From Nitrospirota bacterium (GTDB lineage Bacteria > Nitrospirota > 9FT-COMBO-42-15 > HDB-SIOI813): 50,765 nt of DNA. The DNA lies in the NCBI GenBank assembly GCA_016212215.1, contig JACRGV010000077.1:1-50765 (forward strand), written 5' to 3'. The notes beneath the pieces were generated by a model, which searched no databases, was not told where the DNA came from, and saw only the letters and a list, made by a program, of their open reading frames with translations. Below, one piece after another: positions 1 through 50,765 of this stretch; the first letter of the stretch is position 1, and every line of letters starts with the position of its first letter. Position numbers and translations under genes: made by a program.

Positions 1-63
1 ACGTACTTCGGCTATTTCCTCATGGGCGAATTCTCTGCCACGATATCTGACCGCCATCTCCAT
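1..63 (-). CDS. Partial 5' end of a gene, possibly DUF4338/DruA-like
   Basis: A reading frame opens at an ATG at 63 on the minus strand and runs off the window edge after 21 codons (MEMAVRYRGREFAHEEIAEV then R). The opening resembles what I remember of the N-terminus of DUF4338 proteins (annotated as Druantia DruA-like and often found near mobile elements), which begin with ME-x-x-VRYRGR. Only 21 residues are visible and there is no clear ribosome binding site, so this is a memory-based suggestion. It is divergent from the unknown ORF beginning at 140. Confidence 0.4.
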   Translation of the reverse strand, partial: MEMAVRYRGREFAHEEIAEVR

Positions 64-139
64 TCATCATGTTGTACCATAGATGGCAACCAGAACGCAA
101 GTAGTTTTTTCGTGTCACCACGCCTCACTGAAGGGTTAC

Positions 140-463
140 ATGGCTACTATTATTCTCGTTGACCGCATAGGCGTAAACAGCCGAATTGAGAGCATGGCAA
201 AAGATGTACATGGTACAATTATTCAAATGAGTGCGGGATATTGGCCGAGACAAGTTGCCCAAGTATTGAACAAAACATTTGGATTTAAGCACGAGCTGAT
301 TCACATGGACGACAGCAATACAGAAAAATATTTGCGCAAAGCCATTCGGAAAGTTCCTTTAGAGCAATTTATCGGACTGTCCGAAAACTTTAGAAATCAG
401 TATGTGAGAGAAGAACAACCGCAATTCAATGTGCTCGACGAAAATTTTGAAGACGACGAATGA
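140..463 (+). CDS. Hypothetical protein, 107 aa
   Basis: The open frame extends upstream to an ATG at 83, but the segment from the ATG at 140 (MATIILVDRIGVNSR) looks like a natural globular start, so I place the start there. A weak AGGG lies about 6 bases upstream. The protein has a beta-strand-like N-terminus, a mixed middle with a GYWPRQVAQVLNKTFGF stretch suggesting a helix, and a very acidic C-terminus ending ENFEDDE. I do not recognise the family and see no signal peptide or membrane segment. A hairpin-rich stretch follows it. Confidence 0.5.
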   Translation: MATIILVDRIGVNSRIESMAKDVHGTIIQMSAGYWPRQVAQVLNKTFGFKHELIHMDDSNTEKYLRKAIRKVPLEQFIGLSENFRNQYVREEQPQFNVLDENFEDDE

Positions 464-481
464 GCAACAAATATTAGGTGA

Positions 482-555
482 TTTCGGGGACACTGGAATT
501 CCGGAGACATTATATCGAATTCCCCGGATTATGTATGGTACGCAAAGGGGAATTT
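482..555. repeat. Inverted-repeat/REP-like hairpin element
   Basis: The stretch contains AATTCCCC at 518-525 and GGGGAATT at 547-554, plus an upstream CGGGGACACTGGAATTC that can also pair with GAATTCCCCG. The phrase with GGGGACA and AATTC recurs in inverted form near 17230-17300. It may act as a terminator for the ORF ending at 463, or be a remnant of a REP element of the kind mobilised by IS200-like (RAYT) transposases. No transposase is present in the window. Confidence 0.4.
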
Positions 556-614
556 GATTTGCATGGTTATGGGCGTATCTTTTAATCGAATATCTGATTT
601 TTGTAGCACAGTTT

Positions 615-965
615 TCATAGATTGATTTTATTATATTCTTTATTATGATACAAGAAAACTTTATTGAGGATTATTATTTCTGTTATCCCGCAAAATAAGA
701 GTAAGAATGTTAATGGCTCCGGTACCTGGGTTATTGTCTCTGTTGGAGTAGCAATAAAACCATGGTCGCCATTTCCCCAGTACCTTCCAACGATTTGTCC
801 GGCATTATTTACTCCATGGGCTGAGCTCCATACTGCGCCAGGATAATCTATCGTATTAAAAGAATAATTTGATGCAAAGCAGTATGGTGGAGCATAGTTC
901 AGTATCAGGATAATTATAAAACACACTATTAATCTTACAGGTCTTATATTCATTTTCAGTGTCAT
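615..965 (-). CDS. PEP-CTERM mini-protein with one HAF-type repeat, 116 aa
   Basis: The start is set at the ATG at 965 because GGGAGGG lies 5 bases upstream; longer in-frame starts lack one. An N-terminal hydrophobic segment ends around a CFASN cleavage site. The core reads SFNTIDYPGAVWSSAHGVNNAGQIVGRY (split: SFNTIDYPGA, then AHGVNNAGQIVGRY), matching the HAF repeat of extracellular proteins. The C-terminus has TQVPEP followed by a hydrophobic stretch and a Lys-containing tail, the layout of a PEP-CTERM exosortase signal. Known PEP-CTERM proteins are exported and processed by exosortase, which is not encoded here. With a single repeat it is unusually short and may be an internally deleted relic of a longer multi-HAF protein. 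Confidence 0.65.
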   Translation of the reverse strand: MTLKMNIRPVRLIVCFIIILILNYAPPYCFASNYSFNTIDYPGAVWSSAHGVNNAGQIVGRYWGNGDHGFIATPTETITQVPEPLTFLLLFCGITEIIILNKVFLYHNKEYNKINL

Positions 966-1313
966 AAGCCCTCCCATGGTTATTGTTATGATGGCGATTA
1001 AATCATAAGTCAGGGACAACCATTGGTCAGTGTGACTCGATAGAATCTTTCCTGATTTTTATCATATAACTTCTGCAAATCTTGTATAATATAATACCCA
1101 TGCTGAAACGTCTTTTGACAGGGCTTATCCTTGTAACCTACTTGTTTTTAACCCTGTCAGGGAAAATGTACCTGATATAACTTATTTAAATAACTACGGC
1201 CGTGCCCCGCCTGCATAGCATTTCCTTATTTCTAAATCAAATCATATTTTAATTAATTTCAGGCTTTCAATTTTATATTTTGATAACCCTATGGCTATGT
1301 GCGGAGCTTACAA
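966..1313. other. Intergenic stretch with no assignable gene
   Basis: I see no convincing gene. A 26-codon plus-strand frame (1100-1180) would encode a hydrophobic peptide but lacks a ribosome binding site. GACAGGG near 1119 and CCCTGTC near 1153 could pair as an inverted repeat. The rest is AT-rich. Confidence 0.4.
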
Positions 1314-1469
1314 ATGAAAAAGTATATGTTTTTTATATTTTCAGCTTTATTGACCCTGTTAATCTATAGTTCAAAGGCCCTTGCAGCAGGGGAGTGCGGT
1401 CTGTCATGTTGTCTTGCAGGTGCTGCAACTTCAGGGGTGACGCTTGCAGGGAGATTTGGTCTTTCGGTA
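1314..1469 (+). pseudogene. Truncated 5' fragment of a secreted/outer-membrane protein gene
   Basis: An ATG at 1314 with GGAG about 8 bases upstream begins a convincing signal peptide (MKKYMFFIFSALLTLLIYSS then KALAAGE). The following AAGECGLSCCLAGAATSGVT and AGRFGLSV look like the mature N-terminus of a family I recall as roughly 300-residue outer-membrane or transporter-like proteins. At about 1469 the frame stops making sense and becomes the antisense of the M23 peptidase 3' end, reading on to 1658. The genuine gene has therefore lost everything after about codon 52. It is convergent with the intact peptidase gene and abuts its stop codon at 1473. Confidence 0.55.
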
Positions 1470-1472
1470 AAA

Positions 1473-2351
1473 TCACTTCTCCCGCTTATCCAGAAGCGAT
1501 GCCGGGTTTACCCTGGCACCGTTAAGTCTCATCCCCCAGTGCAGATGCGGGCCTGTGGCCCTGCCGGTACTTCCAACCTTTCCGATGACCTCTCCCTTTT
1601 TGATGGGCTGTCCCTCTTTTACAAGGATGTCCGAGAGATGAAAATACATGGAAAATAATCCAAGCCCATGGTCAATAACAATACTCTTTCCGCTGAAGAA
1701 GTGTTCACCGGTAAATATAACCCTGCCATGATTGGCTGCACTTATGGGTGCCCCCCCGGATGCAGAAATATCCACGCCGCTATGCGGCTTCCTCGGCTCC
1801 CCGTTGATAATCCTTCTCAAACCGAAGTCCTCCGATAGTTCACCCTCAACCGGCAGAATAAAATTCCCCTGCCAGAGATGTCCCTCTGTGATGATTCCCC
1901 AAATCTTTGCTATCTCCTCTTCTTCGAGCTTTATCCTTTTCAATGTCTCCTCATCCGGCTCTGCCTTTTCCTTTGGAACAGTCAATTCCTGTTTCCCGAA
2001 CCCGGCAGAAATAACCTCAATCCCGTAATCCTTTTTTATCTCTGCACCCTTGTCATCTTTAAGAGATAAAGAAAGTGGATATTGTCCTTCTTCTGTTTCC
2101 ATATCAACGCCCGCTAAGGCTGAGTAATAATCAGTGCCCGCCTCCGTATAAAAGCGGATGGGTTTATTGAACAGGCTTCCGGAAATATTATCTTTTCCCG
2201 GCTCTGCCTTCACTGTAATAAGAATTATATCCCCCTGTTTTATCTTGTCCGGTTTAACAGATACATTCAGAGAAGGCTCAGCAAAGACAGGGGTTGAATA
2301 AAGAAGTGATATGAGGATTAACAAATAAACAACAAGACAGCTCTTCACCAT
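1473..2351 (-). CDS. M23 family metallopeptidase (LytM domain), 292 aa
   Basis: Peptidoglycan endopeptidase of the lysostaphin/LytM family, acting in the periplasm. Residues 1-24 form a signal peptide (cleavage after PVFA). Residues 25-115 look like a beta-rich domain, 125-150 a charged helical linker, and 162-286 the catalytic domain. Zinc-site residues are visible: H190 and D194 in HSGVDIS, H238 in YFHLSD, and H269 and H271 in GPHLHWG, so it should be catalytically competent. It is the last gene of the rimP-pnp operon direction, 28 bases after the M16 gene. Its 3' end abuts a truncated foreign-looking fragment on the other strand, but its C-terminus (NPASLLDKREK) looks complete. Confidence 0.9.
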   Translation of the reverse strand: MVKSCLVVYLLILISLLYSTPVFAEPSLNVSVKPDKIKQGDIILITVKAEPGKDNISGSLFNKPIRFYTEAGTDYYSALAGVDMETEEGQYPLSLSLKDDKGAEIKKDYGIEVISAGFGKQELTVPKEKAEPDEETLKRIKLEEEEIAKIWGIITEGHLWQGNFILPVEGELSEDFGLRRIINGEPRKPHSGVDISASGGAPISAANHGRVIFTGEHFFSGKSIVIDHGLGLFSMYFHLSDILVKEGQPIKKGEVIGKVGSTGRATGPHLHWGMRLNGARVNPASLLDKREK

Positions 2352-2379
2352 GGTTAATGAGTTATTTCTTTTGTGTTTT

Positions 2380-3648
2380 TTAGATTCTCAACAGGCCGTC
2401 GGGAATTTTTTCCCTGCTGACCGGGCCGAGGACTACAAGGGAGAGGTATTCAGACTTAAATAATTCATCTGTAAGGTGTTGTACCTTTGCAGGGGTTATC
2501 TTCTCAATTTCACTGATTATCTCTGCCGGCGAACAGTATTTACCGAGGTACATCTCGTCTCTGGCAAGACGGCTCATCCTGTTGCTTGTACTTTCAAGAC
2601 CCAGCATTAGGTTACCCTTCATCTGGTTCTTAACCCTCTTCATCTCATCTCTGGAAATCCCGCTCTTTTCTATCTTACGTATCTCTTTCATAACAAGTTC
2701 CAGCACCTTTGGAAGGGCCTCGACGCTTGTACCTGCATAAATATTCAAAAGACCGGCATCTGTAAATGATGCAACATAAGAATAGATAGTATAAACCAGT
2801 CCCCTTTTTTCCCTTACCTCCTGAAACAAACGGGAACTCATACTGCTGCCAAGGATTGAATTCATCGCGTAAAGGGCATACCGGCTTTTGTGGCCCTGTG
2901 GTAATCCCATAGTACCAAGACAAAAGTGGACCTGCTCTGTTGTCTTTTTCTTTGTTAATATTCCGCTTTTAAGTGAAGGTGGAATACGTTTATTTAAGGA
3001 ACCCGGATTCCTGAATTTCCCGATGCTCTTATTAAGGAGCTTTATAAGTTTTGTAAATTCAAAATTGCCTGCTGCTGATATTACAATATTATCAGGATGA
3101 TAGTGCCGGCTTATATATTTAATTAATCCGTCTCTCTTCATACCCTGAATAGTTTCAACAGTCCCGAGGATAGACCGCGCAAGGGGATTCCCATCCCATA
3201 CCATCATGGAGTGCATATCGTGAATGAAGTCTTCAGGGTCATCCTCTACCATCTTAATCTCTTCAAGGATTACCTGTTTTTCTTTTTCCATCTCCTTCTT
3301 TAAAAATGCGGAGTGGAGAAAAATATCAGATATTATATCAATACCCTTTGACAGATGTTCATCAAGTATCTTGACATAAAAGGTAGTGCTCTCTCTTGTG
3401 GTGAAGGCATTTAGTTCACCCCCTATAGAATCAATCTCCATTGAGATATCATGGGCACTGCGATGAGATGTCCCTTTAAAGAACATGTGCTCGATAAAAT
3501 GGGACATCCCGCTCTCTATATCAGACTCATCCCTTGAACCGACACCTACCCATATACCGAGAGATACTGATTTTACCGAAGGTATCTGTTCAGCAACAAC
3601 TCGAATACCGTTATCGAGATGTATTTTTTTGTATTCTATGTCGTGCAC
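2380..3648 (-). CDS. M16 family zinc peptidase (processing-peptidase-like), 422 aa
   Basis: Length and sequence fit the single-chain bacterial M16 peptidase usually found next to pnp (YmxG/PqqL-like). The inverted zinc motif HFIEH (H50, E53, H54) lies in the N-terminal half, with the downstream glutamates around EKQVILEEIKMVEDD supplying the distal ligand. The second inactive M16 repeat follows, with the typical R/Y stretch (REKRGLVYTIYSYVASF). No signal peptide is visible, so it is probably cytoplasmic. It follows pnp, from which it is separated by a G/C palindrome and a TTCACTA heptamer run. Confidence 0.9.
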   Translation of the reverse strand: MHDIEYKKIHLDNGIRVVAEQIPSVKSVSLGIWVGVGSRDESDIESGMSHFIEHMFFKGTSHRSAHDISMEIDSIGGELNAFTTRESTTFYVKILDEHLSKGIDIISDIFLHSAFLKKEMEKEKQVILEEIKMVEDDPEDFIHDMHSMMVWDGNPLARSILGTVETIQGMKRDGLIKYISRHYHPDNIVISAAGNFEFTKLIKLLNKSIGKFRNPGSLNKRIPPSLKSGILTKKKTTEQVHFCLGTMGLPQGHKSRYALYAMNSILGSSMSSRLFQEVREKRGLVYTIYSYVASFTDAGLLNIYAGTSVEALPKVLELVMKEIRKIEKSGISRDEMKRVKNQMKGNLMLGLESTSNRMSRLARDEMYLGKYCSPAEIISEIEKITPAKVQHLTDELFKSEYLSLVVLGPVSREKIPDGLLRI

Positions 3649-3656
3649 CTGAAAAT

Positions 3657-3702
3657 AACCCCATCCCCACCCTAACCCTCCCCTTGAAGGGGAGGGAATA
3701 AG
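3657..3702. repeat. G/C-rich dispersed palindrome, copy 1
   Basis: CCCTCCCC-TTGA-GGGGAGGG hairpin preceded by ATAACCCCATCCCCACCCTA and followed by AATAA. The same unit, including flanks, recurs at about 19155, 37713 and 43187, and related units lie elsewhere. Sits between pnp and the M16 gene. Confidence 0.85.
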
Positions 3703-3713
3703 GACGTTTAACT

Positions 3714-3744
3714 TCTATTCACTATTCACCATTCACTATTCACT
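3714..3744. repeat. Heptamer repeat, TTCACTA family
   Basis: Four consecutive seven-base units (TTCACTA, TTCACCA, TTCACTA, TTCACTG) just downstream of the pnp stop codon. Confidence 0.85.
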
Positions 3745-3747
3745 GCC

Positions 3748-5859
3748 TTATTTCCCCTTCTCGTCCTCGATACCCCGCTCCTTCAGTGCATCTTTCCTGC
3801 TGAGGCGTATCTTTCCCTGTTTGTCTACCTCTAAGACCTTAACAAGTACTTCATCGCCTTCTTTTACAACGTCGGTTACCTCTTTAACCCTGAAATCCGC
3901 CAGTTGAGAGATATGGACGAGGCCGTCGGTATTGGGAAGTACCTCTACAAAGGCGCCGAACTCCATGATCTTCTTAACCTTGCCGAGGTATATTTTACCT
4001 ACCTCAACCTCCTCAAGTATCTTCCCTATAATATTCATTGCCATATTGGCAGACTCTTCGTTCTGCGATGCAATATTGATGATGCCTGCATCATTTATGT
4101 CTATCTTAACACCCGTCTTCTCAATAATACCTTTGATCACCTTACCGCCGGGGCCGATAACCTCACCTACTCTGCCGGGCTTTATCTTCATGGTATAAAT
4201 CCTTGGTGCATGAGCCGACAGTGTGGTGCGTGGAGATGGAATTGCCTCAAGCATCTTGCCTAAGATGTGAAGCCTGCCGTCACGTGCCTGCTCAAGTGCC
4301 TTTCTCATTATCTCATGTGTTATGCCGGCAATCTTGATGTCCATCTGTATAGCAGTTACACCGGTAGCAGAACCTGTCACCTTAAAATCCATATCTCCGA
4401 GATGGTCTTCAAGACCTAAGATATCCGAGAGTATAACTACATTATCCCCTTCTTTTATCAGCCCCATTGCAATTCCGGCTACCGGCGCCTTTATAGGGAC
4501 ACCTGCATCCATAAGAGCAAGTGTACCGCCGCAGACTGTAGCCATTGATGAAGAACCGTTTGATTCAAGAATATCAGAGACAATCCTCAGGGTATATGGG
4601 AACTCCTCTTTAGCTGGGATTATGGGCTTAACAGCCTTCTCAGCCAGCGCCCCATGACCAATCTCCCTGCGGCCAGGGCCGCGAAGCGGTTTTGTCTCAC
4701 CGACGCTGAACGGCGGAAAATTATAATGGAGCATAAATGCCTTTGTTGACTCACCTTCAAGTGCCTCAATAAGCTGTTCATCATCAGCAGTACCAAGGGT
4801 TACAACTGCAAGGCTCTGTGTCTCACCCCTTGTGAATAACGCCGAACCATGCGTCCTCGGCAAAATACCTACCTCACACGTAATCTGTCTTATGTCGGTC
4901 GTACCCCTGCCGTCTGCCCTTTTCCCTTTAAACAGTACCATATTCCTCATCTCTCTCTTTTCTATATGATGGAATATAATCCTGATATCCCTGCTCTTGT
5001 CCCCTTCCTCTCCAACAGGATTGATCTGTGAAAGTACATCTCCGAGTATCAGGTCCAGAGTAGTCTGCCGTTCCGACTTATTTGGAATAACGAGGGCATC
5101 CAGTACCTTGTCAAGACACAATCTCTCCACACTGGACAGAAGCTCCTCATCTAATGCCGGTACAGCAATCTGAATCTTTTCTTTCCCTGCAAGTCTTCTA
5201 AGTTCAATCTGTGCGTCTATCAGCTTCTGCATCTCTCTGTGGGCAAGGCTGATACCATCCAGTATGGTATCCTCATGAACCAGCTTTGCAGCGCCCTCTA
5301 CCATCATCACAGCATCTCTTGTCCCTGCTACAACAAGATTCAACTCACTGCTCTCAAGTTCATTGAAACCTGGATTTATTACGAACTGCCCGTTAATTAA
5401 ACCGATCCTTACTGCACCTAATGGGTTATCATAAGGAATCTGAGAGATATAAAGGGCCGCAGATGAGGCCATTATACCGAGCAGGTCTGATGTATAACTG
5501 AAATCAGCAGATAATACAGAAGAGATAATCTGTGTATCATTATAGTATCCCTCAGGAAATAACGGCCTGATGGGTCTGTCTATAAGCCTGCTCCTTAATG
5601 TCTCCCTTTCTGTAGGCCTGCCTTCTCTCCTGAAGAAACTCCCCGGTATCCTCCCGACTGAGTAAAATTTTTCCTGATGGTCAACCGTAAGCGGCAGGAA
5701 GTCTATACCTTCCCTCGGTTTTTTACCTGCAACAGCAGTTGAGAGGACTACGGTATCTTCATACCTTGCAACTACAGCCCCATCCGCCTGTTTAGCCATC
5801 CATCCGGTTTCAAAAGTTATTTTTTTACCGCCAATCTCAGTCTCTATTTTATGTATCAT
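3748..5859 (-). CDS. pnp: Polyribonucleotide nucleotidyltransferase (PNPase), 703 aa
   Basis: Phosphorolytic 3'-5' exoribonuclease of mRNA decay, normally a homotrimer in the degradosome. The order is that of full-length PNPase: first RNase PH core (1-220, with GRIPGSFFRREGRPTERETL), helical linker, second RNase PH core (310-540, with FTRGETQS and GRREIGHGALAEKA), KH domain (about 560-610, GPGGKVIKGIIEKTG) and S1 domain (about 618-690, GKVKKIMEFGAFVEVLPNTD). The length is normal. A GAGAGGT lies upstream of the ATG. It follows rpsO in the conserved rpsO-pnp pair. Confidence 0.97.
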   Translation of the reverse strand: MIHKIETEIGGKKITFETGWMAKQADGAVVARYEDTVVLSTAVAGKKPREGIDFLPLTVDHQEKFYSVGRIPGSFFRREGRPTERETLRSRLIDRPIRPLFPEGYYNDTQIISSVLSADFSYTSDLLGIMASSAALYISQIPYDNPLGAVRIGLINGQFVINPGFNELESSELNLVVAGTRDAVMMVEGAAKLVHEDTILDGISLAHREMQKLIDAQIELRRLAGKEKIQIAVPALDEELLSSVERLCLDKVLDALVIPNKSERQTTLDLILGDVLSQINPVGEEGDKSRDIRIIFHHIEKREMRNMVLFKGKRADGRGTTDIRQITCEVGILPRTHGSALFTRGETQSLAVVTLGTADDEQLIEALEGESTKAFMLHYNFPPFSVGETKPLRGPGRREIGHGALAEKAVKPIIPAKEEFPYTLRIVSDILESNGSSSMATVCGGTLALMDAGVPIKAPVAGIAMGLIKEGDNVVILSDILGLEDHLGDMDFKVTGSATGVTAIQMDIKIAGITHEIMRKALEQARDGRLHILGKMLEAIPSPRTTLSAHAPRIYTMKIKPGRVGEVIGPGGKVIKGIIEKTGVKIDINDAGIINIASQNEESANMAMNIIGKILEEVEVGKIYLGKVKKIMEFGAFVEVLPNTDGLVHISQLADFRVKEVTDVVKEGDEVLVKVLEVDKQGKIRLSRKDALKERGIEDEKGK

Positions 5860-5982
5860 TATTTGTTACCTCTCTTTTTTAAGTTGTTATTCCCGCATGG
5901 TTTAACACATGATTAAACATATAACTAAACAGGGAATGGATATGACATAGTTTCTGCAAGTACCGCCGCATGGTAGTATGGA

Positions 5983-5998
5983 GCCTCAAAACTGAGGC
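5983..5998 (-). promoter_or_regulatory. Hairpin in the rpsO-pnp spacer
   Basis: GCCTCA-AAAC-TGAGGC forms a perfect 6-bp hairpin in the otherwise empty 228-base spacer between rpsO and pnp (5860-6087). It lacks a U tract, so it is not a standard terminator. In enterobacteria the corresponding spacer carries an RNase III processing stem used for PNPase autocontrol; whether this smaller stem has such a role is a guess. I see no gene in the spacer. Confidence 0.3.
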
Positions 5999-6087
5999 CC
6001 CATATCCGGTATCAGAACTATTACCTTTTGCACAACGATATTTCTCAGGACTCATAATTTCGAAGTGAAGATATATAAGGCAATGCA

Positions 6088-6357
6088 CTATTTTCTCAAA
6101 CCAAGCCTTGCAATAACATCAGTGTACCTGACCGGCTCAGTATTCTTAAGATACTGGAGCAGTTTTCTCCTCTGATTTACCAGCTTTAAAAGTCCCATCC
6201 TTGAATGATGATCTTTCTGATGGACCTTAAAGTGTTCAGTAAGATAGGCTATCCTGTTGCTTAAGATGGCAATCTGTACTTCAGGAGAACCTGTGTCAGA
6301 GGTGTGCCTGGAGTATTCCCTGATAATGTTTTGTTTTACCTGTTTTTCAAGACTCAT
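6088..6357 (-). CDS. rpsO: 30S ribosomal protein S15, 89 aa
   Basis: Exactly family length. The hallmark segments [32 protein letters not shown] and YLK are all present. S15 binds 16S rRNA at the central-domain junction and helps assemble the 30S platform. A GGGAGGG lies about 7 bases upstream of the ATG. It lies between truB and pnp, the conserved context. Confidence 0.98.
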
Positions 6358-6409
6358 GCTAAAAATCCCTCCCTTTTAAAAATACATTATTCATTTTAAT
6401 TAATTGGCA

Positions 6410-7336
6410 TTATACCAGAACTCTTTCAACTTTTAAAACATTTTCACCATGAATGTTTATTATCTCATCACTATTGTAAAGAGATATCCCTATAGAAAGA
6501 AGTTCCCCCTCACTTCCCGTTATCCTTATCCGGTTATCCTTACTAAAATTACCACTTATCGTTTCTATGGCATCTGTAGTTATTGACCTGCCGTTCCTTA
6601 CCGCACCCTCCCATGAACCCTTTACCTTAACACAAGGCATCCATGCAATCATCCCTTCTAAACTAATAAGTTTTGATTCAATCTGACCTGTTTTCCTAAG
6701 TCCCTCCACCTCGTCAAGGGTTACCGAATCCTTTATATTAAAAGCACCGGAGGCAAGCCTCTCAAGTCTGTGAGTATGTGCACCAACCCCAAGATATTCT
6801 CCAATATCATTACACAGTGTCCTTACATAAGTCCCTTTTGAACATACAACATCAAACTTTACAAACCTCTCCGAATAATCAAGGAAGTTTATCTCTCTTA
6901 TATTTATTTCACGCGGCTCTCTTGCTATCTCCTTGCCTTTCCTTGCCATCTTATAAAGAGGTGTGCCGCCTATTTTTACTGCTGAGTACATAGGCGGAAT
7001 CTGTTTTATTGTACCTGTAAATTTTTTAAAAGCCTCCAGTATATTCTCTTTAGTAATATTGAAATCCTTTACCTCTTTTATCACAATGCCGGAGGCGTCC
7101 TGTGTATCTGTAACCTCCCCCAGCTTCATCACAACCCTGTATTCTTTTTCAGATTCCGATGTATACCGGGCAAGCTTTGTTGCCTTCCCGATACATACAC
7201 AAAGGACACCCGTTGCGTCAGGGTCAAGTGTCCCTGTATGGCCTATCTTCTGTATCCCAAGTATCCTCCGCAATCTATCAACCACATCATGCGATGTAAT
7301 CCCCTTTGGCTTATTAATTAAAAGCAGGCCATCCAT
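6410..7336 (-). CDS. truB: tRNA pseudouridine(55) synthase TruB, 308 aa
   Basis: Makes pseudouridine 55 in the T-loop of tRNAs. The ATG at 7336 (MDGLLLINKPKGITSHDVVD) gives the normal N-terminus; a TTG five codons upstream is less likely. The catalytic aspartate is in GHTGTLDPDATGVL (about residue 38). KGTYVRTLCNDIG is the conserved RNA-binding segment, and the last about 80 residues resemble the small PUA-like domain. It lies between nrnA and rpsO. The upstream spacer is a large heptamer hairpin. Confidence 0.95.
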   Translation of the reverse strand: MDGLLLINKPKGITSHDVVDRLRRILGIQKIGHTGTLDPDATGVLCVCIGKATKLARYTSESEKEYRVVMKLGEVTDTQDASGIVIKEVKDFNITKENILEAFKKFTGTIKQIPPMYSAVKIGGTPLYKMARKGKEIAREPREINIREINFLDYSERFVKFDVVCSKGTYVRTLCNDIGEYLGVGAHTHRLERLASGAFNIKDSVTLDEVEGLRKTGQIESKLISLEGMIAWMPCVKVKGSWEGAVRNGRSITTDAIETISGNFSKDNRIRITGSEGELLSIGISLYNSDEIINIHGENVLKVERVLV

Positions 7337-7356
7337 GTTATTTCCAATCAAGTGAG

Positions 7357-7422
7357 CAGTAAACAGTAAGCAGTTAGCAGATAAAAACCTTCCTTTTACT
7401 GCTTACTGCTTACTGTTCACTG
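7357..7422. repeat. Heptamer repeat arranged as a long hairpin, CTGCTTA family
   Basis: Left arm 7357-7380 and right arm 7399-7422 are 24-base inverted repeats matching at 22 of 24 positions, each built from CAGTAAG / CTTACTG-type units, with an 18-base loop. The right arm includes the last codons and stop of nrnA (stop at 7410-7412). Confidence 0.8.
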
Positions 7423-8381
7423 TTTATTGCCTCTTCAATCCTTCCTAAAACCTTCTCCTTCACCTCTTCCAATTGCCCTTTTACAAGGCATCCGGCTGCC
7501 ATGCTGTGGCCGCCTCCGCCGAACACAAGGGCGATTGTTGAGACATCTACTTTTCCGTTAGATCTCATGCTGATCTTATAGTCACTATTTGATTCACGGA
7601 ACAATACCGCAACCTCTACCCCGATAATAGAACGCGGGTAATTTATAAAATCTTCTACATCATCCTTTGTAGTCCCTGTTTCTTTATACATCGCTTCCCT
7701 GACTGTTATCCATGCAATCTTCCCGTTATCATGAACTGTAAGGTTTGACAGTACCAGGCCAAGCAGGTTAAGCCTTCCCATGCTGTTTCTGTTGTAAATA
7801 TTTTCAGCAATAATCCACGGGTTAGCCCCGGCCTTAACCATATCTGCCGATAGTCTGAATGTATCAGCATCCGTATTTGCATATCTGAATGACCCTGTCT
7901 CTGTAAGCAGTGCAGTATAAATACAGACCGCAATATCTGCATTAAGAGGAATGTTCAGCCTCTCCATTATTTCATATACAAGGCCGGCAGATGCAACAGA
8001 TTCCTCAACAAAATTAACATCCCCGAATCCTATATTTGTAATATGATGGTCAATATTAATAAGTATGTCTCCTGGAATATTTCCTTTTTGAAGGAATCCG
8101 ACCCTCTCAAGGTCCCCGCAGTCCACAGAAATGACCGCATCAAATCTTGTGGAAATATCTTCAACACCTTTTATCTGCTGAACATTATCACTGTGCGGAA
8201 GGAACTTTAAGTTAGCAGGAACAGGGTCTCTTGTGATAACCGACACCTTTTTTCCGGCAGAAGAAAGGGCATGGTATAGTGCAAGTGAAGAACCTATTGC
8301 ATCCCCTTCAGGATTGATATGCGTAGTTATTAAAAAGGTCTCCCTATTTTTTATTTCCTGAACTACATCTTCTATGCTCAT
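7410..8381 (-). CDS. nrnA: DHH-family phosphoesterase, NrnA-like (nanoRNase / pAp phosphatase), 323 aa
   Basis: DHH/DHHA1 phosphoesterase that in characterised members degrades 2-5-mer RNAs and 3'-phosphoadenosine 5'-phosphate. Metal-binding motifs are complete: H21 and D27 in THINPEGDAIGSS, D87 in SVDCGD, and D111-H112-H113 in INIDHHITN. The DHHA1 glycine-rich motif FGGGGHSMAAGC lies near residue 290. It overlaps rbfA by four bases (ATGA) and precedes truB, the usual rbfA-nrnA-truB order. Its C-terminal residues INSEQ are encoded by the adjoining heptamer repeat, so the natural end of the protein may have been rewritten. Confidence 0.93.
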   Translation of the reverse strand: MSIEDVVQEIKNRETFLITTHINPEGDAIGSSLALYHALSSAGKKVSVITRDPVPANLKFLPHSDNVQQIKGVEDISTRFDAVISVDCGDLERVGFLQKGNIPGDILINIDHHITNIGFGDVNFVEESVASAGLVYEIMERLNIPLNADIAVCIYTALLTETGSFRYANTDADTFRLSADMVKAGANPWIIAENIYNRNSMGRLNLLGLVLSNLTVHDNGKIAWITVREAMYKETGTTKDDVEDFINYPRSIIGVEVAVLFRESNSDYKISMRSNGKVDVSTIALVFGGGGHSMAAGCLVKGQLEEVKEKVLGRIEEAINSEQ

Positions 8382-8731
8382 TTATTTTCTTCCTTTTCTA
8401 ATTCACTAAGAATACTCAGGACATGTTCTGCCTTTTCCAGAGACTCGTCTAATCTGAAGTGCAGATCAGGTGTAAATTTAAGTGTTATCCTGTGCCCCAC
8501 CTCTCCCTTTATAAATCCGGCGGCGCTCTTCAATCCCTTCATTGTCTCTTCCTTAGTCCTGTCATCGCCGAATACACTGACAAATACCTTGGCATGTCTT
8601 AAATCCTCACTAACTTCAACAGCAGTAACTGTAACAAAGCCGACCCTCGGATCATGCAGCCGCCGGGCAATAATATCAGATACCTCAACCCGTATCTGAT
8701 CCCCTATTCTCTCTATTCTTTTAAATGACAT
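8378..8731 (-). CDS. rbfA: 30S ribosome-binding factor RbfA, 117 aa
   Basis: Late 30S maturation factor acting near the 5' end of 16S rRNA. It has the KH-type fold signature: RIERIGDQIRVEVSDIIARR, then DPRVGFVTVTAVEVSEDLRH, AKVFVSV and LKFTPDLHFRLDESLEKAEH. Length is normal. The upstream spacer carries CTGCTTA heptamers and separates it from the DUF503 gene. Confidence 0.97.
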   Translation of the reverse strand: MSFKRIERIGDQIRVEVSDIIARRLHDPRVGFVTVTAVEVSEDLRHAKVFVSVFGDDRTKEETMKGLKSAAGFIKGEVGHRITLKFTPDLHFRLDESLEKAEHVLSILSELEKEENK

Positions 8732-8745
8732 GAATCAGTATCTTT

Positions 8746-8776
8746 CCTGCTACCTGCTTACTGCTTACTGCTACCT
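8746..8776. repeat. Heptamer repeat, CTGCTTA family
   Basis: CTGCTAC, CTGCTTA, CTGCTTA, CTGCTAC units in the rbfA-DUF503 spacer. Confidence 0.75.
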
Positions 8777-8777
8777 T

Positions 8778-9059
8778 TTACAAAATCTCTATCTTATAAT
8801 TCAGTAGTTCTGCTGAACGGTTTTCCTGAACAAAGTTGACTATCTTGTCCAGCATACCGTTTATGTAACTCTTATCTGTGCCGATGCAGGCTACGCCGAT
8901 AACATCCCTCTGCCAAAGGTCATGGTCGGCAATTTCTGCAACTGATACATTATAATTATTCCGTATCTTATCTTTTAAGCTCTTGATTACCTGCCTCTTT
9001 GCCTTGAGTGACCCGCTGTCAGGTATGTATATCTCTAAGGTACAGATCCCTACGAACAT
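8778..9059 (-). CDS. ylxP: DUF503 family protein (YlxP-like), 93 aa
   Basis: Matches the DUF503/YlxP family in length and motifs (LEIYIPDSGSLKAKRQVIKS, SVAEIADHDLWQR, GVACIGTD). Members are small alpha-beta proteins, tied by gene order and in some species by data to ribosome biogenesis, usually lying between infB and rbfA exactly as here. It starts two bases after the infB stop. No enzyme motif is visible. Confidence 0.93.
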   Translation of the reverse strand: MFVGICTLEIYIPDSGSLKAKRQVIKSLKDKIRNNYNVSVAEIADHDLWQRDVIGVACIGTDKSYINGMLDKIVNFVQENRSAELLNYKIEIL

Positions 9060-9061
9060 TT

Positions 9062-11599
9062 CTATAATTTAGCCGCTATCTTCTCTATTATAAATGCCTC
9101 GATTATATCCCCTGATTTTATATCGTTAAAGTTTTCTATACCGATTCCACATTCATAACCTGCGTGAACCTCTTTAACATCATCTTTAAATCTTTTCAGA
9201 GAACCGATCTTACCCTTATAAACCTCCACATTATCCCTGATGAGCCTGACTCCCGTGCTCGCACGTGAAATTGTTCCATCTAAAATATAACAACCTGCAA
9301 TTGTACCGACTTTGGAAACTGCGAATACCTGCCTTACCTCTGCCCGGCCTGTTACCTGTTCCTTAAACGTAGGCTCAAGTAACCCCTCCATAGCCGCCTT
9401 AATATCTGCCACTGCATCATAAATTATATTATACAGTCGTATGTCCAGTTTTTCCTTCTCAGCAATTGAAAGCGCCTTGGGTTCAGGTCTGACATTAAAT
9501 CCTATTATTATTGCATTGGATGCGGATGCGAGCATAACATCGGTTTCTGTTATCCCGCCGACTCCACCATGTATCATTCTGACTTTAACAACATCAGTAC
9601 CCAGCCTTTCAAGCGCCTCACCTACTGCCTCAACAGAACCCTGCACATCCGCCTTGATGATAATATTTAATTCACGCATAGCCCCATTTTTGATCTGACT
9701 GTAGAGTTCATCAAGTGTCACCTTCTTTGCCTTCTCAAGCCCTGCAATCCTCTGTTTCTGTAACCTTGAGGCTGCAATGGATTTTGCTATATGCTCGTCA
9801 TCAACAACAGCAAATGTATCTCCTGCCTGCGGAACACCTGAAAAACCTATAACCTCAACCGGCGTAGCAGGCTGAGCAACCTGAGTCGGTTTACCTTTAT
9901 CGTTTAACAGCATCCTTACGCGGCCGGAGAATGTACCGCACACAAAAGAATCACCCTGCATTAAAGAACCGGACTCAACCAATACGGTTGCAACAGGGCC
10001 CCTTCCTTTGTCCAGTTTGGCCTCGAGTATCACACCTTTTGCATTCTTGTCAGGATTGGCCTTCAACTCAAGCACCTCTGCCTGCAGAAGCACCATCTCT
10101 ATCAGGTGTTCAAGTCCAATCCTCTGCTTTGCAGAGACCTCAACAAAGATATTCTGGCCTCCCCATGCCTCAGGAACCAGTCCATATTTAGTCAGCTCCT
10201 GCCTGATCCTTTCAGGATTTGATCCGGGTTTGTCAATCTTGTTAATCGCCACGATTATCGGGACATTGGCCGCCTTTGCATGGTTAATAGCCTCAATAGT
10301 CTGCGGCATAACACCGTCATCAGCCGCAACTACAAGAATAACTATATCAGTAACCTTTGCACCCCTTGCCCGCATTGCAGTAAAAGCCTCATGACCAGGG
10401 GTATCAAGGAATACAACCCTCTTCTCCCCTGTCTCCACAACATAAGCACCTATATGCTGGGTAATACCGCCGGCCTCTCCCTCTGTCACCCTTGTCTTCC
10501 TGATGGCATCGAGAAGCGATGTCTTTCCATGGTCAACATGGCCCATAACCGTCACAACAGGTGCCCTTGGTTTCAGAACCTCCTGAGATTCTTCCAGACC
10601 CTCTTCAATATATTCTTCGAGGCTCTTCTCCGCAGCCACCTCGACCTTCAATCCATAAGTATCAGCAATAAGCACTGCTGCATCTATATCAACAGGATGA
10701 TTGATTGTTACCATCATACCCATGTCTATGAGCTTTGCCATAATCTCACTGGACTTGATGCCAATCATGTCGGCAAACTCCTTTACTGTTGTCCCTTCAT
10801 AAAGCTTTATAACCTTTTTCCGCGGCTTTGTAATTTCTACAGGCTGTTCAGCCTGTTTAAGCCTCCTATGTGCAGCGCCGAACCCCTTTCCCTTCTTTTC
10901 TTTCTTGGGTATTGTCTTAAAACTCTTCCAGCGGTGTGAGATTAAGGTCTCATCCTCAGGCTCAGTAACTATGACCTTGAGACCCTTCTTTTTCTGTTCT
11001 TTTACGCCTGCCTTTTCAACCTTATCGGGAGTACCTTTTTCTTTCGGCTTAACAGCTTCAACTGCCGGTTTCAATCCCAGTTTCACAGATATAGGGGATA
11101 CGGGTTCAACTGCTTTGCCTTCGGACACAGAAGGAATAATAATCTCTCCAGGTTTCTCTATTGAAGTTGCAGACTCCGCGGGTGATTCCGTAGGTTCTTC
11201 TTTTTCTGATGGTATTATGAGCTTTTCTTCAACCTCTGTCTTTAACGCAATTCTTTCTTCAGCGCCGGCCGTTGAAACCGGAGACTCAACAGTAACAATA
11301 GTAACAGAAGCGGGTTGTTCTGCCTGTGTAACAGGGAGTTCTTCAACTGCTTCAGGCTTTACCTTTTTCTTAATAAGTATAGCCTTGGTAGAGCTTTTTA
11401 CCCCTTTAAACACCTCACTTATTTTATGTGATTCTTCCTCTTTCAGGCTTGCCTTGTTTTTAATCATATCGAGGGTTTTATCATCAAGAACTGTCATGTG
11501 GCTGGAGACAGCTATACCGAGCTTTTTTATGTCATCAATAAGTTCCTTACTGCTGACCCCTAAATCCTTTGCTAATTCAAAAACTCTTTTTCCACTCAT
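9062..11599 (-). CDS. infB: Translation initiation factor IF-2, 845 aa
   Basis: GTPase that brings initiator fMet-tRNA to the 30S subunit. Residues 1-50 are the IF2_N helical module ([20 protein letters not shown]), 55-260 a low-complexity charged linker, and about 265-325 the second IF2_N-like module. The G domain starts near 346: GHVDHGKT at 353-360, DTPGHEAF and NKID. Domains II, III and the C-terminal tRNA-binding domain ([28 protein letters not shown]) follow. All parts of the bacterial long form are present. It lies between nusA and DUF503. Confidence 0.97.
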
Positions 11600-11644
11600 A
11601 GTTTATTTCACTCCGGGAAAATATAACAATACATGTTAGTGATT

Positions 11645-11682
11645 TGTTCACTATTCACTATTCTCTATTCACTATTCTCTCC
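11645..11682. repeat. Heptamer repeat, TTCACTA family, entering nusA
   Basis: TTCACTA, TTCACTA, TTCTCTA, TTCACTA, TTCTCTC. The run crosses the nusA stop codon at 11665 and encodes its final residues (GENSE). Confidence 0.8.
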
Positions 11683-12783
11683 ACTTTCTACTTTCATCTC
11701 CCTTGCCATGCTCTGCTCTATCTCATTCTCCTTTTCTTTATTTCTCTTCGCCTCATAATCCGTCTCGCTGATAATATCTATTTTCCAATTAGCAAGTTTT
11801 GCCGCCAATCTTACATTCTGCCCCTTCTTACCTATTGCCAGTGATAACTGCTGATCTGTAACTACAACGAGTGCTGATTTTTCTTCCTCATTTATACCGA
11901 CCCTTTCAACCACTGCAGGGCTGAGTGCCTCAGCAATAAACACCCTCGGATCTTCAGACCATGGTATAATATCAATCTTTTCTCCGCGTAACTCACGCAC
12001 AACTGCCTGAACTCGGGACCCCTTCATACCCACACATGCCCCGACAGGGTCAACGGATGGGTCCTTGGAATTAACCGATATTTTAGTCCTGTCTCCAGGC
12101 TCCCTGACAACATTCTTTATTTCAACAATCTTTTCGTATATCTCAGGAACTTCTATTGCAAATAATTTGCTTACAAACTCAGGATGGCTTCGGGAAAGTA
12201 TAAGCTGAGGGCCTTTAGACGAAGGCTTTACCTCACATAACATCGCCCTGACGCGGTCCCCCCGCCTGAATGTCTCCCGTGGGATCTGCTCTTTAAATGG
12301 AAGCAGTGCCTCTGTCTTTCCCAGGTCAACAATATAATTCCTGCTCTCCTGACCTAATATTACGCCATGAACAATATCACCCTGACGGTGAATGAAATCC
12401 TTGTATACAGTGTCCCATTCCGCTTCCCTTACTTTTTGAAAGATTACCTGTTTTGCTGTCTGTGCGGCTATTCTTCCAAAGTCACCTATCTCTATCAATG
12501 CACCTATTTCATCACCAAGGTCTGCCTCGTTGTCAATCTTTCTGGCCTCTTCAAGGGTAATCTCTTCTTTTGGATTTACAACATTTTCAACAATCCTTTT
12601 TATAAGTATAACCTGAATCTCCCCTGATTTGTTGTCAATCTCAATCTGTATGTTATCAGAGGCACCGAAACATTTCTTTGCCGCGGTTGTAAGGGCGGAC
12701 TTTACAGCGCTTATTATTGTTTCGCTGTTTATCCCTTTCTCCCTGCTTATCTGTTCTATAACATTAACAAGTTCCCGATTCAT
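11665..12783 (-). CDS. nusA: Transcription termination/antitermination factor NusA, 372 aa
   Basis: RNA polymerase-associated factor controlling pausing, termination and antitermination. Order: NusA_N (1-125, MNRELVNVIEQISREKGI), S1 domain (about 130-200, GVILGQESRNYIVDLGKTEA), KH1 (DPVGACVGMKGSRVQAVVREL) and KH2 (AIGKKGQNVRLAAKL). It lacks the acidic C-terminal repeats of enterobacterial NusA, as in many other phyla. AGGAGG precedes the ATG. The last residues GENSE come from a heptamer repeat. Confidence 0.97.
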   Translation of the reverse strand: MNRELVNVIEQISREKGINSETIISAVKSALTTAAKKCFGASDNIQIEIDNKSGEIQVILIKRIVENVVNPKEEITLEEARKIDNEADLGDEIGALIEIGDFGRIAAQTAKQVIFQKVREAEWDTVYKDFIHRQGDIVHGVILGQESRNYIVDLGKTEALLPFKEQIPRETFRRGDRVRAMLCEVKPSSKGPQLILSRSHPEFVSKLFAIEVPEIYEKIVEIKNVVREPGDRTKISVNSKDPSVDPVGACVGMKGSRVQAVVRELRGEKIDIIPWSEDPRVFIAEALSPAVVERVGINEEEKSALVVVTDQQLSLAIGKKGQNVRLAAKLANWKIDIISETDYEAKRNKEKENEIEQSMAREMKVESGENSE

Positions 12784-12822
12784 GACTACTTCTTCCTCCT
12801 AATTAAATGATAGATAAATGAT

Positions 12823-12862
12823 GGAAATTTAAAATTTTAAACTCAATTTAAACTCAAATTGG
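12823..12862. repeat. AT-rich degenerate period-7-like repeat
   Basis: AAATTTA, AAATTTT, AAACTCA and further AAACTCA units in the rimP-nusA spacer. Periodicity is looser than in the other families. Confidence 0.45.
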
Positions 12863-12871
12863 CGGGCAATA

Positions 12872-13330
12872 CTAAAACTCAACAACGAGCTTTGCATTTG
12901 CCGCGTCAGAAAATAATATATCAATTACATCTTTATTTTCATTTTCTATTGTTATCTTTTCCCCTTCAACTGAAATAATCCTGCCCTTAAAAGAAGTCAC
13001 GCCATTATAAGGTTTCCGTGTATTTATCTTAACCAGTTTACCGGTGAACCTTGAGTAATCACTAATCTGTTTAAGCGGCCTGTCGAGCCCAGGCGATGAA
13101 ACCTCCAAGACATAAGCATGCTGAATAAGGTCCTCTGCATCAAGCGTACGGCTAAGCTCAGAACTCACACCTGCACATTCATCCAGAGTCACGCCACCTT
13201 CTTTATCAATATATATACGCAGAATCCACCTCTTCCCCTGCGTAATATATTCCATATCAAACAACGTAAGACCAAAAGAATCTACTACTGACTTAATGAT
13301 GTCTTGAATATTTTCTGTCGAGTAGGTCAT
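12872..13330 (-). CDS. rimP: Ribosome maturation factor RimP, 152 aa
   Basis: Assembly factor for the 30S head. Conserved segments: GLTLFDMEYITQGKRWILRI, IDKEGGVTLDECAGVSSELS, LEVSSPGLDRPLK. The frame is open to an ATG at 13345, but those extra residues (MEIFG) are encoded by the edge of a dispersed G/C repeat whose flank reads AATCTCCATAGC at several other sites. The next ATG at 13330 (MTYSTENIQD) has GGAG 9 bases upstream and is my preferred start. First gene of the rimP-nusA-infB operon. Confidence 0.92.
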   Translation of the reverse strand: MTYSTENIQDIIKSVVDSFGLTLFDMEYITQGKRWILRIYIDKEGGVTLDECAGVSSELSRTLDAEDLIQHAYVLEVSSPGLDRPLKQISDYSRFTGKLVKINTRKPYNGVTSFKGRIISVEGEKITIENENKDVIDILFSDAANAKLVVEF

Positions 13331-13337
13331 TCCGAAA

Positions 13338-13391
13338 ATCTCCATAGCTCAGCCCCACCCTGACCCTCCCCCCTCAAGGGGGAGGGAATAA
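13338..13391. repeat. G/C-rich dispersed palindrome, copy 2
   Basis: AATCTCCATAGCTC flank, then CCCTCCCCCCTCAAGGGGGAGGG and AATAA. It touches the longest rimP reading frame and probably supplies its GGAG ribosome binding site. Confidence 0.85.
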
Positions 13392-13422
13392 TTTTGGCGA
13401 TCCTTTTCCTCATGGGAGTTTT

Positions 13423-13462
13423 TTCTTACTTCTTATATCTTACTTCTAACTTCTTACTTCTC
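13423..13462. repeat. Heptamer repeat, ACTTCTA/ACTTCTT family
   Basis: TCTTACTTCTTATATCTTAC followed by TTCTAACTTCTTACTTCT; seven-base spacing of the CTT core, in the rimP leader. Confidence 0.8.
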
Positions 13463-13484
13463 CCCGCCAAGCTCTTCCCCCCCC

Positions 13485-13516
13485 AAAAAAAAAGTGGGCT
13501 AAACCTCCGCCCACTT
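13485..13516 (-). terminator. Terminator-like hairpin in the rimP-nusA leader (candidate attenuator)
   Basis: Minus-strand RNA would read AAGTGGGC, a nine-base loop, GCCCACTT and then an unbroken U run and a G run. That is a textbook intrinsic terminator, but it lies between the candidate operon promoter (13545-13573) and rimP, only about 20 bases into the transcript. It could attenuate the operon that encodes NusA. I see no obvious alternative anti-terminator stem. Confidence 0.6.
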
Positions 13517-13544
13517 GAAAAGTCGAGCTCAATTGTACGGACTA

Positions 13545-13573
13545 CATATAGCATATCAAAGAAAAAAAAGCAA
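13545..13573 (-). promoter_or_regulatory. Candidate promoter for the rimP-nusA-infB operon
   Basis: On the minus strand: TTGCTT (13573-13568), 17-base spacer, TATATG (13550-13545), with TGC just before the -10 box (extended -10). Predicted start near 13538. Confidence 0.5.
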
Positions 13574-13585
13574 CCAAAAACAGGG

Positions 13586-13614
13586 TTGACATTTAGAACT
13601 GATTTAGGGATTAT
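13586..13614 (+). promoter_or_regulatory. Candidate promoter for tRNA-Leu
   Basis: Perfect TTGACA at 13586-13591, 17-base spacer, GATTAT at 13609-13614; predicted start about 15 bases before the mature tRNA. Confidence 0.6.
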
Positions 13615-13635
13615 ATGTAGCATCAGAAAAAACCG

Positions 13636-13722
13636 GCCGGAGTGGTGAAACTGGTAGACGCACGGGACTCAAAATCCCGCGAGGGCAACCTCATGTCGGT
13701 TCGATTCCGACCTCCGGCACCA
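13636..13722 (+). tRNA. tRNA-Leu (CAA anticodon)
   Basis: 87 bases with encoded CCA. Acceptor stem GCCGGAG / CTCCGGC, discriminator A, D-loop with GGTAGACGC, anticodon stem CGGGA / TCCCG with loop CTCAAAA giving anticodon CAA at 13670-13672 (reads UUG), long class II variable arm (CGAGGGCAACCTCAT), and T arm with GGTTCGATTCC. The long variable arm and CAA anticodon identify leucine. Confidence 0.97.
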
Positions 13723-13740
13723 ATTACCCCCAAAAAAATA

Positions 13741-13775
13741 AAGGCCCAATGGTTTGTTCCCACTGGGCCTTTTAT
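13741..13775. terminator. Bidirectional intrinsic terminator
   Basis: AAGGCCCA ... TGGGCCTT stem with inner GG/CC pairs, preceded by an A-rich run and followed by TTTTATT. It can end both the tRNA-Leu transcript (plus) and the small lipoprotein gene (minus, stop at 13796). Confidence 0.8.
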
Positions 13776-13795
13776 TACAACATACAAATACTTTA

Positions 13796-13996
13796 TTACT
13801 TTCCAGCCGGTGCTGCAGGTGCTGCCGGCGCTGGTGCACCAGGAGCTGCAGGAGCCTGTCCTTCTGCTGGAGGAGCTGGCTGAGTCTCTGATGGAGGAGG
13901 CGGCGGTGGAGCCGGCGCTTCTTTTTTCTGACAACCGGCAATAGCGATAGAACCTGCCATAACCAGTGTTAACAACATTATCAGTCCTTTTTTCAT
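13796..13996 (-). CDS. Small Pro/Ala-rich lipoprotein, 66 aa
   Basis: Lipoprotein signal peptide with lipobox IAIAGC (cysteine at about residue 21), then QKKEAP and a low-complexity tail of Pro, Ala, Gly and Glu to the end. AGGAGGTG lies upstream of the ATG. Such tails suggest an extended spacer anchored to a membrane; no enzymatic domain is present. Monocistronic, with its own terminator. Confidence 0.75.
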   Translation of the reverse strand: MKKGLIMLLTLVMAGSIAIAGCQKKEAPAPPPPPPSETQPAPPAEGQAPAAPGAPAPAAPAAPAGK

Positions 13997-14137
13997 TTTA
14001 TTCTTTCACCTCCTTTCTGCATTATGAATTGTAATCACTTGTTTAATTATTAAATGACATCTTTTTCTCAAGTAGTTTATCTTGCGGATAACCGCAGGGC
14101 AGGAAATATTGTCTTATTATTATATCCATATAAATAC

Positions 14138-14151
14138 CGGTAATGTTACCG
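14138..14151. promoter_or_regulatory. Short inverted repeat, possible operator
   Basis: CGGTAA-TG-TTACCG, perfect 6-bp arms, in the 298-base divergent spacer between the lipoprotein and the KefB-like gene. The regulator is unknown. A second small inverted repeat (TTGCGGATAACCGCA) lies at about 14090. Confidence 0.3.
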
Positions 14152-14215
14152 ACATGATATTAAACATGAACAAAAAGCCATTGTCAAGCTAAATTTATCA
14201 TATCTCAAAACTCCC

Positions 14216-14244
14216 TTGCATCCGCTGTGTTGTTTTTGTATAGT
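14216..14244 (+). promoter_or_regulatory. Candidate promoter for the KefB-like gene
   Basis: TTGCAT at 14216-14221, 17-base spacer, TATAGT at 14239-14244; about 43 bases of leader to the ATG at 14295. Confidence 0.5.
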
Positions 14245-14294
14245 AGACAAACAAAAATAGAATAAAAATAAGAAATGCCCTGCCTTCTCCAAGT

Positions 14295-16283
14295 ATGGAA
14301 TTTGAATTCTTAAAATCACTCGTTGCTATCCTTGGTGTCTCTGCAATTGTAGTATTTATCCTCGGCAGGCTGAGGGTCTCTTCAGTCGTCGGTTTCCTTA
14401 TAGCAGGTGTAATCTTAGGACCTCACGGATTCGGACTTATTAAGAACGTACATGATGTTGAAGTCCTTGCTGAAATCGGAATCATTCTCCTGATGTTCAC
14501 AATCGGGATGGAGTTTTCCTTAAAGAATCTCCTTCAACTGCGTCATGCGGTTTTTGGGGGCGGGCTGTTTCAAATTATTTTCACTACCGGTGCGGTTACT
14601 ATATTAAGTATCCTGTTTCTTCATAACAGTATTAGTACGGCAATATTCAGCGGATTTATTGTATCCCTCAGCAGTACCGCCATTGTTATGAAAATACTCC
14701 ACGACCGTGGAGAGATATACACACCGCACAGCCGCATGTCGCTCGGTATCCTGATATTTCAGGACCTTTGTGTTGTGCCGTTTATGCTGTTTGTGCCCAT
14801 TTTGGGAGGTAATGGAGGCAGTGTATCAGACATCGTTTATACCATGTTTACCGCATCAGTTGTGATTGGGATCGTCCTGCTTGCTGCAAACTGGGGAGTA
14901 CCTCATATACTGCATCAGGTTGTCAGTACACGAAGCCGTGAATTATTTGTTATTACTATTATATTTCTATGCCTCGGCACAGCCTTTCTAACGTCCAGAT
15001 TGGGACTATCCCTTGCACTCGGCGCCTTTCTTGCGGGTATTGTCATTTCAGAATCAGAATACGCATCTCAGGCTGTATCAGACATCCTCCCATTTAAGGA
15101 AAGCTTCACAGGCCTTTTTTTTATTTCAATAGGCATGCTTCTCGAACTAAATTTATTGCACACAAACCTTATAACGGTTACAACAGTAGTCTTAGTTATA
15201 TTTTTCTTAAAGATTATTATTACTGCTATGTCCGCGTCTGTTTTTGGTCTCTCTTTAAGGAGTTCAGTTCAGACAGGGCTATATCTCTCACAAATAGGGG
15301 AATTCTCTTTTGTCCTTGCTGCATCAGGTAAAACCTACGGACTGATAACTTATAACACCTACCAGATATTTCTGGCGGCATCCGTTATAACAATGATACT
15401 AACCCCGTTCATGATCTCTTCTGCACCGCATATATCCTCATGGCTAATCTCCATGCCGTTTTCACGAAGGTTTAAGAGGGTCAGACGGACACTGGAAAGG
15501 GATGTGCACAGCCGCAGGACTAATCATGTTATCGTTATAGGCTTCGGCATAAACGGGCGGCACCTTGCAAGCGTGCTTAAAGAATCGGAAATACCTTATG
15601 CTGTTTTGGAGCTGAACAGCAGTACAGTAAAAAAGATGAAAAAAAAGGGTGAACCTATCTCTTATGGCGATGGGACAAGGATCGAGATACTTCATAAACT
15701 CGGTATTGATAGTGCCAAGGTGCTTGTAATAGCAATATCCGATGCAGCAGCAACAAGGAGGATAGTACAGATTGCAAGAAAGGAGAATCGAAACCTTTAT
15801 ATCATCGTGAGGACCCGTTATATTGCTGAGGTAGATGACCTTATAAGAACAGGGGCCAATGAGGTTATACCTGAAGAGTTTGAAACATCTATAGAGATAT
15901 TTTCAAGAGTACTTGATCATTATCACATCCCGAAAAATGTAATTACTGATCATATAGAAAACATAAGAAAGGATTGCTACAGCGTGTTAAGAGGAGTAGA
16001 ACTTCCAGGTAAAGACCTTGCCGCAAGATATGAACTGTTAAAGGGGGTAGAAACAGAAACCTACCTTGTAAAAGAACGGTCCATGGCCGCAGGACATTCC
16101 CTCAAAGAATTAAACCTGAGGGCTGAGACCGGGGCAACTATTATTGCTGTTAAACGCGGAGAGATGCTTCATCAAAACCCACCACCTGAATTTGTTCTGA
16201 CATCAGGAGACATTCTGCTTTTTATAGGAAAAAGAGAAGATATTAACAGGGCGATAGGGTATGTTGAATCATCATCAAAATAA
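14295..16283 (+). CDS. Cation:proton antiporter, CPA2 family (KefB/KefC-like) with RCK domains, 662 aa
   Basis: Monovalent cation/proton antiporter or K+ efflux protein of the inner membrane. Residues 1-385 form about 12 hydrophobic segments with Na_H_exchanger motifs (FLIAGVILGPHGFGLI, SSTAIVMKIL, ALGAFLAGIVISES, LSQIGEFSFVLA). Residues 411-528 are a TrkA_N/RCK nucleotide-binding domain with GFGINGRH (GxGxxG type), and about 575-658 a TrkA_C domain ending in ILLFIGKREDINRA. The full KefB-like architecture is present. No glutathione-gating partner (KefF/G) is next to it, so ion and gating are unresolved. Confidence 0.9.
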   Translation: MEFEFLKSLVAILGVSAIVVFILGRLRVSSVVGFLIAGVILGPHGFGLIKNVHDVEVLAEIGIILLMFTIGMEFSLKNLLQLRHAVFGGGLFQIIFTTGAVTILSILFLHNSISTAIFSGFIVSLSSTAIVMKILHDRGEIYTPHSRMSLGILIFQDLCVVPFMLFVPILGGNGGSVSDIVYTMFTASVVIGIVLLAANWGVPHILHQVVSTRSRELFVITIIFLCLGTAFLTSRLGLSLALGAFLAGIVISESEYASQAVSDILPFKESFTGLFFISIGMLLELNLLHTNLITVTTVVLVIFFLKIIITAMSASVFGLSLRSSVQTGLYLSQIGEFSFVLAASGKTYGLITYNTYQIFLAASVITMILTPFMISSAPHISSWLISMPFSRRFKRVRRTLERDVHSRRTNHVIVIGFGINGRHLASVLKESEIPYAVLELNSSTVKKMKKKGEPISYGDGTRIEILHKLGIDSAKVLVIAISDAAATRRIVQIARKENRNLYIIVRTRYIAEVDDLIRTGANEVIPEEFETSIEIFSRVLDHYHIPKNVITDHIENIRKDCYSVLRGVELPGKDLAARYELLKGVETETYLVKERSMAAGHSLKELNLRAETGATIIAVKRGEMLHQNPPPEFVLTSGDILLFIGKREDINRAIGYVESSSK

Positions 16284-16322
16284 GGTTGTAATTCCCTATT
16301 AGAGTGTCCTATAATTATCAAT

Positions 16323-16673
16323 ATGAAACGGCTTCAAATTGTATACCTTGATTCCATATCGGCCAATGAAATCAATAATACTGAAGACATAATCAGTGAT
16401 GAGAGACTTCTAAAACATCTCTGGCTCGAACTTATTTTAAACCCTGAAATAGTAGTCAGGCTAAAACCTTATGCAGAAAATATTAAAATAAAAAAAGCAA
16501 TAATTGATGCATTGAGCTGGTATCTTGCATTCAGATGGATATTCCCTGAAAATACTTCACTTGAAAATACATACAAATATGGCGGCGCAGTTCCCTACAA
16601 AATAACAGCAAGGATTTACAGGCAAAAAAACAGAGAATTCCTGAAAGGCCTTTTACATGCAGGACTTTGTTAA
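16323..16673 (+). CDS. Hypothetical protein, 116 aa, paired with a nucleotidyltransferase-like gene
   Basis: Small mixed-charge, largely helical protein with a cluster LKHLWLELILNPEIVVRLKP and a C-terminal basic stretch (KITARIYRQKNREFLKG). No signal peptide or membrane segment. The downstream ORF overlaps its end by 17 bases, implying translational coupling and a two-component function. I do not recognise the family, and the ribosome binding site is poor. Confidence 0.55.
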   Translation: MKRLQIVYLDSISANEINNTEDIISDERLLKHLWLELILNPEIVVRLKPYAENIKIKKAIIDALSWYLAFRWIFPENTSLENTYKYGGAVPYKITARIYRQKNREFLKGLLHAGLC

Positions 16674-17220
16674 ACCTTACATAGAAAAGATTGAGCGATT
16701 TGCAAAATCCGCAGAGTCCCCAAAGTCCCCAAAGTCCCCAAAGTCCAATGACAAACAAATAGAACTGCTGATTATCGGGGGACTTGCACTGAGCCTTTAT
16801 GGATTGCCAAGGTATACAATTGACATAGATGCTGAAATCAAATGTGACAACGAAACCTATTTTGAGTTCCTTGAGTACATGAAGGGTGAGGGGACTGCCT
16901 TTAATATCAGTGACAATATCAGCGGATGGGGCATTGTGCCACTGCCGGCAGGTTATCGGGACAGGGCAAAGACTATTTACAGCAGTGACAACCTGACTAT
17001 TAAGGTTCTGGATCCTGTAGATTTTGTATTCGCAAAGCTTATGAGAGGAACAGAGGAAGATATGATAGATATAATGGATGTCATCCGGAAGTTTAATATA
17101 ACAAAAGAGTCGCTTGCTGAAAGGAAAATGTTTATAAATTTTCCAAAGGATCCTGAGACATTGTTTTTCAACAAGAAATTTCAGTATTTGTTGGAATTAA
17201 TGAGTAAGCCAGAACATTAG
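16657..17220 (+). CDS. Nucleotidyltransferase-like protein (AbiEii/MNT superfamily style), 187 aa
   Basis: Residues 36-60 read LLIIGGLALSLYGLPRYTID then IDAEI, the GG-x-A-x-S-x-x-G-x-x-R-x-T-x-D-I-D pattern of the minimal nucleotidyltransferase/AbiEii fold (GG 41-42, catalytic-type D56 and D58). A further VLDPVDFVFAKLMRG and DIMDVIRKF fit the helical C-terminal part. Members include TA-like toxins and tRNA- or protein-modifying enzymes. An in-frame nine-base tandem repeat gives SPKSPKSPKS near the N-terminus (residues 21-30), so an internal start may be used. It overlaps the preceding 116-aa ORF, consistent with a two-gene module. Confidence 0.6.
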   Translation: MQDFVKPYIEKIERFAKSAESPKSPKSPKSNDKQIELLIIGGLALSLYGLPRYTIDIDAEIKCDNETYFEFLEYMKGEGTAFNISDNISGWGIVPLPAGYRDRAKTIYSSDNLTIKVLDPVDFVFAKLMRGTEEDMIDIMDVIRKFNITKESLAERKMFINFPKDPETLFFNKKFQYLLELMSKPEH

Positions 17221-17226
17221 GTTTTT

Positions 17227-17302
17227 TGTTAAATTCTGGGTCCATACTTAATTTAGAATAAAGAATTTTAATTATGTATGGATGTCCCCAGAATTAAACA
17301 AC
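17227..17302. repeat. Imperfect inverted repeat between convergent genes
   Basis: TTAAATTCTGGG-TCCATAC on the left pairs with GTATGGATGTCCCCAGAATT on the right (a 4-base bulge). It lies between the convergent NTase and ferredoxin genes, so it can work as a bidirectional terminator. It shares the GGGGACA/AATTC wording with 482-555. Confidence 0.5.
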
Positions 17303-17635
17303 TAATGCCCCATCCTTGCATGAGAATATGCATGGATGGTCAGGACATTCTTTACATCCTGCTTTATCCTCTATCAGTATTGGAGTACCTATCCTTGCAT
17401 CTTCATCTGAGTCCGAGCCCCTTATGCAGAAGTGGGGACATACTTTGATACACTCGTTGCATGTGGTGCATAGTTTATTAAATAATGATTCTTCAACAGC
17501 ACCGGGCGGACGGGGGATTTTCTTTGTAGATGTAGTACGGCCCTTCTCTTTTTCAAAATCAAGGACTGCACTTACGATATCTGCAAAGGCGCTTTTGAAG
17601 AATTGCCTGCGGTTTAATGGTTTTTCATCGTGCAT
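17294..17635 (-). CDS. Ferredoxin-type 4Fe-4S protein with Tat-like N-terminus (NapF/NapG-like), 113 aa
   Basis: Two cluster motifs: CTTCNECIKVCPHFC (residues 56-70; CxxCxxCxxxC) and CKECPDHPCIFSC near the C-terminus (CxxCxxxxCxxxC), so two 4Fe-4S clusters are likely. The N-terminus NRRQFFKSAFADIVSAV looks like a twin-arginine signal, though without a strong hydrophobic core; in NapF-type proteins the same sequence is cytosolic. It is the last gene of the tat-mob-moe cluster, which argues for a role in maturation or electron supply of a molybdenum enzyme not in this window. Confidence 0.75.
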   Translation of the reverse strand: MHDEKPLNRRQFFKSAFADIVSAVLDFEKEKGRTTSTKKIPRPPGAVEESLFNKLCTTCNECIKVCPHFCIRGSDSDEDARIGTPILIEDKAGCKECPDHPCIFSCKDGALVV

Positions 17636-17650
17636 ACAAATTTACCATTG

Positions 17651-17740
17651 CTCACCCTCCCCCTAACCCCCTCCCGTCAAGGGAGGGGGAATATTCTATG
17701 CACCCTCTCCCCTGGCGGGAGAGGGTCCGGGTGAGGGGGG
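17651..17740. repeat. G/C-rich dispersed palindromes, copies 3a and 3b
   Basis: Two hairpins side by side: CCCTCCCG-TCAA-GGGAGGG type, then CCCTCTCCCCTGGCGGGAGAGGG followed by TCCGGGTGAGGGG. The same two-part arrangement recurs at about 20556-20662. Confidence 0.85.
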
Positions 17741-17769
17741 TCTATTTTCATCATCCTTTGTGATCTGCC

Positions 17770-17826
17770 TTCTTGCTTCTAACTTCTGCCTTTAATCTGC
17801 TCACTGCTAACCGCTTACTGCTCACT
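17770..17826. repeat. Heptamer repeats, ACTTCTA and CTGCTTA families mixed
   Basis: TTCTTGCTTCTAACTTCTGC, then CTGCTCACTGCTAACCGCTT and ACTGCTCACT: two heptamer families run into each other next to the moeA stop. Confidence 0.75.
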
Positions 17827-17833
17827 ATCTTTA

Positions 17834-19111
17834 TTAACAGCAATCATGTCCATGCTCTTTTTTAATCGCAGTATCTCCTGAAGGCTGTTTTCCGTAATCC
17901 ACAGGTCTTCCCAATAACTGTACCTTTACTGTTTCACCGGCCAGTACCTTTTCCTTGTCAGCCGGGAGTATAATGAAGCAGTTGGCGTAGGCCATTGACA
18001 TGAGGATGCCGCTCCCCTGACTGCCGGTTGATTTTACATAGTATTTGCCGTCGTTATAACGGATTAATGATCTTACGTAGTGTGTCCTGCCGGGGCGGTC
18101 ACTGAATTCATCCTCAGCAATTGCATCTACAACAGGTCTGAACAGGTTGGTGTGTCCGCACATCTTCTGTAATGCCGGCCGTGCAAAGACCTCAAATGTT
18201 ACCATTGTGGAAACAGGGTTTCCGGGAAGACCGAATATCGGTTTATCACCGACTAATCCGAAGGCTATAGGATGCCCCGGCTTTATCCCTACTGTCCAGA
18301 ACTTCATGTCAATCCCATACTCCTTCAAAATATCTTTAACAAAGTCGTAATCCCCAACCGAGACACCGCCGGATACAATCATCATGTCTCCTGAAAGCCC
18401 CTGTCCTATCTTTTCCCTGAGACTTTCCTTATTGTCCCGTGCAATACCAAGTACATGAGGGGTTGCACCTGCCTCAAGTACCTGCGAGGCAACTGCATAA
18501 CTGTTGCTGTTAGGAATCTTATTCTCTGTGAGGGCTTCATCAAAGTCAGCAAGTTCATCGCCCGTTGACATTACCGTCACGACCGGTCTTCTGTATACCG
18601 TTACAACAGGTTTACCAACCATTGCCATGCTTCCAAGCTGGCCCGGGCCGATTGACGTTCCCTTTGTAAGGACAAGGTCTCCTTTTTTAACGTTCTCTCC
18701 CCGTTTCCTGATATTCTCACCCTGCCTGCTTGCCTTGAAGATACTAACAATCTTATCTTCAGTCTTCGTGTCCTCAACCCTTATTACAGTATCCGCTCCT
18801 TCCGGTACGGGGGCACCAGTCATAATCCTTATTGCCTCTTCATCCCCCACAGGTTTATCAGGCAAAAGCCCTGCACGGATGTCACCTACCACATTCAGTT
18901 TTGCCGGATTTTCTTTTGCCGCATTTTTTACATTTTCCCATCGGACTGCGTAACCATCCATAGCAGAATTATTCCATGGCGGCAGGAATAAATTGCTGTA
19001 AACATCCTCCCCAAGTACACGCCCAAGTGAATCCTGTATTGGGATTCTTTCTGTCCCAAGCACTTTTATGTTATCAAGAACCGTCTTCAACGCCTCTTCT
19101 ACTGACCTCAT
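17834..19111 (-). CDS. moeA: Molybdopterin molybdenumtransferase MoeA, 425 aa
   Basis: Inserts molybdate into adenylated molybdopterin. Four-domain MoeA layout: N-terminal dimer domain with PPWNNSAMDGYAVR (residues about 40-53), RIMTGAPVPEGADTVIRVED, then the MoCF-binding domain with VMSTGDEL, GGVSVGDYDFVKDIL and FGLPGNPVSTMVTFE, and the C-terminal beta domain. Normal length. It ends with an unusual His/Cys-rich tail (KKEHGHDCC). Precedes the ferredoxin gene and follows mobA, with repeats between them. Confidence 0.96.
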   Translation of the reverse strand: MRSVEEALKTVLDNIKVLGTERIPIQDSLGRVLGEDVYSNLFLPPWNNSAMDGYAVRWENVKNAAKENPAKLNVVGDIRAGLLPDKPVGDEEAIRIMTGAPVPEGADTVIRVEDTKTEDKIVSIFKASRQGENIRKRGENVKKGDLVLTKGTSIGPGQLGSMAMVGKPVVTVYRRPVVTVMSTGDELADFDEALTENKIPNSNSYAVASQVLEAGATPHVLGIARDNKESLREKIGQGLSGDMMIVSGGVSVGDYDFVKDILKEYGIDMKFWTVGIKPGHPIAFGLVGDKPIFGLPGNPVSTMVTFEVFARPALQKMCGHTNLFRPVVDAIAEDEFSDRPGRTHYVRSLIRYNDGKYYVKSTGSQGSGILMSMAYANCFIILPADKEKVLAGETVKVQLLGRPVDYGKQPSGDTAIKKEHGHDCC

Positions 19112-19154
19112 AACCCATTCCCCCTTTCCTGATTGTTGGCTTTTTTCTTACTAC

Positions 19155-19262
19155 TCGAAAATAACCCCATCCCCCCCCCTAACCCTCCCCCATTTAGCGT
19201 CGGGGAGGGAATAAACTTAGCACCCTCTCCCTCAGGGAGAGGGTCCGGGTGAGGGTGGGGGG
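19155..19262. repeat. G/C-rich dispersed palindromes, copies 4a and 4b
   Basis: ATAACCCCATCCCC flank, CCCTCCCC ... GGGGAGGGAATAA hairpin with a longer loop, then CACCCTCTCCCTCAGGGAGAGGG and GTCCGGGTGAGGGTGGGG. Nearly the same two-part unit as at 43187-43284. Confidence 0.85.
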
Positions 19263-19266
19263 TCAG

Positions 19267-19317
19267 TCTTTTCTTACTTCTTGCTTCTTGCTTCTAACTT
19301 CTTACTTCTTGCTTTCT
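19267..19317. repeat. Heptamer repeat, ACTTCTT/GCTTCTT family
   Basis: Six or more seven-base units (ACTTCTT, GCTTCTT, GCTTCTA, ACTTCTT, ACTTCTT) in the mobA-moeA spacer. Confidence 0.85.
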
Positions 19318-19330
19318 TTGCTGCATAAGT

Positions 19331-19383
19331 GAATCTCCATAGCTCACCCTCCCCCTAACCCCCTCCCGTCAAGGGAGGGGGGA
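19331..19383. repeat. G/C-rich dispersed palindrome, copy 5
   Basis: AATCTCCATAGCTC flank (as at rimP) then CCCCCTCCCGTCAAGGGAGGGG. Confidence 0.85.
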
Positions 19384-19384
19384 T

Positions 19385-19412
19385 ATTCACTATTCACTGT
19401 TCACTATTCACT
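19385..19412. repeat. Heptamer repeat, TTCACTA family, entering mobA
   Basis: TTCACTA, TTCACTG, TTCACTA, TTCACTG. The mobA stop codon is at 19394, so the run encodes the last residues VNSEQ of MobA. Confidence 0.8.
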
Positions 19413-19993
19413 GCCTTTAAATTCGCCTCTTGCCATTCTTCTAATGTATTCATATTAAATACAGTCTGCGCCCACACATCTTCCTGATTTAATCCGGTCA
19501 TCTGAATCTTTTTTACAGTGAGTTCATCAGTCTCAGTAATAAACCTTGTTATATTCCTCTCTTTGTTTTCAATCCGTTTAATGATATACGGCATACATCT
19601 CTTACTGTATACTGCGTGAAGCGGATGCAGTCTTCCGCTGATCTCGGGGACTACTATATCATATTCCTGAGCCTCGTTTATAATAGCCGTGACTGGTGTG
19701 GAATGAAGAAATGGAAGGTCACATGATGCCGCAAATACCTTATCTGATTTTGCATAAAATAAACCAGTGTATATCCCACCCATCGGGCCGCTCTCCGGTA
19801 TAAGGTCAACAACTTCATGATAACCGTAATCTGCAAATTTCCCCTTCTTGTCTGTTACAATAAGTATCTCATCAAATAAAGGCTCAAAGACATCGAGTAT
19901 CCTGCGGAAAACCTTTTTCCCTCCTACAGACATAACTGCCTTATCCTGCCCCATCCTCCTGCTCTTCCCGCCGACTAAGATTATCCCTGTCAT
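19394..19993 (-). CDS. mobA: Molybdenum cofactor guanylyltransferase MobA, 199 aa
   Basis: Attaches GMP to Mo-molybdopterin, making the bis-MGD cofactor of the DMSO-reductase family. The N-terminal nucleotide-binding signature LVGGKSRRMGQDKAVMSVGG is present, with SGPMGGIYTGL and AASCDLPFL (metal aspartate). The C-terminal NSEQ is encoded by a heptamer repeat. The presence of mobA implies the organism makes MGD-type enzymes (nitrate reductase, formate dehydrogenase or similar). Confidence 0.93.
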   Translation of the reverse strand: MTGIILVGGKSRRMGQDKAVMSVGGKKVFRRILDVFEPLFDEILIVTDKKGKFADYGYHEVVDLIPESGPMGGIYTGLFYAKSDKVFAASCDLPFLHSTPVTAIINEAQEYDIVVPEISGRLHPLHAVYSKRCMPYIIKRIENKERNITRFITETDELTVKKIQMTGLNQEDVWAQTVFNMNTLEEWQEANLKAVNSEQ

Positions 19994-20014
19994 TTTTTTT
20001 GTTACACGTTAATG

Positions 20015-20030
20015 GTTATAAGTTATAAGT
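20015..20030. repeat. Heptamer pair, GTTATAA
   Basis: Two perfect GTTATAA units followed by GTG in the mobA-moaB spacer; a further heptamer family. Confidence 0.5.
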
Positions 20031-20042
20031 GTAAACAACCGT

Positions 20043-20531
20043 TTACCTGGCGCACTCTCCCTCATCCCCCTGCAGCTTCTCAATCACATGGGGAATGGTA
20101 GTCAGTATCACGTTCAACCCCTCCTTCACACCTTTCGGACTGCCCGGAAGGTTCACTATTAATGACCTGCCCCTTATCCCTACAAGGCCGCGTGATATTG
20201 CCGCCCTTATGGTCTTCTTGCACCCCTCTGCTCTCATAACCTCTGCAAGTCCCGGAATCTCCTTGTCCAATATATTCCTCGTAGCTTCCGGCGTAATATC
20301 TCTTGGGCTGACACCGGTTCCGCCTGTTGTTATTATCACATCAGCCTTCAGATTATCTGCAAAGTGCCTCAGCCGTTCTTCAATTATCTTCTGTTCATCA
20401 GGTATAACCTCATGCGTTATTACATCACCGGAAATCTCCTTCACCATCTCGCAAATCAGCCTGCCGCTCTCATCCTCCCTTTCTCCCCGGGAGCCTTTAT
20501 CACTCATTGTTAATACAGCAACCTTTATCAT
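20043..20531 (-). CDS. moaB: Molybdopterin adenylyltransferase-type protein MoaB/MogA, 162 aa
   Basis: Small MoCF-binding domain protein that adenylates molybdopterin ahead of MoeA. Motifs: VLTMSDKGSRGEREDESG, DVIITTGGTGVSPRDITPEA and VNLPGSPKGVKEGL. Length fits MogA/MoaB. AGGAGG precedes the ATG. Confidence 0.93.
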   Translation of the reverse strand: MIKVAVLTMSDKGSRGEREDESGRLICEMVKEISGDVITHEVIPDEQKIIEERLRHFADNLKADVIITTGGTGVSPRDITPEATRNILDKEIPGLAEVMRAEGCKKTIRAAISRGLVGIRGRSLIVNLPGSPKGVKEGLNVILTTIPHVIEKLQGDEGECAR

Positions 20532-20555
20532 AAGTTAATCCTCCTGTTTATATTC

Positions 20556-20662
20556 AAAAATCTCCATAGCCCACCCTCCCCCTACCCCCCTCCCGTCAAG
20601 GGAGGGGGAATAAAACTATGTACCCTCTCCCCTGGCGGGAGAGGGTCTGGGTGAGGGGGGAT
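20556..20662. repeat. G/C-rich dispersed palindromes, copies 6a and 6b
   Basis: AATCTCCATAGCCC flank, CCCCTCCCGTCAAGGGAGGGG, then CCCTCTCCCCTGGCGGGAGAGGG and GTCTGGGTGAGGGGGG, in the moaB-mobB spacer. Confidence 0.85.
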
Positions 20663-20664
20663 TT

Positions 20665-21177
20665 TCACGGTAAAAACGTCTTTTCTATAAAATCTGTTAT
20701 AACTTCCGCATCATTTATGTCGAATACCGGTATTCCAACATTCGGAGAATCATCCGATGCCAGTGCTATAATTGACGGATCATTTATACATCTCAAATCT
20801 CCTGATATACCTTTTCTATACACCTCAATCTTTGGATACTTATCCTTTTTAAAACCTTCAACTATCAGGATGTTTGTATCTTTATAAATAAATCTTTCCG
20901 CCACCTCTTCTATTGTTAATTCATGGTCTGTATCCGACATCACGGCAAACTGCAGCGGCGATGCAAGTACAACTGTTTTTGCCCCTGCTGTTTTGTGTTT
21001 ATAACTATCCTTTCCTTCTGAATCCATTGCAAACTCTTTATGGGTATGTTTAACAGTTGAGACATTATAACCCCGTTGTGCGAGCATGCTGATTACTTTA
21101 GTTATAAGTGTAGTCTTGCCGCTGTTTGATGTTCCAACAAAACAAAGGACTGGTATGGGCTGTTTATCTTTTTGCAT
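20665..21177 (-). CDS. mobB: Molybdopterin-guanine dinucleotide biosynthesis protein MobB, 170 aa
   Basis: P-loop GTP-binding partner of MobA. Walker A GTSNSGKTTLITK at residues 15-27, then TVKHTHKEFAMDSEGKDSYK and the ILIVEGFKKDKYPKIEVYR segment typical of MobB. It reinforces the assignment of the cluster to MGD cofactor synthesis. Confidence 0.93.
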   Translation of the reverse strand: MQKDKQPIPVLCFVGTSNSGKTTLITKVISMLAQRGYNVSTVKHTHKEFAMDSEGKDSYKHKTAGAKTVVLASPLQFAVMSDTDHELTIEEVAERFIYKDTNILIVEGFKKDKYPKIEVYRKGISGDLRCINDPSIIALASDDSPNVGIPVFDINDAEVITDFIEKTFLP

Positions 21178-21185
21178 CTGTCACC

Positions 21186-21234
21186 CCCCTCACCCTTACC
21201 CTCTCCCCTAAGGGGAGAGGGTAAGGGTGAGGGG
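21186..21234. repeat. Perfect 24-bp inverted repeat with one-base centre (G/C palindrome, copy 7)
   Basis: Arms 21186-21209 and 21211-21234 are exact reverse complements (CCCCTCACCC ... / ... GGGTGAGGGG) around an A at 21210. It sits in the mobB-tatB spacer and is the tidiest member of the G/C family. Confidence 0.9.
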
Positions 21235-21274
21235 TATTCGTTCCCTGCGGGGGTAAGGAGAGATTAAAAACTCT

Positions 21275-21511
21275 CTAATTTATCTTTTCTTCTTTATTGC
21301 CTTTTTTTGCTTCCTCAGTTGTTTGTTCAACCTCTTTGCCTGAATTCTCTATCTCCTTTGTGATGCTCTCTTTAAATTCATCTGATGCACTTTTAAAACT
21401 CCTGTACGCCTTACCTAACTCACGTCCTATCCTCGGCAAATCCTTTGGGCCAATAATAAGAAGTGCAAGTATCAGGATTACTATAAGCTCCGGTGTCCCT
21501 ATTCCAAACAT
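21275..21511 (-). CDS. tatB: Twin-arginine translocase subunit, TatB/TatA-like, 78 aa
   Basis: One N-terminal membrane helix (FGIGTPELIVILILALLIIG), the hinge GPKDLPRIGRELGKAYR, then an amphipathic and strongly charged helical tail. The longer tail and the GPKDLP hinge favour TatB over TatA, but the split is uncertain. It works with TatA and TatC to export folded cofactor-bearing proteins; TatC is not in the window. Confidence 0.8.
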   Translation of the reverse strand: MFGIGTPELIVILILALLIIGPKDLPRIGRELGKAYRSFKSASDEFKESITKEIENSGKEVEQTTEEAKKGNKEEKIN

Positions 21512-21532
21512 TTTTGCTTAAACACCTCTTAC

Positions 21533-21709
21533 CTATTTATTAGTGTCTTTTTTTTCGTCTTCAATCTTTGTTGTATCGTTCATGCCCTTTTTAAAGCCGC
21601 TGACGGCTTTGCCGAGGCTTTCCCCGATTTGAGGAAGTTTTCCACCCCCAAATATGATAAGAACAATAACAAGGATTACTAATAGTTCCGGAAAACCTAA
21701 TCCAAACAT
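21533..21709 (-). CDS. tatA: Twin-arginine translocase subunit TatA, 58 aa
   Basis: Short gene with AAAGGAGAT before its ATG at 21709. The product starts [20 protein letters not shown], then [20 protein letters not shown] and a short charged tail ending DEKKDTNK. This is the classic TatA layout: one helix, an FGxxKLP-type hinge and an amphipathic helix. It is 21 bases upstream of the tatB-like gene and heads the mob-moe cluster. Confidence 0.93.
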
Positions 21710-21796
21710 AGTAAATCTCCTTTCCCTGAAAAATACTTTTTACATATCTCAGGTAAACCGATAAAGTTGTGAATCCCTTTTTGTAATTTAGAACCT

Positions 21797-21826
21797 ATTG
21801 TAAATCTTATGGATAATTGCCGTCAA
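21797..21826 (-). promoter_or_regulatory. Candidate promoter for the tatA-tatB-mob-moe operon
   Basis: Minus strand TTGACG (21826-21821), 18-base spacer, TACAAT (21802-21797). It is the only good promoter-like site I see for the minus-strand cluster. Confidence 0.55.
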
Positions 21827-21854
21827 GCAAATTATCTATATTCTATTTTTTTTG

Positions 21855-21883
21855 TTGACAATGAGATGCAATTAGGTTAATTA
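21855..21883 (+). promoter_or_regulatory. Candidate promoter for amiC
   Basis: Perfect TTGACA at 21855-21860 followed by a weak AT-rich -10 (TAATTATAA region near 21878). The ATG at 21890 would lie almost at the transcript start, so the message may be nearly leaderless. Confidence 0.35.
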
Positions 21884-21889
21884 TAAGAC

Positions 21890-23062
21890 ATGCTGAAGTA
21901 CCCGAAAATTGTAGTGTTTTCAATATTATTCTCTTTATTTTTTTTACTTAATCATTCTCAGGCAAAATCTCCGGAAAGTTCCTCCGTTTTTTTAAATAAC
22001 ATCAACTACTCTCAGGAAACAGATTTTACAAGAATAACTATTGAGATCAGCAATCCGGCAGTCTATCATGAAAAATACCTTTCCAATCCTGACAGGATTT
22101 ATTTAGACATCGAAAATACAAACCTTTCCGGAAATATAAGGCCAATACTGATTGACAATGGAGTCTTAAAACAGGTACGCACAGCCCAGCATGACAAAGA
22201 CACTGCAAGGGTAGTATTGGAATTAACACGTCATGCGGATTATAATGTTACTGCATTAACCTCTCCTGACAGGCTGGCCATAGATATTTATAATGGGAAG
22301 CCGGTTAAGAAGGCCGTAAAAAAGGAAACAACCAAAACACAAAAATCATCTCATAACTTTGTTAAACATATAATAGTGATTGACCCCGGACACGGGGGTA
22401 AGGATCCGGGTGCTAAGGGTAAAAGCGGCCTGCAGGAAAAGGATATTGTGCTTGATGTCGGCCGCCGCGTAAAGAAACTTATTGAAGAAAAACTCGGCTC
22501 TGATGTAGTAATGACACGAGATGACGATGTATTCATTCCGCTAGGTGAGAGAACGGCAATTGCCAATAAAAAGGATGCTGACCTGTTCGTTTCTATTCAC
22601 GTAAACTCAGCCCCAAGAGAAGGTGCAAGGGGTGTTGAAACCTACCTGCTCGGAAGGGCTACAGACAAGGATGCAATGGACCTGGCGGCACGCGAGAACA
22701 GCACTGCTGATAAATCATCATTAGATGACCTTCAGTTTATACTGACTGATTTAGTTACAACTGTAAAAAAGGATGAATCTTTCAGGCTTGCCCATTATAT
22801 TCAGGAAAATTTGATAGATACTTTGGAACCACGGTATAACACCATGAATCTCGGTGTAAAGCAGGCGCCTTTTTATGTACTGGTTCACACAAAGATGCCG
22901 AGCATACTTGCAGAGATATCATTTGTCAGCAATCCTGAGGAAGAACGCCTTATGTATGAAGGTAAATACCGTCAGGAGATTGCAGAATCCATATTTGACG
23001 GCATCAAGGAATATCTTGATGCCACGCCATTATTAGCCTTTCCAAAAGAAGCCCGGAAATAA
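21890..23062 (+). CDS. amiC: N-acetylmuramoyl-L-alanine amidase AmiC-like (AMIN + Amidase_3), 390 aa
   Basis: Periplasmic amidase that splits septal peptidoglycan. Signal peptide 1-25, AMIN domain about 35-135 (DFTRITIEISNPAVYHEKYL, RIYLDIENT), linker, and zinc amidase domain about 160-380. Zinc and catalytic residues are visible: H168 in IDPGHGGKDPG, E183 in LQEKD, H237 in SIHVNSAP and the late AEISFVSNPEEE. The 3' end of this gene is the left boundary of a large duplication (bases 22912 onward recur at 27732). Confidence 0.93.
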   Translation: MLKYPKIVVFSILFSLFFLLNHSQAKSPESSSVFLNNINYSQETDFTRITIEISNPAVYHEKYLSNPDRIYLDIENTNLSGNIRPILIDNGVLKQVRTAQHDKDTARVVLELTRHADYNVTALTSPDRLAIDIYNGKPVKKAVKKETTKTQKSSHNFVKHIIVIDPGHGGKDPGAKGKSGLQEKDIVLDVGRRVKKLIEEKLGSDVVMTRDDDVFIPLGERTAIANKKDADLFVSIHVNSAPREGARGVETYLLGRATDKDAMDLAARENSTADKSSLDDLQFILTDLVTTVKKDESFRLAHYIQENLIDTLEPRYNTMNLGVKQAPFYVLVHTKMPSILAEISFVSNPEEERLMYEGKYRQEIAESIFDGIKEYLDATPLLAFPKEARK

Positions 23063-23084
23063 AACTATTTGATAAAATGAGGCC

Positions 23085-23125
23085 GTCATTCCCACTTTCG
23101 CCCACTTTAGTAGGAATGACATTTG
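23085..23125. terminator. Hairpin terminator shared by convergent amiC and metalloprotease genes
   Basis: GTCATTCC ... GGAATGAC (23085-23120) followed by ATTTGTTTT. Duplicated at 27905-27945. Confidence 0.55.
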
Positions 23126-23132
23126 TTTTCTT

Positions 23133-23170
23133 GCCTCTTACTTCTAACATCTAACTTCTTATTTCTATTC
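23133..23170. repeat. Heptamer repeat, ACTTCTA family
   Basis: ACTTCTA, ACATCTA, ACTTCTT units and an ATTTCTATTCACTA end. Duplicated at about 27953-27990. Confidence 0.7.
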
Positions 23171-23171
23171 A

Positions 23172-24599
23172 CTACTTACTTGGTTTTATAAGCTGTTGTA
23201 CACACATATTTGCCTGTCTGGTTGCTTCTTCCTTCAAACCGAGTTGATCAGTTGTATCAGCCACTATCCTGAAATACCTGATTGCACTCCCGCAATCACC
23301 GGAATCCCTGTACCTCTGTGCGAGTTCCAATTGTATTGCAAGCCTCTCATCTCCTGTTGCAACATTTTCTACACTTTGCAGATGAGTCATGGCATTATTT
23401 TGATGCTGTAGGCTAACCTTTTTTGCATCTATAATGATTGCATCTTTCACATCCGGGCTTGCGGCTAAAGCAGCTGCGGCCTCAGCATTCTTTATTACCA
23501 TCCTTGCATTTGTATCTTCACTCTGTGCAGCTCTTACAGCAGAACTTACCTGAGGATTAGCAGAGTTGGCAAGGTCTACCGGTAATATAAAAAGCTGGAC
23601 ACCAGGGGCATGAACTTCTGAGGCCCCTGAACGGGTTATTAACTCCACATTAGTGTTAATAGTAGCACCCACATTAACATTAAAACTGCCTTGTTGAAGT
23701 ACAATAACGCCATTAGAAAGACCACCTGCGTTCAGTGCATTCTGAAGATTTTCATAAGGAAATACAAAAGAGCCGGTCTGTATCCACCATGCAAATGGGG
23801 CGTTACGGTTCACATAAATTGGCATCCTAGTGTAAAGCCTGGCCCTGTCAGTATCCCCCTGTGAACTCATCCTGTCCATCTGACATGGCGAGATGCGGCG
23901 CTGCGGTTCACTTGTATGGTACGACATAATATTGTTAAATGTCATGTTCACCTGATCCTGCTGTGTTGCATTTAAATTGGCATAAGTCGTACCAAAATTG
24001 TTCTGTGCTATCTGATCCTTAGTCCATCCCGTATTATCCGTGAGGGTATCCGTGCATTCGTCCTGGTTAGTGCAGCATGGCTCATGTGTATGCATGAGGT
24101 TAAAGCTGTGCCCCATCTCATGGAGGATGCATGACGGTGTATTGCCGCACCACTGGTTCATCAGGATCATATTATTATTTGGCGGAAAGTCACTGCAGGC
24201 GCTGCTGGTTCCGCCGTTTATATAGATATTTAATGCATCGGTCCGCCAGTGATAAGTCGCTGGGCTGGCAATTGCCGCATTCCTGAGATTGCCGAGCTGT
24301 CCGCATGCATCTGCGCTATACCATTGGCTCAATCCTGACAGGTCTACAAACTCAATAGTATCAATACCGTATTCAGTAATCACCTCCCGAAGAATTGAGT
24401 CCCCCTGGTTTATTTCATTCCAGATTTCCGCATCCGTATTCAGATTCCCGAATCCAGGACGGTTACCATTAACATCAAGTATAAACTTCACGGAAATCCT
24501 AAGCGGCACTGCTGCCATTGAAGTATAGGCAACGGCTATTAAGGAAAGGCAGACCATGACGGTCAAAACATATTTCTGTATTTTTCTTGTTGATAACAT
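23172..24599 (-). CDS. Secreted metzincin-type metalloprotease (M43-like), copy 1, 475 aa
   Basis: Signal peptide with cleavage near SMA-AV (residue about 30). The zinc motif HEMGHSFNLMH at 160-170 is HExxHxxxxxH, and the Met-turn NNIMSYH follows at about 223-228, which points to the metzincin clan, nearest to pappalysin/cytophagalysin (M43). Cysteines at C151, C157 and CC around 175 suggest disulphides. Residues about 285-330 (FPYENLQNALNAGG, GVIVLQQGSFNV) look like one turn of a beta-helix. The last 80 residues are TPR-like (AIQLELAQRYRDSGDCGSAI). It follows the fibre-like gene by 42 bases, with AAAGGAGG upstream of the ATG. Confidence 0.82.
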   Translation of the reverse strand: MLSTRKIQKYVLTVMVCLSLIAVAYTSMAAVPLRISVKFILDVNGNRPGFGNLNTDAEIWNEINQGDSILREVITEYGIDTIEFVDLSGLSQWYSADACGQLGNLRNAAIASPATYHWRTDALNIYINGGTSSACSDFPPNNNMILMNQWCGNTPSCILHEMGHSFNLMHTHEPCCTNQDECTDTLTDNTGWTKDQIAQNNFGTTYANLNATQQDQVNMTFNNIMSYHTSEPQRRISPCQMDRMSSQGDTDRARLYTRMPIYVNRNAPFAWWIQTGSFVFPYENLQNALNAGGLSNGVIVLQQGSFNVNVGATINTNVELITRSGASEVHAPGVQLFILPVDLANSANPQVSSAVRAAQSEDTNARMVIKNAEAAAALAASPDVKDAIIIDAKKVSLQHQNNAMTHLQSVENVATGDERLAIQLELAQRYRDSGDCGSAIRYFRIVADTTDQLGLKEEATRQANMCVQQLIKPSK

Positions 24600-24641
24600 T
24601 TGTTATTTACCTCCTTTCTCTCAAAAAGGGGAAAAGCCTGA

Positions 24642-26810
24642 TTATTGTAATGAAACCAATACCAGTACAAGTCCCTTCCCTTCAGTCAATGTTGACATTG
24701 CCTTTCCTATTATTGCACCCTGTGCCTTATTATAATCTGTGACCTTCATGGCATGTCCGGGGGTATCTGATGTTGTTAACAGGTCTCCCGGTTTTACAGC
24801 CCCGTAAGATGCGTCAACATAAGTATAGACACGGCCGGTTAAAGCCACAGGAGCAGAGTTTTTCTCCGTTATCCCCTGTTTTTCCATTACAACTCCGGGG
24901 TCAAGCCCGTTCGCACCGCTGATGACACCTGCAACAGTCTGGTCATATCTTTTATCCGCAACCCTGAGTTCTCCCGGATGTTCAACATCAATCGCCATGA
25001 CCATTCCCGGCCTGATTGCATCATTGTCCTTAATATTAAACGGCTCTGCAAGGTCTGCACCACCTGTGATATGAAGGGCACCTACGTAAAGATGCATATA
25101 TAAGCCTGAACCGGGATTGTATAATGCAACATTTGTTATTGCACTATTTAGACTCCCTATCTGCACATCGCTTCCCCATCCATCACCGCCTATATATGCC
25201 TGCTCATTGCCTCCTCCATCTACCCTCATAAAAGATCCGGCCACATGTAATTTCTGTGCAGGAGCAGATGTCCCTATACCGACGTTTCCACCGGTATTTA
25301 AGAAAATCCTATTAAATCCCTTAACTTCTAATGCATCATCCTGACCGGTCATCTCTCCAATTGCAACATAATCCCCATCACCGAAGCGTATCCTCTTTTC
25401 AACTGTAGTATCTACTGCATAAGCCCCAACCCTGATGCTGCCGCCGTTGCTAGCTGAGCTTTTTACGTTTAAATTTGAATCAGGATATGTATTTGCACCA
25501 ACGCTTAACATCCCTTTATGATATGCATTTCCTGCAGCATCAAAGGAGTGGGCCATGCTTGCATTATCAATACTTGAACAGTTTCCGCCGCCGCAGGAGT
25601 CTCCCCAGATAGAAAATTTGTCAACAGCATCATCAAGGATATAAAGCCTGAGATCTGAATCTGTACCTACAGTGTTTGTAGGCAGTAAAAATGCTGCATC
25701 ATTATACATAAATCCGGGAGCCAGAGTTGTTCCGCCTGTTGGGGTAAATCCACCCTGAAAGAATATCCGGCCATTAACATCCAATGTATCACGAGGTGTT
25801 ATCGTTCCGACACCGACCCTCGAATCGGAAACAGTTAGTACATCATTGATCCCGCCGCCGAGTATCAACCTATTGGTACCTCCATGTGAGCGAATTCTTA
25901 CATCACCGGCTCCGCCGCCGGCCGTTGCAATTCCTATTTTTAACCTGTAAAGGCTATCACCAATCTTTAAGTCTCCCTCTGTGTTGGTAAGATCCCAGAA
26001 GCCGCCTGCAATATGAAGAAAGGTATCCGGTGTAACACCAAGTCCGATACGGCTGATATTTAGTGCCGCCAATGATGAAATGTCCGTACCGGTTATTGAG
26101 CCATCAGCAATGGCTGCTGAATCAATGGCGCCGGGAAGGATGTGGTTACTTTGTATTGCACTATTGCTTATCTGACCTGGCCCTACTGCTGCCGGGGCAA
26201 TCTTTGTACTGTCTACTGCATTAGCAGCAATCTTTGCAGTAGTTACCGCATTGTCGGCAATCATTGCGGCAGTAACCTTAGTAAGGGCCGGGCTTGTTGA
26301 ATTTGTAGGGCCGTCAATTACAAGGCCACCTGAATCCTTTGTAGTTACGGAAACATACTGTGCAACTGTAACACCGTTATTTACTGTATCGCCTATCATA
26401 AGCCTTATCTTTGTATTTGCCGCCACATTAGGCGGGGTAAGTGCAGAAACAGTATATGTCAGTGTCTGCCCTGTTGCAGGAAGACCTGTTATTGATATAC
26501 CCCCTGCCCCTATATTAGCCGTTTCTATCAGTTTTGCGTTTCCTAAGTTAAAATTGGCAGGGAATTTTGCCTCTATCTTCTTTATTGCACCGGCAGTACC
26601 TGTATTAAATGCAATAGTATAGTATCCTTTTGCATATATAATATTGTTTGACGGCATTGCCTGTACAGATGTCAGCGGGGCCAACGGTACAATATCTACA
26701 ACAGCAGTATCCGGTGCCACCTCCTGTGCCATAACCCGATCAGCAGAAAATGTGAACGCTGAAAAAGCAATTAATGAAATTGACAATGTTTTAAGTAATT
26801 TGTGATTCAT
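24642..26810 (-). CDS. Fibre-like secreted surface protein, copy 1, 722 aa
   Basis: Signal peptide 1-28 (cleavage after VMAQ). Residues 35-165 form a beta-rich head shared with copy 2. A run of AAMIADNAVTTAKIAANAV-type repeats (about 180-240) looks like the coiled or beta-solenoid shaft of trimeric tail fibres. The central part has several VGIGT-x-P-x-x-LHVAG motifs seen in phage-tail- and adhesin-like proteins. The C-terminal about 150 residues (AEPFNIKDNDAIRPGMVMAI, GDLLTTSDTPGHAMKVTD, GKAMSTLTEGKGLVLVLVSL) are conserved and may be an assembly or attachment domain. I found no S74 chaperone motif. Role inferred as adhesin or appendage. Confidence 0.72.
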   Translation of the reverse strand: MNHKLLKTLSISLIAFSAFTFSADRVMAQEVAPDTAVVDIVPLAPLTSVQAMPSNNIIYAKGYYTIAFNTGTAGAIKKIEAKFPANFNLGNAKLIETANIGAGGISITGLPATGQTLTYTVSALTPPNVAANTKIRLMIGDTVNNGVTVAQYVSVTTKDSGGLVIDGPTNSTSPALTKVTAAMIADNAVTTAKIAANAVDSTKIAPAAVGPGQISNSAIQSNHILPGAIDSAAIADGSITGTDISSLAALNISRIGLGVTPDTFLHIAGGFWDLTNTEGDLKIGDSLYRLKIGIATAGGGAGDVRIRSHGGTNRLILGGGINDVLTVSDSRVGVGTITPRDTLDVNGRIFFQGGFTPTGGTTLAPGFMYNDAAFLLPTNTVGTDSDLRLYILDDAVDKFSIWGDSCGGGNCSSIDNASMAHSFDAAGNAYHKGMLSVGANTYPDSNLNVKSSASNGGSIRVGAYAVDTTVEKRIRFGDGDYVAIGEMTGQDDALEVKGFNRIFLNTGGNVGIGTSAPAQKLHVAGSFMRVDGGGNEQAYIGGDGWGSDVQIGSLNSAITNVALYNPGSGLYMHLYVGALHITGGADLAEPFNIKDNDAIRPGMVMAIDVEHPGELRVADKRYDQTVAGVISGANGLDPGVVMEKQGITEKNSAPVALTGRVYTYVDASYGAVKPGDLLTTSDTPGHAMKVTDYNKAQGAIIGKAMSTLTEGKGLVLVLVSLQ

Positions 26811-26845
26811 ATATTTTCCTCCTCCTCTCTTAAAACCATAAGTTG

Positions 26846-26890
26846 TTAAAGAATACCGGTTGATACAAGTTGTTTTTTTAATAGGGACAT
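26846..26890 (-). CDS. 14-aa leader ORF upstream of the fibre gene, copy 1
   Basis: ATG TCC ... TAA encodes MSLLKKQLVSTGIL and lies 35 bases before the fibre ATG. AAGGAGGTG directly abuts the ATG, closer than is usual. The duplicate at 31814-31858 encodes MSLLKRQLVSTGFL. Five of the seven base differences between the copies are third-position, which suggests the frame is or was translated. Confidence 0.5.
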   Translation of the reverse strand: MSLLKKQLVSTGIL

Positions 26891-27023
26891 CACCTCCTTG
26901 TAAAAATTATTTTTAAAACCGACCAATAAGACGCAAACATCAATGCGATGGTGTCTCGTTATTCTTAACCTAATAAAAAGATTGTCTCCTCACAGGCAGG
27001 CAAAGGGATTATTACGTTTCATA

Positions 27024-27052
27024 TTCATATCAAATTTCATTGTTTAAATCAA
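27024..27052 (-). promoter_or_regulatory. Candidate promoter of the fibre-protease unit, copy 1
   Basis: TTGATT (27052-27047), 17-base spacer, TATGAA (27029-27024), inside a block of about 90 bases that is essentially identical in both copies. Leader to the fibre ATG is about 205 bases. It holds the short ORF and a partly diverged stretch at about 26900-26975. Confidence 0.5.
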
Positions 27053-27142
27053 GAACTTTTTTGTCTGATTTTTTATAAAATGTAAGCCCAAAAATAAGCA
27101 TTTGCTTTTCCTGTCATATTATGTTATTTCATAATACCAAAT

Positions 27143-27712
27143 ATGGAGAACAATCAGAAACTAAAAGTATTTGAACCAAAACAAAAGACCGGCATTGTGG
27201 TTGTCATAACCGGAGACGGAAAAGGAAAGACTACGTCTGCATTTGGAATGGCCTTACGGGCGGCAGGCCATAACATGAAGGTCTGCATAATTCAGTTCAT
27301 AAAAGGGGACATGTACTCCGGCGAGATAGACGGGGTAAAGAGGCTTGCCCCTGATGTAGAACTTCATCTTACAGGAAAAGGGTTCGTCGGAATAATGGGC
27401 AATCCTCATTCCCATGAAGAACATAGGGCAAATGCACAGGAAGCAATATTACTTGCACACGACAAGATGTTATCAGGAAAATTTGATGTAACTATCCTTG
27501 ATGAGATAAATAATGCACTGAAGCTTGAACTGGTTGACCTTTCACAGATAACAGAGTTGATTGATGTTAAACCTTACTCTATGCATCTCATTCTCACAGG
27601 CAGGGATGCCCACCCTGAGGTAATAAAACGTGCACACACTGTCACTGAAATGAAAGATGTAAAACACGCATTAAGTCAGGGAATAGAGCCACAAAAAGGG
27701 ATTGATTTCTGA
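27143..27712 (+). CDS. cobO: Cob(I)yrinic acid a,c-diamide adenosyltransferase CobO/BtuR, 189 aa
   Basis: Transfers the adenosyl group of ATP to cobalt in corrinoids. P-loop GDGKGKTTSAFGMALRA starts at residue 24, followed by KVCIIQFIKGD, VTILDEINNAL and LILTGRDAHPEVIKRAHTVT, all typical of CobO. Length is normal. It stands alone between the two copies of the duplication, on the opposite strand to them; no other cobalamin gene is nearby. Confidence 0.95.
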   Translation: MENNQKLKVFEPKQKTGIVVVITGDGKGKTTSAFGMALRAAGHNMKVCIIQFIKGDMYSGEIDGVKRLAPDVELHLTGKGFVGIMGNPHSHEEHRANAQEAILLAHDKMLSGKFDVTILDEINNALKLELVDLSQITELIDVKPYSMHLILTGRDAHPEVIKRAHTVTEMKDVKHALSQGIEPQKGIDF

Positions 27713-27731
27713 TAATCATTTAAAAATAACA

Positions 27732-27882
27732 AGAGATATCATTTGTCGGCAATCCTGAGGAAGAACGCCTTATGTAGGAAGGTAAATACCGTCAGGAGAT
27801 TGCAGAATCCATATTTGACGGCATCGAGGAATATCTTGAGGCCATACCATTATTAGCCTCTCCAAAAGAAGCCCGGAAATAA
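27732..27882 (+). pseudogene. Duplicated amiC 3' fragment
   Basis: Copies the last 151 bases of amiC (22912-23062) with a handful of substitutions. One turns TAT into TAG (CTTATGTAGGAAGG), interrupting the frame. It carries no start and is a by-product of the duplication. Confidence 0.92.
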
Positions 27883-27991
27883 AACTATTTGATAAAATGA
27901 GGCTGTCATTCCCACTTTCGCCCACTTTAGTAGGAATGACATTTGTTTTCTTGCCTCTTACTTCTAACATCTAACTTCTTATTTCTATTCA

Positions 27992-29419
27992 CTACTTACT
28001 TGGTTTTATAAGCTGTTGTACACACATATTTGCCTGACGGGTTGCTTCTTCCTTCAAACCAGGTTGATCAGTTGTATCAGCCACTATCCTGAAATACCTG
28101 ATTGCACTCCCGCAATCACCGGAATCCCTGTGCCGCTGGGCGAGTTCCAATTGTATTGCAAGTTTTTCATCTCCAGTTGCAACATTTTCTGCATTTTGCA
28201 GATGCGTCATGGCATTAATGAGATGCTGTGCACTCACCTTTTGTGCGTCTATAATGATTGCACCTTTAGCTTCAGGAGTTGCAGCTAAAGAAGCTGCTGG
28301 CTCAGCATTCTTAATGACCATCCTAGCACTTGTATCCTCACTCTGGGCTGCACTTACCGCCGCACTTACCTGAGGATTACTGGAATTTGCTAAATCTACA
28401 GGTAAGGTATAAAGCTGGACGCCGGGGGCATAAACTGCTGAAGGCCCGGAACGGGTTATAATCTCAACATTGGTATTAATAGTCGCTCCCAGGTTAACGT
28501 TAAAACTACCCTGTTGTAATACAAACGCCATACTTGAATAACCGCCTGCGTTCAGTGCATTCTGGAAATTTTCATAGGGGAATACAAAGGATCCGTCCTG
28601 TATCAACCATGCCCAGGGGGCAAAACGATTTACATAAATCGGTATCCTTGTGTAAAGCCTCCACCTGTCAGCATACCCCTGTGAACTCACCCTGTCCATC
28701 TGACAAGGAGAGATGCGGCGCTGGGGTTCATCAGTATGGTATGACATTATATTGTTATACGTCATATTCACCTGGTCCTGCTGTCCCGCTGTCAGATTGG
28801 CAAACGTTGTACCAAAGTTATTCTGTGACATCTGATCTTTAGTCCATCCTGAATTATCAGATAGAGTATCACTGCATCCGTCGCTCCCGCCGCCTTCATG
28901 CGTGTGCATGAGATTGAGGCTGTGCCCCATCTCATGAAGGGTACATGAGGGTGTATTACCGCACCATTGATTCATAAGTATCATATTATTATTAGGAGGA
29001 AAATCACTGATAGCAGAACTTGTTCCACCGTTGATATAGATATTTAATGCATCAGTTCGCCAGTGGTAAGTTACAGGATCAGCTATTGCAGCATTCCTGA
29101 CCGCATCTCTTCCTGCTGTTGTAGCAGCACTTGTACTATACCATTGACTCAATCCCGACAGGTCTACAAACTCAACCGTATCAATGCTGTATTCAGTAAG
29201 AACCTCCCGCAGTATTGAAACCCCCTGATTTATTTCATTCCATATTTCCGTATCCGTATTCATGTTCCCGGCTGCAGGGCGGTTACCGTTTGCATCAAGT
29301 ATGAACTTGACGGAAATCCTGAGCGGTATTGCGGCCATTGCAGTATATGAAGTTGCAACAAAGAAAAGGCAAACCAGCACGGGCAATATTGATATTAGTA
29401 ATCTTCTCGTTGATAACAT
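27992..29419 (-). CDS. Secreted metzincin-type metalloprotease (M43-like), copy 2, 475 aa
   Basis: Paralogue of the 23172-24599 product with the same length. It keeps HEMGHSLNLMH (162-172), NIMSYH, the beta-helix-like segment and the TPR-like tail. The clearest differences are in the signal peptide, in residues 96-110, and after the zinc motif, where the copy 1 CC-x4-C cluster is replaced by a GGGSDGCSD stretch, so disulphide pairing differs. Active-site conservation implies both are functional. It lies 40 bases after its fibre gene. Confidence 0.82.
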   Translation of the reverse strand: MLSTRRLLISILPVLVCLFFVATSYTAMAAIPLRISVKFILDANGNRPAAGNMNTDTEIWNEINQGVSILREVLTEYSIDTVEFVDLSGLSQWYSTSAATTAGRDAVRNAAIADPVTYHWRTDALNIYINGGTSSAISDFPPNNNMILMNQWCGNTPSCTLHEMGHSLNLMHTHEGGGSDGCSDTLSDNSGWTKDQMSQNNFGTTFANLTAGQQDQVNMTYNNIMSYHTDEPQRRISPCQMDRVSSQGYADRWRLYTRIPIYVNRFAPWAWLIQDGSFVFPYENFQNALNAGGYSSMAFVLQQGSFNVNLGATINTNVEIITRSGPSAVYAPGVQLYTLPVDLANSSNPQVSAAVSAAQSEDTSARMVIKNAEPAASLAATPEAKGAIIIDAQKVSAQHLINAMTHLQNAENVATGDEKLAIQLELAQRHRDSGDCGSAIRYFRIVADTTDQPGLKEEATRQANMCVQQLIKPSK

Positions 29420-29459
29420 CTGTTTTTACCTCCTTTCTCTCAGCAAGGAAAAAGCCTGA

Positions 29460-31778
29460 TTATTGTAATGAAACCAATACCAGTACAAGTCCCTTCCCTT
29501 CAGTCAATGTTGACATTGCCTTTCCTATTATCGCACCCTGTGCCTTATTATAATCTGTGACCTTCATGGCATGTCCGGGGGTATCTGATGTTGTTAAAAG
29601 GTCTCCCGGTTTTACCACCCCGTAAGATGCATCAACATAAGTATAGACACGGCCGGTTAAAGCAACGGGTGCTGAGTTTTTGTCCGTCATCCCATCTTTT
29701 ACCATAACAACTCCGGGGTTAAGCCCGTTTGCACCGCTTATGACACCTGCAACAGTGTGGTCATAGCTTCTATCTGCAATCCTGAGTTCTCCAGGATGTT
29801 CTACATCAATGGCCATTACCATTCCAGGCATTATTGCATCATTGTCTTTAACATCGAAAGGTTCAGCAATGTCTGCCCCTCCGATTATCCTGATTGCACC
29901 AACCTCAATAACGGGTTCCAAAGTATCTCCACCGCCTGGAGAATCCCTGAAGTGGAATGTGTTATTGCTGTAATAAATCTGGTCTTCTGAAAATCCCGGA
30001 TGACCAAAGGATATTACATTCCCTCCCTGTACCTCAGGCCTGGCAGGATATGAATTCGGGAAGAATAACCCTCCCTGTGATGTATCTAAATATATTCCAG
30101 TCCTGGCCTTTATATCCATCGCATCATCTTTTCCTACCTGTTCTCCAATTGCTACATAATCCCCGTCACCGAAACGTATCCTTTTTTCAACTGACGTATC
30201 TACCGCATTTCCTCCCACTCTAATTGAACCATAATTATTAAACATATATTTTACATTAAGCGTAGAGTCAGGGGCTGTTTCACCAATACCGACATTACCA
30301 TTCCTTGTGATGGTGAGAAGGTCACCGTTTACCTCTGTCCAGAATCTTGCACTGCCGTCAGGATTGTACCAGACATATCTGTCGCCGGCAGCTACTAAAC
30401 TGGGCCATGATGTTAGGCTACGTTTTACAAAAGATAACTCAGCCATACTACCGCTTGCAACAACTCTGCCGGTTGCCGGAGATACCCCGAATAGCCCCAC
30501 ATTTAACGCACCAGAGACTACTCCTGAGAGAGTAAGACCATTTGCATAAAGATTCATATAATTTCCACTGGTTGCGTTATATAATGCAACATTAGTGACG
30601 CCTAAGTTCAGGCTGCCTAACTGAACATCACTGCCTGCACCATCTCCGCCCAGATATGCCTGCTCACCTCCAGCTCCGTCCACTCTCAGAAATGCCCCTG
30701 CTACGTGTAGTTTTTGTGATGGGGAAGTTGTGCCAATACCAACATTGCCGCTCACCGCTAACGACCCTAATGTACCTACCCCGGTTATATTTGGATAACT
30801 CCCGGCAGCTAAGTCAACATTACTTATCCCGGCATCAGCTATATCTGTAGAATCAACACATCCGGTACATACAACATCAGAAGCAGTACCGCCTGTATTA
30901 TCAATTCCATCTGCAAAGCCGGCAGGTACGCTTTTCAGCTTTGTCCAGTCCACCGGATTAGTTACCGTGTTAATAGTTCCCGCTGTATTTAACTCTGCCT
31001 CTGTAAAATATCTACCATCATGGTCAGCACTAAGCTTATGTGCATCTAATTCAGCCTGTGTGGCAGGATCAAATGCTAAATCAGCAATACTAACCTGTCC
31101 ATCAAGGATGTGGTTACTTTGTATTGCACCATTGCTTATCTGACCTGGCCCCACTGCTGCCGGAGCAATCTTTGTTCCATCTACTGCATTGGCAGCAATC
31201 TTTGCAGTAGTTACTGCATTGTCGGCTATCATTGCGGCAGTAACCTTAGTAAGGGCCGGATTTGTTGATGTATTAGGTCCATCAATTACAAGACCCCCTG
31301 AATCCTTCGTTGTTACGGAAACTGACTGTGCAACTGTAACACCGTTATTTATTATATCGCCTATCATAAGCCGTATCTTTGTTCCTGCCGGTACATTCGG
31401 CGGGGTAAGTGCAGAAATAGTATACGTCAGTGTTTGCCCGGTTGCCGGTAGACCTGATATTAATATGCCCCCTGCCCCTATATTAGCCGTTTCTATCAGT
31501 TTTGCGTTTCCTAAGTTAAAATTGGCAGGGAATGTTGCTTCTATCTTCTTTATTGCACCGGCCGTAGCTGTATTTAATGCAATAGTATAGTATCCTTTTG
31601 TATATATAATATTGTTTGACGGAACTGCCTGTACCGATGTAAGCGGGGCCAACGGAAGAATATCTACAACAGCGGCATCCGGAGCAGCCTCCTGTGCAAT
31701 GACACGATCAGCAGAAAATGTGAAAGCTGAAAAAGCAATTAATGAAATTGACAATGTTTTAATTAAAGTGTGCTTCAT
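29460..31778 (-). CDS. Fibre-like secreted surface protein, copy 2, 772 aa
   Basis: Paralogue of the 24642-26810 product. The first about 230 and last about 150 residues correspond closely, including the signal peptide and the GDLLTTSDTPGHAMKVTD end. The centre differs: it carries ATQAELDAHKLSADHDGRYF (a phage-tail-fibre-like phrase), then the RVDG-x-G-x-EQAY-x-GGDG cassette, an insert with ELSFVKRSLTSWPSLVAAGD, and then the SIRVGGNAVDTSVEKRIRFG cassette. In copy 1 these two cassettes are in the reverse order. The insert and order change account for the greater length. Confidence 0.72.
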   Translation of the reverse strand: MKHTLIKTLSISLIAFSAFTFSADRVIAQEAAPDAAVVDILPLAPLTSVQAVPSNNIIYTKGYYTIALNTATAGAIKKIEATFPANFNLGNAKLIETANIGAGGILISGLPATGQTLTYTISALTPPNVPAGTKIRLMIGDIINNGVTVAQSVSVTTKDSGGLVIDGPNTSTNPALTKVTAAMIADNAVTTAKIAANAVDGTKIAPAAVGPGQISNGAIQSNHILDGQVSIADLAFDPATQAELDAHKLSADHDGRYFTEAELNTAGTINTVTNPVDWTKLKSVPAGFADGIDNTGGTASDVVCTGCVDSTDIADAGISNVDLAAGSYPNITGVGTLGSLAVSGNVGIGTTSPSQKLHVAGAFLRVDGAGGEQAYLGGDGAGSDVQLGSLNLGVTNVALYNATSGNYMNLYANGLTLSGVVSGALNVGLFGVSPATGRVVASGSMAELSFVKRSLTSWPSLVAAGDRYVWYNPDGSARFWTEVNGDLLTITRNGNVGIGETAPDSTLNVKYMFNNYGSIRVGGNAVDTSVEKRIRFGDGDYVAIGEQVGKDDAMDIKARTGIYLDTSQGGLFFPNSYPARPEVQGGNVISFGHPGFSEDQIYYSNNTFHFRDSPGGGDTLEPVIEVGAIRIIGGADIAEPFDVKDNDAIMPGMVMAIDVEHPGELRIADRSYDHTVAGVISGANGLNPGVVMVKDGMTDKNSAPVALTGRVYTYVDASYGVVKPGDLLTTSDTPGHAMKVTDYNKAQGAIIGKAMSTLTEGKGLVLVLVSLQ

Positions 31779-31813
31779 ATATTTATCTCCTCCTCTCTCA
31801 GAACCATAAGTTG

Positions 31814-31858
31814 TTAAAGAAACCCTGTTGAAACAAGTTGCCTTTTTAATAGAGACAT
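31814..31858 (-). CDS. 14-aa leader ORF upstream of the fibre gene, copy 2
   Basis: Encodes MSLLKRQLVSTGFL, with GAGGAGGTG abutting the ATG; the fibre ATG (31778) follows 35 bases after the stop. See the copy at 26846-26890. Confidence 0.5.
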   Translation of the reverse strand: MSLLKRQLVSTGFL

Positions 31859-31992
31859 CACCTCCTCAAAAAGAATTATTTTGAAAACTGAACAATCAGA
31901 CACAAACAGGACATGTAATCGTCTCGTTGCACTAAACCTAATAAAAAGGATTGTCTCCTCACAGGCAGGCAAAGGGGTTATTACGTTTCATA

Positions 31993-32021
31993 TTCATATC
32001 AAATTTCATTGTTTAAATCAA
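31993..32021 (-). promoter_or_regulatory. Candidate promoter of the fibre-protease unit, copy 2
   Basis: TTGATT (32021-32016), 17-base spacer, TATGAA (31998-31993), as in copy 1. Confidence 0.5.
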
Positions 32022-32115
32022 GAACTTTTTTGTCTGATTTTTTATAAATTTCCAGCCCAAAATCAGCATTTGCTTTTTCTGTCATATTGCAATTCCAACT
32101 TAATTCACCAATGTC

Positions 32116-32493
32116 TTATATCAGTTGCCTTGCCGCTAACACACCGAACCAGGTAAATAAGATGCATGCAACAAAATTGGCAGTGCCGTTTATTATGGCA
32201 AGGAAAATCTTTCCGTCCTGAAGTAGTCTGAATGTTTCATAGCTAAGGGCTGATAGGGTTGACAGACCTCCGAGGAATCCTACAGTTATACCCACACGCA
32301 GGTCAAAGGATATAACCTCTGTAAGAATTCCGTATTCCATGACAAGACCTATTATAAAAGCACTTACTATGTTTACTGCAAATGTACCATAAGGAAAATT
32401 CCTCCCAAGTATATGATATACCCATCCGGACAGGTAATAACGTGATACACAGCCAAGTGCACCGAAGATTATAATGTATAAAACTACTCGCAT
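32116..32493 (-). CDS. crcB: Fluoride efflux channel CrcB/Fluc, 125 aa
   Basis: Four hydrophobic segments and the family motifs GALGCVSRYYLSGWV and YGTFAVNIVSAFIIG, plus VGITVGFLGGLSTLSALSYE with the (S/T)FS-like region. Forms a dual-topology dimer that exports fluoride. Single gene; no fluoride riboswitch fits in the short leader. Confidence 0.93.
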   Translation of the reverse strand: MRVVLYIIIFGALGCVSRYYLSGWVYHILGRNFPYGTFAVNIVSAFIIGLVMEYGILTEVISFDLRVGITVGFLGGLSTLSALSYETFRLLQDGKIFLAIINGTANFVACILFTWFGVLAARQLI

Positions 32494-32505
32494 TTTAATG
32501 CAACA

Positions 32506-32534
32506 ATAATAACCAAAACCTTCATAAAAAACAA
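32506..32534 (-). promoter_or_regulatory. Candidate crcB promoter
   Basis: TTGTTT (32534-32529), 17-base spacer, TATTAT (32511-32506). The predicted start is only a few bases before the ATG at 32493, so the leader would be near zero. Confidence 0.45.
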
Positions 32535-32540
32535 TAAAAA

Positions 32541-32572
32541 AAGCCCTCCGGAAATTTCCTATCCGGAGGGCT
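32541..32572 (-). terminator. Intrinsic terminator after groEL
   Basis: AAGCCCTCCGGA / TCCGGAGGGCTT stem with an 8-base loop, followed on the minus strand by a T-rich run, 31 bases past the groEL stop. Confidence 0.9.
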
Positions 32573-32602
32573 TCTATACTTAAAGAAGTTATTTTGTTTT
32601 AA

Positions 32603-34231
<1,629 letters not shown>

Positions 34232-34287
34232 TCAACATTCCTCCTTTATGAAATTTTAATTAGATATATACGATTTGAAAACAAGAA

Positions 34288-34572
34288 CTAACTTCCAAGA
34301 ATGCCGAGGATGTCCTCTTCTTTTAGAATCAGAAAATCATTCCCGTCTATATTAATCTTAGAACCGGAATACTTATCAAAGAGTACAGTGTCTCCTACTT
34401 TAACCTCTTTTACTTCACTCCCGACTGCCTCAACCTTTCCCTTCTGCGGTTTTTCCTTTGCAGTGTCAGGTAAATAAATTCCGCCTGCAGTCTTATCAGA
34501 CTCTTCAGCAAAACTAACGAATACCCTCTCTTTTAAAGGTCTAAACTTAGTAGATGTAACGGCTTGTCCCAT
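34288..34572 (-). CDS. groES: 10 kDa co-chaperonin GroES, 94 aa
   Basis: Heptameric lid of GroEL. Motifs [30 protein letters not shown] (mobile loop and roof), [14 protein letters not shown] and [10 protein letters not shown]. The ATG has AAAGGAGGGG upstream. No CIRCE (TTAGCACTC-N9-GAGTGCTAA) is present in its leader; a different long hairpin sits there. Confidence 0.97.
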
Positions 34573-34622
34573 TCTTCCCCCCTCCTTTCTAATTGTCTGT
34601 TTTTAAAGGTTAGTATAATTAT

Positions 34623-34669
34623 TACTTTTCTCCGATTAATCGCGGCCGCTTTTTTTCGGAAGAAAAGTA
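34623..34669 (-). promoter_or_regulatory. Long hairpin in the groES leader
   Basis: TACTTTTCTCCGA (34623-34635) pairs with TCGGAAGAAAAGTA (34656-34669) apart from one bulged base, giving a 13-bp stem. The 20-base loop contains the palindrome GCGGCCGC. It lies between the candidate promoter and the groES ribosome binding site, where heat-shock control elements usually sit. Confidence 0.5.
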
Positions 34670-34677
34670 CAGAAAAA

Positions 34678-34705
34678 TTTATAACCACTTATGCTTAAAA
34701 GGCAA
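34678..34705 (-). promoter_or_regulatory. Candidate groESL promoter
   Basis: TTGCCT (34705-34700), 16-base spacer, TATAAA (34683-34678): a sigma-70-type site in the rplQ-groES spacer, about 100 bases before the groES ATG. No sigma-32-type box is evident. Confidence 0.45.
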
Positions 34706-34766
34706 GTACCCAAATCCCAATTCTATGTATCGAATCTATTTGATCGCAGGTACTCATTTCGAATTT

Positions 34767-35141
34767 TTATTTGGTCTCTTTCGTACCGGCGTCAACTAAT
34801 TCAACTATTGCCATAGGAGCAGAATCACCGAGTCTTCTTCTTGTGCGTATTATCCTGAAATATCCTCCTGCCCTGTCCAGAAGCCTCGGAGCAATACTAT
34901 CAAATAATTTGGTCACGACAGTTTCACTCTTCACATAAGCAAGGACAAGTCTCCTGTCATGAAGAGTCCCGCTTTTCCCTTTGGTTATGATCTTCTCTGC
35001 AATAGGCTTAACCATTTTCGCCTTTGTTACAGTAGTCTCAATCTTTCCATGTTCAAGGAGGGATGTGACCAGATTTCTAAATAAAGACAACCTGTGCTTA
35101 GTGTCTCTTCCTAATTGTTTACCTGCTTTTTTGTGTCTCAT
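34767..35141 (-). CDS. rplQ: 50S ribosomal protein L17, 124 aa
   Basis: L17 motif MRHKKAGKQLGRDTKHRLSL at the N-terminus, then RNLVTSLLEHGKIETT and DRAGGYFRIIRTRRRLGDSA. Last gene of the alpha operon, 5 bases after rpoA, before the groESL unit. Confidence 0.97.
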   Translation of the reverse strand: MRHKKAGKQLGRDTKHRLSLFRNLVTSLLEHGKIETTVTKAKMVKPIAEKIITKGKSGTLHDRRLVLAYVKSETVVTKLFDSIAPRLLDRAGGYFRIIRTRRRLGDSAPMAIVELVDAGTKETK

Positions 35142-35146
35142 TCTTT

Positions 35147-36181
35147 TTACCCTTCATCATTTTTGTTTAATTCATCTATCTTCATCCCAAAGGTTAATCC
35201 CATGCTGTGTAACAACAGCTTTATTTCATTAAGGGACTTCCTTCCAAAATTCTTTGTGTCAAGCATATCAGCCTCTGTCTTTTGAACAAGGTCTGATATA
35301 GTAAATATCCTGGCATTTTTAAGACAATTGGCAGAACGTACAGAAAGCTCAAGCTCTTCTACACTTTTAAGAAGATTTTTATTTATCTCTTCAGCGCTCT
35401 TTACTGCTATTTCTGAGGGGTCAGTAACAATAATCTCTACATCATCATCGTCATCCTCTTCTTCATCATATTCTTCACACTCTTCAGTTGTGATAAATAT
35501 CGCCATGTGGTCTTTCAAAATTCTTGCAGCCTGAGATACCGCATCATCAGGTTTTATACTGCCGTCCGTCCATACATCCAGAATAAGTCGGTCATAGTCC
35601 GTCTGACCTCCGACACGTGTGTTTTCAACGCGAAAATTTACCCTCTGAACAGGAGAGAATATTGAGTCTATCGGAATCACTCCTATAGGCATACCATCTT
35701 CCTTATTATTCTCAGCTACAACATACCCTCTCCCCAGTTTTACTGCCATCTCAATCTCAAGTTTTGCATCTTTTTCAAGAGTAGCAATTAGAAGGTCAGG
35801 GCTTAAGATATCTACATCTGCATCATGAATAATATCCTTGCCGAGAACAGTGCACGGTCCCTTCTTCTGAATATAAATAGTCTTGGGTTTTTCAGAATAT
35901 AATTTTACCCTTAATGTTTTTATATTAAGTATTATGTCTGTTACATCTTCCTTAACTCCAGGAATTGTAGAAAACTCGTGAGGTACCCCTTCAATCTTTA
36001 TAGATGTGACGGCAGCCCCGACAATAGATGAAATGAGTATTCTCCTTATAGAGTTCCCGATTGTTGCCCCGAATCCCCGTTCAAAAGGTTCAGCAACAAA
36101 TCTGCCATAAGTATTAGTAATTGTTGACTCATCAAACTCTAACTTCTTTGGAATCTGAAAATCTTTCGTCTTTACTATCAT
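35147..36181 (-). CDS. rpoA: RNA polymerase alpha subunit, 344 aa
   Basis: The ATG at 36181 (MIVKTKDFQIPKKL) has GAGGGGG 5-6 bases upstream and is preferred to the ATG at 36199. The N-terminal assembly domain (about 10-230) carries FERGFGATIGNSIRRILISS; the C-terminal DNA-binding domain (about 280-335) carries LELSVRSANCLKNA and GRKSLNEIKLLLHSMGL. The linker is longer than usual and has a nearly unbroken acidic run around residues 233-248 (EECEEYDEEEDDDDD). Confidence 0.97.
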   Translation of the reverse strand: MIVKTKDFQIPKKLEFDESTITNTYGRFVAEPFERGFGATIGNSIRRILISSIVGAAVTSIKIEGVPHEFSTIPGVKEDVTDIILNIKTLRVKLYSEKPKTIYIQKKGPCTVLGKDIIHDADVDILSPDLLIATLEKDAKLEIEMAVKLGRGYVVAENNKEDGMPIGVIPIDSIFSPVQRVNFRVENTRVGGQTDYDRLILDVWTDGSIKPDDAVSQAARILKDHMAIFITTEECEEYDEEEDDDDDVEIIVTDPSEIAVKSAEEINKNLLKSVEELELSVRSANCLKNARIFTISDLVQKTEADMLDTKNFGRKSLNEIKLLLHSMGLTFGMKIDELNKNDEG

Positions 36182-36249
36182 ATATTCCCCCTCAAACATA
36201 GTAATGACAGTTAATTATATAAAACCTAATATATATATCACTGTAAAAT

Positions 36250-36882
36250 TTACTTAGAATAGAGCTCAACTATAAGTTGTTCATTAATAGGCAGAGGTAT
36301 TTCTTCCCTAGTCGGCAGACTGATTATCTTTGCTCTATAATTTTCTTTCTCAACTTCTAACCATGTTGGTATAATCTTACTTCCTATACACTCTATCGCA
36401 TCTTTAAATCTTACATCTTCCCTGCTCTTTTCACGGATTTCTATTACATCACCATCACTAACTAAAAATGACGGGAGATTTACTTTTCTTCCATTCACGA
36501 TAAAATGTCCATGCCTGAGTAATTGTCTTGCCTCTCTCCGTGACTGGACAAAACCTGATTTATAAATAACATTATCCAATCTTCTTTCGAGCATCTGAAG
36601 GAGGACTTCTCCGGTAATCCCTTTAGTCTTTGCAGATTTCTCAAAGTATCCCCTGAACTGTCTTTCCAGAACTCCGTATATGTGCCTGACCTTCTGTTTC
36701 TCCCTGAGCTGTATAGAGTAATCAGTCGGCTTCCCTCCTTTGCCTGACTGACCGTGCTGTCCAGGCGGATATCCCCTCCGGTCAAATGCACATTTCTCAG
36801 TTAAGCATCGTGTGCCTTTCAGGAATAGCTTTATTCCATCTCTTCTGCATAATCTGCAGACTGGTCCTGTATATCTTGCCAA
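36250..36882 (-). CDS. rpsD: 30S ribosomal protein S4, 210 aa
   Basis: First codon is TTG, placed by alignment with the family (ARYTGPVCRLCRR). It is the zinc-binding form: C9, C12, C26 and C31. The S4 RNA-binding domain (RLDNVIYKSGFVQSRREARQ, LLRHGHFIVNGRKVNLPS) is complete. S4 nucleates 30S assembly and in many bacteria represses the alpha operon. Confidence 0.97.
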   Translation of the reverse strand: MARYTGPVCRLCRRDGIKLFLKGTRCLTEKCAFDRRGYPPGQHGQSGKGGKPTDYSIQLREKQKVRHIYGVLERQFRGYFEKSAKTKGITGEVLLQMLERRLDNVIYKSGFVQSRREARQLLRHGHFIVNGRKVNLPSFLVSDGDVIEIREKSREDVRFKDAIECIGSKIIPTWLEVEKENYRAKIISLPTREEIPLPINEQLIVELYSK

Positions 36883-36893
36883 TTAAATCCCCC

Positions 36894-37277
36894 CTACACC
36901 CTTCTTCTCTTTGGCGGCCTGCAGCCATTATGAGGAATTGGTGTCACATCTTTTATTGCGTTAATCTTTAAACCAGCCGCCTGAAGTGCCCTGATTGCTG
37001 ATTCCCTTCCTGCCCCTGGCCCTTTTACCATAACATCAACCTGGCGAAGTCCGTGTTCCATACCCTTCTTTGCCGCTGATTCTGCAGCCTTTTGTGCAGC
37101 AAATGGGGTACTTTTTCTGGATCCCTTAAAACCCTCTGACCCTGAACTGCACCAAACTACAACATTCCCGTTCATATCAGTGATAGTCACAATAGTGTTA
37201 TTAAATGACGCCTGAACATGGGCAACGCCTACCTGTATATTCTTTTTCTCTTTCTTTTTTTGTGTCTTTTTAGCCAT
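36894..37277 (-). CDS. rpsK: 30S ribosomal protein S11, 127 aa
   Basis: Motifs [41 protein letters not shown] (split in family as SAG..KGSRK..TPFAAQ) and [16 protein letters not shown] at the C-terminus. S11 lines the mRNA exit channel. 11 bases before rpsD. Confidence 0.97.
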
Positions 37278-37306
37278 CAGTTACCTCATTATTTAAAGCA
37301 GTAAAA

Positions 37307-37675
37307 TTACTTTTTCTTTGATCCTATTGCACGTCTCGGACCCTTTCTTGTTCTTGCATTGGTCTTGGTACGCTGTCCTCTTGCCGGAAGAGAACGGCGG
37401 TGCCTTGAGCCTCTGTAACTTCCTATATCCATAAGACGCTTAATACTCATTGAAACTTTACGGCGAAGGTCACCTTCAACCGAACAGACCTTGTCAATGA
37501 ACTCTCTTATCCTGCCGAGTTCCTCATCAGTAAGATCCTTTATCTTGGTATTCAAATCTACACTAGTACCTGTAAGAATCTTTTTTGCAGTACTGCGGCC
37601 TATGCCAAAAATATAAGTCAAGCCAACCTCTGCTCTCTTGTTCCCCGGTAAATCTACGCCTTCTATCCTTGCCAA
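37307..37675 (-). CDS. rpsM: 30S ribosomal protein S13, 122 aa
   Basis: Starts at TTG ([20 protein letters not shown]). Contains [33 protein letters not shown] and the basic C-terminus [21 protein letters not shown]13 contacts the 50S head bridge and P-site tRNA. Separated from rpmJ by a G/C palindrome. Confidence 0.97.
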
Positions 37676-37712
37676 TTTACTTACCTCCCTGATTCATCTG
37701 CATCTATTTCAA

Positions 37713-37765
37713 CCGAAAATAACCCCATCCCCACCCTGCCCCTCCCCTTGAAGGGGAGGGAAATA
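37713..37765. repeat. G/C-rich dispersed palindrome, copy 8
   Basis: CGAAAATAACCCCATCCCC flank then CCCTCCCC-TTGA-GGGGAGGG with AAATAA, in the rpmJ-rpsM spacer of the ribosomal operon. Confidence 0.85.
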
Positions 37766-37773
37766 ATGGGGGG

Positions 37774-37887
37774 CTATCCCTGTCTTTGTTTATGACGTGT
37801 GTTTTCGCACAAAACACGCAGAACGCCTCTCCTTCTGATAATCTTACACTTTAAACACATCTTTTTAACCGATGACCTGACTTTCAT
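37774..37887 (-). CDS. rpmJ: 50S ribosomal protein L36, 37 aa
   Basis: Short frame encoding [20 protein letters not shown] then [17 protein letters not shown]. Zinc ligands C11, C14, C27 and H32 are all present, so it is the zinc-containing (C+) form. Lies between infA and rpsM as expected. Confidence 0.97.
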
Positions 37888-37908
37888 TTTGTATTCCTTC
37901 CTATATCC

Positions 37909-37955
37909 TTACCTGTTCTTACTTCTATCTTATTGCTTCTAACTTCTGCTCACTT
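37909..37955. repeat. Heptamer repeat, ACTTCTA family
   Basis: TTCTTACTTCTATCTTATTG and CTTCTAACTTCTGCTCAC in the infA-rpmJ spacer. Confidence 0.7.
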
Positions 37956-37965
37956 TTAGCTGTCT

Positions 37966-38184
37966 TTACTTAAATCTATACGTTATCCTGCCCCTTGATA
38001 AATCATACGGAGATAATTCTATTGTCACCTTGTCACCGGGTAATATTTTTATAAAGTGCATCCTCATCTTCCCCGATATATGTGCCAACACTTTATGACC
38101 ATTCTCCAGTTCCACCATGAACATAGCATTGGGCAATGTTTCAATTATCGTACCCTGAACTTCAATCGGTTCTTCTTTGCCCAT
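37966..38184 (-). CDS. infA: Translation initiation factor IF-1, 72 aa
   Basis: Start set at the ATG at 38184 ([20 protein letters not shown]); the frame opens 24 codons earlier, but that extension is encoded by repeat DNA and does not resemble IF-1. The OB-fold motifs [20 protein letters not shown] and [20 protein letters not shown] are present and the length is exact. Blocks the A site during initiation. Confidence 0.97.
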
Positions 38185-38237
38185 ATTTTTATTTTCCCTG
38201 TTGTTCTTACTATCAGGGTACAGTATTTCTGCAAGTC

Positions 38238-38276
38238 CCCAATTTTCAATTATCAATTCTTAATTCTCAATTGTTT
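38238..38276. repeat. Heptamer repeat, CAATTNT family
   Basis: CAATTTT, CAATTAT, CAATTCT, TAATTCT, CAATTGT: five successive seven-base units in the map-infA spacer. Confidence 0.85.
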
Positions 38277-38285
38277 TTTGCTGCA

Positions 38286-39032
38286 TTATAACATAGTCAG
38301 AATCAAAGGGCTATCCCCTATAATAGCAACTGTATGTTCAAAGTGGGCAGAAAGACTTTTATCTTTTGTTACCGCAGTCCACCCATTGTCAAGGACATTC
38401 AGGTCACTCAACCCAATATTCACCATCGGCTCTATGGCCAGTACCATTCCGTTTTTTAGCCTCGGCCCTTTCCCACGTTCACCGTAGTTTGGAACTGGGG
38501 GGTCTTCATGTAATGACCTTCCGATTCCATGACCGACATATTCTCTTACAACCGAATAACCGGCATTCTCAACATAATCCTGTACAGCACAGGATATGTC
38601 GGATACCCTGTTGCCCGGTATTGCCTTATCTATTGCCTTATATAAGGACTCCTCTGTAATTCTCAGGAGTTTCTCTGCATCTTCGCTGATTTTACCGACA
38701 GGGACTGATAGAGCCGCATCACCATAATATCCATCACGAATAACACCTATATCTATACTGACTATATCCCCTTCTTCGATCATCCTTCCGGATGGTATCC
38801 CATGTACAATCTCTTCATTAACAGATATGCAGGCTGTGCTTGGAAACCCTCTATATCCTTTAAATGCGGGGATTCCGCCCTTTTTTCTGATAAGTTCTTC
38901 TGCTATCCGGTCTATATCCCTTGTTCTTATTCCATCAATTACCCTTATTTTTAATTCTTCCAGTACTTCTGCAACTATCCTGCATGATACCTTTATCTTA
39001 TCAATTTCCCGTGATGACTTTAGTATTATCAT
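38286..39032 (-). CDS. map: Methionine aminopeptidase type I, 248 aa
   Basis: Removes N-terminal Met from nascent proteins. Metal ligands of the pita-bread fold: H79-type GIPAFKGYRGFPSTACISVN and EIVHGIPS, D and D in VSIDIGVIRDGYYGDAALS, H in EYVGHGIGRSLHEDPPVPN, E in LAIEPMVNIG and the final E in HFEHTVAI. Lacks the N-terminal SH3-binding zinc fingers of eukaryotic forms. Follows adk. Confidence 0.97.
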   Translation of the reverse strand: MIILKSSREIDKIKVSCRIVAEVLEELKIRVIDGIRTRDIDRIAEELIRKKGGIPAFKGYRGFPSTACISVNEEIVHGIPSGRMIEEGDIVSIDIGVIRDGYYGDAALSVPVGKISEDAEKLLRITEESLYKAIDKAIPGNRVSDISCAVQDYVENAGYSVVREYVGHGIGRSLHEDPPVPNYGERGKGPRLKNGMVLAIEPMVNIGLSDLNVLDNGWTAVTKDKSLSAHFEHTVAIIGDSPLILTML

Positions 39033-39038
39033 TTGAGG

Positions 39039-39680
39039 TTACTGAACAGCAGCACAGATATTGTCAAAAACTATGTCAATATCATCACTTGCATCAACCT
39101 TTTTCAGTAATCCTTTTTCTGAATAATATGTTACGAGTGGTTCAGTCTTTTCCCTGTATACCCTTAGCCTTTCACGAATTGTCTCTTCTTTATCATCATT
39201 CCGTTGGATAAGCCTGCCGCCGCAATTATCACACACACCCTCTTTTTGGGAGGGGCTGAAAAATATATGGAATGTAGTCTGACATGCCTCACAGCTTCTC
39301 CTGCCGCTGAGCCTTTTTACTACTTCACCTTCATCTACATCAAGATTTAAGACATGCCCGACTGGAGTATTTATTCTCTGCAGCATTGAATCAAGTGCAT
39401 TAGCCTGCTGAAGTGTCCTTGGAAAACCATCCAGTATCCACCCTGTACTGCAGTCTTTTGCTTTTAATCTCTCTTCTACAATTCCTATAACAACTTCATC
39501 AGGAACGAGCTGACCGGCGTCCATAAAAGATCTGGCCTTCAAACCAAGATCCGTACCATTCTTAATTGCGTCCCTCAGCATATCTCCTGTTGATATTTTG
39601 GGGATATTAAATTTTCCTGTAAGTTTATTAGCCTGTGTCCCTTTTCCGGCTCCCGGGGCACCCAACAAAATTAGTCTCAT
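39039..39680 (-). CDS. adk: Adenylate kinase, long LID zinc form, 213 aa
   Basis: ATP + AMP = 2 ADP. P-loop GAPGAGKGT at 7-15, NMP-binding TGDMLRDAI, DGFPRT at 84-89 and the LID with C130, C133, C150 and C153 binding structural zinc, as in Gram-positive and many deep-branching lineages. Lies between secY and map. Confidence 0.97.
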   Translation of the reverse strand: MRLILLGAPGAGKGTQANKLTGKFNIPKISTGDMLRDAIKNGTDLGLKARSFMDAGQLVPDEVVIGIVEERLKAKDCSTGWILDGFPRTLQQANALDSMLQRINTPVGHVLNLDVDEGEVVKRLSGRRSCEACQTTFHIFFSPSQKEGVCDNCGGRLIQRNDDKEETIRERLRVYREKTEPLVTYYSEKGLLKKVDASDDIDIVFDNICAAVQ

Positions 39681-39692
39681 TATAAATCCCTT

Positions 39693-41006
39693 TTAGGCCC
39701 CTACACCTTTTAACTTTCCCTTTTTCAGGAAACCGTCATAGTTTCTGTTTATCATGTGTGTCTCTATTTGCTGGGCAGTTTCCATTGCTACTACAATTAC
39801 TATCAACACAGAAGTTCCACCCAGATAAAATGGTACCTTTGTGTATGATATTAATAATTCCGGAAATACAGATATTGCCGTTAGATAAACTGCCCCAACA
39901 AAAGTAATGCGGGACATCACCTTGTAGATATAATCAGAGGTTCTCTGTCCAGGCCTGATGCCCGGTATAAACCCGCCGTATTTTTTCATGTTGTCTGCAA
40001 TATCCACCGGATTCAAAACCACTGCTGTATAAAAATAACAGAAGAATATTATTAATGTCCCATATAAAAATGTATGCAAAAAAGACCCGGGGCCGAACTG
40101 TGTTGCTATTGCATTTACCCATGGAATCGCTATAAACCCTGCAATTGTTGCAGGAAATGCAAGCAATGATGATGCAAATATCGGGGGTATAACCCCTGAT
40201 GTATTAAGCTTCAGAGGTATATGTGTACTCTGTCCTCCATAAACTTTTCTACCCACCACTCTCTTTGCATATTGAACAGGGATTTTTCGCTTTGCACTTT
40301 CTATGTACACTACTACAGCAACTATTAAGAGTACCATTGCTATTATAACAATAAGTAATAATGCACCTATTTGTCCTGATTTGAATAATTGAAATGTATT
40401 AATAAATGCCCGGGGAATCCCTACAATAATACCGGCAAATATTATAATTGAAATGCCGTTACCTATACCTCTCTCAGTAATCTGTTCTCCGAGCCACATA
40501 ACAAATATAGTTCCGGTTGTAAGAGTTAAGGCCGTCATTATACGGAATGCCCATCCTGGTGATGAAACAAACATACCGTTTTGCATACCTTCAAGCCCAA
40601 TAGCAATTCCGAATGACTGAATAAGGCTTATGCCGACTGTGCTGTAACGTGTATATTGTGTAATCTTTTTGTGACCGCTCTCTCCTTCTTTTGCAAGGGC
40701 CGCAAGACTTGGTATTACAACAGTAAGCAATTGGAATATAATAGATGCCGAAATGTACGGCATAATACCCAATGCAAAAATAGATAGTTTTGACAAGGCA
40801 CCGCCGGAGAATATATCGAAGAAGCCCATCAACGCCCCGCCCTTTTCCCTAAGAAAAGTGCTTAATGCCGCTCCATCAATACCTGGAGTCGGAGTATGAG
40901 CACCAAGACGGTAGATGGCCAGAAGGCCAAAGGTAAAGAGTATCCTGTTTCTTAGCTCCGGAATCCTGAAGATATTCTGTAAATTAGTGATTAGACGATC
41001 AAACAA
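39693..41006 (-). CDS. secY: Preprotein translocase subunit SecY, 437 aa
   Basis: Ten-helix protein-conducting channel. Starts with TTG (FDRLITNLQNIFRIPELRNR). Family motifs include YRLGAHTPTPGID, GIMPYISASIIFQLL, GERGIGNGISIIIFAGI (ITERGIGNG) and GFIPGIRPGQRTSDYI. Helix count and length are normal. One base separates it from rplO. Confidence 0.97.
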   Translation of the reverse strand: MFDRLITNLQNIFRIPELRNRILFTFGLLAIYRLGAHTPTPGIDGAALSTFLREKGGALMGFFDIFSGGALSKLSIFALGIMPYISASIIFQLLTVVIPSLAALAKEGESGHKKITQYTRYSTVGISLIQSFGIAIGLEGMQNGMFVSSPGWAFRIMTALTLTTGTIFVMWLGEQITERGIGNGISIIIFAGIIVGIPRAFINTFQLFKSGQIGALLLIVIIAMVLLIVAVVVYIESAKRKIPVQYAKRVVGRKVYGGQSTHIPLKLNTSGVIPPIFASSLLAFPATIAGFIAIPWVNAIATQFGPGSFLHTFLYGTLIIFFCYFYTAVVLNPVDIADNMKKYGGFIPGIRPGQRTSDYIYKVMSRITFVGAVYLTAISVFPELLISYTKVPFYLGGTSVLIVIVVAMETAQQIETHMINRNYDGFLKKGKLKGVGA

Positions 41007-41007
41007 C

Positions 41008-41448
41008 TCAAATTACCTCTAACGAGCCTCCAGCCTGCTTAATCTTTTCTTCAGCACTTTTGCTGAATTTATTTGCCTTAATGACCAGAGACTTTTGTAA
41101 CTCTCCGTCACAGAGGATCTTTACTCCTGACCTTCTCTTTATTATTCCCTTTTCTTTTAATGACTCAGGGGTTACAACGTCGCCTGTATTAAAATGTTTA
41201 TCTATCAGTCCAAGATTGACAACCTGATAAACAGTCTTGAATGGATTCGTAAACCCTCTCTTAGGAATTATTCTTTGTAAAGGCATCTGCCCGCCCTCAA
41301 AACCTGGTGTGGTACTTCCGCCGCTCCTAGCAAGCTGTCCCTTGTGACCTTTACAAGCTGTTTTTCCATGACCGGAACCTGGTCCACGGCCGACTATCTT
41401 TTTCCTTTTTCTTGCCCCTTTTGGGGACCTTAACTCATTAAGCTTCAT
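41008..41448 (-). CDS. rplO: 50S ribosomal protein L15, 146 aa
   Basis: [40 protein letters not shown] and [20 protein letters not shown] are diagnostic. Late 50S assembly protein. Confidence 0.97.
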
Positions 41449-41478
41449 TATCTCCCTCTCAAGTTACTATCGCTAATA

Positions 41479-41661
41479 CTACAGTGCCTTAACTGTAACA
41501 AGATGTCTTATCTTATGTACCATGCCCCTTGTTTCAGGGGTATCCTGTCTTATAACTGTATGTCCAATCTTTCTCAGACCCAACCCGACCACTACTCTTC
41601 TATGTTTCTCAGGAGTACCTATCTCGCTTTTTAACTGCGTTATAGCAATCATTTTCATCAT
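41479..41661 (-). CDS. rpmD: 50S ribosomal protein L30, 60 aa
   Basis: [20 protein letters not shown] and [20 protein letters not shown] are the L30 motif. Overlaps the rpsE stop (ATGA), so translation is coupled; two start codons in tandem (ATGATG) leave the exact first residue open. Confidence 0.95.
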
Positions 41662-42170
41662 GCACCTTCCTCTGCCGATATTTCCTCAGCCTTATATTCC
41701 CTGGCTTTAAGTACGTCTTCAGGAACACGAAGCAACATCAGTCCCTCAACAGTTGCACGCACTACATTAAACGGGTTCCCGCTGCCCAAAGACTTGCATA
41801 ATACATTCTGAACACCGGCTACCTCCATCATAGCCCTCACCGGTCCGCCTGCAATAACTCCGGTACCGGATGATGCCGGTTTTATAATTATTGTTTCAGC
41901 CCCAAAATGTCCTACAACTTCATGAGGGATAGTTGTACTTCTGAGTGGAAATCTGATAAGGTTTTTCTTTGCATGTTCTGTGGCTTTTCTTATTGCCTCC
42001 GGCACTTCTGCGGCCTTTCCTTTGCCGAAGCCGATACAACCATTCTCATCTCCGACAACAACAAGCGCACTGAAACTAAACCTTCTGCCGCCCTTAACCA
42101 CCTTAGCCACCCGGTTTATATATACTACCTTATCTCTTAATGTAAGCTCATCCGGATTAATCTTCCTCAA
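41658..42170 (-). CDS. rpsE: 30S ribosomal protein S5, 170 aa
   Basis: TTG start with GGGAGG 6 bases upstream. Double-stranded-RNA-binding S5 domain ([39 protein letters not shown]) and S5 C-terminal domain ([20 protein letters not shown]). Helps decoding fidelity. Confidence 0.97.
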
Positions 42171-42185
42171 AACTACCTCCCCATC

Positions 42186-42243
42186 ATTAGAATTTTCATG
42201 GAAATTCCTAATGAAATTTCTAATTTCAAATTTAAAAAATTAA
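42186..42243. repeat. AT-rich degenerate short-period repeat
   Basis: AATTTC and AAATTT units (GAAATTCCTAATGAAATTTC, TAATTTCAAATTTAAAAAAT) in the rplR-rpsE spacer; periodicity near seven but degenerate. Confidence 0.45.
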
Positions 42244-42587
42244 AACTCAAGCCCGTTTTCCCTTGCACCATCAGCTAATGACTTTATATTTCCATGGTAT
42301 TTATAACCGCAACGATCAAAGGAAACCTTGCTGATCCCTTTATCTAAAGCCCGTTTTGCTATAAGACCCCCGACCTGTTTGGATATTTCACAGTTTACAC
42401 TCTTTGCATTCAAATCCTTTTCCAGAGATGATGCACTCACAAGAGTATGCCCGTTAAGGTCATCAATAATTTGTGCGTAAATATATTTGTTACTTTTAAA
42501 AACACTGAAGCGTGGACGTTCTGCTGTCCCACTAATCTTTTTTCTGATCCTCCTGCGTCTTTTATCTCGTAATTCTACCTTACCCAA
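42240..42587 (-). CDS. rplR: 50S ribosomal protein L18, 115 aa
   Basis: Starts with TTG ([20 protein letters not shown]), with GGGGAGA five bases upstream. Conserved [39 protein letters not shown] and the ending [19 protein letters not shown]. Binds 5S rRNA. Confidence 0.97.
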
Positions 42588-42616
42588 AACATCTCCCCCT
42601 ATTCACTATTGCGGAT

Positions 42617-43156
42617 TTACTTTCCGGTCTTACCTTCCTTCTTTACAATACGTTCTTCCTTATACTTAATCCCCTTACCCTTATATGGTTCCGGCTCTCT
42701 GAGGCTTCTGAGATTTGATGCAACAAGGCCTATCATCTCTTTATCAATCCCTTTTAGGGTAACCACAGTATTTTTTTCTATTACAGCATCAACACCATCC
42801 GGCAGAGGATAATTTACCTGATGCGAAAAACCAAGATTAAGCAAAAGGTTTCTGCCCTGCAACTGAACCTTGTATCCGACCCCGTTTATCTCTAAGGTTT
42901 TTTCAAATCCTTTGTTTACACCCTCTATCATATTGGAGATTAGTGTCCTTGTTAGTCCATGCAATGCGCCTGCATCTCTATTTGTACTGGAATGTGTAAC
43001 ATGGATAGTACCGTCCTCTTTTTTAATCTCAAACTCCGGCCTGAAAGTCTTCTGTAAACTCCCCTTTGGCCCTTTAACGGTAACATTATTCCCATCAATA
43101 TTTACATCAACAATGCCCTTTGGAAACTCTATTATCTTTTTACCTATCCTTGACAT
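42617..43156 (-). CDS. rplF: 50S ribosomal protein L6, 179 aa
   Basis: Two-domain L6: MSRIGKKIIEFPKGIVDVNI, VKGPKGSLQ, ALHGLTRTLISNMIEGV, and the C-terminal GIDKEMIGLVASNLRSLREP and YKGKGIKYKEERIVKKEGK. Sits next to the sarcin-ricin loop. Confidence 0.97.
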   Translation of the reverse strand: MSRIGKKIIEFPKGIVDVNIDGNNVTVKGPKGSLQKTFRPEFEIKKEDGTIHVTHSSTNRDAGALHGLTRTLISNMIEGVNKGFEKTLEINGVGYKVQLQGRNLLLNLGFSHQVNYPLPDGVDAVIEKNTVVTLKGIDKEMIGLVASNLRSLREPEPYKGKGIKYKEERIVKKEGKTGK

Positions 43157-43186
43157 ATATTATTTATCCTCTTCTTCCCATGCACT

Positions 43187-43284
43187 CGAATATAACCCCA
43201 TCCCCGCCCTAACCCTCCCCTTGAAGGGGAGGGAATAAACTTAGCACCCTCTCCCTCAGGGAGAGGGTCCGGGTGAGGGTGGGG
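43187..43284. repeat. G/C-rich dispersed palindromes, copies 9a and 9b
   Basis: ACTCGAATATAACCCCATCC flank, CCCTCCCC-TTGA-GGGGAGGGAATAA, then CACCCTCTCCCTCAGGGAGAGGG and GTCCGGGTGAGGGTGGGG. Fills most of the unusually wide (176-base) rpsH-rplF spacer. Confidence 0.88.
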
Positions 43285-43332
43285 TTTTCATTTTCCTTTG
43301 TGAACCCTCGGTTCATGTGGGTTCTTCCGAAA

Positions 43333-43731
43333 TCACCACAAATGACAAAGTAGTTCTCCACCGACATTAGCGCGTTTTGCCTCCCTGTCAGTGAGCAGTC
43401 CTTTTGAGGTAGATATAATTGAAATCCCTATACCACCCATTACCTTAGGTATAGATTCCTTATTAACATATACCCTGCGTCCGGGTGTACTCACCCTTTT
43501 AATGCCTGTAATAGTTGGAATATCATCATTACTGTATTTTAAATATAAGCAGATGCTTTTCTCAACCCCTTCACCGGTTACCTTGTAGTCTGTAACGAAA
43601 CCACTCTCTTTAAGAATCCTTGCCATTTCAACCTTCATATTGGACAGAGGTATTTCTACTGATGAATGTTTCTGCATATTCGCATTTCTTATCCTTGTCA
43701 GCATATCTGCTATAGGATCCGTCATTACCAT
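43333..43731 (-). CDS. rpsH: 30S ribosomal protein S8, 132 aa
   Basis: TDPIADMLTRIRNANMQKHS at the N-terminus and the ending TSKGLLTDREAKRANVGGEL with LCHLW. In E. coli S8 represses the spc operon by binding near rplE; I looked for no such site in detail. Confidence 0.97.
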   Translation of the reverse strand: MVMTDPIADMLTRIRNANMQKHSSVEIPLSNMKVEMARILKESGFVTDYKVTGEGVEKSICLYLKYSNDDIPTITGIKRVSTPGRRVYVNKESIPKVMGGIGISIISTSKGLLTDREAKRANVGGELLCHLW

Positions 43732-43757
43732 GTTCTTTGCTCCTTAAAAATTATCTA

Positions 43758-43943
43758 TTACCAGCTTGATTTTATAACTCCGGGAATATCACCCTTCAGG
43801 CTAAGTCCCCTGAAACATATACGACACATCTGAAATTTCCTCAGATAGCCCCTCGGTCTCCCGCATAAACCACAACGATTATATTTACGCGACGAAAACT
43901 TAGGTTCTAACTTTGCCTTTGCAATTAAAGACTTCTTTGCCAC
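43758..43943 (-). CDS. rpsN: 30S ribosomal protein S14 type Z, 61 aa
   Basis: Start placed at GTG 43943 ([20 protein letters not shown]) because GGAGG lies four bases upstream and the family begins there; the open frame extends 15 codons further. Zinc ligands C24, C27, C40 and C43 make it the short zinc type. Confidence 0.97.
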
Positions 43944-43975
43944 AATTCCTCCATTTTTTTTAGTTATTAATGAAC

Positions 43976-44004
43976 ATTCACTATTCACTATTCACTATTC
44001 ACTA
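43976..44004. repeat. Heptamer repeat, TTCACTA family
   Basis: ATTCACT units repeated four times, ending at the rplE stop codon. Confidence 0.85.
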
Positions 44005-44562
44005 GTTCCTAAACGGCATCCCCATGTGTTTCAACAATGCCTTTCCCTCCTGGTCGGTCTTGGCATTTGTTACAATTGAAATATCTAATCCATGAACAAA
44101 GGTCACGGTATCATATTTTATCTCAGGAAATATAATCTGCTCTTTAATACCAAGTGTATAATTTCCCCTTCCGTCAAAGGCATTTCCATTTATACCACGG
44201 AAGTCTCTTATTCTCGGAAGGGCAATACTTATTAGCCTGTCAAGGAATTCATACATTATGTTTCCTCTGAGAGTTACCTTGCATCCTATAGGCATTCCTG
44301 CACGAAGTTTGAAGGTGGCGATTGACTTCTTTGCCTTTGTTATTACAGGGCTCTGTCCTGAAATCTGTTTTAACTCGTTAACAATGGTATCCAGAATTTT
44401 TACATTCTGAACAGCCTCTCCAACACCGACATTAATAATTACCTTTTTAACACACGGCGTCTCCATAGGATTCTGATAGGCAAAATCACGGATTAACGCA
44501 GGTTGAATCTCCTTCAAATATCTTTCTTTTAACCTTGGCATTTTAATATTTTCCTGTGTCAT
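44002..44562 (-). CDS. rplE: 50S ribosomal protein L5, 186 aa
   Basis: Conserved [60 protein letters not shown] and the ending [11 protein letters not shown]. An internal ATG (MPRLKERY) is an alternative start. Binds 5S rRNA with L18. Confidence 0.96.
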
Positions 44563-44580
44563 TTCTATTCAAACCTATTC

Positions 44581-44901
44581 TCAGTCAATAACCTCATTGC
44601 ATTTTTTACAATAACGTATACTCTTGTTATCACTTGTCTTGAATCCTGTTCTAACAGCCTTACCACATTTAGAACATACTATCATAACATTGGAAACGTC
44701 TAATGCAGCCTCCATCTCAATTATGCCGCCTTCCTTATTTTTGTTTGAAGGCTTTGTATGTTTTTTAATAATATTCAGGTTTTCTACCAGCACATGTGCA
44801 TTGCCGGCAGCAGATAGGACTCTCAGTATCTTTCCCCTCTTGCCTTTTTCCTTGCCTGAAATAACTTCTACTGTATCACCTTTTTTTATCTTATTTCCCA
44901 T
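44581..44901 (-). CDS. rplX: 50S ribosomal protein L24, 106 aa
   Basis: ATGATG overlaps the rplN stop; GAGGTGG fits the second ATG (44901, [20 protein letters not shown]). KOW motif near the N-terminus. The C-terminus carries VCSKCGKA and YCKKCNEVID, a four-cysteine zinc-ribbon-like ending. Confidence 0.95.
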   Translation of the reverse strand: MGNKIKKGDTVEVISGKEKGKRGKILRVLSAAGNAHVLVENLNIIKKHTKPSNKNKEGGIIEMEAALDVSNVMIVCSKCGKAVRTGFKTSDNKSIRYCKKCNEVID

Positions 44902-45269
44902 CATACCACCTCTGGTGCAAGAGAGATTATTTTCATAAATTTCTTCCATCTGAGTTCTCTTGCAACCGGCCCGAAAATTCTTGTCCCAATCGGTTCACCC
45001 TGAGCATTTATGAGAACTGCTGCATTCTTATCGAACCTGATGTATGAACCATCATCCCTGCGTAAGCTGTTTACTGTCCTAACTACCACTGCCTTTGCAA
45101 CTTGTCCTTTTTTTGCAGTCCCTTCGGGAATAGCCTCTTTAACGCTGACTACAATTATATCCCCTATGGCAGCATATCTCCTGTTGGAACCTCCCATGAC
45201 ACGGACACACATCACCTTTTTTGCACCCGAATTGTCTGCAACTTCTAATACTGTTCTTGGCTGAATCAT
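44901..45269 (-). CDS. rplN: 50S ribosomal protein L14, 122 aa
   Basis: [59 protein letters not shown] and GPVARELR are diagnostic. Confidence 0.98.
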
Positions 45270-45283
45270 TAGTCACCCACCCC

Positions 45284-45541
45284 TTATACTTGTGTAGACT
45301 CCAAAATATCTATAACCTTCCAGTGTTTTCTCTTGCTCAATGGCCTCGTTTCAATTATTTTAACTTTATCGCCTATATTGCATTTATTTTCTTCATCATG
45401 TGCCATAAACTTCTTTCTTCTCTTTACAACCTTCCCATACACAGGGTGACGATAAAGGCTTTCTACCACAACTGTTACAGTCTTTTCCGCCTTGTTGCTT
45501 AAAACAGCTCCTATATATTCTTTACGCCTTTTCTGTTCCAA
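45284..45541 (-). CDS. rpsQ: 30S ribosomal protein S17, 85 aa
   Basis: TTG start ([20 protein letters not shown]). S17 motifs [40 protein letters not shown] and [11 protein letters not shown]. Confidence 0.96.
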
Positions 45542-45543
45542 TT

Positions 45544-45738
45544 TTATCTCCCTGCCTTCCTCTCGTTTAATACAGTCTTTACTCTGGCAATCTCTTTTCT
45601 AACCAGTCTTATCCTCATTGGATTTTCAAGGCCGCCAAGTACCTTTTGGAATCTGAGATTAAACAACTCTTTTCTCATTTCCTTTTCATGAACATTTAAT
45701 TCATCGCTTGAAGCATCTTTCATCTCTTGTAATTTCAT
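45544..45738 (-). CDS. rpmC: 50S ribosomal protein L29, 64 aa
   Basis: Start at ATG 45738 ([20 protein letters not shown]) with AGGGG upstream, one base after the rplP stop. [20 protein letters not shown] and [13 protein letters not shown] are L29 landmarks. Confidence 0.96.
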
Positions 45739-45739
45739 C

Positions 45740-46150
45740 TTATGTACCCCTGACAATAAACTTAGTAGCTAAAGGGAGCTTATGTGCTGCAAGCCGTAAA
45801 GCCTCCTGAGCAATCTCTATTGGAACTCCATCCATCTCATAGAGTATCCTTCCCGGCTGTACTACTGCTACCCATGATTCTACAGGCCCCTTACCTTTAC
45901 CCATTCTTGTTTCTGCGGGTTTTTTGGTAATAGGTTTATCAGGAAATATGCGAATCCATATCCTGCCGCCACGCTTTATATGCCTTGTAATGGCAATTCG
46001 CGCTGCTTCAATCTGTCTTGCGGTAATCCTGCCTGGCTCCATTACCTTAAGCCCGTAAGTCCCATAACTTAAATCAACACCTCTCGATGCGATTCCATTA
46101 GTACGCCCTTTATGAGTCTTTCTATATTTTACCTTCTTAGGCGATAGCAC
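45740..46150 (-). CDS. rplP: 50S ribosomal protein L16, 136 aa
   Basis: Start placed at GTG 46150, where the family begins ([15 protein letters not shown]), 9 bases after GGAGG; GTGs at 46156 and 46159 are possible. [40 protein letters not shown] and the ending [10 protein letters not shown]. Overlaps rpsC by 14 bases. Confidence 0.97.
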
Positions 46151-46793
46151 CGGCACCACCCTCCTTTTCCGGGAGTATCTCTCCTTTGTATATCCACACC
46201 TTAATCCCTATCTGTCCATAAGTAGTCTTAGCTTCTGCAAATCCATAATCTATGTCCGCCCTCAGTGTATGTAACGGCACCCTTCCCTCTTTATACCACT
46301 CAGCCCTTGCTATCTCAGCACCCGCAAGCCTGCCGGAGCATCTTATCTTTATACCCTGTGCACCGAACCTCAATGCAGTCACAACACTCTTCTTCATTGC
46401 CCGCCTGAACGCTATCCTTTTTACCAACTGCATAGCAATATTTTCTGCAACAAGCTGGGCCTCTATCTCCGGCTTCTTTACTTCCATTATATTTATATAA
46501 ATCTGTTTGCCGGTAAGCGTTACAAGGTCCTTCTTCAGCTTGTCAACCTCAGCGCCTTTTCTGCCTATAATAATTCCAGGCCTAGCAGTAAAAATATTTA
46601 TCTTCGCTGTTTGTGCGGAACGCTCTATCTCTATTTTGGACACACCTGCATGTGACAGCTTTTCCTTTACAACCTTCCTTACCTTTATGTCTTCATGGAG
46701 CAATGCAGGATATTCTCTTTCAGCGTACCAGCGCGAACCCCAGAATTTTGTAAAGCCTAATCTAAACCCTATTGGATGAACTTTCTGACCCAA
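46137..46793 (-). CDS. rpsC: 30S ribosomal protein S3, 218 aa
   Basis: TTG start with GAGGGGGG upstream ([20 protein letters not shown]). KH domain ([19 protein letters not shown]) and C-terminal domain ([33 protein letters not shown]). Confidence 0.97.
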
Positions 46794-46825
46794 AAAAATA
46801 CCCCCCTCGTCCTGTAACCCCTCGA

Positions 46826-47167
46826 TTACTTATCACCTTTAGGAGTTAACACCATTGTTATATGACTCATGAACTTTTTTCTTGTCATGCCACGTCCCAT
46901 TGGCCCTGCCTTAAACCTTTTTAAAGCAGGCCCCTGGTCTACAAAAGCCTGTGACACAATAAGTTCATCTATATCACCGACATTTTTTTGCTTGGCATTG
47001 GCTATAGCAGACCTTAACACCTTTTCAATCAGGAATGAGGAATGTTGAGGCAGAAATTTTAAAATAGAAATCGCCTCGCCGACATCTTTTCCCCTGACAA
47101 GGTCAATTACCTTCCTTGCCTTCCTTGGTGCCACCCTTGCGTATCTTAATATTGCAGTTGCTTCCAT
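46826..47167 (-). CDS. rplV: 50S ribosomal protein L22, 113 aa
   Basis: [33 protein letters not shown] and the tunnel hairpin [20 protein letters not shown] followed by SHITMVL. Exit-tunnel protein. Confidence 0.97.
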
Positions 47168-47200
47168 TTATCAGTTACCTTTCACTTCCGTGTTTTATTA

Positions 47201-47232
47201 TGTCTTACTTCTTGCTTCTAACTTCTTACTTC
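47201..47232. repeat. Heptamer repeat, ACTTCTT family
   Basis: TTACTTCTTGCTTCTAACTT and CTTACTTCTTC, in the rpsS-rplV spacer. Confidence 0.8.
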
Positions 47233-47249
47233 TTCATAATGATTGTTCT

Positions 47250-47537
47250 TTATTTAACCGACGTTGCCTTCTCAGATTTTATCCCCGCATGAGCCTTAAA
47301 AGTCCTTGTTGGCGAAAACTCTCCAAGCTTATGTCCTATCATATTCTCTGTGATATAAACAGGAATAAATTTTTTTCCATTATGTACTGCAATGGTATGA
47401 CCTATCATTTCCGGTGTAATCGTTGAACGTCTGGACCATGATTTAATAATTTTTCTGTCACTTGTCTGATTCATTGCTTCAATCTTTTTCATCAGATGAG
47501 CATCTATAAAAGGTCCTTTTTTAACCGAACGAGCCAT
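47250..47537 (-). CDS. rpsS: 30S ribosomal protein S19, 95 aa
   Basis: [40 protein letters not shown] and [20 protein letters not shown]. Directly abuts the rplB stop. Confidence 0.97.
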
Positions 47538-48362
47538 TTACTTATTCCTCCTCTTCACGATAAACTTATTCGTAGACTTATTTTTCCTCGTCTTATAACC
47601 TTTAGTAGGTTGACCCCATGGAGTAACAGGATGTCTTCCACCTGAAGTCTTTCCTTCTCCACCTCCGTGTGGATGATCTACAGGGTTCATGGCAACACCT
47701 CTAACGTGAGGACGCTTCCCAAGCCATCGGGTTCTGCCGGCTTTTCCAAAAGAGACATTTATATGATCCGGATTACTGACCTGTCCGATTGTAGCCATAC
47801 ACCTCACATGAACTAACCTTACCTCACCTGACCCCATTCTGATGGTAGCATAGTCGCCTTCTCTTGCCATTAACTGTGCAGAACATCCGGCACTTCTAAC
47901 AAGCTGTCCGCCTTTTCCTGGGCGTAATTCAATATTATGAATTGTAGTACCTACCGGTATATTTGATAATGGCAGTGCATTGCCTGTCTTTATCTCACTA
48001 TCAGGTCCGGAAGTAACAGTTTCTCCAACCTTCAATCCATCCGGAGCAATTATGTACCTCTTCTCTCCATCAGCATAATTGAGCAAGGCAATCCTTGCTG
48101 ACCTGTTAGGGTCATATTCAATGCCGGTTACTTTCGAAAAAATTCCGGTTTTATTTCTCTTGAAGTCAATAATCCTGTAATGCTGTATGTGTCCGCCGCC
48201 CTGATGGTCAGCAGTAATCCTTCCGTTATTGTTCCTGCCGCCGCTGCTCCTTTTGTGTTCTATTAAAGACTTCTCAGGTTTTGTTTTAGTTATCTCTTCA
48301 AAGGTAACCGCTACCTTTCCCCTAACTCCGGGAGATGTTGGATTATAAGTTTTTAAGCCCAT
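47538..48362 (-). CDS. rplB: 50S ribosomal protein L2, 274 aa
   Basis: Full length; [50 protein letters not shown] and the peptidyl-transferase-site stretch [20 protein letters not shown]. Central 50S protein. Confidence 0.98.
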
Positions 48363-48368
48363 TTAATA

Positions 48369-48659
48369 TTAACCCTCAAATATTTTAATTTTTTCCCCTT
48401 GCTTCAGGGTTACTATTGCCTTTTTTCTATCAGGTTTTTTACCTTCAAATCTGCCGAGTTTTTTTAACTTCCCGGCAACGTTTATAATATTTACCTTCGC
48501 TACCTTAACATTAAGCGTCTCTTCAACTGCACGCTTAACCTGATGCTTATTTGCAAACCTATTCACTATAAATATTACCTTGTTCATATTCTCACGGAGG
48601 TCAGTACTTCTCTCTGTTATCAATGGAAATCGCAATACATCATGAATATCTAAGTTCAT
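48369..48659 (-). CDS. rplW: 50S ribosomal protein L23, 96 aa
   Basis: DVLRFPLITERSTDLRENMN, VIFIVNRFANKHQVKRAVEE and KVAKVNIINVAGKLKKLGRF. Start overlaps rplD (ATGA). Binds trigger factor and SRP at the exit. Confidence 0.97.
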   Translation of the reverse strand: MNLDIHDVLRFPLITERSTDLRENMNKVIFIVNRFANKHQVKRAVEETLNVKVAKVNIINVAGKLKKLGRFEGKKPDRKKAIVTLKQGEKIKIFEG

Positions 48660-49279
48660 GCCAATTCCTCCGTCAATTTTGCAATATCAGCCTTACTGAT
48701 TATCAAACTCTCATACCTGATAACATCATATACATTCACCTGCCTTGTATCCATGATTACTGTATCAGGCAAATTCCTTACAGCCCGATATGCCATGCTA
48801 TTGGCATAATCACATACTATCAGAACACTCCCTTTTATATTCAGGTTTTTTAAAATAGCTACCACGTCTCTGGTCTTACCTGTTTCAACATCGAAAGAAT
48901 CTATCACAAAAAGTGTTTTATCCTGAAGTTTTGATGACAATGCAGAATAGAGTGCACTCCTTGACTTCTTTTTTGGAATCCTGAATGAATAGTCTCTCGG
49001 CAATGGCCCGAATATAGTTCCACCGCCTACCCATACAGGTGACCTTGATGAACCCGCCCTTGCATTACCTGTCCCCTTCTGCTTATAAGGTTTTTTACCG
49101 CCGCCGCTTACAAGGCCTTTCGTCTTTGTACAGTGAGTACCCTGCCTCATATTATTGAGCTGCATTACCACTGCCTCATGAAGTAAGGGAACATTTACCG
49201 TCCGTCCGAATATTTTTTCATCAAGCCCGACAGTTCCTACTTTATTATTATTAATGTCAACTACAGGTACTTCTAACAT
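48656..49279 (-). CDS. rplD: 50S ribosomal protein L4, 207 aa
   Basis: Start set at ATG 49279 (MLEVPVVDINNNKVGTVGLD) with AGAGGAGA upstream; the frame is open for 27 more codons, but those come from the heptamer spacer. RQGTHCTKTKGLVSGGGKKP and YKQKGTGNARAGSSRSPVWV plus GGGTIFGPLPRDYSFRIPKK are typical of L4. Confidence 0.96.
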   Translation of the reverse strand: MLEVPVVDINNNKVGTVGLDEKIFGRTVNVPLLHEAVVMQLNNMRQGTHCTKTKGLVSGGGKKPYKQKGTGNARAGSSRSPVWVGGGTIFGPLPRDYSFRIPKKKSRSALYSALSSKLQDKTLFVIDSFDVETGKTRDVVAILKNLNIKGSVLIVCDYANSMAYRAVRNLPDTVIMDTRQVNVYDVIRYESLIISKADIAKLTEELA

Positions 49280-49310
49280 GCTATCTCCTCTTATCTGAAT
49301 CAACCATTCA

Positions 49311-49405
49311 TTAAGTAAACAGTAAGCAGTGAACAGTAAGCAGACAAAAACATATATCACTGGTTTCTATTTTCTGCTCACTGCTTACTGCTACCTGCTT
49401 ACTGT
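49311..49405. repeat. Heptamer repeats arranged as an imperfect hairpin, CTGCTTA family
   Basis: CAGTAAGCAGTGAACAGTAA and GCAG at 49320-49343 are complementary to CTGCTTACTGCTACCTGCTT and ACTG at 49381-49404 apart from three mismatches in the middle. Fills the rplC-rplD spacer. Confidence 0.8.
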
Positions 49406-49407
49406 CT

Positions 49408-50040
49408 TTATGCCTTACCTTTAACGGCCTTCTTCACAACCACAATAGTCCCGGGGCTTCCTGGTACAGCCCCCCTGATAAGAAGCAGATTATCCTCTCT
49501 GCGTACACCGACTACTTCAAGATTTTGTATTGTCCGCTGTTTATTACCCATCTGACCGGGCATCCTCTTATTTTTCCTTACCCTTGATGGATATGCACTA
49601 CTTCCTATAGAACCAGGCGCCCTGTGAAACATGGAACCATGCGTTGCAGGTCCTCCGGCGAACTTGTGTCTCTTCATAACGCCCTGAAATCCCTTACCTT
49701 TAGTAACTCCAGTCACATCTATCAGGTCACCCTCTTTAAAAATCTCTACAGTAAATTCATCTCCTGACTTCATCTCACTGCCATCACCCTTAAATTCCAT
49801 AAGGAACCTTGAGGGAGTTACACCGTTCTTTTTAAAGTGCCCAAGAACAGGTTTAGTAAGATGCTTCTCTTTTGCGTCTCTGAAAGATAATTGTACTGCT
49901 TCATAACCATCCCTGGTCTTTGTCTTTTTAGTTACAATACGGCAAGGCCCAGCCTCTACTACAGTAACCGGTATCACCTTTCCATCCGCAGCATATATCT
50001 GCGTCATTCCTACCTTTTTGCCAATCAATCCATTAACCAC
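49408..50040 (-). CDS. rplC: 50S ribosomal protein L3, 210 aa
   Basis: GTG start with GAGGGG upstream ([20 protein letters not shown]). [20 protein letters not shown] and the extended loop [20 protein letters not shown] are L3 landmarks. Confidence 0.97.
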
Positions 50041-50058
50041 TTTTTCCCCTCACATCCC

Positions 50059-50370
50059 TTATAATTTTATCTCTACGTCCACCCCTGCTGATATATCTAA
50101 TTTCATCAGTGCATCAGCAGTATCCGGTGTAGGCTCATATATATCTATCAAACGTTTGTGTGTCCTGACCTCAAACTGTTCCCGTGATTTTTTGTCCACA
50201 TGCGGGGACCTTAATACAGTAAACTTATTTATAGAAGTAGGAAGAGGTATAGGCCCGGACACTCTCGCTCCTGTCCTTTTTGCTGTTTCCACAATCTCAG
50301 CCGCAGACTGGTCCAACAGCTTAAAATCATATCCCTTCAACCTTATCCTGATCCTCTGACCCGTTACCAT
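50059..50370 (-). CDS. rpsJ: 30S ribosomal protein S10, 103 aa
   Basis: [40 protein letters not shown] and [20 protein letters not shown]. Also NusE. Opens the S10 cluster after tuf. Confidence 0.98.
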
Positions 50371-50384
50371 CTTTTAATTTCCCC

Positions 50385-50497
50385 TATTCATTAAGTAAAC
50401 AATATATGTTGCAATATCATATTTTACTGTTTACTGCTGACTCATCTATTGCTCATCCCAAAATCTAACTTCTTGCTTCTAACTTCTTTCTTCTTTC
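50385..50497. repeat. Heptamer-rich spacer, mixed families
   Basis: AAGTAAACAATATATG, TTTACTGTTTACTGCTGACT and CTAACTTCTTGCTTCTAACT with TCTTTCTTC between tuf and rpsJ; no gene. Confidence 0.7.
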
Positions 50498-50765
50498 CTA
50501 CTCTATCACCTTACTAACAACTCCTGCCCCGACTGTCCTGCCGCCTTCCCTGATTGCAAACCTTAATCCCTCATCCATTGCAATAGGTGTTATCAATGAA
50601 CCCTCTATGGAAACATTGTCTCCAGGCATTACCATCTCTACTCCCTCAGGCAACTGCGTAATTCCTGTCACATCCGTTGTCCTGAAGTAAAACTGCGGAC
50701 GGTATCCATTAAAGAACGGTGTATGACGACCACCCTCCTCCTTTGTCAATACATATACCTCTGCC
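50498..50765 (-). CDS. tuf: Elongation factor Tu, C-terminal part (runs off window)
   Basis: C-terminal 89 codons of EF-Tu domain [43 protein letters not shown] and the ending [20 protein letters not shown]. The 5' part lies beyond 50765. Placement before rpsJ is the normal str-S10 junction. Confidence 0.97.

Follow-up and report, generated by a model that had tools for sequence, protein, structure and literature searches.

Metzincins usually have Gly at the position that Asn occupies in the zinc motif HExxHxxNxxH. Mirolysin has Asp in place of this Gly (PMC6949598) and, like ulilysin and cytophagalysin, is a pappalysin of family M43, a secreted enzyme with an HExxH...H zinc motif, a Met-turn and a Tyr placed two residues beyond the Met-turn Met, the last being a pappalysin feature (PMC11674741). 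Phage-type tail fibres (PHROG 892 and 28766) have shafts of AKIAxxAV and GNVGIGT repeats, and in DBLMSP and DBLMSP2 of Plasmodium falciparum some segments are common to both genes through non-allelic conversion and others are deeply diverged (PMC10919680). The locus described here resembles the first two in its proteins and may be likened to the third in its pattern of divergence. It lies in a stretch of 50,765 nucleotides from a Nitrospirota bacterium (contig JACRGV010000077.1; hereafter the window), where a fibre gene and a pappalysin-like protease gene are present in two copies, and the comparison rests on one draft genome of 164 contigs. Literature searches touching fibre-pappalysin pairing found no description of it; what is new is the pair, conserved and apparently undescribed, together with the mosaic, stepwise form of its duplication, for which processes of known kinds are invoked.

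The copies (A, 22912-27120; B, 27732-32088) match from the interior of amiC to CTGTCATATT, with cobO in between, as the preliminary description had proposed with a right end one base shorter (32087). Self-BLAST of the window returned 22912-25058 against 27732-29876 (85%, E = 0) and 26136-27120 against 31104-32088 (89%, E = 0), with no further pair of similar length; the shaft between these blocks is ~45-60% identical in a forced alignment. A second copy of one contiguous stretch is what defines a tandem duplication, and this matching supports the earlier view that the whole unit was duplicated. Binned along the alignment of A with B, identity reached 94-100% at the left end; it stood at 84-96% for the fibre N-terminus, 79-94% for the leader and 72-85% for the protease core, and fell to 43-70% for the shaft. 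All four reading frames are open, so that the claim of differing interiors with both gene sets intact holds, as does that of a decayed amiC passenger fragment (Table 1). The non-coding ends had been called nearly identical, which is right for the left (8 differences in 260 bases, 22912-23171) and wrong for the right, where 35/169 and 7/43 leader columns differ on either side of a 99-bp block. A search of the genome with the leader found no third copy.

Table 1 Features of the duplicated fibre-protease locus and its flanks (positions in the window)
Feature	Position	Strand	Remarks
amiC (AMIN + Amidase_3), intact	21890..23062	+	Pfam Amidase_3 6.7e-54; last 151 bases open the repeat's left end
Left near-identical tract, copy A (amiC tail, intergenic, protease 3' end)	22912..23340	.	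3/147 near-neutral sites differ
Protease A, 475 aa, pappalysin-like metallopeptidase, helical C-terminus	23172..24599	-	Pfam M43 5.2e-5, above cut-off; HExxHxxNxxH, NIMSYH
Fibre A, 722 aa: signal-like N-terminus, repeat shaft, conserved C-terminal domain	24642..26810	-	
Fibre A conserved C-terminal domain (aa 583-722)	24645..25064	-	
Shaft module M, fibre A (aa 510-544), immediately upstream of C-terminal domain, the order of most relatives	25179..25283	-	
Shaft module X, fibre A (aa 446-486), upstream of M	25353..25475	-	
Leader and predicted promoter region, fibre A	26811..27120	-	
Conserved upstream block A	26979..27077	-	1/99 sites differ vs ~20% around; by eye TTGATT-17-TATGAA
cobO, single copy between repeats	27143..27712	+	Pfam CobA_CobO_BtuR 2.8e-58
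Dead amiC tail fragment, start of copy B	27732..27882	+	in-frame TAG
Left near-identical tract, copy B	27732..28160	.	
Protease B, 475 aa, pappalysin-like	27992..29419	-	Pfam M43 1.5e-7
Fibre B, 772 aa	29460..31778	-	
Fibre B conserved C-terminal domain (aa 633-772)	29463..29882	-	
Shaft module X, fibre B (aa 506-546), between M and C-terminal domain	30141..30263	-	
Shaft module M, fibre B (aa 346-380), displaced from C-terminal domain	30639..30743	-	
Leader and predicted promoter region, fibre B	31779..32088	-	87% to A
Conserved upstream block B	31947..32046	-	
crcB-like gene (name by sequence reading), flanks copy B	32116..32493	-	beside groEL in two relatives

The proteases match Pfam PF05572 (M43) at 23.7 and 31.9 bits (cut-off 23), in the catalytic half only. 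Set against the family's extended zinc motif HExxHxxGxxH/D, the nine aligned members keep its three His and its Glu without exception, Asn169 stands in the Gly position (9/9), and the Met-turn N[IV]MSYH has its Tyr two residues past Met. These proteases differ from known pappalysins in that Asn, in a helical C-terminal region, in the fibre gene adjoining in the loci examined, and in having no conserved N-terminal Cys for the Cys-Gly switch of a pro-segment: no N-terminal Cys is common to all members (L012 and L090 have none before Cys149). The AlphaFold model (mean pLDDT 53, catalytic half mostly <50) was too poor for a fold search, the best match in a PDB sequence search was pappalysin-1 at an E-value of only 0.39, and no relatives were found in viral contigs. 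For the fibres, whose shafts have the AKIAxxAV and GNVGIGT repeats, the N-terminal and shaft part matches tail-fibre PHROGs (892 and 28766), with PHROG 892 at E 1e-10 and 3e-10 in the N-terminal half; the C-terminal domain had no match in 50,697 phage records (tblastn, E 1e-3) or in Pfam, its structure model (pLDDT 36) was too low for a fold search, and a PDB sequence search with the fibre found nothing. Unlike phage tail fibres, those described here are chromosomal, with no phage genes seen beside them and no phage structural region, the neighbours being housekeeping genes, and their N-terminus resembles an export signal; read by sequence alone, protease and fibre both open with signal-like segments. 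Both leaders (26838-26900 and 31806-31868, minus strand) have a GGAGGTGAT run, full Shine-Dalgarno-like, abutted by the start of a possible 14-codon upstream ORF (MSLLKKQLVSTGIL and MSLLKRQLVSTGFL) with mostly conservative changes between copies. A promoter scan of the leader found none, the TTGATT-17-TATGAA element being a reading by eye, and an Rfam scan of the region gave nothing but a sub-threshold L10_leader at 32528-32600, beside groEL.

Searches of the 40 closest genomes, among them the only congener (78% complete), returned no such protease; of 396 genomes in the phylum, G347 and G317 were the only others with strong matches. A fibre end precedes the protease in both of these other Nitrospirota (loci L050 and L012, respectively), in L084-L087 (Pelobacter, Deltaproteobacteria, Geobacteraceae and Geobacter) and in L090 (Planctomycetota). 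The planctomycete is the exception to the one protease per genome of these relatives: it has two, on separate contigs, and a fibre end precedes the second as well. Judged by this gene order, the pairing of a fibre with a pappalysin-like protease behind it is conserved across Nitrospirota, Geobacteraceae-type and Planctomycetota genomes. In L084 (11425-12549), L086 (11386-12510), L085 (3641-4765) and L012 (2642-3184) the pair is followed by a third gene, exported-looking, which is missing in the window. In a relative from the same family, a fibre N-terminus 43-45% identical to those of A and B, cut by a contig end, lies at 3-557 of L051 (contig C101 of G006), away from amiC and cobO.

Divergence between A and B was counted at near-neutral sites, that is, 4-fold sites with an unchanged amino acid together with non-coding sites, in segments whose boundaries were picked post hoc with the data already seen. 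From left to right, differences amounted to 2% in 22912-23340, the left end with its dead amiC tail, 50% in the protease core (70/141, 23341-24599), 10% in the fibre-protease spacer (4/40), 7% in 24642-24800 (2/29), 38% in 24801-25085 (18/47), ~70% in the fibre shaft (44/63, where the alignment is loose and uncertain), ~20% in the fibre N-terminus (23/116), ~20% in the leader (33/167) with 14% in its outer part (6/42), and 1% in the 99-bp block. The near-identical left tract extends into the protease 3' end, to ~23340, and includes an exact stretch of >100 bp common to both copies; within the left half, up to 102 consecutive near-neutral sites are identical, a run that 0/50,000 permutations reached, and the left non-coding DNA and amiC tail differ in divergence from the right leader (Fisher p 2e-9). 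Uniform neutral divergence, expected from a single event without later exchange, was not seen. Because near-neutral divergence is mosaic, a single duplication with point mutation is an inadequate account, and since interior synonymous sites are strongly diverged next to neutral DNA at 2%, the segments appear to be of different ages or origins. Constraint is an unlikely reason for the identity of the left tract, since it contains intergenic DNA and the tail of a dead gene. For the 99-bp block, flanked to left and right by DNA with 14-21% differences (Fisher p 6e-6), identity may be better read as constraint than as conversion. The pattern as a whole argues that recombination, not plain copying followed by slow change, shaped both copies. 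The pyrimidine-rich part of the identical intergenic DNA (23121-23170 and 27941-27990) resembles sequence on contig C134 (83%) and may itself belong to a dispersed repeat. A dispersed repeat ~50-110 bp long and 78-96% identical occurs in at least seven places in the window (3644-3701, 17638-17740, 19153-19260, 19332-19388, 20558-20660, 37712-37766 and 43181-43303) and also on contigs C5 and C134.

Evolutionarily, the protease is under purifying selection: rather than the ratio near 1 in both genes that the preliminary description had named as counter-evidence, dN/dS between the protease copies is 0.16, with no 40-codon window above 0.31. In the fibre, 40-codon windows gave 0.12-0.40 in the N-terminal and 0-0.21 in the C-terminal part, the shaft being too diverged for a meaningful ratio. 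The proposal that selection had kept and diversified both copies therefore stands as to constraint and fails as to selection acting alone after one duplication, since 4-fold sites differ by ~50% in the protease core against 2% in adjoining neutral DNA. Synonymous divergence between the proteases (pS mostly 0.25-0.73 per window, gene average 0.48, last window 0.09) can be set beside that between the window and congener G001 (pS 0.61-0.71 in five genes); by this measure the interior is old, probably somewhat younger than the congener split, and the left end is young. Proteases A and B are 80% identical to each other and at most 62% identical to any relative.

The shafts are also rearranged. Ahead of the C-terminal domain (C), fibre A has the module order X-M-C and fibre B the order M-X-C. 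In L084-L089, a segment matching fibre B residues ~331-343 to 411-419 runs straight into the match to residues 624/629-772, so that M is contiguous with C in most relatives, the distant L090 being without a clear M. Because the order in L084-L089 equals that of fibre A, fibre B is taken as the rearranged form. Between the orthologous loci L084 and L086, identity is mostly 85-97% around the gene and 48-78%, with gaps, in the shaft alone, which points to the shaft as a hypervariable island in which exchange also separates orthologues.

The surroundings also appear rearranged. Relatives have amiC followed by truA (G003, G004, G005 and G006), nth followed by cobO (G003, G004, G005, G007 and G008, also read in L048) or cobO abutting lexA (congener G001), and crcB stands beside groEL in G003 and G006. 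In the genome studied, truA abuts lexA on contig C5 (L105, 3123-4655), amiC is separated from cobO by unit A, and strong resemblance to the relatives' nth is confined to a 36-aa stretch. From these orders, cobO and truA would have changed places relative to the relatives, cobO would have arrived by rearrangement and not be an ancestral neighbour of amiC, and the window would join three neighbourhoods that are separate elsewhere. That cobO itself has no duplicate is borne out, the only other match in the genome being a 37%-identical paralogue on contig C35. The two options offered earlier, loss of a second cobO or a right break before it, are incomplete, as cobO may have moved in: a second cobO may have been lost, copy B may have been inserted beyond cobO, or cobO may have been inserted between the copies. 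Upstream of amiC lies a 49-bp near-perfect palindrome (98%, 21186-21234).

We favour, with a probability of roughly 55%, an old duplication of the fibre-protease operon whose left end was later homogenised by gene conversion and whose shaft evolved by module shuffling. The unit beside amiC would have been duplicated long ago, the interior synonymous divergence nearing the distance between species and congener, and both copies would have stayed under purifying selection. Conversion between the neighbours would then have homogenised the left end, and the fibre-protease junction less recently or less completely, while the protease core and shaft would have escaped conversion or been selected to stay different, the shaft also changing by module shuffling. 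Each unit would be read on the minus strand from its upstream predicted promoter region; the common ends would keep expression, export and assembly shared, the shafts would provide two variants of binding or reach, and the protease may act at the cell surface, either on the fibre or alongside it. DBLMSP and DBLMSP2 offer an analogy, from which the present case differs in that it concerns one bacterial genome and that homogenisation extends to non-coding ends and to the tail of a dead gene.

An unlikely alternative, though the best of the rest, is a recent duplication after which a related strain or species donated a diverged homologue that replaced most of one copy, the left end alone showing the true young age. 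It would explain why the left end, dead amiC tail included, is only ~3% diverged next to an interior that resembles a between-species distance, and exchange evidently occurs in the family, as the Geobacteraceae-type orthologues differ in the shaft without any duplication. What favours old duplication with left-end conversion is the age of the right leader, which is 14-20% diverged as far as the breakpoint; moreover, an interior stepped between 7-10% (gene junction), 20% (N-terminus) and 50-70% (the remainder) would call for several imports, neither copy is consistently nearer the outgroups, and no donor appears among the nine family members compared, all without the protease and several with incomplete genomes. 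We consider it improbable that two dispersed units, or the units of two strains, were joined in assembly through the near-identical tracts, making the tandem layout, or the matching of ends to interiors, wrong: the many contigs, the exact stretch common to both left ends and the union of neighbourhoods separate in relatives would fit such an artefact, but two unique junctions are present, that of cobO with the amiC fragment and that of the leader with crcB, the left tract is short, and the changed neighbour of truA on another contig fits a real genome rearrangement. Least probable of all is the single tandem duplication first proposed, with point mutation and selection diversifying interiors and conserving ends, which accommodates the intact gene sets, the decayed amiC fragment and the extremely diverged shaft and is contradicted by a ~25-fold difference between adjoining segments at synonymous and non-coding sites, not amino acids only, by purifying, not diversifying, selection on the protease core, by shaft modules that are rearranged and not merely substituted, and by an identical left end with no evident reason for conservation.

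It is conceivable, though we think it doubtful, that the conserved ends serve as homology anchors through which neighbouring units, and units of other strains, keep trading shafts and protease cores; if so, this would be a free-living bacterium with a renewable repertoire of surface fibres and matched proteases behind a common promoter, export signal and assembly domain. Two linked, intact and unequal copies, together with the variation among orthologous shafts, offer a direct way of testing which fibre parts may vary, and the same copies allow a test of protease-fibre co-evolution.
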